Shown here: piece by piece, positions 1-64,000 of the stretch
How the letters are laid out: each line of letters begins with the position of its first letter
Numbering within the stretch: position 1 is the stretch's first letter
Source: Brevundimonas albigilva
GTDB lineage: Bacteria; Pseudomonadota; Alphaproteobacteria; Caulobacterales; Caulobacteraceae
Assembly (NCBI RefSeq): GCF_023503965.1
Contig: NZ_CP097298.1
Location: forward strand, 2,001,001-2,065,000
Direction: 5' to 3'
Length of the DNA stretch: 64,000 nucleotides
Program-made: the position numbers and the translations under genes
Notes under the pieces: model-generated
Seen by the model: only the letters and a program-made list of their open reading frames with translations
What the model was told of the DNA's origin: nothing
Databases searched by the model: none

Positions 1-60
1 CGCCTACTGGAAGATCGCCTATGGCTGCGTCGCTAGCGGCCCTTCAACATGTAAGGCGCG

Positions 61-1262
61 CTACAGCCGCTCGAACACCGTCTCGATGACCCGGCGATAG
101 ACGCCGGTCAGGGCCTCCAGTTCGGCGACGGGCACCCGTTCGTCGATCTGGTGCATGGTCTGGCCGACCAGGCCCAGTTCCAGCACCGGGCACAGGGCGC
201 GGATGAAGCGGGCGTCGGAGGTGCCGCCGGTGGTGGAGGCCTCGGGGCGGCGGCCGGTCTCGGCCTCCACGGCGTCCTGGACCGCCTCGACGAAGGGGCC
301 GGGTTCGGTCAGGAAGGCGTTGCCCGAGCACAGGTGCTCCAGCTCGATGCGCAGGCCGGTCTCGGCCTGGACGGCGCCGGCCTCGCGGTTCAGCCAGTCG
401 ATCAGGTCGTCGCCGGTATGGCTGGGGTTGAAGCGGATGTTCAGCCGCGCGCGCGCCTGGGCCGGGATGATGTTGGTCGCCGGATTGCCGACGTCGATGG
501 TGGTGATCTCCAGGTTCGAGGGGGAAAGCCCTCATAGCCGTCGTCCAGCACATGGTCGTTCAGCCGCGTCATCAGGCGGGCGATCACCGGGGCCGGATTG
601 GCCGCGCGCTCGGGATAGGCGACGTGGCCCTGCTTGCCGTGGACCGTGATCCAGCTGTTCAGCGAGCCGCGCCGACCGACCTTGATCATGTCGCCCAGGT
701 GCTGGGACGACGAGGGTTCGCCCACCACGCAGGCGTCGATGACCTCGCCCTCGGCGGCCAGGGTCTCGACCACCCGCTTGGTGCCGTGCAGGGCCGGGCC
801 CTCCTCGTCGCCGGTGATCAGGAAGGACAGGCTGCCCCCCAGCGCAGCGTCATCGGCCTCGCCCTCGGCCAGCACGCGCGACACGGCCGCGACCCAGGCG
901 GCGATCCCGCCCTTCATGTCCACTGCGCCCCGGCCATAGAGGACGCCGTCGCGGACCTCGGCCTCGAACGGCTGGGAGGACCACTGCTCGGCCGGCCCCG
1001 TCGGCACCACGTCCGTATGACCGGCGAAGCACAGGTTGGGGCCGGCCGTCCCGCGCCGGGCGTACAGGTTCTCGATCCGCGCATGATCGCCGGTTCCGCC
1101 CGGTCCTTCGAAGGTCAGGCGGCGGCAGGTGAAGCCCAGCGCCGTCAGACGCCGCTCCAGCACGTCCATGGCCCCCTCGTCGGCGGGGGTGACCGACGGG
1201 ATGCGGATCAGGTCGCGGGTCAGTTCGACAGGATCGATCACGGGAATTGATGCGCGGCTCAT
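61..1262 (-). CDS. dapE: succinyl-diaminopimelate desuccinylase (frameshifted in this sequence)
   Basis: Zinc M20 hydrolase that removes succinate from N-succinyl-LL-diaminopimelate in the lysine and peptidoglycan DAP pathway, cytoplasmic. Visible motifs are the first metal ligand block [12 protein letters not shown], the bridging Asp block [11 protein letters not shown], the catalytic Glu block ITGDEEGPA and VVGEPSSS. The C-terminal part, ending in VIETVFERL, is in another frame. The shift lies in a run of five G at 520-524; one extra base restores a protein of about 400 residues, the family length. I start at the ATG at 1262 (MSRASIPV), which leaves only a short gap to the divergent cupin gene. 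Function is secure; the shift is probably a sequencing error. Confidence 0.93.
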
Positions 1263-1303
1263 GCCGCTATGCTTTAGGAGCATACCGCACCCGCGAGAAG
1301 CCC

Positions 1304-1780
1304 ATGCCCAGGATCGACATCGACACCGCGCCGCGCGGCGACGGCACGACCTATCCCGAGGAATTCGCCGGGCCCTGCAAGCCGCGCCGCCGGTGGAAGC
1401 TGGGCGACGCGGCGGGCCTGGACCAGTTCGGGGTCAACCTGCTGCGCCTGCCCGCCGGCGCCTGGTCCAGCCAGCGCCATTGGCACGCGGCCGAGGACGA
1501 GTTCGTCTGGGTGATCGAGGGCGAGGTGGTGCTGGTCGAGGCGGATGGCGAGACGGTGCTGCGCGCCGGCGACTGCGCCGGCTTCAAGGCCGGCGTCCCC
1601 AACGGCCACAAGATCGAGAACCGATCCGGCGCCGAGGCGGTTCTGCTGGAGGTCGGCACGCGCAGCCCGACCGTCACCCCTTGCGACTATCCCGACATCG
1701 ACATGGTCCTGCCCCAGGGCGCGGACCGCTATTTCCACCGGGATGGGACGCCCTATCCGAAGTATCCCCGAAGACCGTGA
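1304..1780 (+). CDS. cupin domain protein
   Basis: 158-residue single-domain cupin. A double-stranded beta-barrel metal-site pattern is visible: the [16 protein letters not shown] block carries the two His and the Glu, and the second cupin motif is around [10 protein letters not shown]. Such proteins are sugar-related or general small-molecule binders or enzymes; the substrate cannot be read from the sequence. The start at 1304 (MPRIDIDT) is chosen over an upstream in-frame ATG because that one runs into the divergent dapE start. Its stop TGA overlaps the GTG start of the following MFS gene, so the two are translationally coupled. Confidence 0.82.
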
Positions 1781-3069
1781 CCGCAGAATCCATCGACACC
1801 GGCTCGCCGACGCCGCCCGCTCCGCCCGCCCCTCCAGAAGGTCCCGCCAGTCCGTGGGGCATCCGCGACTTCCGCCTGCTGTGGTTCGGCCGGGTCGTGG
1901 CCGTGCTGGCCATCCAGATCCAGTCGTCGGCCCTGTTGTGGCAGGTCTATGAGATCGCGCGGCGGGATCATCCGATCGAACAGGCCAGCCTGTATCTGGG
2001 GCTGGTCGGCCTGTGCCAGTTCCTGCCGCTGCTGGCCTTCACCCTGCCGGCCGGGGCGATGGCGGATCGGCGCGACCGCAAGCGCACGGTGTGGATCTCC
2101 ATCCTGGTCGAGGCGGCCTGCGCGACGGCCTTCCTGCTGATGGCGCTGCACGGTTCGCCGCCGCTGTGGGGTCTGCTGGCGGTCGCCGCCCTGTTCGGCG
2201 CGGCGCGCGCCTTCCTGGCCCCGGCCAGCCAGGCCTTCCTGCCGATGGTGGTGGGGCGTCGCGCCCTGCCGCCGGCCATCGCGGCCCAGTCCATCGCCTT
2301 CCAGACCGGCGCCATCGCGGGTCCCGCCCTGGGCGGGGTGATCGTGGGGCGCAGCGTGCCGTTCGCCTATGCCGTGGCGCTGGGGATGTTCCTGCTGGCC
2401 GTCGCCGCCTTCGTCCTGATCCGCACCAGCGGCAAGCCCGCCCCGCAGGAGCACAGGCTGTCGCCGGTGGATTCGGTGAAGGAGGGCCTGGCCTACGTCT
2501 GGAAGACCAAGATCGTGCTGGGCGCCATCTCGCTGGACCTGATCGTGGTCCTGATGGCCGGCGTGGCCCTGCTGACGCCGATCTTCGCGCGCGACATCCT
2601 GCATGTGGGGCCGGAAGGGTTCGGCCTGCTGCGCGCGGCGTTCGGGGTCGGGGCGATGGCCGTGGCCATCTATCTGAGCCGCTTTCCCATCGTGCGGCAC
2701 GGCGGGCGCTGGATGTTCGCGGCGGTGGCGGTGTTCGGCCTGTGCACCCTGACCTTCGGCCTGTCCAAGATCGTCTGGCTCAGCGCCCTGGCGCTGTTCA
2801 TCGGCGGCGGGGCGGACATGATCAGCGTCAACATCCGCCAGACCCTGATCCAGCTGGCCACGCCCGACCACATGCGCGGGCGGGTGTCGTCGGTCTCCAT
2901 GCTGTTCATCGGCGCCTCGAACGAGCTGGGCGAGGCCTATTCCGGCGTCATGGTGCGGCTGCTGGGCGCGATCGGCGCGGCGGTGTTCGGCGGCTTCGGC
3001 GCCCTGGCCGCCACGGGCGCCTGGGCGGCGATGTTCCCGGGGCTGAGGAAGGCGGATCGGCTGAGTTAG
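1777..3069 (+). CDS. MFS transporter, MFS_3 / EntS-like exporter
   Basis: 430-residue integral membrane protein with about 12 hydrophobic segments. The N-terminal signature DFRLLWFGR and the loop MADRRDRKR (motif A between TM2 and TM3) place it in the MFS_3 group that includes the enterobactin exporter EntS and macrolide exporters. Role inferred as efflux of an unknown compound. It starts with GTG at 1777, overlapping the cupin stop (GTGA), which suggests that the two form one operon. A palindromic repeat follows directly after the stop. Confidence 0.85.
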   Translation: MTAESIDTGSPTPPAPPAPPEGPASPWGIRDFRLLWFGRVVAVLAIQIQSSALLWQVYEIARRDHPIEQASLYLGLVGLCQFLPLLAFTLPAGAMADRRDRKRTVWISILVEAACATAFLLMALHGSPPLWGLLAVAALFGAARAFLAPASQAFLPMVVGRRALPPAIAAQSIAFQTGAIAGPALGGVIVGRSVPFAYAVALGMFLLAVAAFVLIRTSGKPAPQEHRLSPVDSVKEGLAYVWKTKIVLGAISLDLIVVLMAGVALLTPIFARDILHVGPEGFGLLRAAFGVGAMAVAIYLSRFPIVRHGGRWMFAAVAVFGLCTLTFGLSKIVWLSALALFIGGGADMISVNIRQTLIQLATPDHMRGRVSSVSMLFIGASNELGEAYSGVMVRLLGAIGAAVFGGFGALAATGAWAAMFPGLRKADRLS

Positions 3070-3072
3070 AAA

Positions 3073-3206
3073 TCTCCCTCCCCTTCATGGGGAGGGACGG
3101 CGAAGCGAAGCGCAGCCGGGTGGGGAAGTGTGAGACCTCGCTCACGCCCTTACGGGCCCCACCCTGATCGCTGCGCGATCGTCCCTCCCCATGAAGGGGA
3201 GGGAGA
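3073..3206. repeat. palindromic double-hairpin intergenic repeat (copy 1)
   Basis: Inverted repeat between the convergent MFS and dcd genes. The left end (TCTCCCTCCCCTTCATGGGG and onward) is the reverse complement of the right end (3181-3206). Each end is itself a small hairpin around TTCATG / CATGAA. Inner arms GGGTGGGG and CCCCACCC also pair. The layout matches the elements at 4728, 5771 and 33941 though the sequences differ. It could also act as a bidirectional terminator. Confidence 0.85.
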
Positions 3207-3209
3207 AGC

Positions 3210-4232
3210 TCACCACGGCCTGAAGTGCTTCGACAGCTTCAGGCCCTGGCTCTGGTAGTGGCTGCCGCTCTCGCCATACAGGCGGCTGGGGCGTTCCGTC
3301 AGCGGCTCATAGACCAGCCTCGCGACGATCTGGCCGTGCTCCAGCAGGAAGGGCGTGTCGTGGGTGCGGACTTCCAGCACGCCCTTCGACCCCGCGCCGT
3401 GCGCCTCGTCCGTGCCGAAGCCGGGATCGAAGAAGCCGGCGTAGTGGACGCGGAATTCGCCGACCGACGGATCGATCGGCGTCATCTCGGCGGCCTGATC
3501 GACCGGGATCTCCACGTCGTCCGACGACGCCAGGATGTAGAACTCGCCCGGATCCAGCAGCAGTTCGCCGCGCCGCAGGGACAGCGGCTCCCAGAAGTCG
3601 CGCGGGTCGTGGCCGTCGATGTGGTCCAGATCGACCACCCCGGCGTGGCGCCGGCCGCGGAAGCCGACGATCTCGCCGCCCTGCAGGTCGACGCCGACGC
3701 TGCGGGTCTCCAGCTTCGGCGGCTCGCCCGCCTTCAGACGCAGCTGGTTCAGGCGGGTGCCGGGACGGACCAGGATGGAGAAGGTCTGGGGCGCGATCTC
3801 CAGATACAGCGGCCCGTCATAGCCCTCGTCCACGTCGTCGAAACTGGCGCCGCGATCCGTCAACAGCCGCACGAAGACGTCGACGCGCCCGGTCGAGCTC
3901 TTGGGGTTGGCGCGCGCGATCAGCCCCTGGGGCAGGCTGAGCCGCTCCTGCAGGCGGGCGATATAGACGCAGCCCTTCTCCAGCACCACGCCGGCCCCTG
4001 TGATGTCGATGGCGTGCATGGCCACGTCGGCGATCCGCTCCTCGACCTTGCGCTGGCCGGGCAGGAAGGAGGCGCGCACCCGCCAGGCGCGGTCGGACAG
4101 GCGCAGGTCCAGGCTGGCGGGCTGGACCTGGTCAGGGTCGAACGGCGTGTCCGACGTGATCGCCCCCGTGGCGATCAGGGTCTCGATCGACTGGGCGGGC
4201 AGGATGCCGGGGCGGGGCGTCTGGAAGGTCAT
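3210..4232 (-). CDS. dcd: dCTP deaminase, tandem-domain (DCD_N) type
   Basis: 340 residues, about twice the length of the E. coli enzyme and typical of the alphaproteobacterial 2'-deoxycytidine 5'-triphosphate deaminase with two dUTPase-like folds. It converts dCTP to dUTP, feeding dUTPase and thymidylate synthesis. Visible: the substrate motif ANPKSSTGRVDVF around residue 120 in the first half and a second copy of the fold ending in HYQSQGLKLSKHFRPW. Start ATG at 4232 (MTFQTPRPG). It is divergent from apaG with an 81-bp shared promoter gap. Confidence 0.92.
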   Translation of the reverse strand: MTFQTPRPGILPAQSIETLIATGAITSDTPFDPDQVQPASLDLRLSDRAWRVRASFLPGQRKVEERIADVAMHAIDITGAGVVLEKGCVYIARLQERLSLPQGLIARANPKSSTGRVDVFVRLLTDRGASFDDVDEGYDGPLYLEIAPQTFSILVRPGTRLNQLRLKAGEPPKLETRSVGVDLQGGEIVGFRGRRHAGVVDLDHIDGHDPRDFWEPLSLRRGELLLDPGEFYILASSDDVEIPVDQAAEMTPIDPSVGEFRVHYAGFFDPGFGTDEAHGAGSKGVLEVRTHDTPFLLEHGQIVARLVYEPLTERPSRLYGESGSHYQSQGLKLSKHFRPW

Positions 4233-4313
4233 GCCGTCTGTCTCACACGGTTTTCGCGACTTGTCTTCAAGTCGCGCTTGCGGCCCGCGCGCGGCGGGGC
4301 GAGCATATAGCCC

Positions 4314-4721
4314 ATGCACGACGGACCTGCCTATACCGCCGAGACCAACGGCGTCCTTGTTCGGGTGCGGCCCAGTTATCTGGCCGGCCAGTCCGATCCC
4401 GAGGGCGGGCGATGGGTCTGGGCCTATCAGGTCGAGATCGTCAACCTGACGGGCGGGCCGGTTCAGCTGATGGCGCGGCGCTGGGTCATCACCGACGCCC
4501 ACGGCCATGTGGAGGAGGTGCGCGGCCCCGGGGTCGTGGGCGAACAGCCCGTCATCGCGCCGGGCGACAGCTACGCCTACGCCTCGGGCTGCCCGCTGGG
4601 GACGAACAGCGGCTCGATGGTCGGGGCCTATTACATGACGGACGCCGACGGCCGCAGCTTCGAGGCGGCCATCCCGGCCTTCTCGCTGGACACCCCCGAC
4701 GCGCGGCGCGTGCTGAACTGA
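4314..4721 (+). CDS. apaG: ApaG family protein
   Basis: 135 residues, a full-length ApaG beta-sandwich (FN3-like, also called DUF525). Hallmarks are VRVRPSYL near the N-terminus, WAYQVEIVN, the [10 protein letters not shown] strand and loop, [12 protein letters not shown], and [14 protein letters not shown]. The bacterial protein is linked to Co/Mg resistance and Ap4A levels, but its biochemical role is not settled. Divergent from dcd. Its stop is followed within a few bases by a palindromic repeat. Confidence 0.95.
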
Positions 4722-4727
4722 AGGTCC

Positions 4728-4879
4728 TACCCCGTGCAGCGAAGCGAAACGGGGAGGGGGACCGCGTAGCGGTGGAGGGGGCGGACGCAGGTTCCGTCGC
4801 CTGATGGTCAACACCGAGCCCGGTTCCGCCCCCTCCACCACGCTTCGCGCGGTCCCCCTCCCCGCTGCGCGGTGGAGGA
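4728..4879. repeat. palindromic double-hairpin intergenic repeat (copy 2)
   Basis: Left arm CCCCGTGCAGCGAAGCG through GGTGGAGGGGGCGGA pairs with the right arm TCCGCCCCCTCCACC through GGTCCCCCTCCCCGCTGCG. The same sequence family recurs at 5771-5937 on the other side of gcrA, with near-identical arms and an unrelated central loop. Confidence 0.88.
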
Positions 4880-5080
4880 TCAAGAGGCGGATGGGGCTGC
4901 GTCAACCCGGATGAACCGCAGCCCCGCCCCCTGGAGTCTCGCCGGCCGCTTGCGCGACCGGCGAGGAGGAAGGCGGCTCCATAGGGAGCATCTGTGACAG
5001 GACCGTGATGGCCCAAGCGAAGCGCCGCGCTCAAGTCGTGAGCGACCGCGTCGCGAACGTAGCGCCCAAGGGCGCAGCCC
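4880..5080. other. hairpin-rich non-coding stretch downstream of gcrA
   Basis: No convincing ORF. Several stems are visible: GGGGCTGCG (4893-4901) with CGCAGCCCC (4917-4925); CTCGCCGG (4938-4945) with CCGGCGAG (4958-4965); GCTCA with TGAGC (about 5029-5043); GCGAC with GTCGC (5042-5054); GCGCCC with GGGCGC (5062-5075). The last one sits just after the gcrA stop and may be its terminator. The others are unexplained; a small structured RNA is possible. I could not match the stretch to SRP RNA, RNase P or tmRNA. Confidence 0.4.
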
Positions 5081-5626
5081 TTAAATGTACCTGCGCAGGC
5101 TGCGGGCCAGGTCGCTGGCGCCGTCCTTGCCGCCGCGCTTGGTCTGCGGCTGGTAGGCGACGCGGGCGTGTTCGACGCAATAGACGCCTTCCGAGGCGCG
5201 GCGGCCGCAGAAGCTGAACTCGCGCGACGACGGGTCGCCGATCGGCCATTTGCACATGTGGGCGCCCAGGGTCATGACCGTGGCCGTGCCCGGAAGGTCC
5301 GGCACGGGGGCGGGCGCCGGGGCGGCCGGCTGGACCGGCTTGGGCTGAACCGCCTCCAGGCGGCGCGGCGCCGAAGGCTGGGCCATGCCCTGGCCTTGGG
5401 CGGGCGCGGCCGGGCGCGGCCGGGCGGTGCGGAAGGTCGTGGCGGCGGTGCGCGCCGGCTGCGACGGCGCGGCCCGGCCCGACAGGCCCAGGCGGTGCAC
5501 CTTGCCGATCACGGCGTTGCGGGTGACGCCGCCGCCCAGCTGCTTGGCGATCTGGCTGGCCGACTGGCCCTCGAGCCAGAGCTTCTTCAGCGCGCCTACG
5601 CGATCCTCGGTCCAGCCTGCGGTCAT
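5081..5626 (-). CDS. gcrA: cell cycle regulator GcrA
   Basis: 181 residues. The N-terminal GcrA DNA-binding domain is unmistakable (WTEDRVGALKKLWLEGQSA, then ASQIAKQLGG, NAVIGKVHRLGLSGRA). A Pro/Ala-rich linker follows, then the conserved C-terminal sigma70-interacting domain (CKWPIGDPSSREFSFCGRR, YCVEHARVAY). In Caulobacter GcrA acts with sigma70 at CcrM-methylated GANTC promoters to drive S-phase genes. One Gly is duplicated in the QLGGG turn relative to the usual QLGG. Start ATG 5626 (MTAGWTEDRV). Three GANTC sites, a DnaA-like site and a weak CtrA-like site lie upstream. Confidence 0.96.
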   Translation of the reverse strand: MTAGWTEDRVGALKKLWLEGQSASQIAKQLGGGVTRNAVIGKVHRLGLSGRAAPSQPARTAATTFRTARPRPAAPAQGQGMAQPSAPRRLEAVQPKPVQPAAPAPAPVPDLPGTATVMTLGAHMCKWPIGDPSSREFSFCGRRASEGVYCVEHARVAYQPQTKRGGKDGASDLARSLRRYI

Positions 5627-5645
5627 GCCACCCTCCGGCGAAATG

Positions 5646-5766
5646 GATTCAAGATGTAGCGGTCGCGGTCCCCCTCTGGGCCTTGACCTACAACTAATCG
5701 TAAACCAGCCGTTAAGAGACGCAATATGTGCGAATCGTCCTGTCCACAGAAACCAGATGTTGAATC
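5646..5766 (-). promoter_or_regulatory. gcrA promoter region with candidate CcrM, CtrA and DnaA sites
   Basis: Three GANTC sites at 5646-5650, 5732-5736 and 5762-5766. TAAA-N7-TTAA at 5701-5715 is one base off the CtrA consensus TTAA-N7-TTAA. TGTCCACAG at 5741-5749 resembles a weak DnaA box. Known biology: in Caulobacter gcrA is repressed by CtrA, activated by DnaA and affected by methylation. The sites are read from sequence only. Confidence 0.55.
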
Positions 5767-5770
5767 GATA

Positions 5771-5937
5771 CTCCCCGTGCAGCGCAGCGGAACGGGGAGG
5801 GGGACCGCGAAGCGGTGGAGGGGGCGGCCGCATCACTGGTCTTTGGATGTGATCGAAGAGAGCGACCGCCGACGCCGGTGCGGCGTCCGCCCCCTCCACC
5901 ACCCTTCGGGCGGTCCCCCTCCCCGCTGCGCGGGGAG
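5771..5937. repeat. palindromic double-hairpin intergenic repeat (copy 3)
   Basis: Same family as 4728-4879: CTCCCCGTGCAGCGCAGCG through GGTGGAGGGGGCGG on the left, and CCGCCCCCTCCACCACCC through CCCCGCTGCGCGGGGAG on the right. The outer module forms a small hairpin by itself (CTCCCCG with CGGGGAG). The central loop is different from copy 2. Confidence 0.88.
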
Positions 5938-6039
5938 GACCCAGGCCTTGCGAACCGCGACGGTCGGGCGCATCTGGCGGCGCATGACCGATCTGATCTC
6001 CATCCGTCCTTCCGGCCTGCCGCAGCCCCGGCGCTATCC

Positions 6040-6807
6040 ATGGGGATCAACTGGATCGGGGTGCGGACCCTGTACCTGCGCGAGGTGCGCCGGTTCTGGA
6101 AGGTGGGGGCGCAGACGGTGGCCGCGCCGGTGGTGACGACGCTGCTCTACATGCTGGTCTTCGTGGTGGCCCTGCAGAACGCCCGGCCGCCGCTGCACGG
6201 CACGCCCTTCGCCCTGTTCGTCGCGCCCGGCCTGATCATGATGGCCATGCTGAACAACGCCTTCGCCAACGCCTCGTCCAGCCTGATCCAGGCCAAGATC
6301 ATGGGCACGGCGACCGACTTCCTGACCCCGCCGCTCAGCCCGCTGGAGCTGACGCTGGGCTTCACCCTGGGCGCGGCGACGCGCGGCCTGGCGGTGGGCC
6401 TGGTGACGGCGATCTGCGTCCTGCCCTTCGCCCCCCTGACGATCGCCAACCTGGCCGCCGTCGTCTGGTTCGCCCTGGCCGCCAGCTTCATCATGGGCAT
6501 GGTCGGCGTCCTGGCCGGCCTGTGGAGCGAGAAGTTCGACCACCTGGCGGCGGTCCAGAACTTCATCGTCATGCCGATGACCTTCCTGTCGGGCACCTTC
6601 TACCTGGTCGACAACCTGCCCGAGCCGTTCCGGTCCATCAGCCACTTCAACCCGTTCTTCTACCTGATCGACGGCTTCCGCTACGGCTTCATCGGCCATG
6701 CCGAGAGCAATCTGACCGTGGGCGTGATCGGTTCGGCGGCCCTGATGGCGGCCATGGGCGCGATCTGCTGGCTGGTGTTCCGCTCGGGCTGGCGCCTGAA
6801 GAGCTAG
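6040..6807 (+). CDS. ABC-2 type transporter permease
   Basis: 255 residues with six hydrophobic segments, an ABC-2 (NodJ/YadH-like) permease. Typical features are the N-terminal LYLREVRRFWKVG amphipathic stretch before TM1, the FVAPGLIMMAMLNNAFAN region, and SGTFYLVDNLP with HFNPFFYLIDGFRYG before the last helices. Such permeases pair with an ATPase to export lipids, polysaccharides or drugs. No ATPase gene lies next to it here, so the partner must be elsewhere. Start chosen at ATG 6040 (MGINWIGVRTLYLREV); upstream codons run into the repeat. Confidence 0.88.
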   Translation: MGINWIGVRTLYLREVRRFWKVGAQTVAAPVVTTLLYMLVFVVALQNARPPLHGTPFALFVAPGLIMMAMLNNAFANASSSLIQAKIMGTATDFLTPPLSPLELTLGFTLGAATRGLAVGLVTAICVLPFAPLTIANLAAVVWFALAASFIMGMVGVLAGLWSEKFDHLAAVQNFIVMPMTFLSGTFYLVDNLPEPFRSISHFNPFFYLIDGFRYGFIGHAESNLTVGVIGSAALMAAMGAICWLVFRSGWRLKS

Positions 6808-6849
6808 GCGGCTACCAAGGCGGCCTCGTCTCGCAGGGGTTTTGCCGCC

Positions 6850-7869
6850 ATGTCGCTCCGTTCGCTCGTCGCCGTCGCGGCCCTGATGGCCGCCGGCCCC
6901 GCCCTGGCGCAGGAAACCCCGCCCGAGCTGCGCGAGCGCCCGGACATCGCCGCCGGCGCGGCCCAGTTCGTCAAGCCGACCAACGCCGAGCGGACCGAGG
7001 TTCTGGTCGGCTTCCTGACCCGCCTGGGCTTCACTCCCGATATCCAGACCTTCGAGGGCGGCAACGACCGCACCGGACCGATGGAGGGGGCCAACGTCGT
7101 CGTCACGGTCGGCGAGGGCGAGCGCGACATCGTGCTGACGGCCCACTACGACGCGGTGAAGCTGCGCGACGGAACCCTGTCGCAGGGCATCGTCGACAAC
7201 GTCGGCTCAGTCATGGCGATGATGGAGGCGGCCAAGACGCTGGAGATGGGGCTGGAGGGGCAGCCGGTCAGCCATCGCTTCGTCTTCGTCTTCACCGATC
7301 AGGAGGAGCTGGGACTTCTCGGCGCCAAGGCCTTCCTCGAAAGCCACGGCAAGGACCGCATCGCCGCCGTCGTCAACGCCGACGTGGCCGCCTATGGCCG
7401 CACCGTCATGTATGGCGAGAACAACGGCGAGCCGTCGCGCTTCGTGCTGGAGACCCTGCGCGCCCTGTGCGCCGAACGCGGCTTCGACTGCATGGGCTAT
7501 CCGGTCTATCCGCCCAGCGACGACCGCGCCTTTTCCGCCGCCGGCCTGCCCGTCGTGTCGCTGGGGGTCCAGGACGCGATCGGCGCCCATCAGATGTGGC
7601 TGGCCTTCAACGGCGGCGAGGACAACGGCCTGCGCGAAGGCTTCGTGCCGCCCGTCTTCCAGCGCATCCACTCCGCCGAGGACAGGATCGAGCGCCTGAA
7701 CGGACAGGACGTCGCCCGTTTCGGTCTGTTCATCGCCGACTTGGCCCTGAAACTGGATGAACGCCTGGCCGAAACGGCGCCGCCGCCGGGGGCGGAGCCG
7801 GCCGCCGCCGCCGACGATCCGGCCGACGACGCGGCCGATGTCGAGGACGAGGTCGCCCAACCCGGGTGA
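6850..7869 (+). CDS. secreted M28 family zinc peptidase
   Basis: 339 residues. Signal peptide of about 20 residues ending ALAQ. An M28 aminopeptidase-type catalytic domain follows with its metal ligands in order: TAHYDAV (His), IVDNVGS (Asp), DQEELGLLG (catalytic and metal Glu), NADVAAYG (Asp), QRIHSAED (His). It probably trims peptides in the periplasm. The last 40 residues are an acidic Ala/Asp/Pro tail without similarity I recognise. Monocistronic in appearance; a 131-bp gap separates it from argD. Confidence 0.87.
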
Positions 7870-8000
7870 TCGGCCGCGCGGCCTGTCGCCGCCGGGCCGG
7901 TGTTGACTAAGGGCGTCGCGCATCCGACAACGCCTGTCCTTGTCAATCCGGCTCCGTCGCGCCCGCGCCGGGGCCGTCTCGCTTTTGGAGGTGAAGTCCC

Positions 8001-9193
8001 GTGTCCACCGAACATCTGATGGGTGTCTACAACCGTGCGCCGCTGGAAGTGGAGCGCGGGCGAGGCGCGCGTCTGTGGTCGACCGACGGGACCGAATATC
8101 TGGACTGCGTCGCCGGCATCTCGACCAACGGCCTGGGCCACGCCCATCCCGACCTGGTCCAGGCGGTCAAGGACCAGGCCGAGAAGCTGTGGCACGTGTC
8201 CAACATCTTCCGCATCCCCGGCCAGGAAGCCCTGGCCGACGCCCTGACGGCCTCCAGCTTCGCCGACGTGGTCTTCTTCACCAACTCGGGCACCGAGGCG
8301 GTGGAGTGCGCGCTGAAGACCGCGCGCAAATACCACGTCGCCAATGGCCAGCCCGAGCGGATCGACATCTACGGCTTCGACGGGTCGTTCCACGGCCGGA
8401 CCTACGGCGCCATCAACGCGGCGGCCAACCCCAGCTACACCGAGGGCTTCGGCCCGCCGATGCAGGGCTTCCACCAGCTGAAGTGGGGCGACAAGGACGC
8501 GCTGAAGGCCGCCTTCGAGAACCCGACCACCGCCGCGATCATCCTGGAGCCCGTGCAGGGCGAGGGCGGCTGCCGCGAGACGCCGGTCGAGGACCTGCGC
8601 TGGATGCGCCAGATGGCCGACGACAACGGCGTGCTGCTGATCTTCGACGAGGTCCAGTGCGGCATGGGCCGGACCGGCAAGCTGTGGGCCCATGAATGGG
8701 CCGGCATGGCGCCCGACATCATGGCCGTGGCCAAGGCCCTGGGCGGCGGCTTCCCCGTCGGCGCCTGCCTGGCCACCGCCGAGGCGGCCAAGGGCATGAC
8801 CGTGGGCGTCCACGGCTCGACCTTCGGCGGCAATCCGCTGGCGATGGCGGTGGGGCTGAAGGCCCTGTCGCTGATCGACAGCCCGGAGACGCTGGGCAAT
8901 GTCAACGAGATCGCCGGCTATCTGAAGCAGCAGCTGGCGGGCCTGCAGGAGCGCTATCCCGACGTGATCGTGGACGTCCGCGGCAAGGGGCTGCTGATCG
9001 GCGTCAAGCTGGTTCCGAACAATCGCGAGTTCATGGCCCTGGCCGCGACACGCAGAAGCTGCTGGTCGCGGGCGGCGGCGACAACTGCGTGCGCCTGCTG
9101 CCGCCCCTGAACCTGACCCTGGAAGAGGCCCGCGAGGCGATCGACAAGTTCGAGGGCGCCTGTAAGGCCGCGCGCGACGCGGTCAGCGCTTAG
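8001..9193 (+). CDS. argD: acetylornithine / succinyldiaminopimelate aminotransferase (frameshifted)
   Basis: PLP class-III aminotransferase acting on N-acetylornithine in arginine synthesis and probably on the DAP intermediate too. Motifs: [43 protein letters not shown] (PLP Asp) and [14 protein letters not shown] (PLP Lys). It starts at GTG 8001 behind a strong GGAGGTGAA ribosome site (7987-7995). The last 50 residues ([20 protein letters not shown] and onward) are in another frame; one base is missing near 9043. The restored length is about 397 residues. In related genomes argF follows directly; here a GxxExxY unit lies between. Confidence 0.94.
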
Positions 9194-9205
9194 CCGCCGA
9201 GTGTG

Positions 9206-9715
9206 GGTTCATCACAACGACCACCACGATGCACGACGAACACGACGGGGCCGAGGCCGTTTCACCAGAGGTGAATCGGATCGATCGCGCCGTCATGGAC
9301 GCCGCTTTCGCGGTGCATCGCGAGCTTGGCCCCGGCTTGCTGGAGTCCGTTTACGAGCAGTGTCTGGCTTTGGAACTCCGTCGTCTCCGCGTTCGCGTCG
9401 AGAGGCAGATCGCGGTGCCGGTCACGTTCCGGGAGGAGCGCATAGACGCCGGGTTTCGCCTGGATCTGCTCGTGGAGCGTCAGGTGGTCGTCGAAGTGAA
9501 ATCGATCGACGCCTTGGCGTCGATCCACACGGCCCAGCTCCTGACATATCTGCGGTTCTCGCAGGTGCGTCTCGGCTATCTGATCAACTTCAACAGCGTC
9601 AGGCTTAAGGACGGCTTTCGCCGTCTTGTTCTATGATGAGGTGCGGCGTCTGATATGTCAGCGGCCATGATCTCGTTGTGCTCGTTGTGACCCGTCGTGA
9701 TCGTTGTGATGAACC
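9206..9715 (+). mobile_element. 510-bp unit with inverted terminal repeats carrying a GxxExxY gene
   Basis: A perfect 15-bp inverted repeat, GGTTCATCACAACGA at 9206-9220 and TCGTTGTGATGAACC at 9701-9715, brackets a single ORF. The repeat continues imperfectly inward for about 29 bp (roughly 9221-9249 against 9672-9700, about two thirds identical). The right end contains the short direct repeat TCGTTGTG three times (9673, 9682, 9701). The start codon of the GxxExxY gene lies inside the left repeat. There is no transposase, so if mobile the unit depends on something in trans. I see no clear target-site duplication. Confidence 0.62.
9229..9636 (+). CDS. GxxExxY family protein
   Basis: 135 residues, PDDEXK_3/GxxExxY family. 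The naming motif is visible as [20 protein letters not shown]-(D/E)xK-like core is present: [18 protein letters not shown] contains the Asp and the E-V-K pair, followed by [12 protein letters not shown]. This suggests a nuclease-like fold, but no function is established for the family. The N-terminus MHDEHDGAE is encoded by the terminal repeat of the surrounding 510-bp unit. It interrupts the usual argD-argF adjacency and may be a recent arrival. Confidence 0.85.
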
Positions 9716-9749
9716 GCCTCGCCACCTCCGCCCCTTTTCCTGGTAGCCC

Positions 9750-10662
<913 letters not shown>

Positions 10663-10666
10663 GGCG

Positions 10667-10692
10667 AAAAGGGCGACGCCGCGGCGTCGCCC
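10667..10692. terminator. bidirectional rho-independent type terminator
   Basis: Perfect GC palindrome GGGCGACGCCG with CGGCGTCGCCC (10671-10692), preceded by AAAA, which reads as a U tract for the leftward gene. It lies in the 39-bp gap between convergent argF and the stress protein gene. Confidence 0.8.
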
Positions 10693-10701
10693 TGGGGCGT
10701 C

Positions 10702-11202
10702 CTATTGCAGGTTCACGTCCGACACGCCGCCGGCGTCGGGCGTCGACTTGGTCAGGTTCGCCTTCAGGACCTCATAGCCGAAGCCCAGCGCGCCCTTGTC
10801 GGACACCCAGACCCGGCCGTCGTCGGCCTCGAAGCGGATCAGGGTCAGGTGCGGGTCGTCCTTGCCGTCGGGATACCAGGCCGCGACGACCGGGTTCCAG
10901 TAGCGGTCGATCCGCTCGCGGTCGTGGTCGATGGCCAGGACGCCGTGGATGCAGGCCTGCACCTTCTGATCCTTGGCCTGGTAGCAGAACATGCCGTTCT
11001 GGCCGCCGACGGCCACGTCCCGCGCGAAGTCGGTGTCGTCGCGGGTGAAGAACCAGATGGTCCCGTTCTCAGGCTCGCCGAAGCCGGTCATGGGCTGGTG
11101 ATGATAGCCGGGCTGGTCGATCCCCAGCATGCCGGTGTTCGACTCCTTCAGGCTTTTCCAGAATTCCTTTTCCGCCTCTTGCGGCGTCAGCTTGTCCGAC
11201 AT
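10702..11202 (-). CDS. pyridoxamine 5'-phosphate oxidase-like general stress protein
   Basis: 166 residues, split-barrel flavin-binding family related to general stress protein 26. Characteristic are the N-terminal helix with [34 protein letters not shown], the [17 protein letters not shown] loop (here [13 protein letters not shown]) and [12 protein letters not shown]. Such proteins bind FMN or F420-like cofactors; the physiological role is unclear. ATG at 11202 ([14 protein letters not shown]) is preferred over an in-frame ATG 33 bp upstream because it has an AGGAGAC ribosome site close by. Confidence 0.85.
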
Positions 11203-11260
11203 GATCGTCTCCTGTGATCGGGTGTGCGGGATCAACCGATCACGGGCGGGCGGGTTCCGG

Positions 11261-11479
11261 TCAGGCGCCGGGGATCCACGGCGCCCGCGCCGCCCCGAAA
11301 AGCGTGGCCAGATGCACCAGCAGCAACAGGGCCAGGGCGGCCGCTCCGATCATCAGGAAGCGCCACGGGATCAGGCGCGGGCCCTTCCACGGGTCGGGCG
11401 GCCGCGCGCCGCGCCAGCCGGCGAAGACGGTCATCGCCAGGGCGGCCGCCAGCAGGATCAGGGTGGTGCTCAGGTCCAT
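11261..11479 (-). CDS. small two-helix membrane protein, unknown function
   Basis: 72 residues. It begins with an N-terminal hydrophobic helix (TTLILLAAALAMTVFAG), then a short basic loop (RPPDPWKGPRLIPWR) and a second helix (FLMIGAAALALLLLVHLATL). I recognise no family. Start ATG at 11479 (MDLSTTL); the longer ORF upstream would overlap the podJ regulatory region and starts with non-membrane sequence. Codon usage is like its neighbours. Confidence 0.6.
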   Translation of the reverse strand: MDLSTTLILLAAALAMTVFAGWRGARPPDPWKGPRLIPWRFLMIGAAALALLLLVHLATLFGAARAPWIPGA

Positions 11480-11592
11480 GTCCGCGCAGGTGGCCGAGCC
11501 GCGCCGGCTTGGCAAGGCGAACCGTTGCCGAACCGTTAATCTTTCACCACTCCTTAACCACGCCGGCCCCAGTTTCCGGGCCTCTGGCGGGA

Positions 11593-11697
11593 TGTCCACA
11601 GCTGTGGCGGACTCACGCTAGATATTGCGGTTAACAGGCCGTTTACACCCTTGATGTGGTCGTTATAGCCTGCTTCGCGAAGGTCGGGAGGCGAATC
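11593..11697 (+). promoter_or_regulatory. podJ promoter region with candidate CcrM, CtrA and DnaA sites
   Basis: GANTC sites GACTC at 11610-11614 and GAATC at 11693-11697. TTAA-N7-TTTA at 11631-11645 is one base off a CtrA box. TGTCCACAG at about 11593-11601 is the same DnaA-like word found upstream of gcrA, here inside the palindrome CCACAGCTGTGG. Further TTAA half sites lie at 11536 and 11554. Caulobacter podJ is known to be DnaA-activated and CtrA-repressed. Confidence 0.5.
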
Positions 11698-11698
11698 A

Positions 11699-14541
11699 GT
11701 GAGCGCAGCGGCGCCGTGGAGCGTGAAGGGCATCGACCCCAAGGCGCGCGAGGTCGCCAAGGACCTCGCGCGGCGCTCGGGCCTGACCCTCGGCGAATGG
11801 CTGAATTCCATGATCATGGAGGAGGAGGACGACGACGGCGTGGTGCCGCTGGCGCGCCGGCCCTATGTCCCCGAGCCCTATGAGCGCCGCAGCCGCTCGC
11901 GCCGCCTGGACGACGCCTATGGCGCGTCGGAAGACGTCTTCCACCGCCTGTCGGCCTCGGTCGACGCCATCGCCGCGCGGCTTGAGGCGGCCGAGCGCCG
12001 CTCGACGGTCGCCATCCAGGGCGTCGATCAGGCCGTCGCCGGCCTGGTGCGCCGGCTGGACGGCCAGGACGCGACGACCAAGAGCTATGCGCGCCGCGTC
12101 GACGACATCTCCGAGGAGCTGAAGGAGGGCCATCGCCGTCTCCGTCGCTTCGAGCAGGAGGTCGGACCCCAGTCGCAGGAGGCCTTCGGCAAGGTCGAGA
12201 CGTCGCTGGGCGCCCTGGCGGGCCGTCTCTACGACATCGAGGAGCGCCAGCGGGCGGGCGTCAACGAACTGCGCCAGCGCATGGATGCGGTGGAGAAGTC
12301 CGCCGGACCCGGCGTCGGCTCGGACCTGCTGGCCCAGGTCGGCGCCCGGCTGGATCAGGCGCAGGGCCGCACCAGCGAGGCCCTGAAGGCGCTGGAACGC
12401 TCCTTCGCCGAACTGGACCAGCGGATGCGCGCCGCCGAAGGCCGCATCGAACCTGAAGGCGCGCGCGAGGCCGCCCGGTTCGAGAAGCTGGCCGAAACCC
12501 TGTCGCGCCAGGTCGACGCCAACCGCGCCGAAATGATGCGCCGCCTGGACACGGCCGAGACCGAAAGCCGCATCGAGCGCATCGAGCGGGCGGTCCAGTC
12601 GATCGGCGAGCAGCTGAAGACCTCCGAACAGAAGGGCGTCCAGGCGATGGAGGCGATGGGCCGCGAGGTCCTGCGGATCGCCGAGAACCTGAACGGCCGG
12701 ATGCGCGCCATGGAGTCGGGCGACGCCGAGCGCACCGAAACCGTCGCGCGCGCCGTCTCCGCCAATCTGTCCAAGCGCTTCGAGGACCAGGCCGCGCGCC
12801 TGGATCAGGATTTCGCGCGCCAGTCCGAGCGTATCGAACAGCGGCTGACCGCCGCCGACGACCGGCACGCCCTGGCGCTGGAGAAGCTGGGCGGCGAGAT
12901 CGCGCGCATCTCCGACCGGCTCAGCGAACGCATCGCCCAGTCCGAACGCCGCTCGGCCCAGGCGCTGGAAGACATCGGCCGCCGCCTGGCCGAAAGCTCG
13001 GAACGGATCGAGCAGCGCTACGACCGCGCCTCGGGAGAACTGCCGAACGGATGCGGCTCAGCGAGGAGCGCACCGCGCGCCTGCTGGCCGAGGCGCGCGA
13101 CAGCATGGCGACGCGCGCGCCCTCGCGCGACCGGGCGGCGACGGAGCGGTTTCCTGAGGAGCGGGTCCAGGCCGACTGGCGCGCCGCCGCCTTCCCCGAC
13201 GAGTCCTTCGATAACGCCGTCTGGTCCGACGATCCGGTCGCGCCCGAAGCGGCGGCGGCGACGCCCTTCCCGGCGACGCCCTTGCCCGCGACGCCCTTCC
13301 CCGCGACCCCTGAGGCGCCTGTCGACGACGAGGCGGACCGGATCGAAGCCGTCCTGGCCGCCGACCCCGCGGCGGAGGCCGAGCCCGAACCCCGGCCCGA
13401 AGCGGAGCCGGCGCCGGCCGTGCAGGCCTTCGGTCCGTTCGGCGGCTTCGGCGGCGCCGACGTCGACGACGCCCTGGCGGCCACGGCCCCGACCCAGGCG
13501 GCGCGCGCCGACGACGGCGTGGTGACGACCGCCGACGAGGTCTTCGGCGCCGAGGACGACGCCTACGCCGCGGAAACCGACTTCATCGACCCGCGCCGCA
13601 TTCGCGCCAGCATGGGCGCCGCGGCGGCCGCCGGCCGGGCCTCCTCCACGCGCAGCGCCATCGACGCGGCGCGCGCGGCCATGACCGAACCGGCCGAGCC
13701 CGATCCCGCGCCCCGCAAGGGCTTCGGCCTGAAGCCGCGGCGCGGCGGAAAGTCCAAGCTGCAGGAACGACTGGACAAGCAGGCGGCCAAGGACGGCTCG
13801 ACCGTCAAGAAGACCTTCCTGGCCTCGGCCACGGCCATGGCCCTGGTCGGCGGCGGCTATGGCTATGTGGCCCTGATGAACGACGGCGGCCTGGACCTGG
13901 ATCTGCCCGGCCTGGGCGGCGCGCGCCAGGAGCCGGCCCCGATCGCCATGGCCCTGACCCCGACCGCGCCGAAGATCCAGGCCGATCAGGGCGCGGCGGC
14001 TTACGACGAGGCGCTGGCCCAGATCGAGGCGGGCGAACCCGCCGGGCTGGAGACGCTGAAGCGGGCCGCCAACCTGGGTCACGCCCCGGCCCAGGCGCAT
14101 CTGGCCTCGGTGTACCAGAACGGCGACGCCGGGGCCCCGGTCGACCTGGCCGAGAGCCGCCGCTGGGCGCGCCGCGCGGCCGAGGGCGGCGACGCGCGCG
14201 GCATGCACGTCTATGCGATGGAGCTGTTCGACGGCGTCGGCGGCGAGCGGAACCGCGTCGAGGCCCTGACCTGGCTGCAGCGCGCCGCCGAACGCGGCCT
14301 GATCGACAGCCAGTACAATGTCGCGCGCCTCTACGAGACCGGCGACGAGGGCATCGCCCCCAACGCCACCGAGGCGCTGAAGTGGTACATGATCGCCGCG
14401 CGCGGCGGCGATCAGCAGGCGCAGGAGGCCGTGACCCGGATGCGGCCGACGGCCAGCGCCACGGCCCAGCGCGCCGCCCGCGCCGCCGCCGACGCCTTCG
14501 TCGCGCGGGCCGACGTCGAAGCGCCGAACGCGGCCGGCTGA
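11699..14541 (+). CDS. podJ: cell polarity factor PodJ (frameshifted)
   Basis: About 947 residues after repair of a missing base near 13042 (the frame change follows RASGEL). Order: a short N-terminal helical motif (PWSVKGIDPKAREVAKDLARR); a long coiled-coil region of heptads to about residue 480; an acidic Pro/Ala linker; a basic stretch; one transmembrane helix near residues 703-725 (TFLASATAMALVGGGYGYVAL-like); and periplasmic Sel1-type repeats at about 780-920. PodJ is the polar organiser that recruits pilus, flagellar and PleC factors. The C-terminal peptidoglycan-binding domain known in C. crescentus is not visible. Start is GTG 11699 behind GGGAGGC. Confidence 0.9.
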
Positions 14542-14641
14542 TCTTTCTTCGCCCTCGGGTGGCGATCCGCCGTCCGGGCCGCTAAGACCCACCCGTCGCC
14601 GCCCGGCGCGTATCCGTCCGTTCCAGCCGAAGGCGCGTCCT

Positions 14642-15564
14642 TTGGATATCTATCTGCCGATCGCCGAGGTTTCGGTGAACTGGCCGACCCTGGTGATCCT
14701 GGGGGCGGTGGTCGGATTCGTGTCCGGCCTGTTCGGCATCGGCGGCGGTTTCCTGATGGCGCCGATCCTGGTCTTCCTGGGCATTCCGCCGACGGTCGCG
14801 GTGGCCAGCCAGGCCAGCCACGTGGTCGCGTCGTCCACCTCGGGTGTCATCCGCTATTCGGGCCAGGGCGCGGTCGATTTCCGCATGGGGGCGGTGATGG
14901 CCGGCGGCGGGGCGCTGGGCGCCCTTCTGGGGGTCGAACTGTTCCGCTACCTGCGCCTGCTGGGCCAGGCCGATCTGGTGGTGGCCCTGTCCTACCTGGT
15001 GTTCCTGGGCGCCATCGGCTCGCTGATGCTGTACGAGAGCCTCAGCGAAATCCTGCGTCGCCGTCGCGGCCTGCCGGCGCCGCGCAAGGATCGCCGCCGC
15101 CCGATGTGGCTCTACGGACTGCCGCTGCGGATGCGCTTTCCCAAGTCGGGCCTCTACATCAGCGCCATCCCCCCTTCGGCCTGGGCGTCTTCGCCGGCGT
15201 GCTGTCGGCCATCATGGGGGTGGGCGGCGGCTTCATCCTGGTCCCGGCCATGCTCTATGTGCTGCGGATGAAGGCCGGGGCGGTGGTCGGGACCAGCCTG
15301 TTCCAGATCATCATCACCACCGCCATCACCACCATTCTCCAGGCCGGCCGCAACCAGACCGTGGATATCGTCCTGTCGACCATCCTGCTGCTGGGCGGGG
15401 TGGTGGGCGCCCAGATCGGCGCGCGCTTCGCCGGCCGTTTCCGCGCCGAGGAGTTGCGTGCGGCGCTGGGGCTGATCGTCCTGCTGGTGGGGATGCAGAT
15501 GGGGCTGGAGCTGTTCGTGCGGCCGGCCGACATCTTCATGATCGCTCCCGGGATCGCGGACTGA
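14642..15564 (+). CDS. TSUP (TauE/SafE) family sulfite exporter-like permease (frameshifted)
   Basis: About 307 residues. Two repeats of the TSUP signature are visible: VSGLFGIGGGFLMAPIL in the first half and LSAIMGVGGGFILVPAML in the second, each followed by several transmembrane helices. Such carriers export or import sulfonates, sulfite or other anions. One C is missing from the C run at 15169-15174, splitting the ORF. It starts with TTG at 14642; MDIYLPIAEVSVNWP matches the family N-terminus. It is followed after 13 bp by a TIGR02186 gene, its usual partner. Confidence 0.88.
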
Positions 15565-15577
15565 TGGAGGGCCGGGC

Positions 15578-16390
15578 ATGATCCAGACCCTGCCCCCGCC
15601 GCCGCCCGCGATCGAGGCCCCCGCGCCGGATCGGTCCGAAGCCACGACCGGCGACCTGCGCGTCGCCGCCGCCCTGACCGACGCCCAGGTCCATGTCGAT
15701 TCCGGGTTCCAGGGCGCGTCCATCGTTCTTTACGGGGCCGTCTTCAATCCGACCGACGATCCCGCCGACGTGGTCGTGGTCGTGCGCGGTCCCGAGGCGC
15801 CCGTGCGCCTGGTCAAGAAGACGCGCAACATGGGCGTCTGGCTGAACAGCCGGCCGGTGCTGTTCGAGGGGGCGCCCGGCTTCTACATGACCGCCTCGAC
15901 CCGGCCGCTCAGCGACATCGCCGACTTCGGCCAGTTGCGCCGGCTGGGCGTCGGGGTCGACCACCTGCGCATCGACGCGCCCGAGGAGAGCCGAACCGTC
16001 ACCCGCTACGGCGTGCGCGACGTCGTGGTCAGCCGGCTGGGCGAGGACTATCTGGACTGGCGCCGCGCGGTCATCCGCCTGAAGGAGGCGGCCCAGCTCT
16101 ACGCCACCGCGCCCGAGGGCGTTCAGTTCGTCGACCGGGGCCTGTTCCGCGCCGAGGTCGACCTGCCGACGGTGGCGCCCACCGGCAAATATTACGCCGA
16201 GGTCTGGCTGTTCCAGGGCGGAGAGCCGCGCTCGGTCTCCAACCTGACCCTGACGGTCGAGAAGGTCGGGCTGGAACGCGACATCTATGAGTTCGCCCAT
16301 CGCCGGCCCTGGCTCTACGGCCTTCTGTGCGTGGTCCTGGCGGCCCTGACGGGCTACGGCGCCTCGCGCATCTTCAGCCGACGGAGCTGA
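15578..16390 (+). CDS. TIGR02186 / Alph_Pro_TM family membrane protein
   Basis: 270 residues. A long extracytoplasmic-looking beta-rich region (QVHVDSGFQGASIVLYGAVF, DVVVVVRGPEAPVRLVKKTR, VWLNSRPVLFEGAPGFYM, GLFRAEVDLPTVAPTGKYY) is followed by one C-terminal membrane helix (WLYGLLCVVLAALTGYGASR). The family is restricted mainly to alphaproteobacteria and is commonly linked to a TSUP permease, as here. Its function is unknown; an accessory or substrate-presenting role is an inference. The 3' end overlaps the convergent gluQ gene by 17 bp. Confidence 0.85.
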   Translation: MIQTLPPPPPAIEAPAPDRSEATTGDLRVAAALTDAQVHVDSGFQGASIVLYGAVFNPTDDPADVVVVVRGPEAPVRLVKKTRNMGVWLNSRPVLFEGAPGFYMTASTRPLSDIADFGQLRRLGVGVDHLRIDAPEESRTVTRYGVRDVVVSRLGEDYLDWRRAVIRLKEAAQLYATAPEGVQFVDRGLFRAEVDLPTVAPTGKYYAEVWLFQGGEPRSVSNLTLTVEKVGLERDIYEFAHRRPWLYGLLCVVLAALTGYGASRIFSRRS

Positions 16391-17234
16391 ACCCCAGTTC
16401 GGCGCGCAGGGCCTGGGCCGACACGCCCTGGGCGCGCAGTTCGGCCAGGGTCACGGAGCGGTCGCGCTTGGCGTACCGGCGCCCGTCCGGCCCGGTCAGC
16501 AGCCGGTGATGGCGATAGGTCGGCGCGGGCCAGCCCATCAGCGTCTGGATCAACCGCTGCACATGGGTCGCCTCGAACAGGTCCCGGCCCCGCACGACAT
16601 GGGTCACGCCCTGCAGGGCGTCGTCATGCGTTACGGCCAGATGATAGGCGACGCCGGCGTCCTTGCGCGCCAGAACCACGTCGCCGGCGGCCTCGGGCCG
16701 CACCGACACGACGCCGTGCTCGCCCTCGGGACCGCGCCCCTCCTCGTCGAAGGTCATCCCCGCCCACGCCGCCTCGCCCAGCGCCGCGCGCGCCCGTTCG
16801 AGCCACAGCCGCCAGGCGAAGGCCGCGCCCCGGTCCAGCAGGCGCGCCTCTTCCTCGGGCGGATGCGGGCCGGGCCTGACGGCTTCCTGCGGCCCGTGCG
16901 GCGCGTCGCCGATGGCGGCCAGGATGTCCCTTCGCGTGCGAAAGCAGCGATAGAGCAGTCCGCGCGCTTTCAAGGCGGCGATGACGGCGGCGTAGTCGGC
17001 CCGGTGATCGGACTGCCGCCGCACCGGTCCGTCCCAGTCCAGGCCCAGCCACGCCAGATCCTCCAGGATCGCCGCCTCGTGCTCCGGGCGGCAGCGCGTG
17101 GGGTCGATGTCCTCGATCCGCAGCAGGAACCGTCCGCCCGCGGCGCGCGCGGCCGTCCAGGCCGTCAGGGCCGAAAAGGCGTGGCCCTTGTGCAGGCGGC
17201 CGGTGGGGGAGGGGGCGAAGCGGGTGACGAGCAT
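16374..17234 (-). CDS. gluQ: glutamyl-Q tRNA(Asp) synthetase
   Basis: 286 residues, shorter than GluRS because the anticodon-binding domain is absent. It attaches glutamate to queuosine-34 of tRNA(Asp). Visible class-I motifs: FAPSPTGRLHKGHAFSAL (HIGH-like) and YAKRDRSVTL (KMSKS-like, KRD). IEDIDPTRC, VVRGRDLFEATHVQ and RHHRLLTGPDG are typical. A zinc-binding segment seen in some members is not evident. ATG at 17234 (MLVTRFAPS) fits the family start. Divergent from alkA. Confidence 0.92.
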   Translation of the reverse strand: MLVTRFAPSPTGRLHKGHAFSALTAWTAARAAGGRFLLRIEDIDPTRCRPEHEAAILEDLAWLGLDWDGPVRRQSDHRADYAAVIAALKARGLLYRCFRTRRDILAAIGDAPHGPQEAVRPGPHPPEEEARLLDRGAAFAWRLWLERARAALGEAAWAGMTFDEEGRGPEGEHGVVSVRPEAAGDVVLARKDAGVAYHLAVTHDDALQGVTHVVRGRDLFEATHVQRLIQTLMGWPAPTYRHHRLLTGPDGRRYAKRDRSVTLAELRAQGVSAQALRAELGFSSVG

Positions 17235-17311
17235 CAAGGGCGTTCTAGCGGTTTCCGGCCTCGTGCAGCAGCCCCGGCTTGCCCGCGCCGCGCCGGCGCC
17301 TAAGCTGGGAC

Positions 17312-17968
17312 ATGGCCGTCGCTCCCACACCCGCCCAGATCGCCGCCGCGCGCGACAGCCTGGCCGCGGCCGATCCGGCCCTGGCGCGGGCGCACGCCCA
17401 GACGCCGGTGTTCGAATGGCGGCTGCGTCCGGGCGGCTACGAAGGTCTGTTCCGCATGATCGTGGAGCAGCAGGTGTCGGTCGCGGCGGCGGCCTCCATC
17501 TGGGCGCGGACGGTGGAAGGCCTGGGCGGGGAGGTGACGGCCCAGGCGGTCCTGGCCCGTGACGTCGAAACCCTGCGGACCTTCGGCCTGTCGGGCCAGA
17601 AGGCGCGCTATGGGCGTGAGATCGCCCTGGCCCAGGTCGAGGGCCGCATCGACCTGGAGCATATGCAGACCCTGTCGGACGAGGCGGCGATCGCCGCCCT
17701 GACCGCCATCAAGGGCGTCGGCAAATGGACGGCCGAGACCTATCTGATGTTCTGCGAGGGGCGGCTGGACGTCTTTCCGGGCGGCGACGTGGCCCTGCAG
17801 GAGGCGATGCGCTGGGCCGACCGGGCCGACATGCGCCCGCGCGAGAAGCAGGCCTACGCCCGCGCGGAAATCTGGCGGCCATGGCGGGGCGTGGCGGCGC
17901 ATCTGCTGTGGGGATGGTATGGCGGGGTCAGGCGCGGCGAGATCGTGCTGGAGGACCTGACCCCGTGA
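17312..17968 (+). CDS. DNA-3-methyladenine glycosylase II (AlkA-like, HhH-GPD)
   Basis: 218 residues of the helix-hairpin-helix GPD superfamily, which removes alkylated bases from DNA. Features are the Q-x-V motif MIVEQQVSVAAAASIW, the hairpin IKGVGKWTAETYLMF, and the catalytic Asp in FPGGDVALQEAM. It lacks the N-terminal TATA-box-like domain of E. coli AlkA, as do many short alphaproteobacterial versions. Start ATG 17312 (MAVAPTPAQ). Its stop overlaps the GTG start of the next gene (GTGA), indicating translational coupling. Confidence 0.9.
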   Translation: MAVAPTPAQIAAARDSLAAADPALARAHAQTPVFEWRLRPGGYEGLFRMIVEQQVSVAAAASIWARTVEGLGGEVTAQAVLARDVETLRTFGLSGQKARYGREIALAQVEGRIDLEHMQTLSDEAAIAALTAIKGVGKWTAETYLMFCEGRLDVFPGGDVALQEAMRWADRADMRPREKQAYARAEIWRPWRGVAAHLLWGWYGGVRRGEIVLEDLTP

Positions 17969-18620
17969 CCCCCATCGACCCCGTCATCGGCGAGACCATT
18001 CGCAATCCGCAGACGGTGCTGACCGCCCTGGATTTCGCCGGGTGGCCGTGTTCGCCGCCACCGGCGCCCTGGCCGCCGCGCGCGAGAAGCACGACCTGGT
18101 GACCTTCGCCTTCTTCGCCGCCATCACCGGGGTCGGCGGCGGCACCCTGCGCGACCTGTTGCTGGGCCTGCCGGTGTTCTGGGTCCAGGACTGGCGCTAC
18201 ATCGCGGTCTGCCTGGCCGCGGCGGTCGGCATCTGGCTGCTGGGCTGGCGCGACTGGCGCTTCCGGGCCCTGCTGTGGCTCGACGCCGTGGGTCTGGCGG
18301 CCTATGGCGTGATGGGCGCGGCTAAGGCGATGGCGGCCGGCGCCTCGCCCCTGATCTGCATCGTCATGGGCACGCTGACGGCCTGTTTCGGCGGCGTGAT
18401 CCGCGATCTGCTGGCCGGCCAGCCGTCCATCCTGCTGCGGCGAGAGATCGCCGTCTCGGCCGCCATCCTGTCGGCCACCGTCTATGTCGCCCTGCGCGGC
18501 CTGGAGACCGATCGCTGGCCGGCCGCGGCGGTCGCCCTGGCCGTGGGTTTCGCGCTTCGCGCGGCGGCGCTGCGGTGGGGCTGGACCCTGCCGGGCTTTC
18601 CCTCCGGGCCGCGCGCCTGA
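17965..18620 (+). CDS. TRIC (UPF0126/YicG) cation channel family protein (frameshifted)
   Basis: About 218 residues with seven membrane helices in two repeats. The repeat hallmarks are ITGVGGGTLRDLLLGLPVFW and LTACFGGVIRDLLAGQPS, the Gly-rich kinks of prokaryotic TRIC trimeric channels. The N-terminus (VIGETIRNPQTVLTALDFAG) is in a different frame: one G is missing at 18040-18042. It starts at GTG 17965, overlapping the glycosylase stop. The role is probably K+ or monovalent cation flux; not proven for this clade. Confidence 0.86.
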
Positions 18621-18750
18621 GGCGCAATCTTCGCGTCTTCGTCATGGCGGCGTCTTCGAATCAGGCGTACGCTTTTCCCGCCAGACTAGGGAAGGAGACG
18701 CGTCTTCAGTCCTGTCGCCTCGATACCCCCGCCGTGGACGGGAGGGCCTG

Positions 18751-19311
18751 ATGCAGGTTCTCCATCGACCGCCTTCGGGCTGGCCCGCCCTGGTGCTCAA
18801 CGCCGATTTCCGGCCGCTGTCCTATTATCCGCTGTCGCTGTGGCCGTGGGAGGAGGCGGTCAAGGCGGTCTATCAGGACCGCGTCGAGGTCGTGTCGCTC
18901 TACGACAAGGTCGTGCGCTCCCCGTCGATGGAGATGCAGCTGCCCAGCGTCATCGCGCTGAAAAGCTACGTCGACCAGGACCGCAGTCCCGCCTTCACCC
19001 GCTTCAACGTCTTCCTGCGCGACGGCTTCGCCTGCCAGTACTGCGGCGAATCCACCGAGCTGACCTTCGACCACGTCATTCCCCGCTCGCAGGGCGGGCG
19101 CACGACCTGGGAGAACATCGTCGCCGCCTGCGGGCCGTGCAACCTGACCAAGGGCGGCCGCACCCCGCGCCAGGCCATGATGCCGGTCCGCCGCGAACCC
19201 TATCGCCCCAACGCCTGGCAGCTTCAGGACGCCGGCCGCCGCTTCCCGCCCCACTACCTGCACCAGAGCTGGCTCGACTACCTCTACTGGGACATCGAGC
19301 TCGAACCCTAG
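18751..19311 (+). CDS. HNH endonuclease family protein
   Basis: 186 residues. The N-terminal half (WPALVLNADFRPLSYYPLSL, EEAVKAVYQDRVEVVS) is the conserved leader of a widespread bacterial HNH family. The C-terminal HNH domain shows the zinc pair CQYCG, FDHVIPRSQGGRTTWENIV (His, Asn) and ACGPCNLTKGGRT. It is chromosomally conserved in many alphaproteobacteria and is not obviously mobile. Start ATG 18751 with GGGAGGGCC upstream. One GANTC site is at 18658-18662. Confidence 0.88.
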   Translation: MQVLHRPPSGWPALVLNADFRPLSYYPLSLWPWEEAVKAVYQDRVEVVSLYDKVVRSPSMEMQLPSVIALKSYVDQDRSPAFTRFNVFLRDGFACQYCGESTELTFDHVIPRSQGGRTTWENIVAACGPCNLTKGGRTPRQAMMPVRREPYRPNAWQLQDAGRRFPPHYLHQSWLDYLYWDIELEP

Positions 19312-19357
19312 GGTTCTTTTCCGTTGCCGGAGACGGCTCAGACAGCCTTGCGTCTGG

Positions 19358-20974
19358 TCACAGACGAGGGGACGCCAGGCCGGTGTTCCAGTTCCACGGC
19401 TGGTCTCCCGCCGCGCGGCGGCGCTGCACCGCGGCCTCGTGGAGCGGGAACATGCCAGGGAACAGGTTCACGCCGGGGACGGGGCTGGCGCGGAAGGCCA
19501 TGAAGGCGCGGTCGTCGCCATAGGGCGACCATGCGGGCGAACCGACCGCCTGGGGCCGGCCGTCGCGCACGAAGCTGGCCCAGTAGGCGACCATGGCGTC
19601 GCTCAGACCGGCCTCTGCGGCGGTGTCCGGGATCGCCGGCCAGCGCGGCGGCGTCCTCTGCAGATTGCCGAACATATAGGGCAGTTCGCTGGCGTGAAAC
19701 GCGTGCAGCCCGGCGGTGTCGGCGGCGGGATAGCCGTGGTCGAAGAGGTACAGGTACGAGGGTCGCCCCGCGGCCGTCTGGGATCGGACGAGCCGTTCGG
19801 AAGTCCAGCCGTACAGGGCGTCGCGGCTGGCGGCGAGGATGCTCTCGTCCATGTCCGAGGACGGATAGAGACGCAGGAATTCGTCCGCCAGGTCGCCGTA
19901 TCGCTCGCGGATCGAGCGTTCGTATCCGGCGGCGTCGCCCGGCGCGGGCGGGGCCAGCATGCGAAGCGACCGGATCTCGCCGCTGTTGAAGCCGGCCAGT
20001 ACGGGAACCGGCGCCTGTTCGCCGCGATCGAACACCTCGACGATCTGGCGCGGCAGGACCACGCCGTCGATGACCCCGAAGGTGGCGAAACCGCCGAGGG
20101 CGGCGCGGTCGGTCAGGTCCTGCGCCTCCATGCCGCGAAGCACGCGCAGGCTGGGCGCCTGAAGCGCGCGGGCCAGGGCGGCGCCCGCCGCTTCGGCCGC
20201 CGGCGCGCCGTGCCGCGCCTGCTTCAGCTCGGGCGTGGAGATCATGTAGGCGCTCTGGGCGATGGCCCGGTCGAACAGGCCCCGGGCCAGCGGCGAACTC
20301 ATCAGATAGAGGACGCTGAGCCCGCCCGCGGACTCGCCCGCGATGGCGACATTGTCCGGATCGCCGCCGAAGCTCGCGATGTTGCGCTTGATCCATTCGA
20401 GCGCGGCGACCTGGTCCATCAGGCCGTAGTTGCCGGAAATGTTCGCCGGACTTTCGGCGCTGAGGTCTGGATGGGACAGCCAGCCCAGCACGCCGAGGCG
20501 GTAGTTGATCGACACCACCACCACGCCTTCGCGCGCCAGCCGGGCGCCGTCGTAGAGCGTCTCCTTGCTGGAGCCGGTCACCAGCGCGCCGCCGTGGATC
20601 CAGACCATGACCGGCGCCTTGCCGGCGACGTCCGGCGTCCAGACGTTCAGGGTCAGGCAGTCCTCGCTGGTCCGGCCCAGGTCGGCGGAATAGATCGACT
20701 GGACGAGGGGCGTGGGCTGGATGCAGGCGGCGCCGAACCGTGTCGCATCGCGCACGCCATCCCAATGGGCGGCGGGCGCGGGCGGTCGCCAGCGCCTTTC
20801 TCCGACGGGCGGCGCGGCGTAGGGGATGCCCTTGAAGCTGGCGATCTCGCCCTCGGCCGCGCCCCGCACGGCGCCGGCCGGGGCGGTCACGACGGGCGGC
20901 GAGGCCGCGGCGGCCGCGGCCGCGCTGGCGAGCAAGGCCAGCGCTGTGCCCACGCCGAGGAGTTTGGCGATCAT
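19358..20974 (-). CDS. type-B carboxylesterase, exported
   Basis: 538 residues. N-terminal signal peptide (MIAKLLGVGTALALLASAAA and an Ala-rich end). Alpha/beta hydrolase of the carboxylesterase/lipase type B family: oxyanion region VMVWIHGGALVTGSS, nucleophile elbow AIAGESAGG, catalytic His in FHASELPYMFG, acid in the FNSGE segment. EDCLTLNVWTP and ALEWIKRNIASFGGDP are family signatures. Likely hydrolyses an ester in the periplasm. Its ATG overlaps the MFS stop (ATGA). It is the last gene of the leftward TetR-linked operon. Confidence 0.9.
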   Translation of the reverse strand: MIAKLLGVGTALALLASAAAAAAASPPVVTAPAGAVRGAAEGEIASFKGIPYAAPPVGERRWRPPAPAAHWDGVRDATRFGAACIQPTPLVQSIYSADLGRTSEDCLTLNVWTPDVAGKAPVMVWIHGGALVTGSSKETLYDGARLAREGVVVVSINYRLGVLGWLSHPDLSAESPANISGNYGLMDQVAALEWIKRNIASFGGDPDNVAIAGESAGGLSVLYLMSSPLARGLFDRAIAQSAYMISTPELKQARHGAPAAEAAGAALARALQAPSLRVLRGMEAQDLTDRAALGGFATFGVIDGVVLPRQIVEVFDRGEQAPVPVLAGFNSGEIRSLRMLAPPAPGDAAGYERSIRERYGDLADEFLRLYPSSDMDESILAASRDALYGWTSERLVRSQTAAGRPSYLYLFDHGYPAADTAGLHAFHASELPYMFGNLQRTPPRWPAIPDTAAEAGLSDAMVAYWASFVRDGRPQAVGSPAWSPYGDDRAFMAFRASPVPGVNLFPGMFPLHEAAVQRRRAAGDQPWNWNTGLASPRL

Positions 20975-22296
20975 CGAACGGTCTCCGCTTTGGGGGTGTT
21001 GCGGCCCAGCACGCGGGCCAGCCACAGGAACAGGCCGATCGCGGCCAGATAGACGGGGATCAGGGTGTAGAGCGCGATCTGCAGCGAGTTGTCCGGGTGC
21101 GTCGCGCGGAAGAAGTCGCTGGCGGCCCCGACATAGGTCGGCCCCACGCCCATGCCGATGAAGTTCATCACCAGCAGCAGCAGGGCGCCGGCCATGACCC
21201 GCTGGTTCGGCCTGACCTCTTCCTGCACCAGCGCCACCGAGGACGACAGGTAGAAGTAGTTCAGGAAGTTCGGCGCCAGCATCAGCGCCAGCGCCAGCGG
21301 CCACGACGGGGCCCAGACGAAGGCGATGTAGAACGGCAGGGCCAGGGCCAGCGACATCGCCGGCAGCAGGGCGTAGGCCGTCTTGGACCGGCGCGTATAG
21401 CGGTCGATCAGCCAGCCCGAGGCGAAGATGCCGCCGCCCATGCCGATGGCCACGACCAGCGCGTACCACAGGGCCACGTCGTTCAGGGTCATGCCCTTCT
21501 CGCGCATCAGGAACAGCACGGCGAAATTGCCCAGGCCGTAGGTGACGATCTGGGTCACGCCGCTGCCCAGCGCGGCCAGCACCAGCGCAGGGGTGGAGAA
21601 GAACATCTTCACCGTGGCCCAGAAGCCGGCCCGGGCGGGCGCCGCGGAGGCGGCGCGGGCGGGGGACGCGTCCAGGCCCCCGCGGCGGGGCTCCTTGACC
21701 AGGAAGGGCGTGGCCAGGGCGACGACCAGGCCCACGGCGCCGATGGCGATGAAGGCGTCGCGCCAGCTGAAGGCGGCGGCCACCGAGGCGCCGAAGGCGA
21801 TGCCCAACGCCGCGCCCACCGGCGGTCCCAGGTTGTAGATCCCCAGCGCCATGCCCCGGCGGCCGGGCGGGAAATAGTCGGTGATGATGGCGTAGGACGG
21901 CGGAACGCCCCCCGCCTCGCCGAAGCCCACGGTCATGCGCGACACGGCCAGCTGTCCGAAGTTGCGCGACAGGCCGCAGGCGATGGTGGCCGCGCTCCAG
22001 ACGCCGCAGGCGATGGACACGACGGCCACGCGATTGGTGCGGTCGGCCAGCCATCCCACGGGAATGGCGATGAAGCAGTAGAAGAACGCGAAATACAGGC
22101 CGCCCAGCAGGCCCAGCTGGCCGTCGGTGATGTGCAGCGCGTCCTGGATCGGCTTGGCCAGGATCGACAGCAGCTGTCGGTCCAGGAAGTTCAGCACATA
22201 GATGAACCACAGCACGCCCAGGGCCACCCAGGCGCGTCCGCCCGCCGAGGGCTTGGCGGCGGACGGTCCTCCGGATTCGATCGGGGTTGCACTCAT
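20971..22296 (-). CDS. MFS transporter, spinster-like
   Basis: 441 residues with 12 membrane helices. The N-terminal FIYVLNFLDRQLLSILAKPI and GWLADRTNRVAVVS are typical of the spinster/MFS_1 group common in sphingomonad and caulobacter catabolic clusters. FFRATHPDNSLQIALY near the C-terminus is also typical. Direction is unknown; in this context inner-membrane uptake of a substrate released by the receptor and esterases is likely. ATG 22296 (MSATPIES) is 33 bp after the hydrolase stop. Confidence 0.86.
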   Translation of the reverse strand: MSATPIESGGPSAAKPSAGGRAWVALGVLWFIYVLNFLDRQLLSILAKPIQDALHITDGQLGLLGGLYFAFFYCFIAIPVGWLADRTNRVAVVSIACGVWSAATIACGLSRNFGQLAVSRMTVGFGEAGGVPPSYAIITDYFPPGRRGMALGIYNLGPPVGAALGIAFGASVAAAFSWRDAFIAIGAVGLVVALATPFLVKEPRRGGLDASPARAASAAPARAGFWATVKMFFSTPALVLAALGSGVTQIVTYGLGNFAVLFLMREKGMTLNDVALWYALVVAIGMGGGIFASGWLIDRYTRRSKTAYALLPAMSLALALPFYIAFVWAPSWPLALALMLAPNFLNYFYLSSSVALVQEEVRPNQRVMAGALLLLVMNFIGMGVGPTYVGAASDFFRATHPDNSLQIALYTLIPVYLAAIGLFLWLARVLGRNTPKAETVR

Positions 22297-22329
22297 GTCG
22301 TTTCCTCGGCTGCGGGCCCGGCGGCCCGT

Positions 22330-23577
22330 CTATTTTTCGGGATGGGTCAGCGCGGCGTAGGTGTAGGTTCGGGCCTTGGCGCGGAATTCGTTGCTGACGG
22401 GATCCGCCATGCGCTGGATCAGGCCGACGAAGACCACGTCGTTCTCGGGATCGATCCAGAACCATGTGCCCCCGCCGCCGCCCCAACTGAGCGTGCCCTT
22501 GCCTTCGGACAGGCCCAGCCGCTTCGGGTCCTCGGTGATGGCGAAGTCCAGACCGAAGGTCAGGGCCGGATTGAAGGGCAGAAGGCGCAGCGGGTTGAAG
22601 CGGTCGAGCACGGCCTCCGGGACGGCGTTGGTCGCCATCAGGTCGACCGTCTCGGGCCTGAGGATGCGGACCCCGTCCAGCGCGCCCCTGTTCAGCACCA
22701 TCTGGCAGAAGCGGGCGTAGTCGACGGCCGTGGAGACCAGGCCGCCGCCGCCGCCCTCGAACCGGGGCGGGCGGGTGTAGTCGTTGATCGGCATGTCGAA
22801 GGCCGTGGTCGTGACCTTCAGCCCGCCCGCGCCGTCATCGGAATACATCTCGGCCAGGCGATGGACCTGATCCGCCGGAACCTGGAAGCCGGTGTCGACC
22901 ATGCCCAGCGGCGCGAAGATGCGGGCGCGCAGAAAGTCGCCGAAGGTCATGCCGGTCAGGCGTTCGACCACCACCGCCTGCAGGTCGGCGGCGATGGAAT
23001 AGAACCACTCGGTTCCGGGCTGGAACATCAGGGGGATGCGCGCGGCCCGATCGACAAGCTGCTGATGGCCCTGCGCCATCATCACGCCGGCCTGGCGATA
23101 GGCGCGCTCAATCGGATGGATGTCGAACAGGCCGTAGCCGAAGCCGGCGGTGTGGCTCATCAGCTCGCGCATGGTCGGCGGACGGTCGGCCTCGACCGTC
23201 CGCATCGCGCCGTCGTCGCCGAGCCCGGCATAGACCCTCTGGCCCGCGAACTCGGGCAGGTGGTCGGTGATCGGGTCGTCCAGGCGCCAGAGCCCCTGTT
23301 CGAACAGGATCATCATGGCCACGCCGGTCACCGGCTTGGTCATGGAATAGATGCGGAACAGGGCGTCGCGGGCCAGGGGCGCGTCGTCGCCCAGACGCGC
23401 GTGGCCGAAGGTGGTGAAGGCGGCGACCTGTCCGTGGCGCATCAGCAGGGTGGAGGTCCCCGCCACCAGGCCCGCCTCGACCATGCCCGACATATAGCCG
23501 TCCAGGTCGGCGAGCCGGCGGGAGTCGAAGCCGAGGGCTTCGGGGCTCGATGCGAACGGAAGGCCGCCGGCGGTCAT
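22330..23577 (-). CDS. serine hydrolase, beta-lactamase / EstB-type
   Basis: 415 residues, class-C beta-lactamase fold. The SxxK motif is FRIYSMTKPVTGVAMM; the Tyr motif region is PGTEWFYSIAADLQ; RELMSHTAGFGYG and the C-terminal WGGGGGTWFWIDPEND (third motif region) are typical of EstB-like esterases rather than true beta-lactamases. No signal peptide, so probably cytoplasmic. Its ATG overlaps the tetR stop (ATGA). Likely cleaves an ester or lactone within the pathway encoded here. Confidence 0.87.
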   Translation of the reverse strand: MTAGGLPFASSPEALGFDSRRLADLDGYMSGMVEAGLVAGTSTLLMRHGQVAAFTTFGHARLGDDAPLARDALFRIYSMTKPVTGVAMMILFEQGLWRLDDPITDHLPEFAGQRVYAGLGDDGAMRTVEADRPPTMRELMSHTAGFGYGLFDIHPIERAYRQAGVMMAQGHQQLVDRAARIPLMFQPGTEWFYSIAADLQAVVVERLTGMTFGDFLRARIFAPLGMVDTGFQVPADQVHRLAEMYSDDGAGGLKVTTTAFDMPINDYTRPPRFEGGGGGLVSTAVDYARFCQMVLNRGALDGVRILRPETVDLMATNAVPEAVLDRFNPLRLLPFNPALTFGLDFAITEDPKRLGLSEGKGTLSWGGGGGTWFWIDPENDVVFVGLIQRMADPVSNEFRAKARTYTYAALTHPEK

Positions 23578-24347
23578 TCGCGCGCCTGCTTTCGCCGTTC
23601 CTCGGCCCGGTCGCGGCAGACGCCGATGAAGCCGTGCGCCATGAACGACGCCATCCGCGCCTTGATGGCCTCGAAGTCGTCGGACCGGCACTTGCCGCCC
23701 GACAGGCGGTCGATCCGGCCGGTGCGCGCCAGGCTGAGGGTCAGGGCGCCGGTGACGAAGTGGTAGCCCCAGAAGATGTCCTCCTCCAGCGCATCCGGCA
23801 GGGCCTGTTTCAGCAGTCCGATCAGGCGCAGCACGACGGGATCGTAGAGGCGATCCATCACCTCGGCGCCCCACGCGGGGGTGTTGTTGATCTGGGCGCT
23901 GAGGGCGCCGAAGTGCCGCCAGCCGTCGCCGCCCGTCGAATAGGTGTCGAGATCGGTGTCGAGGAAGGCGCGCAACGCCCCTTCGACGGTCGGCCTGCCG
24001 CCGGCGGCCGCCTCATAGGCGTCCAGCGCATCCATCCGGCGCCCGCTGGTCACCGGCGCGCGGCGCGCCATGACCTTGTCGAACACCTCCTGCTTGTCGG
24101 TGAAATAGTAGTGGATCAACGACTTGTGGACGCCCACCTGATCGGCGATGTCCTTGATCGTCACCCCGTAGAAGCCGTGGCGCGAGAACAGCTCCTCGGC
24201 CGCGTCGAGCAGCTGCTCCAGGGTTTCGGCGCGCTGTTCGGCCTTGCGGCGGGGCTTTCGGACGGGCGTGGTCATGGTCTGGGCCTCGGGGCGTTCTGGC
24301 CCCTGCTGCAGACGGGGCGCCGACTCGATGATGGAGACGGCGGCCAT
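23574..24347 (-). CDS. TetR family transcriptional regulator
   Basis: 257 residues. The HTH near residues 40-85 is clear (LLDAAEELFSRHGFYGVTIK, DIADQVGVHKSLIHYYFTDK, QEVFDKVM). The ligand-binding C-terminal half is divergent (WRHFGALSAQINNTPAWG). Its start is one base after the acyl-CoA ligase stop, and its stop overlaps the next start, so it is co-transcribed with the genes it presumably controls. The 34-bp palindrome at 28261-28294 is the best candidate operator. A second ATG at 24275 (MTTPVRKPRRK) is a possible shorter start. Confidence 0.9.
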   Translation of the reverse strand: MAAVSIIESAPRLQQGPERPEAQTMTTPVRKPRRKAEQRAETLEQLLDAAEELFSRHGFYGVTIKDIADQVGVHKSLIHYYFTDKQEVFDKVMARRAPVTSGRRMDALDAYEAAAGGRPTVEGALRAFLDTDLDTYSTGGDGWRHFGALSAQINNTPAWGAEVMDRLYDPVVLRLIGLLKQALPDALEEDIFWGYHFVTGALTLSLARTGRIDRLSGGKCRSDDFEAIKARMASFMAHGFIGVCRDRAEERRKQARE

Positions 24348-24348
24348 C

Positions 24349-25908
24349 CTAAGCGCCTCCGTAAGTGGCGCGAAGCAGCGCCTTGTTGATCTTGCCGGTG
24401 GCGGCCAGGGGCATGGCCTCGACCCGCACGATCCGCTCGGGGATCCACCAGTCGGCCACCTGGCCCTTCAGCGTCGCCTTAAGGCTTTCGTCGCTGACCG
24501 CCTGGTCGCGGGCCGGTTCGATCACCATCAGCGGCCGTTCCCCATTTCGGGTCGGCGCGGCCGATCACGGCCACCAGTCCGACGGCGGGCAGGGCGCCGA
24601 TGATCTCCTCGATCTCGACCGGATTGATCCATTCGCCGCCGGACTTGATCAGGTCCTTGGACCGGCCCGCCAGCGTCAGGTTGCCCGCGTCGTCCAGCAG
24701 GGCCAGGTCGCCGGTGTCGAACCAGCCGTCGGCGTCGACGACGGGCTTGCTGGCGCCGAAATAGGTCTTCACCACGCTCTGCCCCTTCACCTTCAGGTGG
24801 CCGACGGCGTTGCGCTGGTCGGGCAGGGGGCGCCGCCCGCGTCGGTGAGCAGCAGGTCCAGCCCCATCGGCGGCCGGCCAGAGCCCCTTGCGGCGCCCGG
24901 CGCGTCGCTTCGCGGCGAGATGGCGCCCAGCGGCGACAGCTCCGTCATCCCCCAGCTGGTCTGGACCGTGGCGCCGAAGCGCGTCTCCATCCGCCTGAGA
25001 AGGCTTTCCGGGCAACTGGAGCCGCCGATGATGACGCGTTCGAGACTGGGGGTTTCGCCGCCCGTCGCGTCGAGGTGATCCAGCAGGCCCAGCCAGACGG
25101 TGGGCACGCCGACGGCCACGGTGACCCGATGGCGGTCGATCAGCCGGGCCAGGCTGGCGCCGTCCGTCGCGCGACCCGGCAGGACCAGTTGCGCCCCCAC
25201 GGCGGGCGCTGCGAACGGCAGCCCCCAGGCGTTGGCGTGAAACATCGGCACGGCGACCAGGACGGTGTCGCGCGACGTCAGGGCGATGGAGTCCGCCTGC
25301 AGCGCGCGCAGGGTGTGCAGGTAGTTGGATCGGTGCGTGTAGGCCACGCCCTTCGGCGCGCCGGTGGTGCCCGAGGTGAAGCACAGGCCGGCCAGGGCGC
25401 CCTCGTCGAACTGGCCCCAGGGGACGGCGCGCCCCTGCGTCGCCAGCAAGCCCTCCAGGTCCGAGACCTCGGGGCGTCCGGCCTCGGGCGTCTCTCCGTC
25501 CAGGAGGATCAGCCGCTCCAGCGAGGGGCAGGCGTCCAGCAGGGCCTCGGCCATGTCGCGCAGGCCTGCGCCCACGGCCAGCACCCGGTCGTCCGCCTTG
25601 GCGACCATGGCGGCCAGGTGGGCGACGGTCAGCCGGGGGTTCAGGGTGTGGCAGACCAGGCCCACGCCCATGGCGGCGTACCAGACCTCGACATGATGCT
25701 GGGTGTTCCAGGCCAGGGTGGCGATGCGGTCGCCCGGCTTCAGGCCGAAGTCCAGCAGGGCGCCGGACAGGCGATTGGCCCGCGGGCGCAGGTCCGCATA
25801 GCCGATGGCCTGATCGGTCTCGGCGCCGGCGGTCACCACCTGCGCGGTCCCGTGCCATTTGGCGCCGTGATCCAGGAAGCGGTCCACGGTCAGGGCGTAG
25901 TCCTGCAT
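24349..25908 (-). CDS. AMP-forming acyl-CoA synthetase (two frameshifts)
   Basis: About 520 residues after repair. ANL superfamily motifs: AGLCFTSGTTGAPKGVAY (P-loop), QTSWGMTELSPLG (A5), DGWFDTGDLALLDDAGNL (A7), GRSKDLIKSGGEWINPVEIE (A8) and ATGKINKALLR at the end (catalytic Lys). It activates a carboxylic acid as its CoA thioester; the medium- or long-chain group is most similar. Bases are missing near 24832 and in the C run at 24540-24543, splitting the gene into three frames. Start ATG 25908. A terminator separates it from the upstream receptor gene. Confidence 0.88.
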
Positions 25909-25955
25909 GAAGCCGGGGAGGAACCGATCATCCTTGAGCGAACGTCCAGACGGTT

Positions 25956-26010
25956 ACAAAAGCCGGAAGCCCGGCGAGCGAAGGGGCGGCGGCCGGTCGA
26001 CCGCCGCCCC
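25956..26010 (-). terminator. tandem terminator hairpins after the TonB receptor gene
   Basis: On the minus strand the stem GGGGCGGCGG with CCGCCGCCCC (25983-26010) is followed by GCCGG-GCTT-CCGGC and TTTTG (25956-25975). The second is a classic intrinsic terminator. It lies between the receptor and ligase genes and would lower expression of the downstream catabolic genes relative to the receptor. Confidence 0.65.
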
Positions 26011-26017
26011 GCCAGGG

Positions 26018-28186
26018 TCAGAAGGTCTTCGTCAGATTGACGCCGAACTGTCGCGGGGCGCCCGCATAGCGCAGGCCCGAGTTGATCGCGGCAATATAGG
26101 TCTGATCCGTCGCGTTCAGCGCATAGGCCGCCAGCGTCCAGTCGCCGGTCTTGTAGCTGAGCAGCAGGTTGACCAGGTTGCGGGCCTCCAGGCGGTCGCC
26201 CAGGGCCTCGTTGTTGAAGATGCTGGTCCAGGACTCGCCGATGTGGGCGTAGTCGATGCGCGGCGACAGGGTCGCGCCGTTGGGCAGGGCGAAGTCGTAC
26301 TGAACCCCGATGTTGAAGGTCAGCTCGGGCGCGTAACCCTGGGTGTTTCCGTCCAGGTTCAGGCAGTTGGCGGTCTCGGGCCCGGTCTCGGCGTCGCACG
26401 CGCCGCTTCGCGCGACGCGGGGATCGGCGGCGTAGAATTCGCCCAGCTCGGAGTTGGACACGGCGGCGCCGACATCCACGGTCCAGGCGTCCATGCGCAC
26501 CTGGGCCGACGCCTCCAGCCCCATCAGGACGGTCTCGTCCGCGACGTTGACGATCGAGCTGAACAGCGGGACGGCCGGATCGCCGACGATGACCTGGAAG
26601 CCCTCATAGGTCATGTAATAGGCGCCCAGCTGGGTGCGGACCTGACCGTCGAACATCGTCGACTTCCAGCCCAGCTCGTAGTCGACCACGTCTTCGGGCC
26701 CGAACGCGCTGGCCGGAACATAGAAGTTCGGCGCGTTCAGCCCGCCCATCTTGAAGCCGTTCGCCACGAAGCCATAGACGAAGTTGTCGTCGTCGATCTT
26801 GTAGTTGATGCTCAGCTTGCCGGTGGTCTTCTCGGCGGTGACCTCGTCGTTCTGGAGCAGCTGAAGGCCCAGCGCGGGATAGGTCGTATAGACGTTCTCG
26901 TTGCGCGAGGTGCTTTCCGACCACCGCGCGCCCAGCTGAACCTGCAGCCGGTCCGAGATGTCGTAGCTGACCTGGCCGAAGACGGCCTTGGTCTCCTTCG
27001 GCGTCTCGCCGAAGATGTAGTAGTCCAGCACCCCTTCGGGGAAGCCGACGTGATAGGCCCCCTCCGGGAAGGTGGTGACCGGGAAGGTGACGTCGTCCTG
27101 CTGCCAGAAGGCGCCCAGCAGCCAGGTCAGGCGCTGGTTGTCGGGTGAGACCAGGTTGATCTCCTGCGACCAGACGTCTTCCTCGACGCGGTCGTAGAAG
27201 GTGTTGTTCAGCGCGCTGGTCCCGTCCAGATCGGTCGAGAACTCGCTGATCCCGTCCTGGTATCCGGTGATCGAGCGCAGCGTGATCCCGTTGTCGAACA
27301 CATAGCTGACGTTCAGCGAAACCCGCGCCGTCTCGTCGACGCCCGAGTGCGGGCCGTTGGCGGTGATCTTGAACGGATCGTTGGTCGACAGGGCCGGGTC
27401 GGCCGGATAGCCGCCGAAATCCAGCTTGTTGTAGTCCGCCTTCAGCAGCACCCGCAGGGCCGTCGTCGGCGTCCACAGGACGCTGGCGCGGACGCTGTTC
27501 ATGTCCACGTCGCCGGGGCTGCCGCTGTAGGGGCCGGTGATGTCGTGAAAGCTGCTGCGCTTCTCGCTGTTGACGGCGAAGCGCGCGGCGAGGGTGTCGG
27601 TGATCGGCACGTTGACCGCGCCCTGGAGCTTCAGATTGTCGTAGTTGCCGACCTGGCCCATCACATAGCCGTTCACCCCGGTGAAGTCGGGATTGCGCGA
27701 GGTGATGAAGACCGCGCCGCCCGTGGCGTTGGTGCCGGCGAACGTCCCCTGCGGACCGCGCAGCAGTTCCACGCTGCCGATGTCGTAATAGGGCTCGGTC
27801 TGGAAATAGCCCGGGAAGACCGGAACGCCGTCGCGATAGGTGGTCACGCCCACGCCGATGGCGGTGGTGGCCTCGGACTTACCGATGCCGCGCACGTTGA
27901 AGAAGTTGCCCTGGCCGTAGTTCTGGACGGTCGTGGACGGGGCTGCGAACTGCAGCTGCTCCAGCGAGAAGACCCCGCGGTCCTGCAGGCTCTCGCCCGA
28001 CAGCACGGTGGCGGCGACGGCGGTTTCCTGAAGGTTGGTCGTGCGGCGTTCGGCGGTGACCAGCACCTCGCCCACGACGGTCGCCTCCTGATCTTCGGTC
28101 TGTTGCGGCGCGGCGTCCTGCGCCTGCGCGGCGCCCGCCCACAGCAGGACGGCGGCGGATGTCGTCAGCCAGAGCTTGCGCCCCAT
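26018..28186 (-). CDS. TonB-dependent outer-membrane receptor
   Basis: 722 residues. Signal peptide MGRKLWLTTSAAVLLWAGAA ending AQAQ, a TonB-box-like EVLVTAERR, a plug domain (NFFNVRGIGKSEATTAIGVG, SVELLRGPQGTFAGTNATGG), then a 22-strand barrel ending in the terminal Phe (FGVNLTKTF). It takes up a large or scarce nutrient across the outer membrane using the proton motive force. The start at 28186 is behind GGGAGGAAG. It is the first gene of the leftward cluster, and the palindromic operator lies 74 bp upstream. The ligand is unknown; the neighbours suggest an ester or acyl compound. Confidence 0.92.
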   Translation of the reverse strand: MGRKLWLTTSAAVLLWAGAAQAQDAAPQQTEDQEATVVGEVLVTAERRTTNLQETAVAATVLSGESLQDRGVFSLEQLQFAAPSTTVQNYGQGNFFNVRGIGKSEATTAIGVGVTTYRDGVPVFPGYFQTEPYYDIGSVELLRGPQGTFAGTNATGGAVFITSRNPDFTGVNGYVMGQVGNYDNLKLQGAVNVPITDTLAARFAVNSEKRSSFHDITGPYSGSPGDVDMNSVRASVLWTPTTALRVLLKADYNKLDFGGYPADPALSTNDPFKITANGPHSGVDETARVSLNVSYVFDNGITLRSITGYQDGISEFSTDLDGTSALNNTFYDRVEEDVWSQEINLVSPDNQRLTWLLGAFWQQDDVTFPVTTFPEGAYHVGFPEGVLDYYIFGETPKETKAVFGQVSYDISDRLQVQLGARWSESTSRNENVYTTYPALGLQLLQNDEVTAEKTTGKLSINYKIDDDNFVYGFVANGFKMGGLNAPNFYVPASAFGPEDVVDYELGWKSTMFDGQVRTQLGAYYMTYEGFQVIVGDPAVPLFSSIVNVADETVLMGLEASAQVRMDAWTVDVGAAVSNSELGEFYAADPRVARSGACDAETGPETANCLNLDGNTQGYAPELTFNIGVQYDFALPNGATLSPRIDYAHIGESWTSIFNNEALGDRLEARNLVNLLLSYKTGDWTLAAYALNATDQTYIAAINSGLRYAGAPRQFGVNLTKTF

Positions 28187-28260
28187 GGTCTTCCTCCCAC
28201 GATGTTTCCTCGGGCGCTCTGTCGGCGCCTCATCCGACCGTCGCACCGATTTCGCGCGTC

Positions 28261-28294
28261 GTCAACATTCACTAGCCGGCGAGTGAATGTTGAC
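28261..28294. promoter_or_regulatory. 34-bp palindromic operator between divergent receptor and SDR genes
   Basis: Arms GTCAACATTCACT (28261-28273) and AGTGAATGTTGAC (28282-28294) pair perfectly around a central A-GCCGGC-G; 32 of 34 positions are symmetric. It is centred between the two start codons (74 and 75 bp to each). Given the TetR gene in the leftward operon, this is most likely its binding site, controlling both directions. Confidence 0.75.
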
Positions 28295-28369
28295 CTTTCG
28301 ACCAGGATCATCAAAGTGCGCCCGCCCGCAGACGGGCGCGTCGGCAATGACCGAAACGGGGAAACGAGC

Positions 28370-29241
28370 ATGAGCATCACTCTCGCGGGCCGGGTGGCCA
28401 TCGTCACGGGCGCCGGCGGCGGCCTGGGCCGAAGCCACGCGCTGGCGCTGGCGCGATACGGGGCCAGGGTCGTGGTCAACGACCTGGCGTCCGCCGCCTG
28501 CGAGGCCGTCGCCGAGGAAATCCGCGCCGCGGGCGGCGAAGCCATCCCCTGGACCTGCAGCGTCACCGATCGCGAAGGCGTCTTCGCCATGGTGGAGGGC
28601 GTGGTCCAGCGCTGGGGCGGCGTCGACATCCTGGTCAACAACGCCGGCATCCTGCGCGACAGGACCTTCGCCAAGATGGACCTCGACGACTTCGCCCTGG
28701 TGCTGGACGTGCACCTGATGGGGTCGGTCAACCTGACCAAGGCGGCCTGGCCGCACATGCGCGAAAAGGGCTACGGCCGGGTGATCTTCACCACCTCGTC
28801 GTCGGGCCTGTACGGCAACTTCGGCCAGTCGAACTACGGCGCGGCCAAGATGGCCCTGGTGGGGCTGATGCAGACCCTGGCGCTTGAGGGTGAAAAGTCC
28901 GGCATCCACGTCAACTGCCTGGCGCCCAGCGCCGCGACCCAGATGACCGAGGGGCTCTATTCGGAAGAGGACCTGCGCGGCCTGTCGACCGATCTGGTCA
29001 GCCCCGGCGTCGTGGCCCTGGCCAGCGAGAACGCCCCCACCGCACCATCCTGCTGGCCGGCGCCGGCGCCTTCGAACAGGCGCACGTCACCATGACCCAA
29101 GGCATCTATGTCGGCGACGCCCCGGACGCCGCCGACCGCATCGAGGCGCGGTGGGCCGACATCCGGGACCGCGCCAGGGAGGTCGTGCCGCCCTCCGGCG
29201 CGGCCCAGTACAGCCACGAAGTGAACCATCCTTTCCGTTGA
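28370..29241 (+). CDS. short-chain dehydrogenase/reductase (frameshifted)
   Basis: About 290 residues. Classical SDR: cofactor motif GAGGGLGRSHALALA, NNAGILRD, catalytic Ser in FTTSSSGLYG and YGAAK (Tyr and Lys). The N-terminus and length resemble the dehydrogenase domain of peroxisomal multifunctional enzyme (3-hydroxyacyl-CoA dehydrogenase type), which would fit with the CoA ligase nearby. One base is missing near 29040; the real ending reads RTILLAGAGAFEQAHVTMTQ and onward. Divergent from the TonB receptor across the palindrome, so probably co-regulated by the same TetR. Confidence 0.88.
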
Positions 29242-29295
29242 GGACGGCCGTAACGCGGCATGGACGCGATGCAACCTGACCGCTAACCTTGGCCC

Positions 29296-29613
29296 ATGCC
29301 GTCACCGCTTCCGCCGGATCGTCCGCTGTCGCGCCTTCTGACCGAGCGCGAGCGCGAGGTCATGGCCTATGTGGCGGCCCATCACCGCAGCAAGACCATC
29401 GCGCGCCTGACGGGCAAGACGCCCAAGACCGTCGACGCCCAGGTGGCCAGCGCCTGCCGCAAGCTGGGCGTCAGCTCGCGCGTCGATGCGGTGCGCCTGC
29501 TGCTGGAAGAAGGCCTGGATCCCATGGGGGAAAATCCCCAGGGCGCCGTCTCCAATGGCCGCCGAGGACGACCCGGCGTCATTCCTGTCCCGTCACTCAA
29601 GGGATGCGAATGA
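29296..29613 (+). CDS. orphan LuxR-type helix-turn-helix protein
   Basis: 105 residues, essentially one LuxR C-terminal HTH (LTEREREVMAYVAAHHRSKT, IARLTGKTPKTVDAQVASAC, RKLGVSSRVDAVRLLLEE) with no receiver or sensor domain. The tail (PMGENPQGAVSNGRRGRPG) is low complexity. It could be a small DNA-binding regulator. Its stop overlaps the ATG of the next small gene (ATGA), so it is coupled to that gene. Its targets cannot be inferred. Confidence 0.78.
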   Translation: MPSPLPPDRPLSRLLTEREREVMAYVAAHHRSKTIARLTGKTPKTVDAQVASACRKLGVSSRVDAVRLLLEEGLDPMGENPQGAVSNGRRGRPGVIPVPSLKGCE

Positions 29614-29995
29614 ACAGCTCGATACAGATCAGACGCGAGACCACGCTGGACGAGACGCTGCCGTCGATGAGCTTCCGGGATTTCCAGGAAGCGCTGGAAC
29701 TGGTGGCGTCGGGCCGCGAGCATCGACGCATGGTGCCTTTTCTGGTTTCGGCCCTGCAGCAGCAGGCGCCTTTCCTGAACGGGCCGATGCTGATGTTCGA
29801 GATCCTGTGCTCGGCCGCCTGCCTGGCGGACCTGCCCCGGAAGCCGTTGAACAGCTAGGGCTCGCGAACCGGCCGGGCCTTCGCCTGCTGATCGCCCTGG
29901 GGATCGCGCTGGCCCTGGCCGTCGCCGTCCCCGCCGCGCTCGGCGGCGCCGTGGCCCTGCAGAAACTGGTCGAGACGCTTCAGGCGCGTCCCTGA
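29610..29995 (+). CDS. small tail-anchored membrane protein, unknown (probable frameshift)
   Basis: One frame gives 82 residues (MNSSIQIRRETTLDETLPSM and onward, ending LPRKPLNS). The other frame continues, after a C run at 29834-29837, as PEAVEQLGLANRPGLRLLIA with a hydrophobic helix ALGIALALAVAVPAALGG and the end VETLQARP. Adding one C joins them into 128 residues with a soluble helical N-terminus and one C-terminal membrane helix. I prefer this because the same kind of missing base recurs throughout the window. Alternatively these are two overlapping genes, the second with a GTG start at 29807. No family recognised. Confidence 0.55.
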
Positions 29996-30047
29996 ACCGA
30001 CGATCCTGGAACCAGACTTGAAACCGCCGGGGGCGGGGAGAACCACC

Positions 30048-30401
30048 ATGTCCGACAGAGACATCGCGGCCGCGCGCGTGGCCGACATCATCAACGAGGC
30101 CGAGCGGGCGATGGACGCGGCGATGGCGCGGGCCTCGCAGCTTCTGACCGAACTGCCGGCGCTCCAGGGCCAGGCCGGGCTGAACGGGGCCTGGGCCCAG
30201 CCGGCGGTGGCCTCGGTCTGCGCCGCGCTGAACGACATGACGGGCGCCCGCGCCTCGCTCATCTCGGCCCACAAGAGCCTGTCGGCCGTGCAGCGCAAGC
30301 TGGGCGTCACGGTCGCCGAGGGCGGGGCCAACGAAAAGCAGGACGTCCCGACCCGCCCCACCGCCGAGTCGGCGGACACGGTCGTGCGTCTCCGCGCCTG
30401 A
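30048..30401 (+). CDS. hypothetical helical protein
   Basis: 117 residues, all-helical in appearance, rich in Ala (VADIINEAERAMDAAMARAS, QLLTELPALQGQAG, AALNDMTGARASLISAHKSL, SAVQRKLGV), with no signal or membrane segment. It starts at ATG 30048 behind GGCGGGGAGAACC. Pattern and size resemble small unannotated caulobacter proteins; I cannot name a function. It is the third gene in a rightward run of four small genes. Confidence 0.6.
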   Translation: MSDRDIAAARVADIINEAERAMDAAMARASQLLTELPALQGQAGLNGAWAQPAVASVCAALNDMTGARASLISAHKSLSAVQRKLGVTVAEGGANEKQDVPTRPTAESADTVVRLRA

Positions 30402-30449
30402 GGTTTTTGAGGCGGCGGGCCTGGAGGACATGGTGTATCGCGGGCGGCG

Positions 30450-30908
30450 ATGATCAGCGCCTTCGACGACCTTCACCAGATCCTTAGCTACATGGCGACG
30501 GCGCTGACCATCGGTCTGGCGCTGCTGATCGGCCGCGGGCCCGAGAGGGCCTGCGGCCTGATCGTCGCGGCCGAAACCTTCGTCGACATCGTGGTGATGA
30601 GCCAGTTCGATCCGTCGATGCGCTGGTGGGCGGTTCAGATCAAGGCCGGCCTCGTGCTGTCGGCCTACGCCGCGGCGGTGTGGCGCTGGCCGGACCGGTG
30701 GCTGATCGTCATGACGGCGCTGCAGGGCTGCGCGCTGCTGCTGCACCTTTCGACGTGGCTGGATTCCACCATCCTGATGCGGAGCAACGGTCTGCTGCTG
30801 AACAGCATCGGCTGGCTGATGATGATCCTGCTGGTCTCGGCGACGATCGGAAAGGCGATCCAGCGGCACGACGCCCGCCGTCGCCTGATCCGTCGGCAGA
30901 CCTACTGA
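30450..30908 (+). CDS. four-helix membrane protein, unknown function
   Basis: 152 residues with about four membrane helices (LSYMATALTIGLALLIG, CGLIVAAETFVDIVVM, AGLVLSAYAAAVW with LIVMTALQGCALLLHL, LLLNSIGWLMMILLVSATIG) and a basic C-terminal tail HDARRRLIRRQTY. I recognise no family. It closes the run of small rightward genes and overlaps the convergent gene 30902-31279 by 7 bp. Confidence 0.6.
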   Translation: MISAFDDLHQILSYMATALTIGLALLIGRGPERACGLIVAAETFVDIVVMSQFDPSMRWWAVQIKAGLVLSAYAAAVWRWPDRWLIVMTALQGCALLLHLSTWLDSTILMRSNGLLLNSIGWLMMILLVSATIGKAIQRHDARRRLIRRQTY

Positions 30909-31279
30909 GCCGTCTTCGACGTTTCGACCCGCTCGGCGATGTCGATCAGGCCCTGGCCCAGCGTCCGGCCCTGCTCGGGGTGGATCAGGAAGCCCTGCCA
31001 GCCGAAGCCGGGATGACGGATGGCCAGCAGCGGACCCTGGGCCTGGATGTCCGTGCGCCAGGACGGATTGACCACGGTCTCGACCTTGGCGCCCGGTTCG
31101 ATCGAGGCGGGGATCGGCTGGGTCATCTGCGCGCGCAGGGCGCCCAGGTTGGCGATCAGGTCGTCCAGCGCGGCCGGGCTCAGCGCCATGCGGCTGACGG
31201 CCTTGCCCTGAATCTGGAACTCCATTTCGACCTTGGCGCGGTCGGCGCTCATCTTCACGTTCAGCTTGGTGTCGGCCAC
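30902..31279 (-). CDS. hypothetical protein
   Basis: 125 residues, cytoplasmic in appearance. Central segment KAVSRMALSPAALDDLIANL, then PSWRTDIQAQGPLLAIRHPG and FLIHPEQGRTLGQGLID. I do not recognise the family. The start is GTG at 31279 (VADTKLNVKMSADRAK), chosen for its AGGAGA ribosome site; the first in-frame ATG is nine codons further on. It follows pdeM on the same strand with a 65-bp gap. Confidence 0.6.
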   Translation of the reverse strand: MADTKLNVKMSADRAKVEMEFQIQGKAVSRMALSPAALDDLIANLGALRAQMTQPIPASIEPGAKVETVVNPSWRTDIQAQGPLLAIRHPGFGWQGFLIHPEQGRTLGQGLIDIAERVETSKTAQ

Positions 31280-31344
31280 GGGCGATCTCCTGGGTAGGCG
31301 GGCCTGATAGACCAGCCGCATCGTCCGCGCATCCCCGCGGCGCG

Positions 31345-32090
31345 CTAATCCAGCCGGCTCCACTCCAGCGCGTGGACCCGATCCCGGCCCAGGGCGGCGG
31401 CCATCGGCGGGGCGGCGAACAGGCCGGCGATGGCGGGATCGCGCACGTTCAGCCCGCCCGTGAAGGCGCCGAAGGCCGGCAGGATCAGCCGCGACCCGTC
31501 GGTGACGAAACAGGCGCGTCGCACCCCCGGCCATAGGCGGCCACCCGCGCGCAGGGGTGCAGGTGACCCGCCACCTCGCCACGGCGGTCGTCGTCGGCGC
31601 TGAGGGCCTCGGGTTCGTGGACCAGGCGCAGCCCGCCCAGCGAAAGGTCCCCGACGATCCGGCCCGGCAGGCGGCCCGCCGCATCGGCGTCTCGCGCCAG
31701 CGCCTCGCGGTCGTGATTGCCTTCCAGCCACAGCCAGTCGCGGCCCTCGGCCAATCGGTCCAGCCGCGCGCGGTCGTCGGCCGCCATGCGGGGAATGGCC
31801 CGCGTGTCGTGAAAACTGTCCCCCAGCAGGATCACGGTCGCCGGGTCCAGCGCCGCGATCTCGGCCTCCAGCCGGTCCAGGGTCGCGCGGCTGTCGTAGG
31901 GCGGCAGCATCTGGCCGCGCATGGCGAAGGCCGAGCCCTTCTCCAGGTGCAGGTCGGCCGCCACCAGCGCCCCGTGCGCCGGCAGCCACAGCGCGCCGGA
32001 ACAGCGCAGCACGCAGGCCTCGCCCGCGACCAGCACGCTCAGCGATCCGCAGACCTTGCGGGCCAGGCTCTGGCGCAGGGCGGCGTTCAT
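31345..32090 (-). CDS. pdeM: ligase-associated DNA damage response endonuclease PdeM (frameshifted)
   Basis: About 248 residues of the calcineurin-like metallophosphoesterase family. Motifs: LVAADLHLEKGSAF, ILLGDSFHD, WLEGNHDREALA, GHLHPCA. In related genomes it works with a ligase, an MBL exonuclease and an Lhr-like helicase in a repair set. One base is missing in the C run at 31524-31528, shifting the last 60 residues (RRACFVTDGSRLILPAFGAF and onward). Its ATG overlaps the helicase stop (ATGA). Confidence 0.88.
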
Positions 32091-34720
32091 GCGGACGGCT
32101 CCATCACCTCGGCGATCAGGGCTTCGGCGCTCTCGTCCAGGATCATCTCGGCGGCGTCGCCGCCCACCCGCTCGCGCCCGATCTGCACCAGCACCGGCAC
32201 GCAGAAAGGAGACGGTCGGCTCAGCGGCTGATGGCGGATGCGCCCCTCGATCCGCGCCAGCATCTGGCCCAGGCGCGCCACGTCCAGCAGGCCCGAGGCG
32301 GCGTCGGCGCGGGCGGTCTTGAGCAGCAGATGGTCGGGCTGATGGCGGCGCAGCACGTCGTAGATCAAGTCGGTGGAAAAGGTCACCTGCCGCCCCGTCT
32401 TCTCGGCGCCCGGCTGGCGTCGCTCGATCAAGCCCGAGATCAGGGCGCAATTGCGGAAGGACCGCTTCATCATGAAGCTTTCGTCCAGCCACGCCTCCAG
32501 GTCGTCGCCCAGCATGTCGGGCTGGAACAGGGCGTCCAGGTCGATGTCCCCCATCGGCTTGATCGACCAGATCGCCAGCGCATAGTCGGTGACCACGAAC
32601 CCCAGCGGCCCGACGCCCAGGCGGTCCAGCCGCCGGGTCAGCAGCATGCACAGAGTCGTGTGCGCCAGCCGCCCCTCGAACGGATAGGCGACCAGGAAGT
32701 GCCGGCTGCCGCGCGGAAAGGTCTCCACCAGCATCGATTCCGCATCGGGGATGACCGAGCGCGCCTCCTGAAGCTCCAGCCATTCCTGCACGTCGGGCGG
32801 CAGGACGCGCCAGTGATCGCGGTCCTGCACCATGTCGCGCACCCGGTCCGCCAGCGAGGTCGACAGCGGGAACTTCGATCCGCCCCACGACGGGATCTTG
32901 GGCTCCTTGTCGCTGGCGTGGGTGACCAGGGCGTCGGTTCCGGTGATGCCCTGGAAGGCCCAGACCTGGCCGGCGAACAGGAAGGTGTCGCCGGGCGTCA
33001 ACTGTTCGAAATACCATTCCTCGGCCTCGCCCACCTTGCGGCCGGCGATCCAGGCCCGCGTCCCGCCGCCGCCCCGGCGCGAGGCCACCCGCACGTTCAG
33101 CGTCCCGGCCGAGACGATGGCGCCCACGTTCATCCGGTGCCGCTGGGCGATGTGCTGGTTGCGCACCTTCCAGCGCCCATTCTGTGTACGGACGATCCGT
33201 GCGAAACGGTCGTAGGTGCGAAGGGCGTAGCCCCCGGTGGCGACGAAATCGACCACCTCCTCGAACTGCTCCCAGGTCAGGTCGCGATAGGGGCCGCAGC
33301 CGACGATCTGTTCGTACAGCTCGACCATGTCGAACGGCTCGGCGCAGGCCACGCCCATGACGTGCTGGGCCAGGGTGTCCAGGGTGCCGATATGCACCGG
33401 CTCCCAGTCGAAGGCGTTGGCGGCCACCGCCTCGCGCGCGGCCTGGCATTCCAGCATCTCGAACCGGCTTGCGGGCACCAGCAGGGCGCGGCTGGGCTCG
33501 TCCAGCCGGTGGTTGGCCCGGCCGATCCGCTGGACCAGCCGGCTCGACCCCTTCGGCGCCGCCATCTGGATGACCAGGTCCACGTCGCCCCAGTCGATGC
33601 CCAGGTCCAGGGTCGAGGTGCAGACCACCGCGCGCAGGTCGCCGCGCGCCATCGCCGCCTCGACCTTGCGCCGCTGCTCGGCGGCCAGCGACCCGTGATG
33701 CAGGGCGATGGGCAGGTCGTCGTCGTTGATCGCCCACAGTTGCTGGAACACGAACTCGGCCTGCCAGCGCGTGTTGACGAAGATCAGCGACAGCTTGGCC
33801 CGCTGCAGCGCCGCATAGACCTCGGGCACGGCGTGCTGGCCGGTATGCCCCGCCCACGGCACCTTGCCCTCCGAAATCAGCACGTCGATCTCGGCCGCCG
33901 CGCCGGGATCGCCCTTCACCAGGCGCACGCGCTCGCCTTCCTTCCCCCTTGCGGGGGAAGGTGGCTCGCGAAGCGAGACGGATGGGGGTGTAGACGCCGC
34001 TGTCGGACAGGGACAACGAACCCATTGACGACGGAATTCCCGACAGCCCCCCCATCCGAGCCGCTTCGCGGCCCACCTTCCCCGCAAGGGGGAAGGACGT
34101 CCCGGGCTCAGCCACGCCCGGATCAAATCCGGATCCTCGATCGTCGCGCTCAACCCCACCCGCCGCATCTGCGGCGCATAGGCCTGCAGCCGCCCCAGGC
34201 CCAGCGACAGCAGGTCGCCGCGCTTGCCGCTCCAGATGGCGTGGACCTCGTCCAGGATCACGCACTTCAGGTCCGCGAAATAGGACCGCGCGCCCTCCCA
34301 GGCGCAGAACAGCGCCAGCTGTTCCGGCGTGGTCAGCAGGATGTCGGGCGGGAAGTCGCGCTGTCGCTGGCGCTTGGACTGTTTGGTGTCGCCCGTGCGG
34401 CTCTCGACATGGATGTTCAGCCCGATCTCGCGGATCGGCGCCGTCAGGTTGCGCTCCACATCCACCGTCAGCGCCTTCAGCGGCGACAGATACAGGGTGT
34501 GCACCCCCGACCCCGGCCCTGTCTCCGGCTTCGGCCCGCGCTCGGCCAGGTCGATCAGGCTGGGCAGAAACCCCGCCAGCGTCTTGCCCCCGCCGGTCGG
34601 CGCCACCAGCAGGGCGTGCGCCCCGTCCCGCGCCGCCTGCACCATCTCCAGCTGATGCCGCCGGGGCGCCCAGCCGCGCGAGGCGAACCAGTCGGCGAAC
34701 AGCGGCGGAAGCTCCGTCAT
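32087..34720 (-). CDS. ligase-associated DEXH-box helicase (Lhr family) with an in-frame repeat insertion
   Basis: 877 residues, somewhat longer than I expect for this family. RecA-1: LVAPTGGGKTLAGFLPSLID (Walker A), VILDEVHAIW (DEVH), GLSATIED. RecA-2: LIFVNTRWQAE, VVCTSTLDLGIDWG, QRIGRANHR. The winged-helix and Lhr-core region follows (GITGTDALVTHASDKEPKIP, IPSWGGSKFPLST). Between RAWLSP and RVRLVKGDP some 52 residues are encoded by a 155-bp palindromic repeat read through in frame. ATG 34720 (MTELPPLF) overlaps the toxin stop. It translocates on single-stranded DNA, presumably in repair. Confidence 0.92.
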   Translation of the reverse strand: MTELPPLFADWFASRGWAPRRHQLEMVQAARDGAHALLVAPTGGGKTLAGFLPSLIDLAERGPKPETGPGSGVHTLYLSPLKALTVDVERNLTAPIREIGLNIHVESRTGDTKQSKRQRQRDFPPDILLTTPEQLALFCAWEGARSYFADLKCVILDEVHAIWSGKRGDLLSLGLGRLQAYAPQMRRVGLSATIEDPDLIRAWLSPGRPSPLRGRWAAKRLGWGGCREFRRQWVRCPCPTAASTPPSVSLREPPSPARGKEGERVRLVKGDPGAAAEIDVLISEGKVPWAGHTGQHAVPEVYAALQRAKLSLIFVNTRWQAEFVFQQLWAINDDDLPIALHHGSLAAEQRRKVEAAMARGDLRAVVCTSTLDLGIDWGDVDLVIQMAAPKGSSRLVQRIGRANHRLDEPSRALLVPASRFEMLECQAAREAVAANAFDWEPVHIGTLDTLAQHVMGVACAEPFDMVELYEQIVGCGPYRDLTWEQFEEVVDFVATGGYALRTYDRFARIVRTQNGRWKVRNQHIAQRHRMNVGAIVSAGTLNVRVASRRGGGGTRAWIAGRKVGEAEEWYFEQLTPGDTFLFAGQVWAFQGITGTDALVTHASDKEPKIPSWGGSKFPLSTSLADRVRDMVQDRDHWRVLPPDVQEWLELQEARSVIPDAESMLVETFPRGSRHFLVAYPFEGRLAHTTLCMLLTRRLDRLGVGPLGFVVTDYALAIWSIKPMGDIDLDALFQPDMLGDDLEAWLDESFMMKRSFRNCALISGLIERRQPGAEKTGRQVTFSTDLIYDVLRRHQPDHLLLKTARADAASGLLDVARLGQMLARIEGRIRHQPLSRPSPFCVPVLVQIGRERVGGDAAEMILDESAEALIAEVMEPSA
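33941..34095. repeat. palindromic repeat element inserted in frame inside the helicase gene
   Basis: Left half CTTCCCCCTTGCGGGGGAAG, GTGGCTCGCGAAGCGAGACG, GATGGGGG (33941-33988) is mirrored by CCCCCCATCCGAGCCGCTTC, GCGGCCCACCTTCCCC, GCAAGGGGGAAG (about 34048-34095). The terminal 20-bp module is a hairpin by itself. The inner part GCTGTCGG pairs with CCGACAGC. Same architecture as the intergenic repeats at 3073, 4728 and 5771, but here within coding sequence and open in the helicase frame. Confidence 0.88.
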
Positions 34721-35154
34721 CCGCTCCACGGCGCCAGCAGCCGGCAACCGCTGTGTTCGAAATGGCGGACGTTGCGCGTGACGATGGTCAGATCATGGAC
34801 AAGGGCCGTAGCGGCCAAGAGCTCATCGGTGAGGCCGACGTTCACGCCCGCTGAACGATAGGCCTCCGCGAGCGGAGCCCATCGCTCGACGACAGCGAGG
34901 TCGACGGCCACCAACCGGTCGCCATACTCGGCCACGATCCCGTCGATCCTCGCCTGGAGCAGCGCGCCGCGCGGGTCCGATCCCAGGCGCAATGCGCCCC
35001 GCCGCATCTCGCCGACGGTGAGGACGCTGACGTTCAGCCGATCGTCGAAGTCTTCCTCCGGCGAGCCCACCGATGCGAACCACTCCATGAACCCCGCGTT
35101 CGGCCGCGACCTCAGCGTTTCACTGATCGCGTTCGTATCGAGCAGAAACCTCAA
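34717..35154 (-). CDS. VapC-like PIN-domain toxin
   Basis: 145 residues, PIN RNase fold. Acidic residues in order: LLDTNAISE (Asp), SVLTVGEMRRG (Glu), GLTDELLAATAL (Asp), and the TRNVRHFEHSGCRLLAPW ending typical of VapC/FitB-type toxins. It probably cleaves RNA when free of antitoxin. The start is TTG 35154, sharing bases with the antitoxin stop (TTGA). Its own stop overlaps the repair helicase start (ATGA), so toxin and helicase are translationally coupled. Confidence 0.88.
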   Translation of the reverse strand: MRFLLDTNAISETLRSRPNAGFMEWFASVGSPEEDFDDRLNVSVLTVGEMRRGALRLGSDPRGALLQARIDGIVAEYGDRLVAVDLAVVERWAPLAEAYRSAGVNVGLTDELLAATALVHDLTIVTRNVRHFEHSGCRLLAPWSG

Positions 35155-35390
35155 AAAGAGAAATCTCGAGCCGGCCGTCGGTCGCGTTCGATCTCGACAT
35201 CATCGAGACGCGGACCCGTCAGCAGCCACTCTTTGAATGTTGGCTTGCGCTCGGACAGCCGACGAAACTCGGCTTCTGACAGAAGCATGTAGCGTCCCCG
35301 CCCTTCGACAGGGACGGCTTGCGGCCCCTCCTCGTCGACCTTGGCGGCCAGGGCGGTCAACCATTCGTCGTTGGAGACGATCTTGTTCAT
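35151..35390 (-). CDS. Phd/YefM-type antitoxin
   Basis: 79 residues. Prevent-host-death family layout: an N-terminal DNA-binding part (MNKIVSNDEWLTALAAKVDE, YMLLSEAEFRRLSE) and a C-terminal toxin-binding tail FKEWLLTGPRLDDVEIERDR with RPARDF, matching antitoxins that accompany PIN toxins. It presumably represses its own operon. ATG 35390 is used; the upstream in-frame start would run into the divergent helicase promoter. It is the first gene of an operon running through vapC, helicase and pdeM. Confidence 0.82.
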   Translation of the reverse strand: MNKIVSNDEWLTALAAKVDEEGPQAVPVEGRGRYMLLSEAEFRRLSERKPTFKEWLLTGPRLDDVEIERDRRPARDFSF

Positions 35391-35471
35391 GGCGCCCAGC
35401 CTACTGCATTTCGTTCGCCCGAACCAGATGTTCCCGTTCCGTTTCATCCCGCCCGGCGCTATCTATCGGCC

Positions 35472-38325
35472 GTGTCCGACGAATCCGTCATCGCCCCGTC
35501 CGTCCACAGCGCCGCCGACGCCGCTGTCGGCCCGTGGACCGACCTGCCGCCCGCCTTGGCCGTGCCGCCGGGCGCCGGGGCCGTGTGCGACGAGGCAGGC
35601 GCGCGGCGGATCGGGCGGGGGCCGCCGAGGGACTGTTCACCGGCGGCCGCGTCCTGGTCGCCCACGCCAGCCTGACCGCGCGCCGCCTGGGCCTGCAGCC
35701 GCCGGCGCGCTCGCCGGACGTCATGGACGTGCTGGAGCTGTTCGCCTTCGTCCGCCCGGCCCGCTTCTGCGCGCCGTCGCCGACCGGCCTGGCGCTGGGG
35801 CTGGGCCTGGCCGAGCCGAAGTCGGTCGAGGCGCAGGCCGAACGGCTGCACGAGGCGGCGACCCTGCTGCTGAAGGAGCTGGCCGCCCCCGCCTATCCGG
35901 GGCGGGAAGAGGCCTACGCCCTGGCCCTGACGCTGGAGCGCGCCGGCTGGGCCTGGGGCGCGGCGGCGGTGCGGGCGCTGGAGCGGGGCGGCGTGCGTCA
36001 GAGGCAGCATCGCGGCGCCGGCCTGGACGTCTGGTCGCGCCTGACCGAATGGGAGGACGAGGCCCCGCGCGGCGAGGCGGGGTCCGCGCCCGTCGATTCC
36101 GAATCCGCCCGCATCCGTCTGGACAAGCTGCTCCAGGCCTCGGGCCTGGACGAGACCCGCCCCACCCAGTCCGACTACGCCGCCGAGGCCGCCTTCGCCT
36201 TTTCGCCGCGGAACGAGGAGGGCCGGCCCCGCGTCCTGCTGGCCGAGGCCGGCACCGGCACGGGCAAGACCCTGGGCTATCTGGCGCCGGCTTCGCTGTG
36301 GGCCGAGCGGAACCAGGGCGCGGCCTGGGTCTCGACCTACACCCGCGCCCTGCAGCGCCAGATCGACCGCGAGAGCGGCGCCGTCTGGCCCGACCCCGCC
36401 GAGCGCAGGAAGAAGGCCGTGATCCGCAAGGGGCGCGAGAACTATCTGTGCGTCCTCAACCTGCAGGACATGGTCCAGGCGGCCCAGCTGGGCAACGGCG
36501 ACCTGATCGGCCTGGCGCTGGCCGGCCGCTGGGCGATCCACAGCCGCGACGGCGACATGACCGGCGGCGACTTTCCCGGCTGGCTGCCCAGTCTGTTCGC
36601 GGTCGCGCCGTCCCAGCAGGCGGGGCCGGCCAATCTGGTCGATCGACGGGGAGAGTGCGTCCACGCCGCCTGCCCCCACTACCGCGCCTGTTTCGTGGAA
36701 AAGACCATCCGCGCCAGCCGCAAGGCCGACCTGGTCATCGCCAACCACGCCCTGGTCCTGACCCAGGCCGCCTTCGACGGCGCCCGCTCGGCGCGCGGCC
36801 AGAAGCAGGACGGCGAGACGGCGGCGCTGAAGCGATCGTCTTCGACGAGGGCCACCACCTGTTCGACGCCGCCGACAGCGCCTTTTCCGCCTGCCTCTCG
36901 GGCCAGGAGGCGGCCGAGCTGCGCCGCTGGATCCGCGGGCCGGAAGGGCGCGGCCGCCGCGGGCGCGGCCTGGAGCAGCGTCTCGGCGACCTGACCGGCG
37001 GCAACGAGGCCGCGGCCAAGGCGCTTCAGGACGCCATGCGCGCCGCCGCCGCCCTGCCGGGCGAAGGGGTGTCGGGCCGCATCGCCCCCGCCTCGGGCGA
37101 GGTCAATCCCATCGGCCCGATCGAGGCCTTCCTGGCCGCCGCCCTGGACCAGCTGCGCGCCCGCACCGCCGACACGCCCTATGGCGGCGCCGAGTTCGGC
37201 ATGGAATGCGCGCTCAAGCCCGTGACCGAGCCGGTCGCCGAGGCCGCTCGCGCCGCCGCCCGCGCCCTGGCCGCCATCGAAGCCCCGCTGCTGACCCTGG
37301 CGCGCACGCTGGAGGACATTCTGGACGACGAGGCGGCCGAGCTGGACGGCTCGCAACGGTCACGCATCGAGGGCGCCCTTCGCGGCCTGGATCGGCGCGC
37401 GCGCATGACCCTGCCGGGCTGGCGCTCCATGCTGGCGGCGCTGGAGGAGGCGGGCGCCGAACCCGATCCCGACTTCGTCGACTGGCTGTCGGCCGAGACC
37501 GCCTTCGGCCGCATCCACGACGTGGCCCTGCGTCGCCACTGGATCGACCCGACCGTGCCGCTGGAGGCCGCCGTCATCGTGCCGGCCCACGGGGTTCTGG
37601 TGACCTCCGCCACCCTGTCCGATCCGTTGCAGGACGACCCGTTCGACCTGGCCCGCCTGCGCACCGGCTCGGCCCGGCTGATCGAGCCGCCGCGCACCCT
37701 CAAGGTCGACAGCCCCTTCGACTACGCCGCCAACAGCCGGGTCATCGTCGTCAACGACCTGATGAAGGACGACCCCCGCCAGACCGCGGCGGCGATGCGC
37801 GAACTGTTCCTGGCCGCCGGCGGCGGGGGCCTGGGACTGTTCACCGCCATCCGCCGGCTGAAGGCGGTCTATGAGCGGCTGGGGCCGGACCTGGCGCGGG
37901 CCGGCCTGCCCCTCTACGCCCAGCACGTCGATCCGCTGGAGGTCGGCGCCCTGGTCGACATGTTCCGGGTGGAGGAGAACGCCTGCCTCCTGGGCACCGA
38001 CGCCGTTCGGGACGGTGTGGACGTGCCCGGCCGATCACTGCGCGTCCTGGCCTTCGACCGGGTGCCCTGGCCGCGCCCCGACCTGCTGCACAAGGCGCGG
38101 CGCGAACGGCTGGGCGGGAAAGGCTACGACGACGCCATCGCCCGCGCCCGCATGGCCCAGGCCTTCGGCCGCCTGATCCGCCGGGCCGACGACAAGGGCG
38201 TCTTCCTGATGCTGGACGCCGCCGCCCCCACCCGCCTGTTCGCCAGCCTGCCCCCCGGAACCGAGGTCCAGCGCCTGGGCCTGGCCGACGCGGTCGAGCA
38301 GGTGCGCGACTTCCTGGGCGATTGA
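35472..38325 (+). CDS. DinG/Rad3-like ATP-dependent DNA helicase (two frameshifts)
   Basis: About 951 residues after repair. XPD/DinG superfamily 2 helicase: Walker A LLAEAGTGTGKTLGYLAPAS, DEGH box IVFDEGHHLFDAADS, LVTSATLSD, and the last motifs GTDAVRDGVDVPGRSLR and AQAFGRLIRRADDKG. Four Cys (ECVHAACPHYRACF with the earlier YLCVL) are consistent with an Fe-S cluster of this group. Bases are missing in the G run at 35617-35621 and near 36832. Start GTG 35472 (VSDESVIAPSVH). Divergent from the toxin-antitoxin operon. Confidence 0.88.
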
Positions 38326-38389
38326 GGGAGCGTTCGCCCTCCCAATCATGGGAGAGAAGGCGGAACCAGAACGGAGAACCGCCCCTTTT

Positions 38390-38497
38390 CGTCATCCTCG
38401 CCCTCGTGGCGAGGATCCAGACTCCCGGTGTCCAACGATTGGGCGCGCTGCGGCGAAACCGGGAGTCTGGATCCCCGGGTCAAGCCCGAGGATGACG
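38390..38497. repeat. palindromic intergenic repeat of a second family
   Basis: CGTCATCCTCG (38390-38400) pairs with CGAGGATGACG (38487-38497), and GGATCCAGACTCCCGGT with ACCGGGAGTCTGGATCC. Sequence of this type (GTCAAGCCCGAGGATGACG) is widely seen between alphaproteobacterial genes. It is unrelated in sequence to the elements at 3-6 kb and 34 kb. Confidence 0.85.
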
Positions 38498-39062
38498 GGT
38501 GTGGAGGACGGCGGGAATGCGAGGTCGGAACCCGCCAACTCTCCAAATGACGCTGCCTCGACCGCAACGATTCCAACCGCTTGCCGGATTCTCGCGCTCT
38601 CCAGCCCGCCTGAACTGAAAACCGTGCCATGCTTTCCTCGTCCCGTCGCACCGGAGGGCTCGTAAGGCCTGCGACCTTGCGGCGGCGGGAGCGGAGGAAG
38701 CGGGGGCGGGTCTGGAACGGCCCGCGCCGCCTCGCCGGCCGGCGCACCGGACGCGCGAGGCGGAGGGTCGAGGGGGATACTCGGCCTCACCCGGACGGGG
38801 TTTCGCAGACCCCGCCGGCCCGCCGCAGGCTTATGGGGTTAGGCGATAAGACCGCCACCACTCGGCGCCCCGAGCTTGCAGGCCAATCCTTCGCGCGGAG
38901 CGTCAACCTTCGTCGAAACGCTACACACATCACAGACCTCCGGGCGAAGGCCCGGCGCTCCGCCCGGCCCTCCACCCACGCGCGAAAAGCGCGGGGACGA
39001 TCCTGCCTGTCCGGCGTTGAAGGCGCGCTGCCGCTCGTCTTCCGATCTGCTATGGACCTCGC
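38498..39062. other. 565-bp gap without a convincing gene, strongly structured
   Basis: Open frames here look like GC-driven artefacts (Arg/Pro/Gly-rich, no conserved motif). Structure is visible: GGCCTGC (38666-38672) is complementary to GCAGGCC (38878-38884), and GCTCG (38658-38662) to CGAGC (38871-38875) in an order that would make a pseudoknot. GGGGT-TTCGCAG-ACCCC forms a hairpin near 38800. It could be an unrecognised structured RNA or a decayed region. It does not show the consensus of SRP RNA, RNase P or tmRNA. Confidence 0.35.
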
Positions 39063-40118
39063 ATGACCGACCGTTCCTCCGCTCCGCGCCACAGCCGCTG
39101 GGGCCTGTATGCGCCCTTCGTGATCGTGCTGGGCCTGCTGGCCGCCTGGACCGTCTGGTGGTTCATCCTGGCCCATCAGGTCGAAGGACGGCTGGAGCAG
39201 CAGGCCGAACGCCTGCGCCGGCAGGGGTGGGACGTCCGCTACGCCGACGCCTCGGTCACCGGCTGGCCCTTCCGGGCGCGCGTCGCCGCCCGCCATGTCA
39301 GCCTCGCCGCGCCGTCCGGCCACGCCGTCGCCCTGCCGGAGCTGGTCGCGGAGGCCAACGCCTATCAGCCGACCAAATGGGTCCTGGTCGCGCCGGACGG
39401 GCTGACCCTGGACCGGGCTGGAAAGGGCAAGGTCGCGGTCAGGGGCGACGCCGTTCGGATGAGCGTCAGCGGCCTGGATCACCGCTGGCCCGACCTGGCG
39501 CTGGAACTGGTCAACCCCGTCTTCACCGCCCATCCGGACAGCGAGCCATTCCCGGTCGCGCGCGCGGCGCGGTTCGAATTCTACGCCCGGCCCCACGTCG
39601 TCGGCGACCAGGCGACGACCGACGACCTGGACGTGATGGCCCGGCTGCTGGACGCGCGGGGCCGGCCCGACGGCGCGGTCGAGGGCTTCGCCCAGCAAGG
39701 TCAGCTGACGGTCGAGATCGAGGCGGTGATCGGCAGGGCCTCGACCCTGTCGGGCGGCGACCCGGCGGGCGTGTTCGCCGCCTGGACCCGCTCGGGCGGG
39801 ACCTTCCGCAACGTGCGCGGGGAACTGAAGGCCGGCGACAGCGAGGCGACGCTGAGCAGCGACCTGCTGCGCGCCGACGCGGACGGCCGCCTGGTCGGAT
39901 CGGTGGACTTCCAGGCGCGGCGTCCGGGGCCGGCCATCGCCGGCCTGGCCGGATCGCAGGCCGGCCCGGTCGACCAGGCCGGCGCCGCCGGGGCGGCGGC
40001 GACCACGGGCGCGGCCTCGGCCGGGTCGCCGGACGACCTGCCCCTGACACTGGTGTTCCGCGACGGGCGCGCCTGGCTGGGGCCGTTCCCGATCGCCCCC
40101 GCGCCCAAGCTGTTCTGA
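39063..40118 (+). CDS. DUF2125 domain protein, membrane-anchored
   Basis: 351 residues. N-terminal membrane helix (WGLYAPFVIVLGLLAAWTVW) followed by a large extracytoplasmic region: LRRQGWDVRYADASVTGWPF, VSLAAPSGHAVALPELVAEA and repeated short beta-strand patterns. It matches the alphaproteobacterial DUF2125 family, whose role is unknown (AsmA-like lipid-handling folds are one speculation). An Ala/Gly-rich stretch is near residue 310. The stop overlaps the next ATG (TGATG). Confidence 0.82.
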   Translation: MTDRSSAPRHSRWGLYAPFVIVLGLLAAWTVWWFILAHQVEGRLEQQAERLRRQGWDVRYADASVTGWPFRARVAARHVSLAAPSGHAVALPELVAEANAYQPTKWVLVAPDGLTLDRAGKGKVAVRGDAVRMSVSGLDHRWPDLALELVNPVFTAHPDSEPFPVARAARFEFYARPHVVGDQATTDDLDVMARLLDARGRPDGAVEGFAQQGQLTVEIEAVIGRASTLSGGDPAGVFAAWTRSGGTFRNVRGELKAGDSEATLSSDLLRADADGRLVGSVDFQARRPGPAIAGLAGSQAGPVDQAGAAGAAATTGAASAGSPDDLPLTLVFRDGRAWLGPFPIAPAPKLF

Positions 40119-40798
40119 TGCTGCCGGAACCCCGGATCGACGCCCAGCGCGCCGGGCTGGAGCGCGCCCTGGTCGAGGCGGCGCGGGCGCGCCTGGCGGC
40201 CGGCCCCTGGCCTTCGCCCGATGCGGCGGCCCTGGCGCTGCGTCCGCTGCTGACGGGTTCGGGGAGCACGGACGCGGTGCTGAAGGCGATGGCGGGCCGG
40301 ATCGACGCGGCGACCGGGCGGCCCCTGGTCGTCTGCGGCGGCCTGGCCCAGGCCCTGGCGGCCGACCGCTACGGCCTGACGGCCCGGCCCTTGGCGGTGA
40401 CGGAGGCGGCGCTGAAGGCGGTGGAGGACGGGGGCCGCGCCCTGATCGACCTGACCCACGACCGACCCTGGTGGGGCCGGCTGCTGGCCCGCCCGGATTT
40501 GAGGATCGTCGCCGCCCTGCCGGACGACCGCCAGGGTCGCCCCCGGGCGCTGATGGTGTCGGGCCAGGCGCCCGGCCCGACCGGCGACGACCGCAGCTTC
40601 TGGGTCACCGACAGCGGCTGGAGCGACGGCCGGATCGTCCAGGCCCTGTCCGATGTCGGCCTGGCGGCCGAACCGCTGGCGGCGTCCGGCGGCTTGAAGC
40701 TGTTCACGCTGGCGGGCTATGTGCAGGCCGAGGACGGGCGGCTGGACGGCGCGCCCGGTTCGTTGAGCGGCGTGATCGGCGCCGCGCCCCTGTTCTGA
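40118..40798 (+). CDS. uncharacterised protein upstream of hisC
   Basis: 226 residues, no signal or membrane helix. Middle and C-terminal blocks stand out: GGRALIDLTHDRPWWGRLLA, LRIVAALPDDRQGRPRALMV, PTGDDRSFWVTDSGWSDGRI and LEAEPLAASGG-like. The WWGRLL and GDDRSFWVTD words recall the extra C-terminal region of caulobacter chorismate-mutase-type proteins, and the next gene is an aminotransferase, so an aromatic amino acid link is possible. This is an inference; no catalytic motif is visible. Confidence 0.55.
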   Translation: MLPEPRIDAQRAGLERALVEAARARLAAGPWPSPDAAALALRPLLTGSGSTDAVLKAMAGRIDAATGRPLVVCGGLAQALAADRYGLTARPLAVTEAALKAVEDGGRALIDLTHDRPWWGRLLARPDLRIVAALPDDRQGRPRALMVSGQAPGPTGDDRSFWVTDSGWSDGRIVQALSDVGLAAEPLAASGGLKLFTLAGYVQAEDGRLDGAPGSLSGVIGAAPLF

Positions 40799-40814
40799 TT
40801 TCTTCGAGGCTATC

Positions 40815-41917
40815 ATGACCGACGCGACCGCTGGCGGCCCCACGCCCAAGCCCGGCATCCTGGACATCGCCCCCTATGTCGGCGGCAAGTCGGCCATCGC
40901 CGGCGTGGCCGAGCCGATGAAGCTGTCGTCCAACGAGAACATGCTGGGCGCGGGCGAGAAGGCGCGCGTGGCCTATGAGGCGGCGGTCCGCAACATCCAT
41001 GTCTATCCCGACGGCCGCGCGACCAAGCTGCGCGCCGCCGTGGCCGAGACCCACGGGCTGGAGCCCGAGCGGCTGATCTTCGGCAACGGCTCGGACGAGG
41101 TCTTCGCCCTGCTGAACCAGACCTATCTCCAGCCCGGCGACAACATCGTCACCGGCCAGTACGGCTTCCTGGCCTATCGCATCAGCGCCAAGGCCTGCGA
41201 GGCCGAGGTCAAGCTGGCGCCCGAGCCGAACTACAAGGCCGAGGTCGACGCCCTGCTGGCCCAGGTCGATGATCGGACGAAGATCGTCTATGTCTCCAAT
41301 CCGTCGAACCCGACCGGCAGCTGGAACTCGGGCGAGGAGATCCGCCGCCTGCACGCCGCCCTGCCGGACCATGTCCTGCTGGTGGTGGACGAGGCCTACG
41401 CCGAATACGTCACCGAGCCGGATTGGGAGACCAGCTTCGGCCTGGCCCGGGACGCGGCCAACATCGTCGTGACCCGCACCTTCTCCAAGATCCACGGCCT
41501 GGGCGGCCTGCGCATCGGCTTCGGCTATGCGCCCCTGGCCGTCGCCGAGGCGCGGTCGACCGCATCCGCCTGCCGTTCAACGTCTCGGTCCCGGGGCTGG
41601 AAGCCGCCACAGCCGCCCTGTCGGACGAGGCGCACCAGACGGCCTCGCGCGAGCTGATTTCCGCCTGGAAGCCGCGCCTGACCCAGGCCATCCGCGGCTT
41701 CGGCCTGGAGGTCCTGCCCAGCGCCGGAAACTTCGTCCTGGTGATCTTCGACAGCGCCGAACGGGCGACGGCGGCCAACGACTACCTGAACGCCAAGGGG
41801 ATCATCGTGCGTCCCGTCGGCGGCTACGGCCTGCCCCAGGCGCTGCGCATCACCATCGGCACCGAAGACCAGAACCGCGCCGTCATCGACGCGCTGAGCG
41901 AGTTCGCGGCGGGCTGA
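40815..41917 (+). CDS. hisC: histidinol-phosphate / aromatic aminotransferase (frameshifted)
   Basis: About 367 residues, class I/II PLP aminotransferase. Motifs: KLSSNENMLGAGEKA, FGNGSDEVFALL, VYVSNPSNPTGSW, VVDEAYAEYV, and TRTFSKIHGLGGLRIGFGYA with the PLP Lys. It converts imidazole acetol phosphate and, in alphaproteobacteria, often phenylpyruvate or prephenate as well. The last 120 residues are in another frame after a shift near 41555; they resume DRIRLPFNVSVPGLEAATAA and end LSEFAAG. Start ATG 40815. Confidence 0.92.
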
Positions 41918-41921
41918 AGCC

Positions 41922-42398
41922 TCAGCCCGCGAACCGGGCGAAGGCCTTCACCACCCGCTCGTAGGCCGGGCGCTTGAACGGCACGATCAGGTCGCAGGCG
42001 TCCGACAGCGGGCCCCAGCGCCAGGCGTCGAACTCGATGTCGGCGTCGGCGCCCAGGTCGATCTCGCTCTCGTCGCCGACGAAGCGATAGGCGAACCAGC
42101 GCTGCTTCTGGCCCTTGAAGCCGCGCCAAGCCTTGGCGTTGTCCATCGCTTCGGGCGGGAAGTCGTACAGGATCCAGTCCTTGGTCCGGCCCAGCGGCTC
42201 CACCGAGGTCACGCCCGTCTCCTCGCGCAGCTCGCGCCGGGCGGCGGCCTCCAGGTCCTCGCCCTTGTCGACGCCGCCCTGGGGAAACTGCCAATTGTGC
42301 GGGCCGGGCGTGGCGTGGCGCTGGCCGTACCAGACCAGGCCGTCGCGGTTGAACAGCACCACCCCGACATTGGGGCGGTAAAGCTCCAGATCGGCCAT
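41922..42398 (-). CDS. rppH: RNA pyrophosphohydrolase (Nudix)
   Basis: 158 residues. Removes pyrophosphate from 5' ends of mRNA to start decay. The Nudix box is intact across GGVDKGEDLEAAARRELREE and TGV (G-x5-E-x7-REL-x-EE-x-G). N-terminal YRPNVGVVLFNRDGLVWYGQ and C-terminal KQRWFAYRFVGDE and AWRWGPL are typical of alphaproteobacterial RppH/IalA. Its ATG overlaps the stop of the upstream deacetylase gene (TGATG), a familiar pairing in this order. Confidence 0.94.
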   Translation of the reverse strand: MADLELYRPNVGVVLFNRDGLVWYGQRHATPGPHNWQFPQGGVDKGEDLEAAARRELREETGVTSVEPLGRTKDWILYDFPPEAMDNAKAWRGFKGQKQRWFAYRFVGDESEIDLGADADIEFDAWRWGPLSDACDLIVPFKRPAYERVVKAFARFAG

Positions 42399-43586
42399 CA
42401 GCGCCCGGGCCGCATCGTCATGGCCGAGGCGGGCGCCAGCTGCAGGCCGCGCTGCTCCAGGCCCGCGGTCCAGCGCGCGGCGGTCTCGACCGTCACCGGA
42501 TAGCTGAAGCCGGTCCCCAGCGCCGAGCCCCGGATCTTGGCCTGGGCCTCCAGGCTGTTCAGGGCGGCGATGACGGCGGCGGGCGACTGGGTCTGGTCGA
42601 TGATCTTGTCGGCGCTGGCGCGGGCCCAGGCGCCCGGCCGCCGCTGGAACGACCCGTCGTCCAGGAAGGCGACCCCGTGCTGGCGCAGCACGCTCAGGAA
42701 GGCGCCCATGCCCTGATCCGAGGCGGCGAAGCGGTCGCCCAGATAGTTCGTCACGCCGAAATAGCCGGTGGCGCGGCCCAGCAGCCAGTCCATCTTGGCC
42801 TTGACGTCGTCCGGGCCGCCGCTGGCCAAAAGGGTGTAGGGGCCGGGATCGTTGTCGGGATAGCCGCTGGGCTCCATCGGCATTTCCAGCATGACCTCGT
42901 GGCCCTGGGCGCGGGCCTGGTCGATCCACCCCTGCAGGTTTTCGGCATAGGGCACGAAGCTCAGGGTCACCTCCGGCGGCAGGCGTTCGATGGCCGCGCG
43001 GGTCGTGACGGCGTTCAGGCCCAGCCCGCCGACGATCAGGGCCACGCGCGGCTGCCGTTGGGGCGGAACGGACGGGCGTAGGCCTGGGCCGGCACGCGGC
43101 CGTCGGGCGCGATCACCGGCAGCGGCCCGCTGGGGCCGTTCTGGAACAGGCCGGCGATGGGAGCCTTGGGCAGCGGCGAGGCGGCGTGGACCGGCACGGA
43201 ATAGTTCGTCCCGCCCGCCACGCTGGCCCCGTCGGGCAGGGTGATCAACGCCTCGCCGCCGGCCGCCGGGCTCAGCGGGTCGGCCCCGGCCAGGTCCTGA
43301 TACAGGCCCATCTGTCCGGCCGAGAAGGCGTCGTAGCCGCTGGGGGCGCCGCCTCGGGGGCCGCCTCGCGCTTCAGGGCGATGCGCGCCGAGGGCGCGCC
43401 CGCGCGGGGGTCGCCCAGAACCGTCAGGAACAGGGCGCTGGTCGCCAGCAGGAAGACGCCGGCCAGGCCCGCGATCACGGGCGGCTTTCTCAACACATGG
43501 CCCACCGACCGCGCGGCGAACTTGCGCCGCGGGCGGGGCGGCGCGCCGGCGGCGGCGGCGAGGACGGACTGACGTTTGGCGAACAT
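42398..43586 (-). CDS. divergent polysaccharide deacetylase family protein, YibQ-like (two frameshifts)
   Basis: About 396 residues once repaired. A basic N-terminus and one membrane helix (PPVIAGLAGVFLLATSALFL), a Pro/Ala linker, then a NodB-like barrel of the DUF610/YibQ type: VALIVGGLGLN, LPPEVTLSFVPYAENLQGWI, HEVMLEMPMEPSGYPDNDPG, YFGVTNYLGDRF, FLDDGSFQ. Bases are missing in G runs at 43342-43346 and 43060-43063, so the gene appears in three frames. Usually found with an S41 protease and RppH; only rppH is next to it here. Role in the envelope is likely; enzyme activity is unproven. Confidence 0.85.
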
Positions 43587-43780
43587 GGGCAAGAGACGGA
43601 CCGGCGACGGATTCCTTCGCCCTCATCATCGCGCGGGGCCGGTTAAGAAACCCTAACGGCGGGTTCACCATGATCGGCGCTATCGGCGGCTGTCACGGAT
43701 CGTGCGTTGACCTGGCGGCGTTCGATCTCTTCACATGGCCGTCTCCCCGTCCGGTCAGAGCCCGCCCAGAGGAAACGCCC

Positions 43781-46477
43781 ATGATGAGCCCCGCCGCCGA
43801 CGACGCCCTGCGCGACGAAGTCCGACTGCTGGGCGGCATCCTCGGCGACGTCATCCGGGAGGAGGGCGGCCAGGCGCTGTTCGACCATGTCGAGGCCGTG
43901 CGCCAGGCCTCCATCGCCTATCACCGCGATCCGGCCTCGCATCCGGCCAAGCGGCTGGAGCGGCTGCTGGGCGAGCTTTCGGTGGAACAGGCGGCGGGCC
44001 TGGCCCACGGCTTCGCCCTGTTCTCGCTTCTGGCCAACATCGCCGAGGACCGGGCCACGCGCCGTCGCGCCCAGGGCCAGGCCGAGGCCGGCGCCCGCGC
44101 CGACACGCCCGAAGGCGCGCTGAAGCGGCTGGCCGACCAGGGCGTGGACCGCGAGGCGGTGCGCGCCCTGCTGGACGAAGCCCTGGTCTCGCCGGTCCTG
44201 ACCGCCCACCCGTCCGAGGTGCGCCGCAAGAGCGTCATCGACCGGATCGCCGCCATCAGCGACCTGCTGGACGCCTGCGACCGGGCCGGCGACGCCTGCA
44301 CCCCCGCCGCCGTGTCCGAGCCGCTGCGCCGCCAGATCGTCATCCTGTGGGCCACGCGCCTGGTGCGGTCGCAGGGCCTGGTGGTGCAGGACGAGATCGA
44401 CACCGTCGTTTCCTTCCTCGAACGCATCTTCCTGCACGTCGCCCCGCGCCAGCTGGCGGCCTGGCGTCGGTTGCTGGAGGCGCCCGGGCTGCAACCCTTC
44501 CTGCGGGTCGGCACCTGGGTCGGCGGCGACCGCGACGGCAATCCCAACGTCGACGCGACGGTGCTGGCCGCCGCGTTCCGCAGCCAGGCGCGCGCCGTCC
44601 TGGCCTTCTATCTGGACGAGGTCCACGCCCTGGGCGCCGAGCTCAGCCTGGCGGTCGAGCTGGCCGCGGTGTCGCCGGAACTGGCGGCCCTGGCCGACGC
44701 CGCCCACGATCCGTCGCCGCACCGCGCCGACGAGCCCTATCGTCGCGCCCTGACCGGCATCTACGCCCGGCTGGCGGCGACCCACGAGGCGCTGGCCGAG
44801 GCGCCGCCGCCGCGCCGTCCGTCGGTCAGCGGCGAAGCCTACGCCGGCCCCGACGCCTTCGAGGCGGACCTGAAGGTGCTGCACGACAGCCTGGTGTCGC
44901 ACCACGGCGTCTTCGCCCAGGACCGGCTGACCGACCTGATCACGGCCGTCGAGATCTTCGGCTTCCACATGGCCACCCTGGACCTGCGCCAGAACTCGGA
45001 CGTGCATGAGCGGGTCGTCGGCGACCTGCTCAAGGTCGCCGGGGTCTGCCCCGACTATTCGGGCCTGGACGAGGAGGGCCGGCTGGCGGTCCTGGCCGGC
45101 GAGCTGCGGTCCGCCCGCCCGCTGTTCTCGCCCTACGCCGACTATGCGCCCGAGACGCTGAAGGAGCGCGCCATACTGCAGGCCGCCGCCGCCGCGCTTG
45201 CCGCCTTCGGGCCCCAGGCGATCCGCACTCACATCGTCTCCAAGACCGACGCGGCCTCGGACCTGCTGGAGGTCTATCTGCTGCTCAAGGAGGTCGGCCT
45301 TTACCGGCCCGAGGACCCGGCCGCCTGCCCGGTCCAGGCCGCGCCGCTGTTCGAGACCATCGAGGACCTGCGCGCCGCCCGCCCGACGCTGGAACGTCTG
45401 CTGCAGGAGCCCGCCGCCCTGGCCGTCGCCAAGGCGCGCGGCGTCCAGGAGGTGATGATCGGCTATTCGGATTCCAACAAGGACGGCTCCTATCTGACCT
45501 CGGGCTGGGAGCTGCACGAGGCCTCGCGCGCCCTGGTGGGCGTCACCCAGTCCCACGGGCTGAAGCTGCAGCTGTTCCACGGCCGCGGCGGCACGGTCGG
45601 GCGGGGCGGCGGATCGGCCTTCGCCGGGGTGCTGGCCCAGCCGGAAGGCACCGTCCAGGGCCGCATCCGCACCACCGAACAGGGCGAGGTCATCGCCAAC
45701 AAATACGGCGAGCCCGAGATCGCGCTGCGCAACCTGGACGCCCTGACCTGCGGCGCCGTCCTGGCCTCGCTGGGCCACGGCCGCGACCAGGAATACACCG
45801 CCGAGCACGGCGCCCTGCTGTCGGACCTGTCCTCGGCGTCGATGGCCGCCTATCGCAAGCTGGTCTATGAGACCGAAGGCTTCGTCGACTACTACCGCGC
45901 GGCCACCCCGATCGCCGAGATCGCCGATCTGAAGATCGGCTCGCGCCCGTCGTCGCGCACCGCCTCGACCCGCATCGAGGACCTGCGCGCCATTCCCTGG
46001 GTCTTCAGCTGGTCGCAAAGCCGCGTCATGCTGCCCGGCTGGTTCGGCTTCGGTTCGGCCGTGCAAGGCCGCGACATGGCCGAGCTGAAGGCGATGGCCG
46101 AGGCCTGGCCCTTCTTCAAGACCCTGGTCCAGAACATGGAGATGGTCATGGCCAAGGCCGACATGACCATCGCCCGCCGCTATTCGACCCTGGTGGAGGA
46201 CGCCTCCCTGGCGGCGCGCATCTACGGAGAGATCAAGGCCGAGTGGGAACGCACCCATGCGGCGGTCCTGGCCATCACCGGCCACGATCACCTGCTGGGC
46301 GGCCAGCCCGAACTGCACCGGCTGATCCGCCTGCGGATGCCCTATGTCGAACCGCTGAACCACGTCCAGATCGAGCTGATCCGCCGCCGCCGCTCGGGCG
46401 ACGAGGATCCCCGCGTTCGCGAAGGCATACTGCTGGCCATCAACGGCGTGGCGGCGGGGCTCAGGAACAGCGGCTGA
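43781..46477 (+). CDS. ppc: phosphoenolpyruvate carboxylase
   Basis: 898 residues. Anaplerotic enzyme making oxaloacetate from PEP and bicarbonate. Catalytic landmarks: VLTAHPSEVRRKS (His), GYSDSNKDGSYLTSGWELHE, FHGRGGTVGRGGG and GQEVI-type effector-site sequence EQGEVIANKYG, then RAIPWVFSWSQSRVMLPGW. The C-terminus is RNSG where most enzymes end RNTG. It starts at ATG 43781 (a second ATG follows directly) with CAGAGGAAAC upstream. Divergent from the deacetylase gene and convergent with corA, touching it without a gap. Confidence 0.96.
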   Translation: MMSPAADDALRDEVRLLGGILGDVIREEGGQALFDHVEAVRQASIAYHRDPASHPAKRLERLLGELSVEQAAGLAHGFALFSLLANIAEDRATRRRAQGQAEAGARADTPEGALKRLADQGVDREAVRALLDEALVSPVLTAHPSEVRRKSVIDRIAAISDLLDACDRAGDACTPAAVSEPLRRQIVILWATRLVRSQGLVVQDEIDTVVSFLERIFLHVAPRQLAAWRRLLEAPGLQPFLRVGTWVGGDRDGNPNVDATVLAAAFRSQARAVLAFYLDEVHALGAELSLAVELAAVSPELAALADAAHDPSPHRADEPYRRALTGIYARLAATHEALAEAPPPRRPSVSGEAYAGPDAFEADLKVLHDSLVSHHGVFAQDRLTDLITAVEIFGFHMATLDLRQNSDVHERVVGDLLKVAGVCPDYSGLDEEGRLAVLAGELRSARPLFSPYADYAPETLKERAILQAAAAALAAFGPQAIRTHIVSKTDAASDLLEVYLLLKEVGLYRPEDPAACPVQAAPLFETIEDLRAARPTLERLLQEPAALAVAKARGVQEVMIGYSDSNKDGSYLTSGWELHEASRALVGVTQSHGLKLQLFHGRGGTVGRGGGSAFAGVLAQPEGTVQGRIRTTEQGEVIANKYGEPEIALRNLDALTCGAVLASLGHGRDQEYTAEHGALLSDLSSASMAAYRKLVYETEGFVDYYRAATPIAEIADLKIGSRPSSRTASTRIEDLRAIPWVFSWSQSRVMLPGWFGFGSAVQGRDMAELKAMAEAWPFFKTLVQNMEMVMAKADMTIARRYSTLVEDASLAARIYGEIKAEWERTHAAVLAITGHDHLLGGQPELHRLIRLRMPYVEPLNHVQIELIRRRRSGDEDPRVREGILLAINGVAAGLRNSG

Positions 46478-47443
46478 TCACAGCCATTTCGACCGCTTGA
46501 AGGTGACGTACAGGGTCAGGCAGACCGCCGCGATCAGCGCCAGCACATAGGCGTATCCGTAGCGCCAGTGCAGCTCGGGCATGAACTGGAAGTTCATGCC
46601 GTACACGCCGGCGATCGCCGTCGGCGCGGCCAGGATGGCGGCCCAGGACGCCAGCTTGCGGGTGATGACGCCCTGGCGCTGCTGCTCCAGCAGATTGGCG
46701 ACCTCGAACACCGACGACAGGATGTCGGTCAGGCCGTTCAGCCGGCTGTTGACCCGTTTCACATGGTCGGAGATGTCGCGGAAATAGGGCCGCACGTCCG
46801 GGTCGATGCACGGCAGGTCCAGCGACTGCAGCTTGCCGGCGACCTCCTCCATCGGACCCATGATGCGGCGGAACTTCAGCAGTTCGCGGCGCAGGGTGAA
46901 CAGCCGCCGGATCTCGGCGCGGCTGAGGAAGGCGTCCAGCGTCTTCTGCTCCATCTCCAGCACGCTGTCCTCTGAGGCGTCGACGATCGGGACGTAGGCG
47001 TCGACCACATAGTCCAGCACCCCGTGCAGGACATAGTCCGGTCCGGCGCGCAGCTGGGCCGGCGAGGCCTCCAGCAGCTGGCGCAACGCCGTATGGGTGC
47101 GGGCGGAGCCGTGGCGGATGGTGATGACGTGGTCTTCGCCGACGAAGATGTGGGTCTCGCCGTAGTCGATGCGATCGTCGACCTTCTGGGCCGTGCGGGC
47201 GACCACGAACAGTTCGTGGCCATAGACCTCGACCTTGGGAATTTGGTGCGCCGCCAGGGCGTCCTCGACGGCCAGCGGATGCAGTCGGAAGCGCCGGACC
47301 AGCACGTCCAGCTCTTCGCGCGTCGGATCGACCAGGCCGGTCCAGACAAATTCGTCCGGACCCAGCGCCAGCCCCTGGGGCGTCAGCGGCGCCTCTCTCA
47401 GGCGCTGGCCGTCCTTGTAAACGTAGGAGGCGACGACGGGCAT
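46478..47443 (-). CDS. corA: CorA-family magnesium/cobalt transporter
   Basis: 321 residues. A long cytoplasmic N-terminal funnel domain ends in a long helix, then two C-terminal membrane helices with the diagnostic GMN motif (IAGVYGMNFQFMPEL) and a basic tail TFKRSKWL. Pentameric Mg2+ channel of the inner membrane. VWTGLVDPTREELDVL and HPLAVEDAL are family signatures. Its stop begins the base after the convergent ppc stop. Confidence 0.94.
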   Translation of the reverse strand: MPVVASYVYKDGQRLREAPLTPQGLALGPDEFVWTGLVDPTREELDVLVRRFRLHPLAVEDALAAHQIPKVEVYGHELFVVARTAQKVDDRIDYGETHIFVGEDHVITIRHGSARTHTALRQLLEASPAQLRAGPDYVLHGVLDYVVDAYVPIVDASEDSVLEMEQKTLDAFLSRAEIRRLFTLRRELLKFRRIMGPMEEVAGKLQSLDLPCIDPDVRPYFRDISDHVKRVNSRLNGLTDILSSVFEVANLLEQQRQGVITRKLASWAAILAAPTAIAGVYGMNFQFMPELHWRYGYAYVLALIAAVCLTLYVTFKRSKWL

Positions 47444-47539
47444 TCGGGTCTCCGGCTGCGACGACCCAGCCTTAAGCCTCCGGCGCCGAAAACAAAACGG
47501 CCGACGGATCGCTCCGCCGGCCGCAATGCGCTGGGCTCA

Positions 47540-47603
47540 AGTAGGCCAGGGCCGATAGCCCTACTGAAAAGCCTCAAGTAGGCCGAAGGCCGGTAGGCCT
47601 ACT
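47540..47603 (-). terminator. two tandem hairpins with matching AGTAGG/CCTACT arms
   Basis: AGTAGG...CTACT at 47540-47565 and AGTAGGCC...GGCCTACT at 47577-47603 share their arms and a CTCAAGTAGGCC lead. The second overlaps the stop codon of the M3 peptidase gene. They probably terminate that leftward transcript; the duplication is unusual. Confidence 0.5.
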
Positions 47604-49768
47604 AAGAAGTCGGGAAGCCCCGCACGCGCAGCAGGGCGGCCACGTCCGGGTCGCGGCCGCGGAACTGGCGATAGGCCTCGCCGCGGTCGGTGGTGTTGCC
47701 CGGCGCCAGCATGATCGACTTGAAGCGGCCGGCGATGTCCGGATTGAACACGTCGCCCGAGTCCTCGAAATAGGCCCAGGTGTCGGCGTCCATCACTTCC
47801 GACCACAGATAGCTGTAATAGCCGGCGGAATAGGCGTCGGACGTGAACAGGTGATTGAACTGCGGCAGGCGGTGCCGCATCACGATCTCCCTGGGCATGC
47901 CGATGCGGGCCAGGCTGGCCTTTTCGAAGGCGTCGATGTCGGTCGGCGGCGTGGCTTGCGTGTGCAGGTCCATGTCGACGATGGCCGACGACAGATAGCT
48001 GACGGTCGCATAGCCCTGGTTGAAGGTGTTGGACGCCTCGATCTTGGCGACAAGTTCCTGCGGCATCGGCTGACCGGTCTCGACGTGCTTCAGATAGCCG
48101 TCCAGCACGGGGCGGCTCAGCACCCAGTGCTCGTGCACCTGCGACGGATATTCGACGAAGTCGCGCGGCGTGTTGCCCAGCGCCGGATAGACGACCTGCG
48201 ACGAGAAATAGTGCAGGGCGTGGCCGAACTCGTGGAACAGGGTCTCGGCGTCGTCCAGCGAGATCAGCACCGGATCGCCGTCGGGCGCCTTGACGAAGTT
48301 GTTGTTGTTCGACCCCAACACGTTCTCTTCGCCGTCATAGGTCGAGTGGGCGCGATAGGTGTTCATCCATGCGCCCGAGCGCTTGCCCGGACGGGCGTAG
48401 TCATCGGCGTAGAACAGGCCGACCGGCTCGCCGTGGTCCTTGACCGCATAGACCACCACGTCCTCGTGGAAGACCGGCACGGTTCCGGGCGCCAGGCGCT
48501 CGAAGGTGAAGCCGTACAGCCGCTCGGCCATGTAGAAGGAGCCGGCGCGGACGTTGTGCAGTTCGAAGTACGGCTTCAGCTGGTTCTGATCCAGGTCGTA
48601 CTTCTGCTTCCGGACCTTCTCGGCGTAGTACAGATAGTCCCACGGCTCGATGTCGTGGCCGGCGATGGCCTTCATGTCGGCGACCTCCTCGGCCACGCGG
48701 GCCTTGGCCGGCGCCCAGACGCGCATCATCAGGTCGTTCGCCGCGGCCGGGGTCTTGGCCATGGTGTCCTGCATCCGCCATTCGGCGTGATTGCGGAAGC
48801 CCAGCAGCTTGGCGCGCTGGTCGCGCAGCTTCACGATCTCGGCGATGGTGGCGTTGGTGTCGTTGGCGTCGCCGTTGTCGCCGCGATTGACGAACTTGCG
48901 CCAGACCGTCTCGCGCAGGCCCCGGTCGTCGCCGAAGGTCAGAAACGGATCGACGCTGGAGCGGGTGTTCAGGATCGCCCAGCCCTGAAGGTTGCGGCTG
49001 CGCGCGGCGGCCGCGGCGGCGGTCTTGTTCGACGCGGGCAGGCCCGCGACGCCGGCCTCGTTCGGGATCAGGGTCCAGCTGTTCTCGTCGGCCACGACCT
49101 TCTGGCCGAAGCGGGTGAAGGCGTTGGTCAGGGCGGTGTTGATCCGGCCCAGTTCGGCCTTGCCGGCGGCGTCCAGCGCCGCGCCGTTACGCACATAGGC
49201 GTCGCGGGCGCGGGTGGCCACGCGGGTCTGCTGGGCGTTCAGGCCGGCGGTCCCGGCGCCGTCGGCGACGGCGCGGATGCGCTGGAACAGCTTGTCGTTG
49301 AAGGTGATCTCGTCGCCCGCGGCCGACAGGACCGGCGACACTTCGGTCTCCAGCGCGTCCCATTCCTCGCCGCCGATGTTGGACGTCATCACGCCGAACA
49401 GGGTCAGGGCGCGGTCCAGCGGCTCGCCCGCCATCATCATCGCCACCGAGGTGTTGGCGAAGGTCGGCGCATCGGGGTTGTCGGCGATGGCCGCGATCTC
49501 GGCGCGCTGCAGCTCGATGCCTTCCAGGATGGCCTCGCGCAGCTTGGCCGGCGTCCTTGTCCCAGGGCGGAACGCCGCCATAGGGGCCGGTCCATTCCTG
49601 CAGCAGTTCGGCGCGCGGGCTCTGCCTGGGAAGGACGGCGCGCGCGGCGGCGGCTTCCTCGGCCAGGCCCGAGGCGCTGGGGCCCGAGACCCCGCCCATG
49701 CCTGCGCTGGCGCAGCCCGCGACCATCATCAGGCCCGCGCCGCCGAGGAGGAGGTGTCGTCTATGCAT
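47602..49768 (-). CDS. M3 family zinc metallopeptidase lipoprotein, Dcp/OpdA-like (frameshifted)
   Basis: About 721 residues. A lipoprotein signal (LLLGGAGLMMVAGC, lipobox Cys about residue 19), then the M3 oligopeptidase fold with the zinc motif LFHEFGHALHYF and downstream FVEYPSQVHEHWVLS, typical of peptidyl-dipeptidase Dcp. It probably degrades short peptides in the periplasm. The N-terminal 60 residues (ending YGGVPPWDK) are in a different frame from the rest (TPAKLREAILEGIELQ), with the shift near 49557. Start ATG 49768. Confidence 0.9.
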
Positions 49769-49910
49769 CGAATGTTCCTTGCTGGGATCATGTTGCGCGG
49801 ACCCTAGACCGCTCGGCCGGGCGCGTCACATGACAGGGCTGTAATTAATCGTCGCGGTTTGCGCCCTCACGGGCATTGAGGCGGTCGGCCGGGCGGTCTA
49901 AAGCCGCCCC

Positions 49911-50768
49911 ATGGCCATCGGCGTATTCGACTCCGGCGTGGGCGGGCTGACCGTCCATCGCGAACTGACGCGGCGCTTTCCGACGCGCGACTTCATCTAT
50001 CTGGCCGACCAGGCCAACGCCCCCTACGGCGGACGCGGTGGCGAGGAGATCGTCGATCTGACCCGCGCGGGCTGCGAGCGCCTGTTCCAGGCCGGGGCGT
50101 CGGTGGTGGTCCTGGCCTGCAACACCGCCAGCGCCATCGCGCTGCGCCGGCTGCAGCAGACCTGGCTGCCGTCGGTGCGGGAGCGGCTGGGCCGGCCGGC
50201 CAATGTCCTGGGGATCATCGTCCCCACCATCGAGGCGGCCACCGGACTGCCCTGGTCGTTCGAGGCCGAGCGTCCGCAGGAGGGCGAGAAGGTCGCCGCC
50301 ATCGACATCACCGGCGTGTTCAGCACCGCCGCCACGGCCATGAGCCGGGTGTATGAGATCGAGATCGACAAGCGCCGCGAGGATCTGGCGGTCTTTTCCG
50401 AGCCGTGCCCCGGCCTGGCCGGCCTGATCGAACTGGGCGCCCCGGCCGAGGAGTTGACGCTGGTGGTCCAGGACCACGTCGACGCCTTGCGTCGCCGCAT
50501 CGGCCGTCACCCGGACAAGGCCATACTGGGCTGCACCCACTACGAGATCGTCGCCCCCCTGTTCGCCGCCGCCCTGCCGCCGGACACGACGCTGATCCAC
50601 CAGCCGACGGCGGTGGCCGAGGCGCTGGAGCGCTATTTCGCGCGCCACCCGGAGTATTCGCTGGGCGACGGCGGGCGCCGAGACTTCCTGACGACCGGCG
50701 CGCCGGGCGCCCAGTCGGGCCTGGTGGCCCAGTTCTGGGGCGCGCCCGTCACGTTCCAGCCGGCCTGA
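49911..50768 (+). CDS. murI: glutamate racemase
   Basis: 285 residues. Supplies D-glutamate for peptidoglycan. Both catalytic Cys are present: VVLACNTASAIALR and ILGCTHYEIV. The N-terminal IGVFDSGVGGLTV and YLADQANAPYGGR are standard. Start ATG 49911. It is divergent from the M3 peptidase gene across a 142-bp gap and convergent with the CDF gene. Confidence 0.95.
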   Translation: MAIGVFDSGVGGLTVHRELTRRFPTRDFIYLADQANAPYGGRGGEEIVDLTRAGCERLFQAGASVVVLACNTASAIALRRLQQTWLPSVRERLGRPANVLGIIVPTIEAATGLPWSFEAERPQEGEKVAAIDITGVFSTAATAMSRVYEIEIDKRREDLAVFSEPCPGLAGLIELGAPAEELTLVVQDHVDALRRRIGRHPDKAILGCTHYEIVAPLFAAALPPDTTLIHQPTAVAEALERYFARHPEYSLGDGGRRDFLTTGAPGAQSGLVAQFWGAPVTFQPA

Positions 50769-50772
50769 GCCG

Positions 50773-51735
50773 TCAGCAGCCGGGGCAGTCCGGCAGGGCG
50801 CGCGTCTCCAGCTGCAGGGTCGTGTGGCCCACCGAGAAACGCCGCGCCACGGCCTGCGCCTCGATCAGCAGGGCGTCGCCGTCCTCACGCTGGTGCACCA
50901 GGTGCGCGGTCAGGGCCGCCTCGGTGGTCGACAGGCCCCAGACATGCAGGTCGTGCACGGCGCTGACGCCCGGCAGCGCGGCCAGGGCCCTTTCCAGCGC
51001 GATGACGTCCACCGCCGACGGCGCGCCGTCCATGGCCAGGTTGACCGAATCCTTCAACAGCCCCCAGGTCGAGATCAGGATCACCGCCACGATGACCAGG
51101 CTGACCAGCGGATCGATCAGCGACCAGCCCGTCGCCAGGATGACGCCGCCGGCCACCACCACGCCCAGCGACACGCCGGCGTCGGCCATCATGTGCAGAT
51201 AGGCGCCGCGCGCGTTCAGATCGTGCTGCGACTTCATGAACAGGAGCGCCGTGCCCAGGTTGATGACGAAGCCGATCCCCGCCACGATCATGATGGTGGT
51301 CGAACCGACCGGCGCGGGCTCGGCGAACCGGCGCACCGCCTCGAACGCGATGGCCCCGCAGGCGAAGATCAGCAGCAGGGCGTTGCCCAGCGCCGCCAGC
51401 ACCGTCGCCTTGCCATAGCCGTAGGTGCGCCGGCCCCCGGCGGCGCCGTGCGCGCCGCGCCGCGCCAGCCAGGCCGCCCCGCCGGCCATGGCCAGGCCGA
51501 GAACGTCGGACAGATTGTGTCCCGCGTCGGCCAGCAAGGCCGTGGAGTCCGCCATCAGGCCCGCGGCGAACTCGCACGCGACAAAGGCCAGGTTGACGAT
51601 CAGGCCGACGCCATAGCGCCAGTCGCCGGTGTCGACCGGCCCATGCGCGTGGCCGTGCCTATGATGGGAATGGGAATGATCGTGCGCGTGATCGGCGTGA
51701 TCGTGGGCGTGACCGGAACCGTCGTGCGCGTTCAT
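50773..51735 (-). CDS. cation diffusion facilitator (zinc/cobalt/cadmium exporter, CzcD-like)
   Basis: 320 residues. The His-rich N-terminus (HAHDHADHAHDHSHSHHRHG) is a metal chelation tail. Six membrane helices follow, with the transport site residues in ALLADAGHNLSDVLGL (HxxxD) and LHMMADAGVSLGVVVAGG. A cytoplasmic C-terminal domain ends in ALPDCPGC. It exports Zn2+ and related ions in exchange for protons. A 25-bp palindrome sits 43 bp upstream of the start and is a likely metalloregulator site. Confidence 0.93.
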   Translation of the reverse strand: MNAHDGSGHAHDHADHAHDHSHSHHRHGHAHGPVDTGDWRYGVGLIVNLAFVACEFAAGLMADSTALLADAGHNLSDVLGLAMAGGAAWLARRGAHGAAGGRRTYGYGKATVLAALGNALLLIFACGAIAFEAVRRFAEPAPVGSTTIMIVAGIGFVINLGTALLFMKSQHDLNARGAYLHMMADAGVSLGVVVAGGVILATGWSLIDPLVSLVIVAVILISTWGLLKDSVNLAMDGAPSAVDVIALERALAALPGVSAVHDLHVWGLSTTEAALTAHLVHQREDGDALLIEAQAVARRFSVGHTTLQLETRALPDCPGC

Positions 51736-51778
51736 GATCCCTGCCTACGCCCGGCCGCCCTTCGCGCCAAGCGGCTAT

Positions 51779-51803
51779 ATGATAACAGGCTGAATGTTAT
51801 CAT
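51779..51803. promoter_or_regulatory. palindromic operator upstream of the CDF exporter
   Basis: ATGATAACA (51779-51787), seven bases, TGTTATCAT (51795-51803), a perfect 9-bp inverted repeat in an AT-rich island within a very GC-rich region. The outward-facing orientation does not match a Zur box. An ArsR/SmtB- or MerR-type metal sensor would fit better; no regulator gene is adjacent. Confidence 0.65.
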
Positions 51804-51813
51804 GTAATCATGA

Positions 51814-52470
51814 TCAATGCTGATGCAGGGCCACCATCGCCCCCAGGGCGATCAGGGCCAGGCCCAGCACCGCGCCTTCATAGCGGGCCCACCGCTCCAG
51901 CCGCAGGATGGAGGCGCCCGCCCGGGCCAGGCCCGTGAACACCGCCATGCCCAGCACGGTCCCGGCCGCGAAGACCAGGCTGAGCAGCCCCAGGGCCGCC
52001 ACCCCCTCGGACGAGGCTGACAGATAGATGGGCAGCAGCACCTCGCCCGGAGAGATCGCCAGCATGGCCACAAGGCCGACGAAGGCCGCCCGATCCGATA
52101 CGGCCGGTTCCGCCTCGGTCAGGGCCGGGCCGCTGGCCGCCACCGGCCGCCTCAGCGTGGCGCGGGTCAGATAGAAGCCTCCGAACAGGAACAGAAGCAC
52201 CGCCGACAGATGGGGCAGGACGCCCTTGATCCATTGGTCCAGCGCCAGGCCGGCGGCCACGATCAGCCCGCCCAGGACGGCGGTGGTCAGGATGTGGGCC
52301 AGGCCGGCCACGACGACGGCCAGAAGGGTGCGCGTCATGCTCCAGCGCTGGGCCCGCCCGACCAGGACGAAAGGCAGCCAGTGGGTCGGCAGGGCCGCGT
52401 GCAGGAAGGCGGCCACGAAGCCGCCGCCCAGCAGCGAGAGGAGAACGGAATGTTCGGCGGGGAAGCCCAT
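51814..52470 (-). CDS. six-helix membrane protein, NicO/TauE-like, putative metal efflux
   Basis: 218 residues with about six membrane helices. The first carries HAALPTHWLPFVLVGRAQRW, a His-containing motif; the region after the loop reads VAMLAISPGEVLLPIYL. It resembles small HupE/UreH or sulfite-exporter-type proteins often placed beside zinc transporters. It lies directly upstream of the CDF gene on the same strand, so metal handling is likely but unproven. ATG 52470 (MGFPAEHS) is chosen; the codon before is GTG. Confidence 0.68.
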   Translation of the reverse strand: MGFPAEHSVLLSLLGGGFVAAFLHAALPTHWLPFVLVGRAQRWSMTRTLLAVVVAGLAHILTTAVLGGLIVAAGLALDQWIKGVLPHLSAVLLFLFGGFYLTRATLRRPVAASGPALTEAEPAVSDRAAFVGLVAMLAISPGEVLLPIYLSASSEGVAALGLLSLVFAAGTVLGMAVFTGLARAGASILRLERWARYEGAVLGLALIALGAMVALHQH

Positions 52471-52487
52471 CACCGGGCCTATAGCTT

Positions 52488-52500
52488 GTTACCTTATAAC
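52488..52500. promoter_or_regulatory. Zur-box-like AT-rich palindrome
   Basis: GTTACCTTATAAC agrees at 11 of 13 positions with the core of the Zur consensus GTTATAWTATAAC. It is 18 bp upstream of the 52470 membrane protein start and contains the TAA stop codon of the HIT gene. Short enough to occur by chance, so only a candidate. Confidence 0.35.
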
Positions 52501-52923
52501 GGTCGAGCCGCGATCGTCCGCGATCGTCGAAAGCGCGCCCTGCAAGGCGTCGACCGGGCGCCGCATCGCGCCGGGCCGTCCCCAGACAGGATCGGGCCAC
52601 AGGCCGTCGTCGCGGCGACGGCCGACCACATGCACATGAAGCTGCGCGGTCACATTGCCCAGGGCGGCGATGTTCAGCTTGTCGACCGGCCGACCGGCGG
52701 CCTCGCCCAGGCGACGCACCGCCTCGCCGGCCCGCACCGTCTCCTCGATCAGCCGCACGCGATCGGCGGGCGACAGGTCCGACACCTCCACCGCGCCGTC
52801 GACGCGCGGGATCAGGATCAGCCACGGAAAGCGCGCGTCGTCCTGCAACCGCACCTGGCACAGCGGCCAGTCCAGGGCGAAGACCGATCCGGCTTCGAAG
52901 GCGGGGTCGACGGCGAAGCTCAT
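52489..52923 (-). CDS. HIT domain protein
   Basis: 144 residues of the histidine triad superfamily: the triad is in VTAQLHVHVVGRRRDD (QLHVHVVGR form, as in the branch of GalT/DcpS-like hydrolases found in proteobacteria). LCQVRLQDDARFPWLILIPR is the conserved N-terminal strand. A nucleotide hydrolase or transferase of unknown substrate. Its ATG overlaps the stop of the SIMPL gene (ATGA). Confidence 0.9.
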   Translation of the reverse strand: MSFAVDPAFEAGSVFALDWPLCQVRLQDDARFPWLILIPRVDGAVEVSDLSPADRVRLIEETVRAGEAVRRLGEAAGRPVDKLNIAALGNVTAQLHVHVVGRRRDDGLWPDPVWGRPGAMRRPVDALQGALSTIADDRGSTVIR

Positions 52924-53838
52924 TCCAGGCCGTAGATGACGCAGGCGCTGTCGGTCAGCGTCTGGAGCGGGGGCTGCAACGCCAGCCGCGCGGCCTCGAT
53001 CTGGGCCTCGCTGGGCGCCGCGCCGCCCGGCGGCGGGGGCGGCGGGGGCGGCGGGGGGAGCGGGCGCGAAGGCCGCTCGCTCGACACGCGCGCCGGTGAC
53101 CGTGATCTCGTCCAGCGTCGTGGCCTGGCCGCCGCCCGCCGCATAGGACGGCCAGCCGGCCAGAACGTCGGTCTGGCAGACCCGGCCGGTGGGGTCGATC
53201 ACGCGCACGCGGCCCAGGCGTGCGCCGGCGTTGGTCGCGGCCGCCTCGGCGCGGCGGCGGGCGTCCTTCATGGCCTCGGCCGCCAGGTTGCTCTTCCAGC
53301 TGTTCTCCGGCTCCAGGTTGAAGCCCACCCGGCTGATGGAGGTCGGGCGCGACGCGACGATGGTGGCGTACACCCGCTCGACCAGGGACACGTCCCGGAT
53401 GGTCACGCTGACGGTCGCATCGGCCTGATAGCGGGCGATGCGGTCGGCGCGGGTGTTGTCGCGCATCACGCCGTTCTCGTCGCGATACTGGTCGTAGAGC
53501 GGCCGGGTCGTGACCGACGTCTCGACCCGCACCTTGTCGGCGCCATAGGCCGCCAGGGCCTGGCTGAGCGCGCGGACCTGGTCGGCGGCGGCGCGCGAGG
53601 CGTCGGCGACGCTGCGATCCACCGACTGGAAGCTGGCGCCGACCGAGGCGCGATTGGCCTGGATTTCCACCCGCACCTCGCCGACCGAGGCGATGACCGG
53701 ATCGCGCATCCACCAGGGCGCCGGCACATAGCGGTCGCCGATGGTCGCCGGCGGCGTCTGGGCCAGGGCGGGCGCGGCGGTCAGGACCGGGGGCGAGGCC
53801 AGCAGGGGGACAAGGGCCAGAAGCAGCGTGCGGCGCAT
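52920..53838 (-). CDS. SIMPL (DUF541) domain periplasmic protein (frameshifted)
   Basis: About 305 residues. Signal peptide MRRTLLLALVPLLASPPVLT ending ALAQ. SIMPL domain: VASVGEVRVE-type start, ADQVRALSQALAAYGADKVR, SVTIRDVSLVERVYATIVAS, AMKDARRRAEAAATNAGARL. Family members are periplasmic oligomers of uncertain role. A Pro-rich segment near the C-terminus (10 or more Pro in one frame) contains the frameshift at about 53035-53060; the real end is SEAQIEAARLALQPPLQ and CVIYGLE. Start ATG 53838 is behind GGAGGAA. Confidence 0.85.
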
Positions 53839-53926
53839 GAGGGGTTCCTCCATTCCATCCTGACCTTCGCAGGCCCGACCAAGGCCGTAAAGCGAGGTTC
53901 TTGCGAGGACCGCGCCAGGGGTCTAG

Positions 53927-54937
<1,011 letters not shown>

Positions 54938-54975
54938 TTTGAAGGGGCGCGGATCGGCGCCGCCTGGAGTTCGGA

Positions 54976-55003
54976 AAGGGCCGTGGAGCGATCCGCGGCC
55001 CTT
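54976..55003 (+). terminator. terminator hairpin after mdh
   Basis: AAGGGCCG (54976-54983) pairs with CGGCCCTT (54996-55003) around a 12-base loop, followed by CTTCC. Situated between convergent mdh and mipA, so it could serve both. Confidence 0.6.
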
Positions 55004-55013
55004 CTTCCATGCG

Positions 55014-55796
55014 TCAGCTTCCGCTGGAGAAGCGAACGACCCCGATCAGGCCGGCGCGCCACACGCCCTCGTCCTCGACCAGGGGGCTGTCCTTGGTGTC
55101 GCCCAGCCGCTGCTCGTAGTTGACGAAGCCGCCGACGCCGAACCGCTCGCCGATCGGAATGGCCAGGAAGGCCACGGCCCCGGCGCCGGACAGGCCGCCC
55201 GACGCCTCGTACGGCTGATAGCCGCTGCCCGGCGCCTGCTCGGGGGAGACGCCGAAGTAGCGCTGGATGCGCTCGTCGTTTCCGCCCACGACATAGCCCG
55301 ACACCCGGAGCAGGCCCACCGGCGTCACGCGCTGGTGGCCGACGGAGGCGAAATACTGCAGGCCGGCGTCGTCGCCCGACACGTCCTGGGCCACGCGGCC
55401 GCCCACGACCACGCCGCCCAGGCGCTTGTAGGCGTAAAGCGCCGCATCGGCGCCGAAGTCAGGCCGCTCCAGGCTGGAGCCCTCGATGTCGCCGGCGGCG
55501 AAGCGGGGACGAAGCTGGACGCCGGCGCGGAAGTCGTCGGTCTTGACCGCGTTCCAGCCCAGGCCGTCCAGGCCGTTGGCGTAGACGATGTCGCGATAGC
55601 TGGCCGAGCCCCAGGCGGTGTAGTTCACGTCGTCGCCGGTGTTTCCCGTGGCGCTGAAGCCGTGGGTGATCCCGCCGCCGACGTCGACGCGCCAGGTCTT
55701 GGGCGCTTCCACCTGCTCATAGGGCTGGGACTGCGCCAGGGCCGAGCCGGCGACGGCGGCGAAGGCGGCGGACAGGACGAGGGTGCGAAACGACAT
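55014..55796 (-). CDS. MipA/OmpV family outer-membrane protein
   Basis: 260 residues. Signal peptide MSFRTLVLSAAFAAVAGSAL ending AQ, then amphipathic beta strands: RVDVGGGITHGFSATGN, FRAGVQLRPRFAAGD, RLGGVVVGGRVAQDVSGDDA, RVTPVGLLRVSGYVVGGND, and a C-terminal Arg-Phe strand (GLIGVVRFSSGS). MipA-type proteins are linked to murein synthesis or outer-membrane integrity; the specific role here is unknown. Monocistronic, leftward. Confidence 0.82.
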   Translation of the reverse strand: MSFRTLVLSAAFAAVAGSALAQSQPYEQVEAPKTWRVDVGGGITHGFSATGNTGDDVNYTAWGSASYRDIVYANGLDGLGWNAVKTDDFRAGVQLRPRFAAGDIEGSSLERPDFGADAALYAYKRLGGVVVGGRVAQDVSGDDAGLQYFASVGHQRVTPVGLLRVSGYVVGGNDERIQRYFGVSPEQAPGSGYQPYEASGGLSGAGAVAFLAIPIGERFGVGGFVNYEQRLGDTKDSPLVEDEGVWRAGLIGVVRFSSGS

Positions 55797-55840
55797 GGAT
55801 GCGGCCTTGGGCGATCTGCGGGACGCCCGGCCGGGGAGGG

Positions 55841-56577
55841 TCAGGCCGGATCAGAATGCGCAAGCGCGGCCTTTGGCTCCAGCAGCGCGCTCGAAGCCGT
55901 CTCGATGCGGCTTTCCAGCAACGCCATCATCGGGCCCCGCTTCAGGCCGGCGGGGATGGGTTCGAGGAATTCGAAGGTCACCACGCCGGGATGGCGCATG
56001 ACGCCGTGCGCGGGCCAGCCGACGCCCGAGTTGGTCGCCACCGGCCAGCACGGCCCCTCCAGGTCGCGATAGATGGCCGCCACGCCGGGCTTGTAGTCGC
56101 CCGGCGCGCCCGGCGCGGTGCGGGTGCCTTCGGGAAAAATCACGATCTGGCGCCCTTCGGCCAGGCGATCGCGCGCCTGGCGGGCCATGTCCTTCAGCGC
56201 CTTGGCGTGGCCGGCCCGGTCGACGGCGATCATCTTGGTCTTCCAGGCGAACCAGCCGAAGAAGGGCAGGGGCATCAGCTCCTTCTTCAGCACGAAACAG
56301 GCGTCGGGCAGGATGGCCAGCAGGGCCACCACGTCCAGCATCCCCTGGTGCTTGGACGCCACCAGGGCGGCGCCCGAGGGGCGGTGTTCCAGCCCCTTCA
56401 CCTCGACCTTCACCCCGGCGATCCAGCGCAGGCCGAACAGCACCGTGCGCGCCCAGGCCTTGATGACCCCCATCGCATAGCGGTGCGGCATCAGCAGCGC
56501 CGGCGACAGGCCGACGGCGAACAGCGGCATCGACAGATAGAGCCACAGGGTGAAGACGGGGAGCGCAGCAGGGTCAC
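55841..56577 (-). CDS. plsC: 1-acyl-sn-glycerol-3-phosphate acyltransferase (frameshifted near the start)
   Basis: About 245 residues. Makes phosphatidic acid. The acyltransferase motifs are ASKHQGMLDVVALL (variant of H-x4-D), KMIAVDR and FPEGTRTAPG. The conserved N-terminus VTLLRSPVFTLWLYLSM is restored by adding one base in the G run at 56558-56561; it then begins with GTG 56577, directly after the ydcF stop TAA. Without the repair the first ATG is at 56530. Last gene of the ftsE-ftsX-ydcF-plsC operon. Confidence 0.88.
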
Positions 56578-57204
56578 TTAAGCCGGAGCCTTCTCGTCAA
56601 CGGGCGCGGCCGCGGGCCGGTCGCGGGTCACACGCTCGACCCCCTCGCGGCCCAGGGCGACCAGATACTTCATGTATTCCAGGGTCATGCGCCGGGCGGT
56701 GACGGCCGCGCGCCACCAGCGGGCGTTGTCCAGCGACGGCGTCGACACCGCATAGGGCGTCAGCCGCACTCCGGGCAGGGCGCCGCGGATCTCCACCAGG
56801 GATCGGGGCATGTGATAGTCGGAGGTGACGACGATCAGGTCGTCATAGCCCTTGGCGCGGGCCCAGGCGGCGATCTCCTGGGCGTTGCCGACCGTGTCCT
56901 CGGCCTCGAAGCCCAGGTCGACGCAGCAGTTGAACAGGCGGCTGGAGCCGGGCGTCAGCTCGCGCAGCTCGCGCCGGCGCACCTCGCGGTTGACGCCCGA
57001 GATCAGAACGCGCTGGCCCTTGCCCTGCTCCAGCAGCCGGATGGCGGCGTTGACGCGTTCGGACGACGGGCCGGTCAGGGCCACGATGGCGTCGGCGCGG
57101 GCCGGCTCCTCGGCCGGCGTCAGGCCTCGCACCCGATCGGCGAAGGCGAACAGCCCGACCAGCCAGATCAGGGCGACGATGGCGATGATGACCAGCAGCC
57201 TCAT
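56578..57204 (-). CDS. YdcF family (DUF218) membrane protein
   Basis: 208 residues. One N-terminal membrane helix (LLVIIAIVALIWLVGLFAFA), then the DUF218 domain: ADAIVALTGPSSERVNAAIR, RVLISGVNREVRRREL, EAEDTVGNAQEIAAWAR, DLIVVTSDYHMPRSLVEI. ElyC/SanA relatives act in envelope or polyprenyl-carrier maintenance, but the activity is not known. Its ATG overlaps the ftsX stop (ATGA). Between ftsX and plsC, which hints at an envelope job. Confidence 0.88.
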   Translation of the reverse strand: MRLLVIIAIVALIWLVGLFAFADRVRGLTPAEEPARADAIVALTGPSSERVNAAIRLLEQGKGQRVLISGVNREVRRRELRELTPGSSRLFNCCVDLGFEAEDTVGNAQEIAAWARAKGYDDLIVVTSDYHMPRSLVEIRGALPGVRLTPYAVSTPSLDNARWWRAAVTARRMTLEYMKYLVALGREGVERVTRDRPAAAPVDEKAPA

Positions 57205-58089
57205 CCGTCCTGCCTGTCCGAGCCCAGCACCTTCAAGGCGGCGAATCTGGCCGCGAGAACCGCCACAGTAGCGGCCAGCAGCGGGCAAGGCGAGAGCAGC
57301 AGCAGATCGCTCCACGCCAGGGGCAGGGCCTGGGTCAGGCCCTCCGATCCGCCCAGGAAGCGCAGGAAGATCACCAGCAGCCCCGCCGCCGCCGCGCCGA
57401 TGGCGCCCGCCGCCAGCGCCATCAGGCCGAAGCGGCGCATGAACAGGCCGGCGATCCGCGCATCGGTCGCTCCGTTCAGGCTCAGGGTCTCGATCGTGCT
57501 GCGCCCCGCCGCCAGGCCCGCGCGGGTGGCGTAGGCGATGGCGGCCCCGGCGGCCAGCGCGATCGCCAGGAAGGCGGCGGCGGCCAGAAGGGCGATCAGC
57601 CGCGCCGACCGCTCGACCTCGCCGCGCCACAGGCTGTGGTCGTCGACGCTGGCGTCCAGCCCCGCCTCGGCCAGGGCGCGGCTCAGCGTCAGGGCGCTGG
57701 CGGGCGCCTCGGGGTTCAGGCGGACGGCGACCAGGAACGGCAGGGGAAGGTCGGGAAGCACCGCGTCTCCCAGCCAGGGACGCAGCAGGTCCTCGGCCGC
57801 CTTGCGGTCCAGGGCGGCCGCCTCCTCGACCCCGTCGACGCCGGCCAGGGTCTCGGCGGCGCGGGCCGCGGCGGTGGCGCCCGATTCGCCCACGCGCGGG
57901 CGGACCTGGACGGTGGCCTCGGCGCCCAGCTGGCGCGCCCAGCCCTGGGCGGCGCGGTCGGCGGCGGCGCCCGCGACCGCGGCCAGGCAGGCCAGGAAGC
58001 ACAGGACGGCGATGACCGTCATCAGCCACGGCTCGCCGGCGGCGGCGGGCGGCAGCAGCGGGGCGGCGTGCGGGAACCAGGCGGATCAC
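57201..58089 (-). CDS. ftsX: cell division ABC transporter permease FtsX (frameshifted near the start)
   Basis: About 295 residues. Four membrane helices: TVIAVLCFLACLAAVAG, then a periplasmic loop with VQVRPRVGESGATAAAR and DLPLPFLVAVRLNPEA, then LIALLAAAAFLAIALAAGAA, GLMALAAGAIGAAAAGLLVI and SDLLLLSPCPLLAATVAVLA. With FtsE it regulates peptidoglycan hydrolases at the septum. ATG 58022 lies directly at TM1; the upstream PLLPPAAAGEPWL segment looks genuine, so I extend to GTG 58089, which overlaps the ftsE stop and needs a shift at about 58060. Confidence 0.85.
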
Positions 58090-58796
58090 GCGGCCGCCTC
58101 GTACAGTCCGCCCCTGTGCAGATGAAGCACGCGCGCGCCGGAGCGTTCGGCCAGGGCCTGGTCGTGGCTGGCGATCAGCACCGTCGCGCCCAGCCGGTTC
58201 AGCGACTGGAAAAGGCGCAGCAGCCTGTCGGCCATGGCGGCGTCGACGCTGCCGGTCGGTTCGTCGGCGACGATCAGGCCGGGGCGGTTGATGACGGCGC
58301 GGGCGATGGCCAGCCGCTGCTTCTCGCCGCCGGACAGGGCGGGCGGGCGGGCGTCCATCCGACGGCCCAGGCCGACCCACTTCAGCATTTCTTCCACGTC
58401 GGCGTCCTGGCCGGCCTCGCGCCCGCCAGCCAGCCGCAGAGGCAGGGCGGCGTTGTCGAAGGCGGACAGGTGGTCCAGCAGGCGGAAGTCCTGGAACACC
58501 ACGCCCATCCGTCGGCGGAAGGCGGGAATGTCGCGGCGCGCGATGTCGGTCACGTCCGCGCCGAACAGGCTGATCCGGCCCGTCTGAGGGCGCGCGCCCA
58601 GCGTCAGCAGGCGCAGCAGCGAGGACTTCCCCGCCCCCGAGGGGCCGGTAAGGAAGTGGAAAGAGCCGCGCGGCAGAATGAGGTTAACGTCCCGCAGGAT
58701 CCTGGGCGCATCCGCATAGCCGAAACCCACGCCGGACAGGCGGACGGTTTCGGGCGCGGAGGCGGTTTCGGCGGCGCTGGCGGGCGAGGACGGCAT
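58086..58796 (-). CDS. ftsE: cell division ATP-binding protein FtsE
   Basis: 236 residues. ABC ATPase: Walker A LTGPSGAGKSSLLRLL, Q-loop VVFQDFRLLDHLS, signature LSGGEKQRLAIARAVI, Walker B LIVADEPTGSVD, H-loop LIASHDQAL. The ALSGGEKQR form and the FtsX partner downstream identify it as FtsE. The first 15-20 residues (MPSSPASAAETASAPETV) are an unusual Ala/Ser/Pro extension. Start ATG 58796. Divergent from the zinc-ribbon gene, with a 72-bp gap. Confidence 0.94.
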   Translation of the reverse strand: MPSSPASAAETASAPETVRLSGVGFGYADAPRILRDVNLILPRGSFHFLTGPSGAGKSSLLRLLTLGARPQTGRISLFGADVTDIARRDIPAFRRRMGVVFQDFRLLDHLSAFDNAALPLRLAGGREAGQDADVEEMLKWVGLGRRMDARPPALSGGEKQRLAIARAVINRPGLIVADEPTGSVDAAMADRLLRLFQSLNRLGATVLIASHDQALAERSGARVLHLHRGGLYEAAA

Positions 58797-58868
58797 GGTT
58801 TCGGTTTCAGGGACGGGCGCGCGGGTCGCGCCTCTCGGGAGGGGGCGCAAGCCTTGCAGTCAGACGAC

Positions 58869-59885
58869 ATGATACTGACCTGCCCCGCCTGCGCCACCAG
58901 CTATTTCATCCGCGACGACCTGGTCGGGCCTAACGGGCGCAAGGTCCGCTGCCAATCCTGCGGGGAGGTCTGGCGCGCGGGCGTCGAGGAGCCCCTCGAA
59001 CTGACGGCCGATCCCGAGGCGGCGGCCCCCGCCCAGCCTTCGCCAACGCCAGCCGGCGCGCCCGAACCGGCCAGCCTGGCCGAGACGCCCGCCCCCGAAC
59101 TGCCCAAGGCCTTCCGCGCCCGCGCCGAGCAGCAGCGCCGCCTGCGCCGCGCCGCCGCCCAGGGCGCGGTCTGGGCCGCGATGGCGGCGATCTTCGTCGG
59201 CCTGCTGGTTTCGGCCTGGCTGTTCCGGGTCGAGGTGGTGCGCGCCTTCCCCCGCGCGGCGGCCGCCTACGCCATGGTCGGCGCGCCGGTGAATCCGGTC
59301 GGGCTGGACTTCGAGGCCATGAGCGCGCGCGAGGCGCCGGACCGGCCGGGCGTGGTCCTGGTGGCCGGCGCCCTGCGCAACGTCCGCGACGAGGAGATCG
59401 TCGCCCCGCCCGTGCGCGTGGCGCTGCTGGACGAGCACGGCGCGGAGGTCGGCTTCAAGGTCATACCGATCGACGCGGCCCCGGTCCTGCCCGGCAAGGT
59501 GCAGGGCTTCGCCGCGCTGATCCCAGATCCTGGCGGCCATGCGGCCGACATCAGCGTCGATTTCGCCCCCGCGCCCGCCCAGCGCGCGAGGGCCGAAAAG
59601 AGCGCGAAGGCGCACGGGGCGGCCGCGCCCGAAACGTCCGATCATGGCGCCGCCCATGGCGAACCGGCCCAGGCGACGGGCGCGCTGCAGACGGCCGACG
59701 CTTCGGCTGACCACGCGCCGCCGGCGTCGCCGGGCAAGACGCCCGCCAGCGCCCAGACACGGGGTCTGCGCCCCGCCGCCGCGCCCGGTTTCGACGGTTC
59801 GGCCGCCGCGCCGGTCGACGCCAAGCCGCTGAGCGCGGTGGACAGCGGACACGGGGAGGCGGTATCGGCCTCCCATCATGGCTGA
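58869..59885 (+). CDS. MJ0042 zinc-ribbon / DUF3426 membrane protein
   Basis: 338 residues. The N-terminal zinc ribbon ILTCPACATSYFIRDDLVGP with VRCQSCGEVWRA (four Cys), a Pro/Ala-rich linker, one membrane helix (AVWAAMAAIFVGLLVSAWLF), then an extracytoplasmic DUF3426-like beta domain (VVLVAGALRNVRDEEIVAPP, VRVALLDEHGAEVGFKVIPI) and a low-complexity Ala/His-rich tail. Commonly next to ftsE in alphaproteobacteria; its function is unknown. The stop overlaps the next gene by 8 bp. Confidence 0.85.
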   Translation: MILTCPACATSYFIRDDLVGPNGRKVRCQSCGEVWRAGVEEPLELTADPEAAAPAQPSPTPAGAPEPASLAETPAPELPKAFRARAEQQRRLRRAAAQGAVWAAMAAIFVGLLVSAWLFRVEVVRAFPRAAAAYAMVGAPVNPVGLDFEAMSAREAPDRPGVVLVAGALRNVRDEEIVAPPVRVALLDEHGAEVGFKVIPIDAAPVLPGKVQGFAALIPDPGGHAADISVDFAPAPAQRARAEKSAKAHGAAAPETSDHGAAHGEPAQATGALQTADASADHAPPASPGKTPASAQTRGLRPAAAPGFDGSAAAPVDAKPLSAVDSGHGEAVSASHHG

Positions 59886-60410
59886 CACCTCCCCGACGCC
59901 GACCGTCCTGCTGCCCGAGGCCGAGATCGCCCGCATCGTCGCCGACCTGGCCCGGCGCATCGCGCCCGCCATCGACGACGACACCGTCGCGGCCGTGCTG
60001 CTGACCGGCGGCCTGTGGTTCGCCGCCGACCTGACCCGCGCCCTGGCGCGCGAGGGCCGGCGGGTGCGCTTCGACGCCCTGTGGCTGGCCTCTTACGGCG
60101 ACGACAAGGCCAGCCGGGGCGCGATCGACGTCCACGCCCCGTTCCAGCGGCCGATCGAGGGCCGGCGCGTGCTGATCCTGGACGATGTGTTCGACACCGG
60201 CCTGTCGCTGGCCGAGGCCGTGCGGATCGCGCGCGAGGGCGGGGCGTCCGAGGTTCTGACCTGCGTCTTCGCCCGCAAGCCCTGGCCCAAGCCGCGCGCG
60301 CCGAACCCGACTTCGTCGGCTGGGAGGCGCCGAACCGGTTCCTGGTCGGCTACGGCCTGGACCACGCCGGAGGATTGCGCGGCCTGCCGGACATCTGCGC
60401 CCTGGATTAG
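59878..60410 (+). CDS. phosphoribosyltransferase, hypoxanthine PRT-like (frameshifted)
   Basis: About 177 residues. Type-I PRT fold: VLLTGGLWFAADLTRAL, DALWLASYGDDKASRG, and the PRPP motif RRVLILDDVFDTGLSLAEAV. The end ([32 protein letters not shown]) is in another frame, with one base missing near 60300; this tail is diagnostic of hypoxanthine/guanine PRT. Purine salvage is likely. Convergent with lysA, overlapping it by 4 bp. Confidence 0.88.
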
Positions 60411-61680
60411 AGCCAGTCGGCGAAGGGCTCTCGGTCCAGCATCTCCTCATAGGTCGGGCGCGGGCGGATGACCGCCCATCGGTCGCCGTCGACCAGCACC
60501 TCGGGGACCAGCGGGCGGCTGTTGTATTCGCTGGCCATCACCGCGCCATAGGCGCCGGCCCCGGTGAAGACGACCAGATCCTCGGCTTCCAGCACAGGCA
60601 AGTCGCGGTCGCGCGCGAAGGTGTCGCCCGTCTCGCACACCGGGCCGACCACGTCGTGGGGCCGTCTCGCGCCCGAGCGGGGCCGCACCGGGACGATGTC
60701 GTGGAAGGCGTCGTAGAGGGCCGGGCGCATCAGGTCGTTCATGGCCGCATCCAGCACCAGGAAACGGCGGCCGTCCGAGCGCTCGGTGACCTGGATCACC
60801 TGGCTGAGCAGGACGCCGGCGTTGGCGGCCAGAAGACGGCCCGGCTCGAACGCCGCCTCGACCTCCAGCCCGGCCAGCACGCGTGCGGCCATGGCGACAT
60901 AGTCGGCGGGAGAGGGCGGCGCCGCGCCGCCGGCGTAGGGGACGCCCAGCCCGCCGCCCAGATCCAGCCGGGTGACGGCGCAGCCCTGGCCGCGCAGCGT
61001 CAGGGTCATTTCGGCCAGGACGCGGAAGGCGGCCTCAGCAGCAGGTCGGTCGGTGATCTGGCTGCCGATGTGGCAGGCCAGGCCGACGGGCGTGACATGG
61101 GGCGAGGCCGAGGCGCGGGCGTACAGCTCCAGCGCTTCGTCCACCGGCACGCCGAACTTGTCGCCCTTGCCGCCGGTGGTGATCTTGGCGTGGCCGCCGG
61201 CCCCGATGTTGGGATTGACGCGCACGGCGACGGCCGGGCTGGCGTCCAGCAGGGCCGCGACCTGGATCAGCCGGTCCAGTTCGGCGCCGGATTCGATGTT
61301 GATCTGGCGCACGCCGACGGCGATGGCGAAGGCCAGTTCGACATCGGTCTTGCCCACGCCGGAGAAGATGATCCGCTCGGCCGGAACGCCGGCGGCCAGG
61401 GCGCGGCGGATCTCGCCTTCCGACACTGTGTCGGCCCCCGAGCCCATCTTCGCCAGGGTCGCCAGCACCGACAGGTTGGAGTTGGCCTTGACCGCGAAGG
61501 CGATCAGGGCCTCGCCCAGGGCGTCGCGATGCGCGTCGGCGGCGGCCCGCAGCAGCCGTAGTGCCGCTTCAGCGTGGCGGTCGAATAGACATAGACCGGC
61601 GTGCCGACCTCGTCGGCGAGGGTCTCCAGCGAGACCCCCTCGGCGTGCAGCACGCCGTCCTTCGGTTCGAAATGGTGCAA
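60407..61680 (-). CDS. lysA: diaminopimelate decarboxylase (frameshifted)
   Basis: About 424 residues. Last step of lysine synthesis. PLP Lys in [46 protein letters not shown], and the substrate Cys motif [14 protein letters not shown]. The N-terminus ([37 protein letters not shown]) is in another frame; one base is missing near 61558. The start is TTG 61680, two codons after the lptM stop and the only start that gives the family N-terminus. Third gene of argH-lptM-lysA. Confidence 0.93.
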
Positions 61681-61683
61681 GGC

Positions 61684-61919
61684 CTAGCGGGGTTCGTTCT
61701 GGGCGGCGCCGGCACCGATGGGATTGGTGGGGCCGCCGTCGATCGGCACGCTGCTGGACGGGCGGTTCACCGTCGCGGGCTCGGGCAGGGAAGGCGCGTT
61801 GCGGTCGCGCACGGCGCGCTCGGTCCCGCGGCGCGGGCCTCCAGGTCGGCCATGCGGCCGCAGGCGGAGGTCGCCAGCGCCAGGACGCCGACGACAAGCA
61901 GGGATTTCTTGATGATCAC
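61684..61919 (-). CDS. lptM: small lipoprotein, LptM (YifL)-like (frameshifted)
   Basis: About 78 residues. Lipoprotein signal [20 protein letters not shown] with the lipobox Cys followed by GRMADLEA. The remainder ([36 protein letters not shown]) is in another frame; one base is missing in the C run at 61825-61827. In enterobacteria LptM assists LptD maturation; this is assigned mainly by position between argH and lysA and by the ACGR start. GTG 61919 overlaps the argH stop (GTGA). Confidence 0.72.
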
Positions 61920-63355
61920 AGTCGCTTCCTCCAGTCGGCGATGCGCGCGCGGACCTGTTCCGGCGCGGTTCCCCCAAAGCTCTGACGGCTGGCGCAGGAA
62001 GCCTCGGGCGAGAGCACCTTGTAAACCGCCTGCGTGACGCCGGCGTCGAGTTTCTGCAGTTCTTCCAGGGGCAGTTGCGCCAGGTCCACGCCCAGGGCTT
62101 CGGCCCGCTTCACGGCCGCGCCGGTGACATGGTGCGCCTTGCGGAACGGCAGGTTCAGTTCGCGCACCAGCCAGTCGGCCAGGTCGGTGGCGGTGGAGAA
62201 GCCCCAGCCCGCCGCCTCGGCCATCCGCTCGGTGTTGGGTCGCAGGGCCGCGATCATGGCGGTCATGGCGTTCAGCGCCAGGTCCAGGGCGTCGAAGGCC
62301 TCGAACACCGGCGGCTTGTCTTCCTGCATGTCCTTCGAATAGGCCAGCGGCAGGCCCTTCATCACCGTGGACAGGGCGATAAGCGACCCCATGATCCGGC
62401 CCGTCTTGGCCCGCACCAGCTCGGCGGCGTCGGGATTGCGCTTCTGCGGCATGATGGACGAGCCGGTGGTCAGGTCGTCGGGCAGGGTCGCAAAGCCGAA
62501 CATCGGCGTCATCCAGACCACGATCTCTTCCGCCAGGCGCGACAGGTGGCCGGCGCAGATCGAGGCGGCGGCCAGGCTTTCCAGCGCGAAGTCGCGGTCC
62601 GACACGGCGTCCAGGCTGTTGGCCATCGGCCGGTCGAAGCCCAGTTCGGCCGCCGTCATGTGGCGATCGATCGGGAAGGGCGAGCCGGCCAGGGCCGCGG
62701 CGCCCAGCGGGCTTTCGTTCATGCGGGCGCGGGCGTCGGCGAACCGGCCGGCGTCGCGGCCGAACATCTCGACATAGGCCATCAGATGGTGGCCCAGCGT
62801 CACCGGCTGGGCGGTCTGCAGATGGGTGAAGCCCGGCATCAGGTCGCCGGCGTGCTGTTCGGCGCGGTCCAGAAGGGCTGATTGCAGCGCCTTCAACTGG
62901 GCGAGCGTGCGATCGCAGGCGTCACGCACCCACAGGCGGAAGTCGACGGCGACCTGGTCGTTCCTGCTGCGCGCCGTGTGCAGACGGCCCGACGGCTCGC
63001 CGATCAGTTCGTTCAGGCGCGCCTCCACATTCATGTGGATGTCCTCGAACTGATCGCGGAAAGGGAAGGTCCCGCCCGTGATCTCGGCCTCGACGGCGTC
63101 CAGGCCGCCCAGGATGGCGTCGGCGTCGTCCTGTTGGATCACGCCCTGTTTGGCCAGCATGCGGCAATGGGCGCGCGATCCGGCCAGGTCCTGGGCCCAC
63201 AGGCGCCGGTCCACCCCGATGGAGACGTTGATCGCCTGCATGATCTCGGCCGGGCGCGACGAAAAGCGTCCGCCCCACATGTCTTGACCCGCCGGCTTCA
63301 GGGGCGCAGTCGAACCGCCGTCAACGGTGGCGTCGGAAGAGGTTTTGTCGGTCAT
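61916..63355 (-). CDS. argH: argininosuccinate lyase
   Basis: 479 residues. Cleaves argininosuccinate to arginine and fumarate. Fumarase/aspartase superfamily: [64 protein letters not shown] and the signature [20 protein letters not shown]. Start ATG 63355 ([11 protein letters not shown]). The first two bases of this start codon (on the minus strand) are shared with the divergent tlpA start (CATG), so neither gene has a private 5' region. First gene of argH-lptM-lysA. Confidence 0.96.
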
Positions 63356-64000
63356 GAGCGGCTCAAGAAAGGCGATCTGGGCGGTGGTCGGCGGCCTGGT
63401 CCTGATCGGAACCCTGGCCGGCGCGGGGGGCGTGGCGATGTCGCTATACGCCAATCACCGCAGGGCCGCGCAAGAGCAACCGGCCGTTCCGAGCGCATCC
63501 GAGGCGAAAAGCGACCTGGCGCGCTTCGCCGTCGGCCCCCTGGCGGCGCTGGAGACGCCGGCGGATGCGCCCCCGGCGCCCGACTATGCGTTTCGCGACG
63601 CGCACGACACAGCCGTGCGTTTCGCCGCCTTCCGCGGCAAGGTGACGGTGGTCAATCTGTGGGCCATGTGGTGCGCGCCTTGCCGCCAGGAGATGCCGAC
63701 GCTGGCGGCCCTGGCGCGGCGCTATTCGGACCGCGAGGACATGATCGTGATTCCTGTGAACGTCGACGCCACGCCGGAAGGCGTCGCCCAGGCCAGGGCC
63801 TTCCTGGACCACCACAGGCCGCTGCCCTTCTATGCGGACGCGCGGTTTCAGCTGCCGTTCGAGTTTCCCGGCAAGGGCAAGATGCCGCAGACGATCCTGC
63901 TGGACCGCCAGGGACGCATCCGCGCCGCCCTGTCGGGCGAGGCGAATTGGGACGGGCCGGAGGCGCGCGCCCTGATCGACGCGCTGCTGGCCGAAGGGAC
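63354..64000 (+). CDS. tlpA: TlpA-type thiol:disulfide interchange protein (3' end outside window)
   Basis: 215 residues visible, open to the end of the window. N-terminal membrane anchor ([20 protein letters not shown]), a linker, then a thioredoxin fold: [20 protein letters not shown] with the CxxC active site, [33 protein letters not shown] with the cis-Pro. It reduces periplasmic disulfides, typically in cytochrome c or oxidase maturation. Start ATG 63354 (MSGSRKAIW) overlaps the argH start codon. It must be near complete, since TlpA C-termini end soon after this point. Confidence 0.9.

Follow-up and report, generated by a model that had tools for sequence, protein, structure and literature searches.

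A repair helicase gene of Brevundimonas albigilva contains a stretch that pairs with itself as an inverted repeat and is also read as protein. We asked what this stretch is, how it came to lie within a conserved gene and what might have moved it there. The analysis started from a window of 64,000 nucleotides (part of a single 3.21 Mb contig) and was extended to the remainder of the genome and to related bacteria.

The gene encodes a ligase-associated DEXH-box helicase of 877 amino acids, starting from the ATG at 34720. Its TIGR04121 match scores 1095.4 bits (cut-off 850) and is interrupted at the insert. Together with the downstream gene for the endonuclease PdeM it fits a repair gene pair. 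A 145 amino acid VapC-like PIN-domain open reading frame (34717–35154, minus strand) abuts the helicase start, with VapC matches that are weak and under cut-off. The closest solved fold for the helicase is that of Mycobacterium smegmatis Lhr (5v9x). In an AlphaFold model built from 30 sequences (mean pLDDT 70), residues 208–261 have pLDDT values below 50 and are flanked by a helix (196–203) and a strand (265–268). The insert is thus predicted to be a disordered linker between RecA1 and RecA2, in support of the linker placement suggested by an earlier note on this DNA.

Within this linker we identified two inverted units separated by a spacer (Table 1). Aligned as inverted repeats, the two arms span 50 columns and differ by five mismatches and one gap, and the unit model of the element comprises ~50 nt and two hairpins. 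The linker also folds far more stably than its dinucleotide-shuffled versions (z = –7.9, 60 shuffles). Arm alignment and folding therefore confirm the inverted-repeat element that the earlier note had described. Consistent with its claim of an open frame, ~52 added residues and an 877-residue protein, residue mapping placed the element at residues about 209–260 with the frame open throughout, and codon use favored the same frame on either side of the insert. The element carries terminal inverted repeats, a criterion for MITEs. A search of Rfam with positions 32000–36000 returned nothing on the element and one sub-threshold chance match elsewhere.

Table 1. Positions of the helicase locus and of related palindromic pairs. 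Positions refer to the window; cassette and DUF559 gene coordinates in the last column refer to the genome. A dot marks features given without a strand.
Feature	Position	Strand	Details
Palindromic pair, family C, intergenic	3074..3206	.	Arms 87-89% identical to ends of the genome's own DUF559 cassette 1221736-1222062
Palindromic pair, family B, intergenic	about 4731..4876	.	97% over 37 nt to left unit of own DUF559 gene 1069449-1069736
Palindromic pair, family B, intergenic	about 5772..5943	.	97% over 37 nt to left unit of own DUF559 gene 1069449-1069736
Ligase-associated endonuclease PdeM, downstream of helicase	31485..32102	-	TIGR04123 161.3 bits, cut-off 150
Ligase-associated DEXH-box (Lhr-core) helicase gene with insert	32087..34720	-	TIGR04121; PF00270, PF00271, PF19306, PF08494
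Palindromic element, family A, CCTTCCCCC/GGATGGGGG subtype	about 33939..34097	.	Inverted-arm alignment and residue mapping
Left unit: hairpin CCTTCCCCCTTGCGGGGGAAGG, then hairpin CTCGCGAAGCGAG, end GGATGGGGG	33939..33988	+	
Spacer separating the two units, 60 nt	33989..34048	.	
Right unit, inverted	34049..34097	-	

Three further pairs in the window had been read as copies of the same element. They do share its architecture and are intergenic, a location with which the codon use around them agrees, but they belong to sequence families other than that of the helicase insert. A different type of inverted repeat (CGTCATCC...GGATCCAG) lies at 38390–38497 in the window; by eye it resembles a CGTC-tagged REP dimer, and it matched none of the three DUF559 cassettes of this genome that are described below.

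To place the insert among homologs, we compared the linker in 152 distinct Caulobacteraceae helicase genes: the window gene, 80 similarity-ranked loci (mostly Brevundimonas) and 71 further loci. The last group consists of 80 loci minus eight duplicates and one (L110) whose flank is missing at a contig end; two copies of the window (L081 and L086) were excluded before counting. Linker length is bimodal, with 96 genes at 15–75 nt and 56 at 117–207 nt. The alignment with homologs that the earlier note had recommended uncovered the gap at the element: the linker measures 186 nt in the window helicase versus 30 nt in L007, L010 and L011, L007 being the nearest relative by tree path. The further loci are an uneven sample, as 20 were picked because their profile match was broken (17 remained, 16 of them long) and the other 60 because it was unbroken (54 remained, none long). 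We therefore take the 39 long linkers among the 80 similarity-ranked loci, whose ranking took no account of the insert, as the fair frequency.

The long linkers have two properties in common. Of the 56, 54 are in frame and stop-free, the exceptions being L094 (out of frame, and containing an N) and L024 (with a stop). Likewise, 54 fold with z ≤ –2.5, the exceptions being L094 and L102; in the latter the linker, though long, contains no palindrome (z = –0.2), and the gene still counts among the 56. We recognized at least six palindrome families at this linker, labeled A, B, D, E, F and G by eye and with regular expressions on motifs, D and E being alike. In addition, there are three mixed B/F cases and a distinct repeat in L106.

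On a FastTree tree of the helicase protein with the linker removed, presence of the insert changes at least 35 times, with 27 changes forced by well-supported (starred) branches, and parsimony with family labels requires 45 changes. Near neighbors are unlike one another: L072 carries family B, L040 family A and L080 a single terminal hairpin. Such a hairpin is retained in five of the 96 short linkers, as expected from deletion between palindromic ends, and the single terminal hairpins in some relatives are likely scars of this process. The hot spot was not seen outside Caulobacteraceae, where 47 of 49 readable linkers measure 15–54 nt (L427, at a contig end, was excluded) and the two long ones (L426 and L428) fold no better than shuffles.

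We considered whether the insert might instead be an ancestral functional segment of the protein whose DNA is palindromic by chance. Preservation of the frame in 54 of 56 long linkers agrees with this idea. Close relatives, though, lack the insert or carry another family, so that no conserved segment of equal length – the outcome that the earlier note had named as refuting an insertion – appeared at this place. The arms are shared with DNA cassettes at other genomic positions, and the insert is predicted to be disordered. In addition, dN/dS is higher in the insert (0.19–0.84 in eight same-family pairs, a ninth pair with members from different families being excluded) than in the flanks, which are under constraint (0.02–0.16 in 15 pairs). 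An ancestral segment is, in our view, scarcely credible.

Recurrence at one loop could also mean that something in the sequence or structure of the helicase linker attracts elements, making it a specific DNA target. The changes on the tree all fall at a single linker, and the inserts of several families lie only a few codons apart. Insertions in other genes bear on this explanation. In genome G127, a codon-use test identified three of 31 element rows as in frame, stop-free and intragenic: those in the helicase, in MurD (TIGR01087, 350 bits) and in RibD (TIGR00227, 167 bits). L191 yielded no row in this test.

The MurD loop resembles the helicase linker in its history of repeated insertion. Among 28 readable loci (L284 being partial), six carry palindromic pairs at this loop, with more than one family represented, three have a single hairpin and 19 have neither; all pairs and single hairpins are in frame. 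The murD gene is generally regarded as essential. In L285, L287 and L290, palindromes of the CTCATCCC...GGGACCCAG type fill the MurD loop that family A uses in relatives. RibD provides a clean case of presence and absence, with a 153-nt loop in three of 15 genes and a 21-nt loop in the other 12.

The recurrence in MurD and the insertion in RibD occurred at sequences other than the helicase linker, 28 of the 31 G127 rows are not in-frame intragenic elements and the exact entry points within the linker vary. These observations argue against a specific target, which we consider improbable. Because of MurD and RibD, we favor general landing combined with loop tolerance: the likeliest cause of the recurrence is a rain of elements filtered by what a loop can accommodate. 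A short target duplication, which the earlier note had suggested as a check on the element's ends, did not materialize. Our search for one covered two cassettes as well as the helicase, MurD and RibD sites and found none, the helicase, MurD and cassette sites being too diverged for exact reading; comparison with empty RibD sites indicates that ~15 bp of target were replaced.

We then sought the source of the elements. Elsewhere in the B. albigilva genome, the helicase element is matched best by the two ends of a ~500 bp block (2494111–2494609) that encodes a DUF559 protein. The helicase arms match these ends at 93% over 55 and 60 nt. The genome contains three DUF559 matches in total, all flanked by inverted repeats, and each of the three window families (A, B and C) matches a different one of these loci. 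At the DUF559 gene 1069449–1069736, the right flank is a complete family B pair. Thus, beyond what the earlier note had described, this locus presents repeated hits by different families, recurrence in MurD and ends that match DUF559-nuclease cassettes.

Several lines of evidence place the DUF559 proteins in a nuclease family. All three copies score above the PF04480 cut-off of 20.6 bits (129.4 bits for the copy at 2494k) and keep an ExDG..H motif. The profile of the DUF559 family hits 3hrl at 3.5e-36. For P0001, a relative from the database with 71% identity to the B. albigilva copy, a model (pLDDT 86) also matches 3hrl (1e-6), as well as the catalytic domain of I-Bth0305I, a homing endonuclease (3r3p, 5e-4); its match to E. 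coli Vsr is weak (E 0.28). Judged by these comparisons, the B. albigilva proteins are members of the Vsr-like PD-(D/E)XK nuclease family.

These findings suggest that the helicase repeat is probably a non-autonomous mobile element, moved by a DUF559 nuclease encoded between the same inverted ends. The nuclease would recognize and cut the hairpin ends, and repair or copying of the break would insert the element; a few target bases would be lost, and the target would not be duplicated. Palindromic pairs would represent internally deleted cassettes. Landing would be wide, but intragenic copies would persist only in surface loops able to accommodate about 40–60 extra in-frame residues.

The principal alternative is that DUF559 genes are passengers. 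The palindromes would then spread by another route, for example through replication template switching or by means of a transposase, whether host-encoded or mobile, and the genes would merely lie between two copies. A wider survey of DUF559 loci bears on this possibility. DUF559 was present in all 20 Caulobacteraceae genomes searched, with two to 10 matches each and 100 in total. Requiring inverted repeats of at least 30 nt on both sides, at most 300 nt away, we found the gene to be flanked in 57 of 70 loci – a set composed of the best-scoring 30 and then 40 hand-picked lower ones (the last twenty mostly Brevundimonas) rather than a random draw. The same test scored none of 400 random segments as flanked, and 1 of 116 displaced ones. 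Across alphaproteobacteria more broadly, DUF559 occurred in 37 of 142 genomes, and flanking repeats of at least 25 nt were found at 16 of 29 DUF559 loci, one of which is from Brevundimonas.

We also found that unit type tracks nuclease type. Similarity among units correlates with similarity among nucleases (Spearman 0.30, a value reached in 0 of 2000 within-genome permutations), and the nearest nuclease in another genome has the same unit in 40 of 57 cases, against a background of 11%. The correlation is carried by similar pairs and falls to 0.06 across 1019 between-genus pairs. Linked inheritance could also produce it, in which case the unit–gene–unit block would itself be a heritable mobile piece.

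Consistent with block mobility, unit–gene–unit blocks at two chromosomal sites are present in some relatives and missing from others as a whole. Of the 10 relatives compared at the 2494k site, from among 29 fetched loci, nine lack the block and one, G207, carries a DUF559 block of its own there. At the 1221k site, six of 11 relatives have a 474–551 nt block that contains the nuclease motif and units of family C, three have another repeat of 136–154 nt and two are nearly empty (2 and 12 nt).

Some observations do favor the passenger explanation. Thirteen of the 70 loci lack flanking repeats by our criterion (one of these, L215, is at a contig end), and some palindromes of the same loops, namely the CTCATCCC type and the L106 repeat, were not noticed around DUF559 genes. 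One member of the domain family, Caulobacter VsrA, has been proposed to be a mismatch-repair nuclease (PMC12907096), so the cassette genes might be cargo; the main text of that study never mentions transposition or palindromes. On the other side are the high proportion of flanked loci relative to random segments, the covariation of units and nucleases within genomes and the pairing of three families with three DUF559 loci in a single genome. Furthermore, we found no Y1/RAYT transposase (PF01797) at E 0.001 in this genome, which is rated 89% complete, and thus rejected a RAYT as the mobilizer here. On balance, we regard the passenger explanation as rather unlikely.

Two attempts to count units were discarded. 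Searching the B. albigilva genome with a consensus pattern gave mostly chance matches (69, versus 22 with the reversed pattern). A unit model, R1, gave 7–128 matches per genome in 28 genomes. We rejected these values as copy numbers because no more than 150 candidates were scored per genome and the matches probably include related families; for B. albigilva there were 40 R1 matches versus 12 places found by BLAST.

How do these elements compare with known palindromic repeats? The earlier note had drawn a parallel between the helicase insert and in-frame palindromic elements of Rickettsia, here in a free-living caulobacter relative, and our results support it. Rickettsia palindromic elements are described as 105–146 bp inserts that lie in frame within conserved proteins (PMC2229807), and the helicase element is likewise a palindrome translated in frame in a conserved protein. 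The likeness considered here lies in how the elements are described, and the helicase element differs in host lineage, in the recurrent occupation of one loop by different families and in having a candidate nuclease partner. Caulobacter CIR elements share two inverted arms around a linker, but they are described as intergenic rather than intragenic, with stops in all frames and GANTC sites (PMC2229807), whereas the helicase element is intragenic, open in frame and free of GANTC.

REP-type palindromes are reported to be common in alphaproteobacteria (PMC3733652). The CGTC REPs, found mostly in this class, are described as mainly head-to-head dimers without a dedicated transposase, each unit having a single 8–9 bp stem, a CGTC tag and a CCA tail (PMC3733652). 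By inspection, the helicase unit is different – it has two stems, spans ~50 nt, starts with CCTTC and lacks the CGTC REP's end. Palindromes read in frame, and REPs within repair genes, are also on record for free-living bacteria, including different REPs at about the same site of Xanthomonas recB (PMC3733652). The in-frame insert is thus a new case of a known kind; its recurrence with many families at one loop is unusual.

The closest organizational parallel involves the GTAG REPs and their RAYT enzymes (REPtrons and REPINs), in which palindromes flank a cognate enzyme gene and many non-autonomous copies exist (PMC3733652). DUF559 cassettes share this arrangement, but with a Vsr-like PD-(D/E)XK protein in place of an HUH tyrosine transposase. 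In the open-licence literature, we found nothing tying DUF559 to such palindromic repeats and nothing relevant on a REP-associated transposase or on REPs of Brevundimonas. The cassettes could be new in kind, with a role in movement suggested by anatomy and covariation. A more general proposal is that DUF559 nucleases mobilize bacterial elements of a new kind, in which inverted double-hairpin units enclose a nuclease gene. Such an element would be free of transposase and of target duplication and would spawn short paired-palindrome copies, some of which join essential or repair proteins. We consider the arguments for and against this generalization to be evenly balanced.

For alphaproteobacterial palindrome families other than the CGTC class, these results name a specific, testable candidate enzyme whose cognate ends occur in one genome. 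They also show that palindromes have repeatedly become protein segments in free-living bacteria, MurD included. DUF559 proteins currently viewed as repair nucleases may merit re-examination.

Three additional observations concern sequences at or near the inserts and cassettes. At an intergenic site that is occupied by a DUF559 cassette in other species, L452, L453 and L454 have another kind of inverted repeat (136–154 nt), of the GTTAGTGGCGAGTGACGAGTGG type in L453 and L454 and of a different type in L452. In L190 (genome G127), the region upstream of the helicase insert, around 1489, contains a tandem duplication of a ~35-residue segment (RLQ.FAPQMRRVALSATVDDP..IADWLSPSP). Finally, the database DUF559 proteins P0048 and P0078 appear to carry their own flanking palindromic units as translated terminal tails (PPHPTGSAGHLLPRGEK, PPSPAEGGG).
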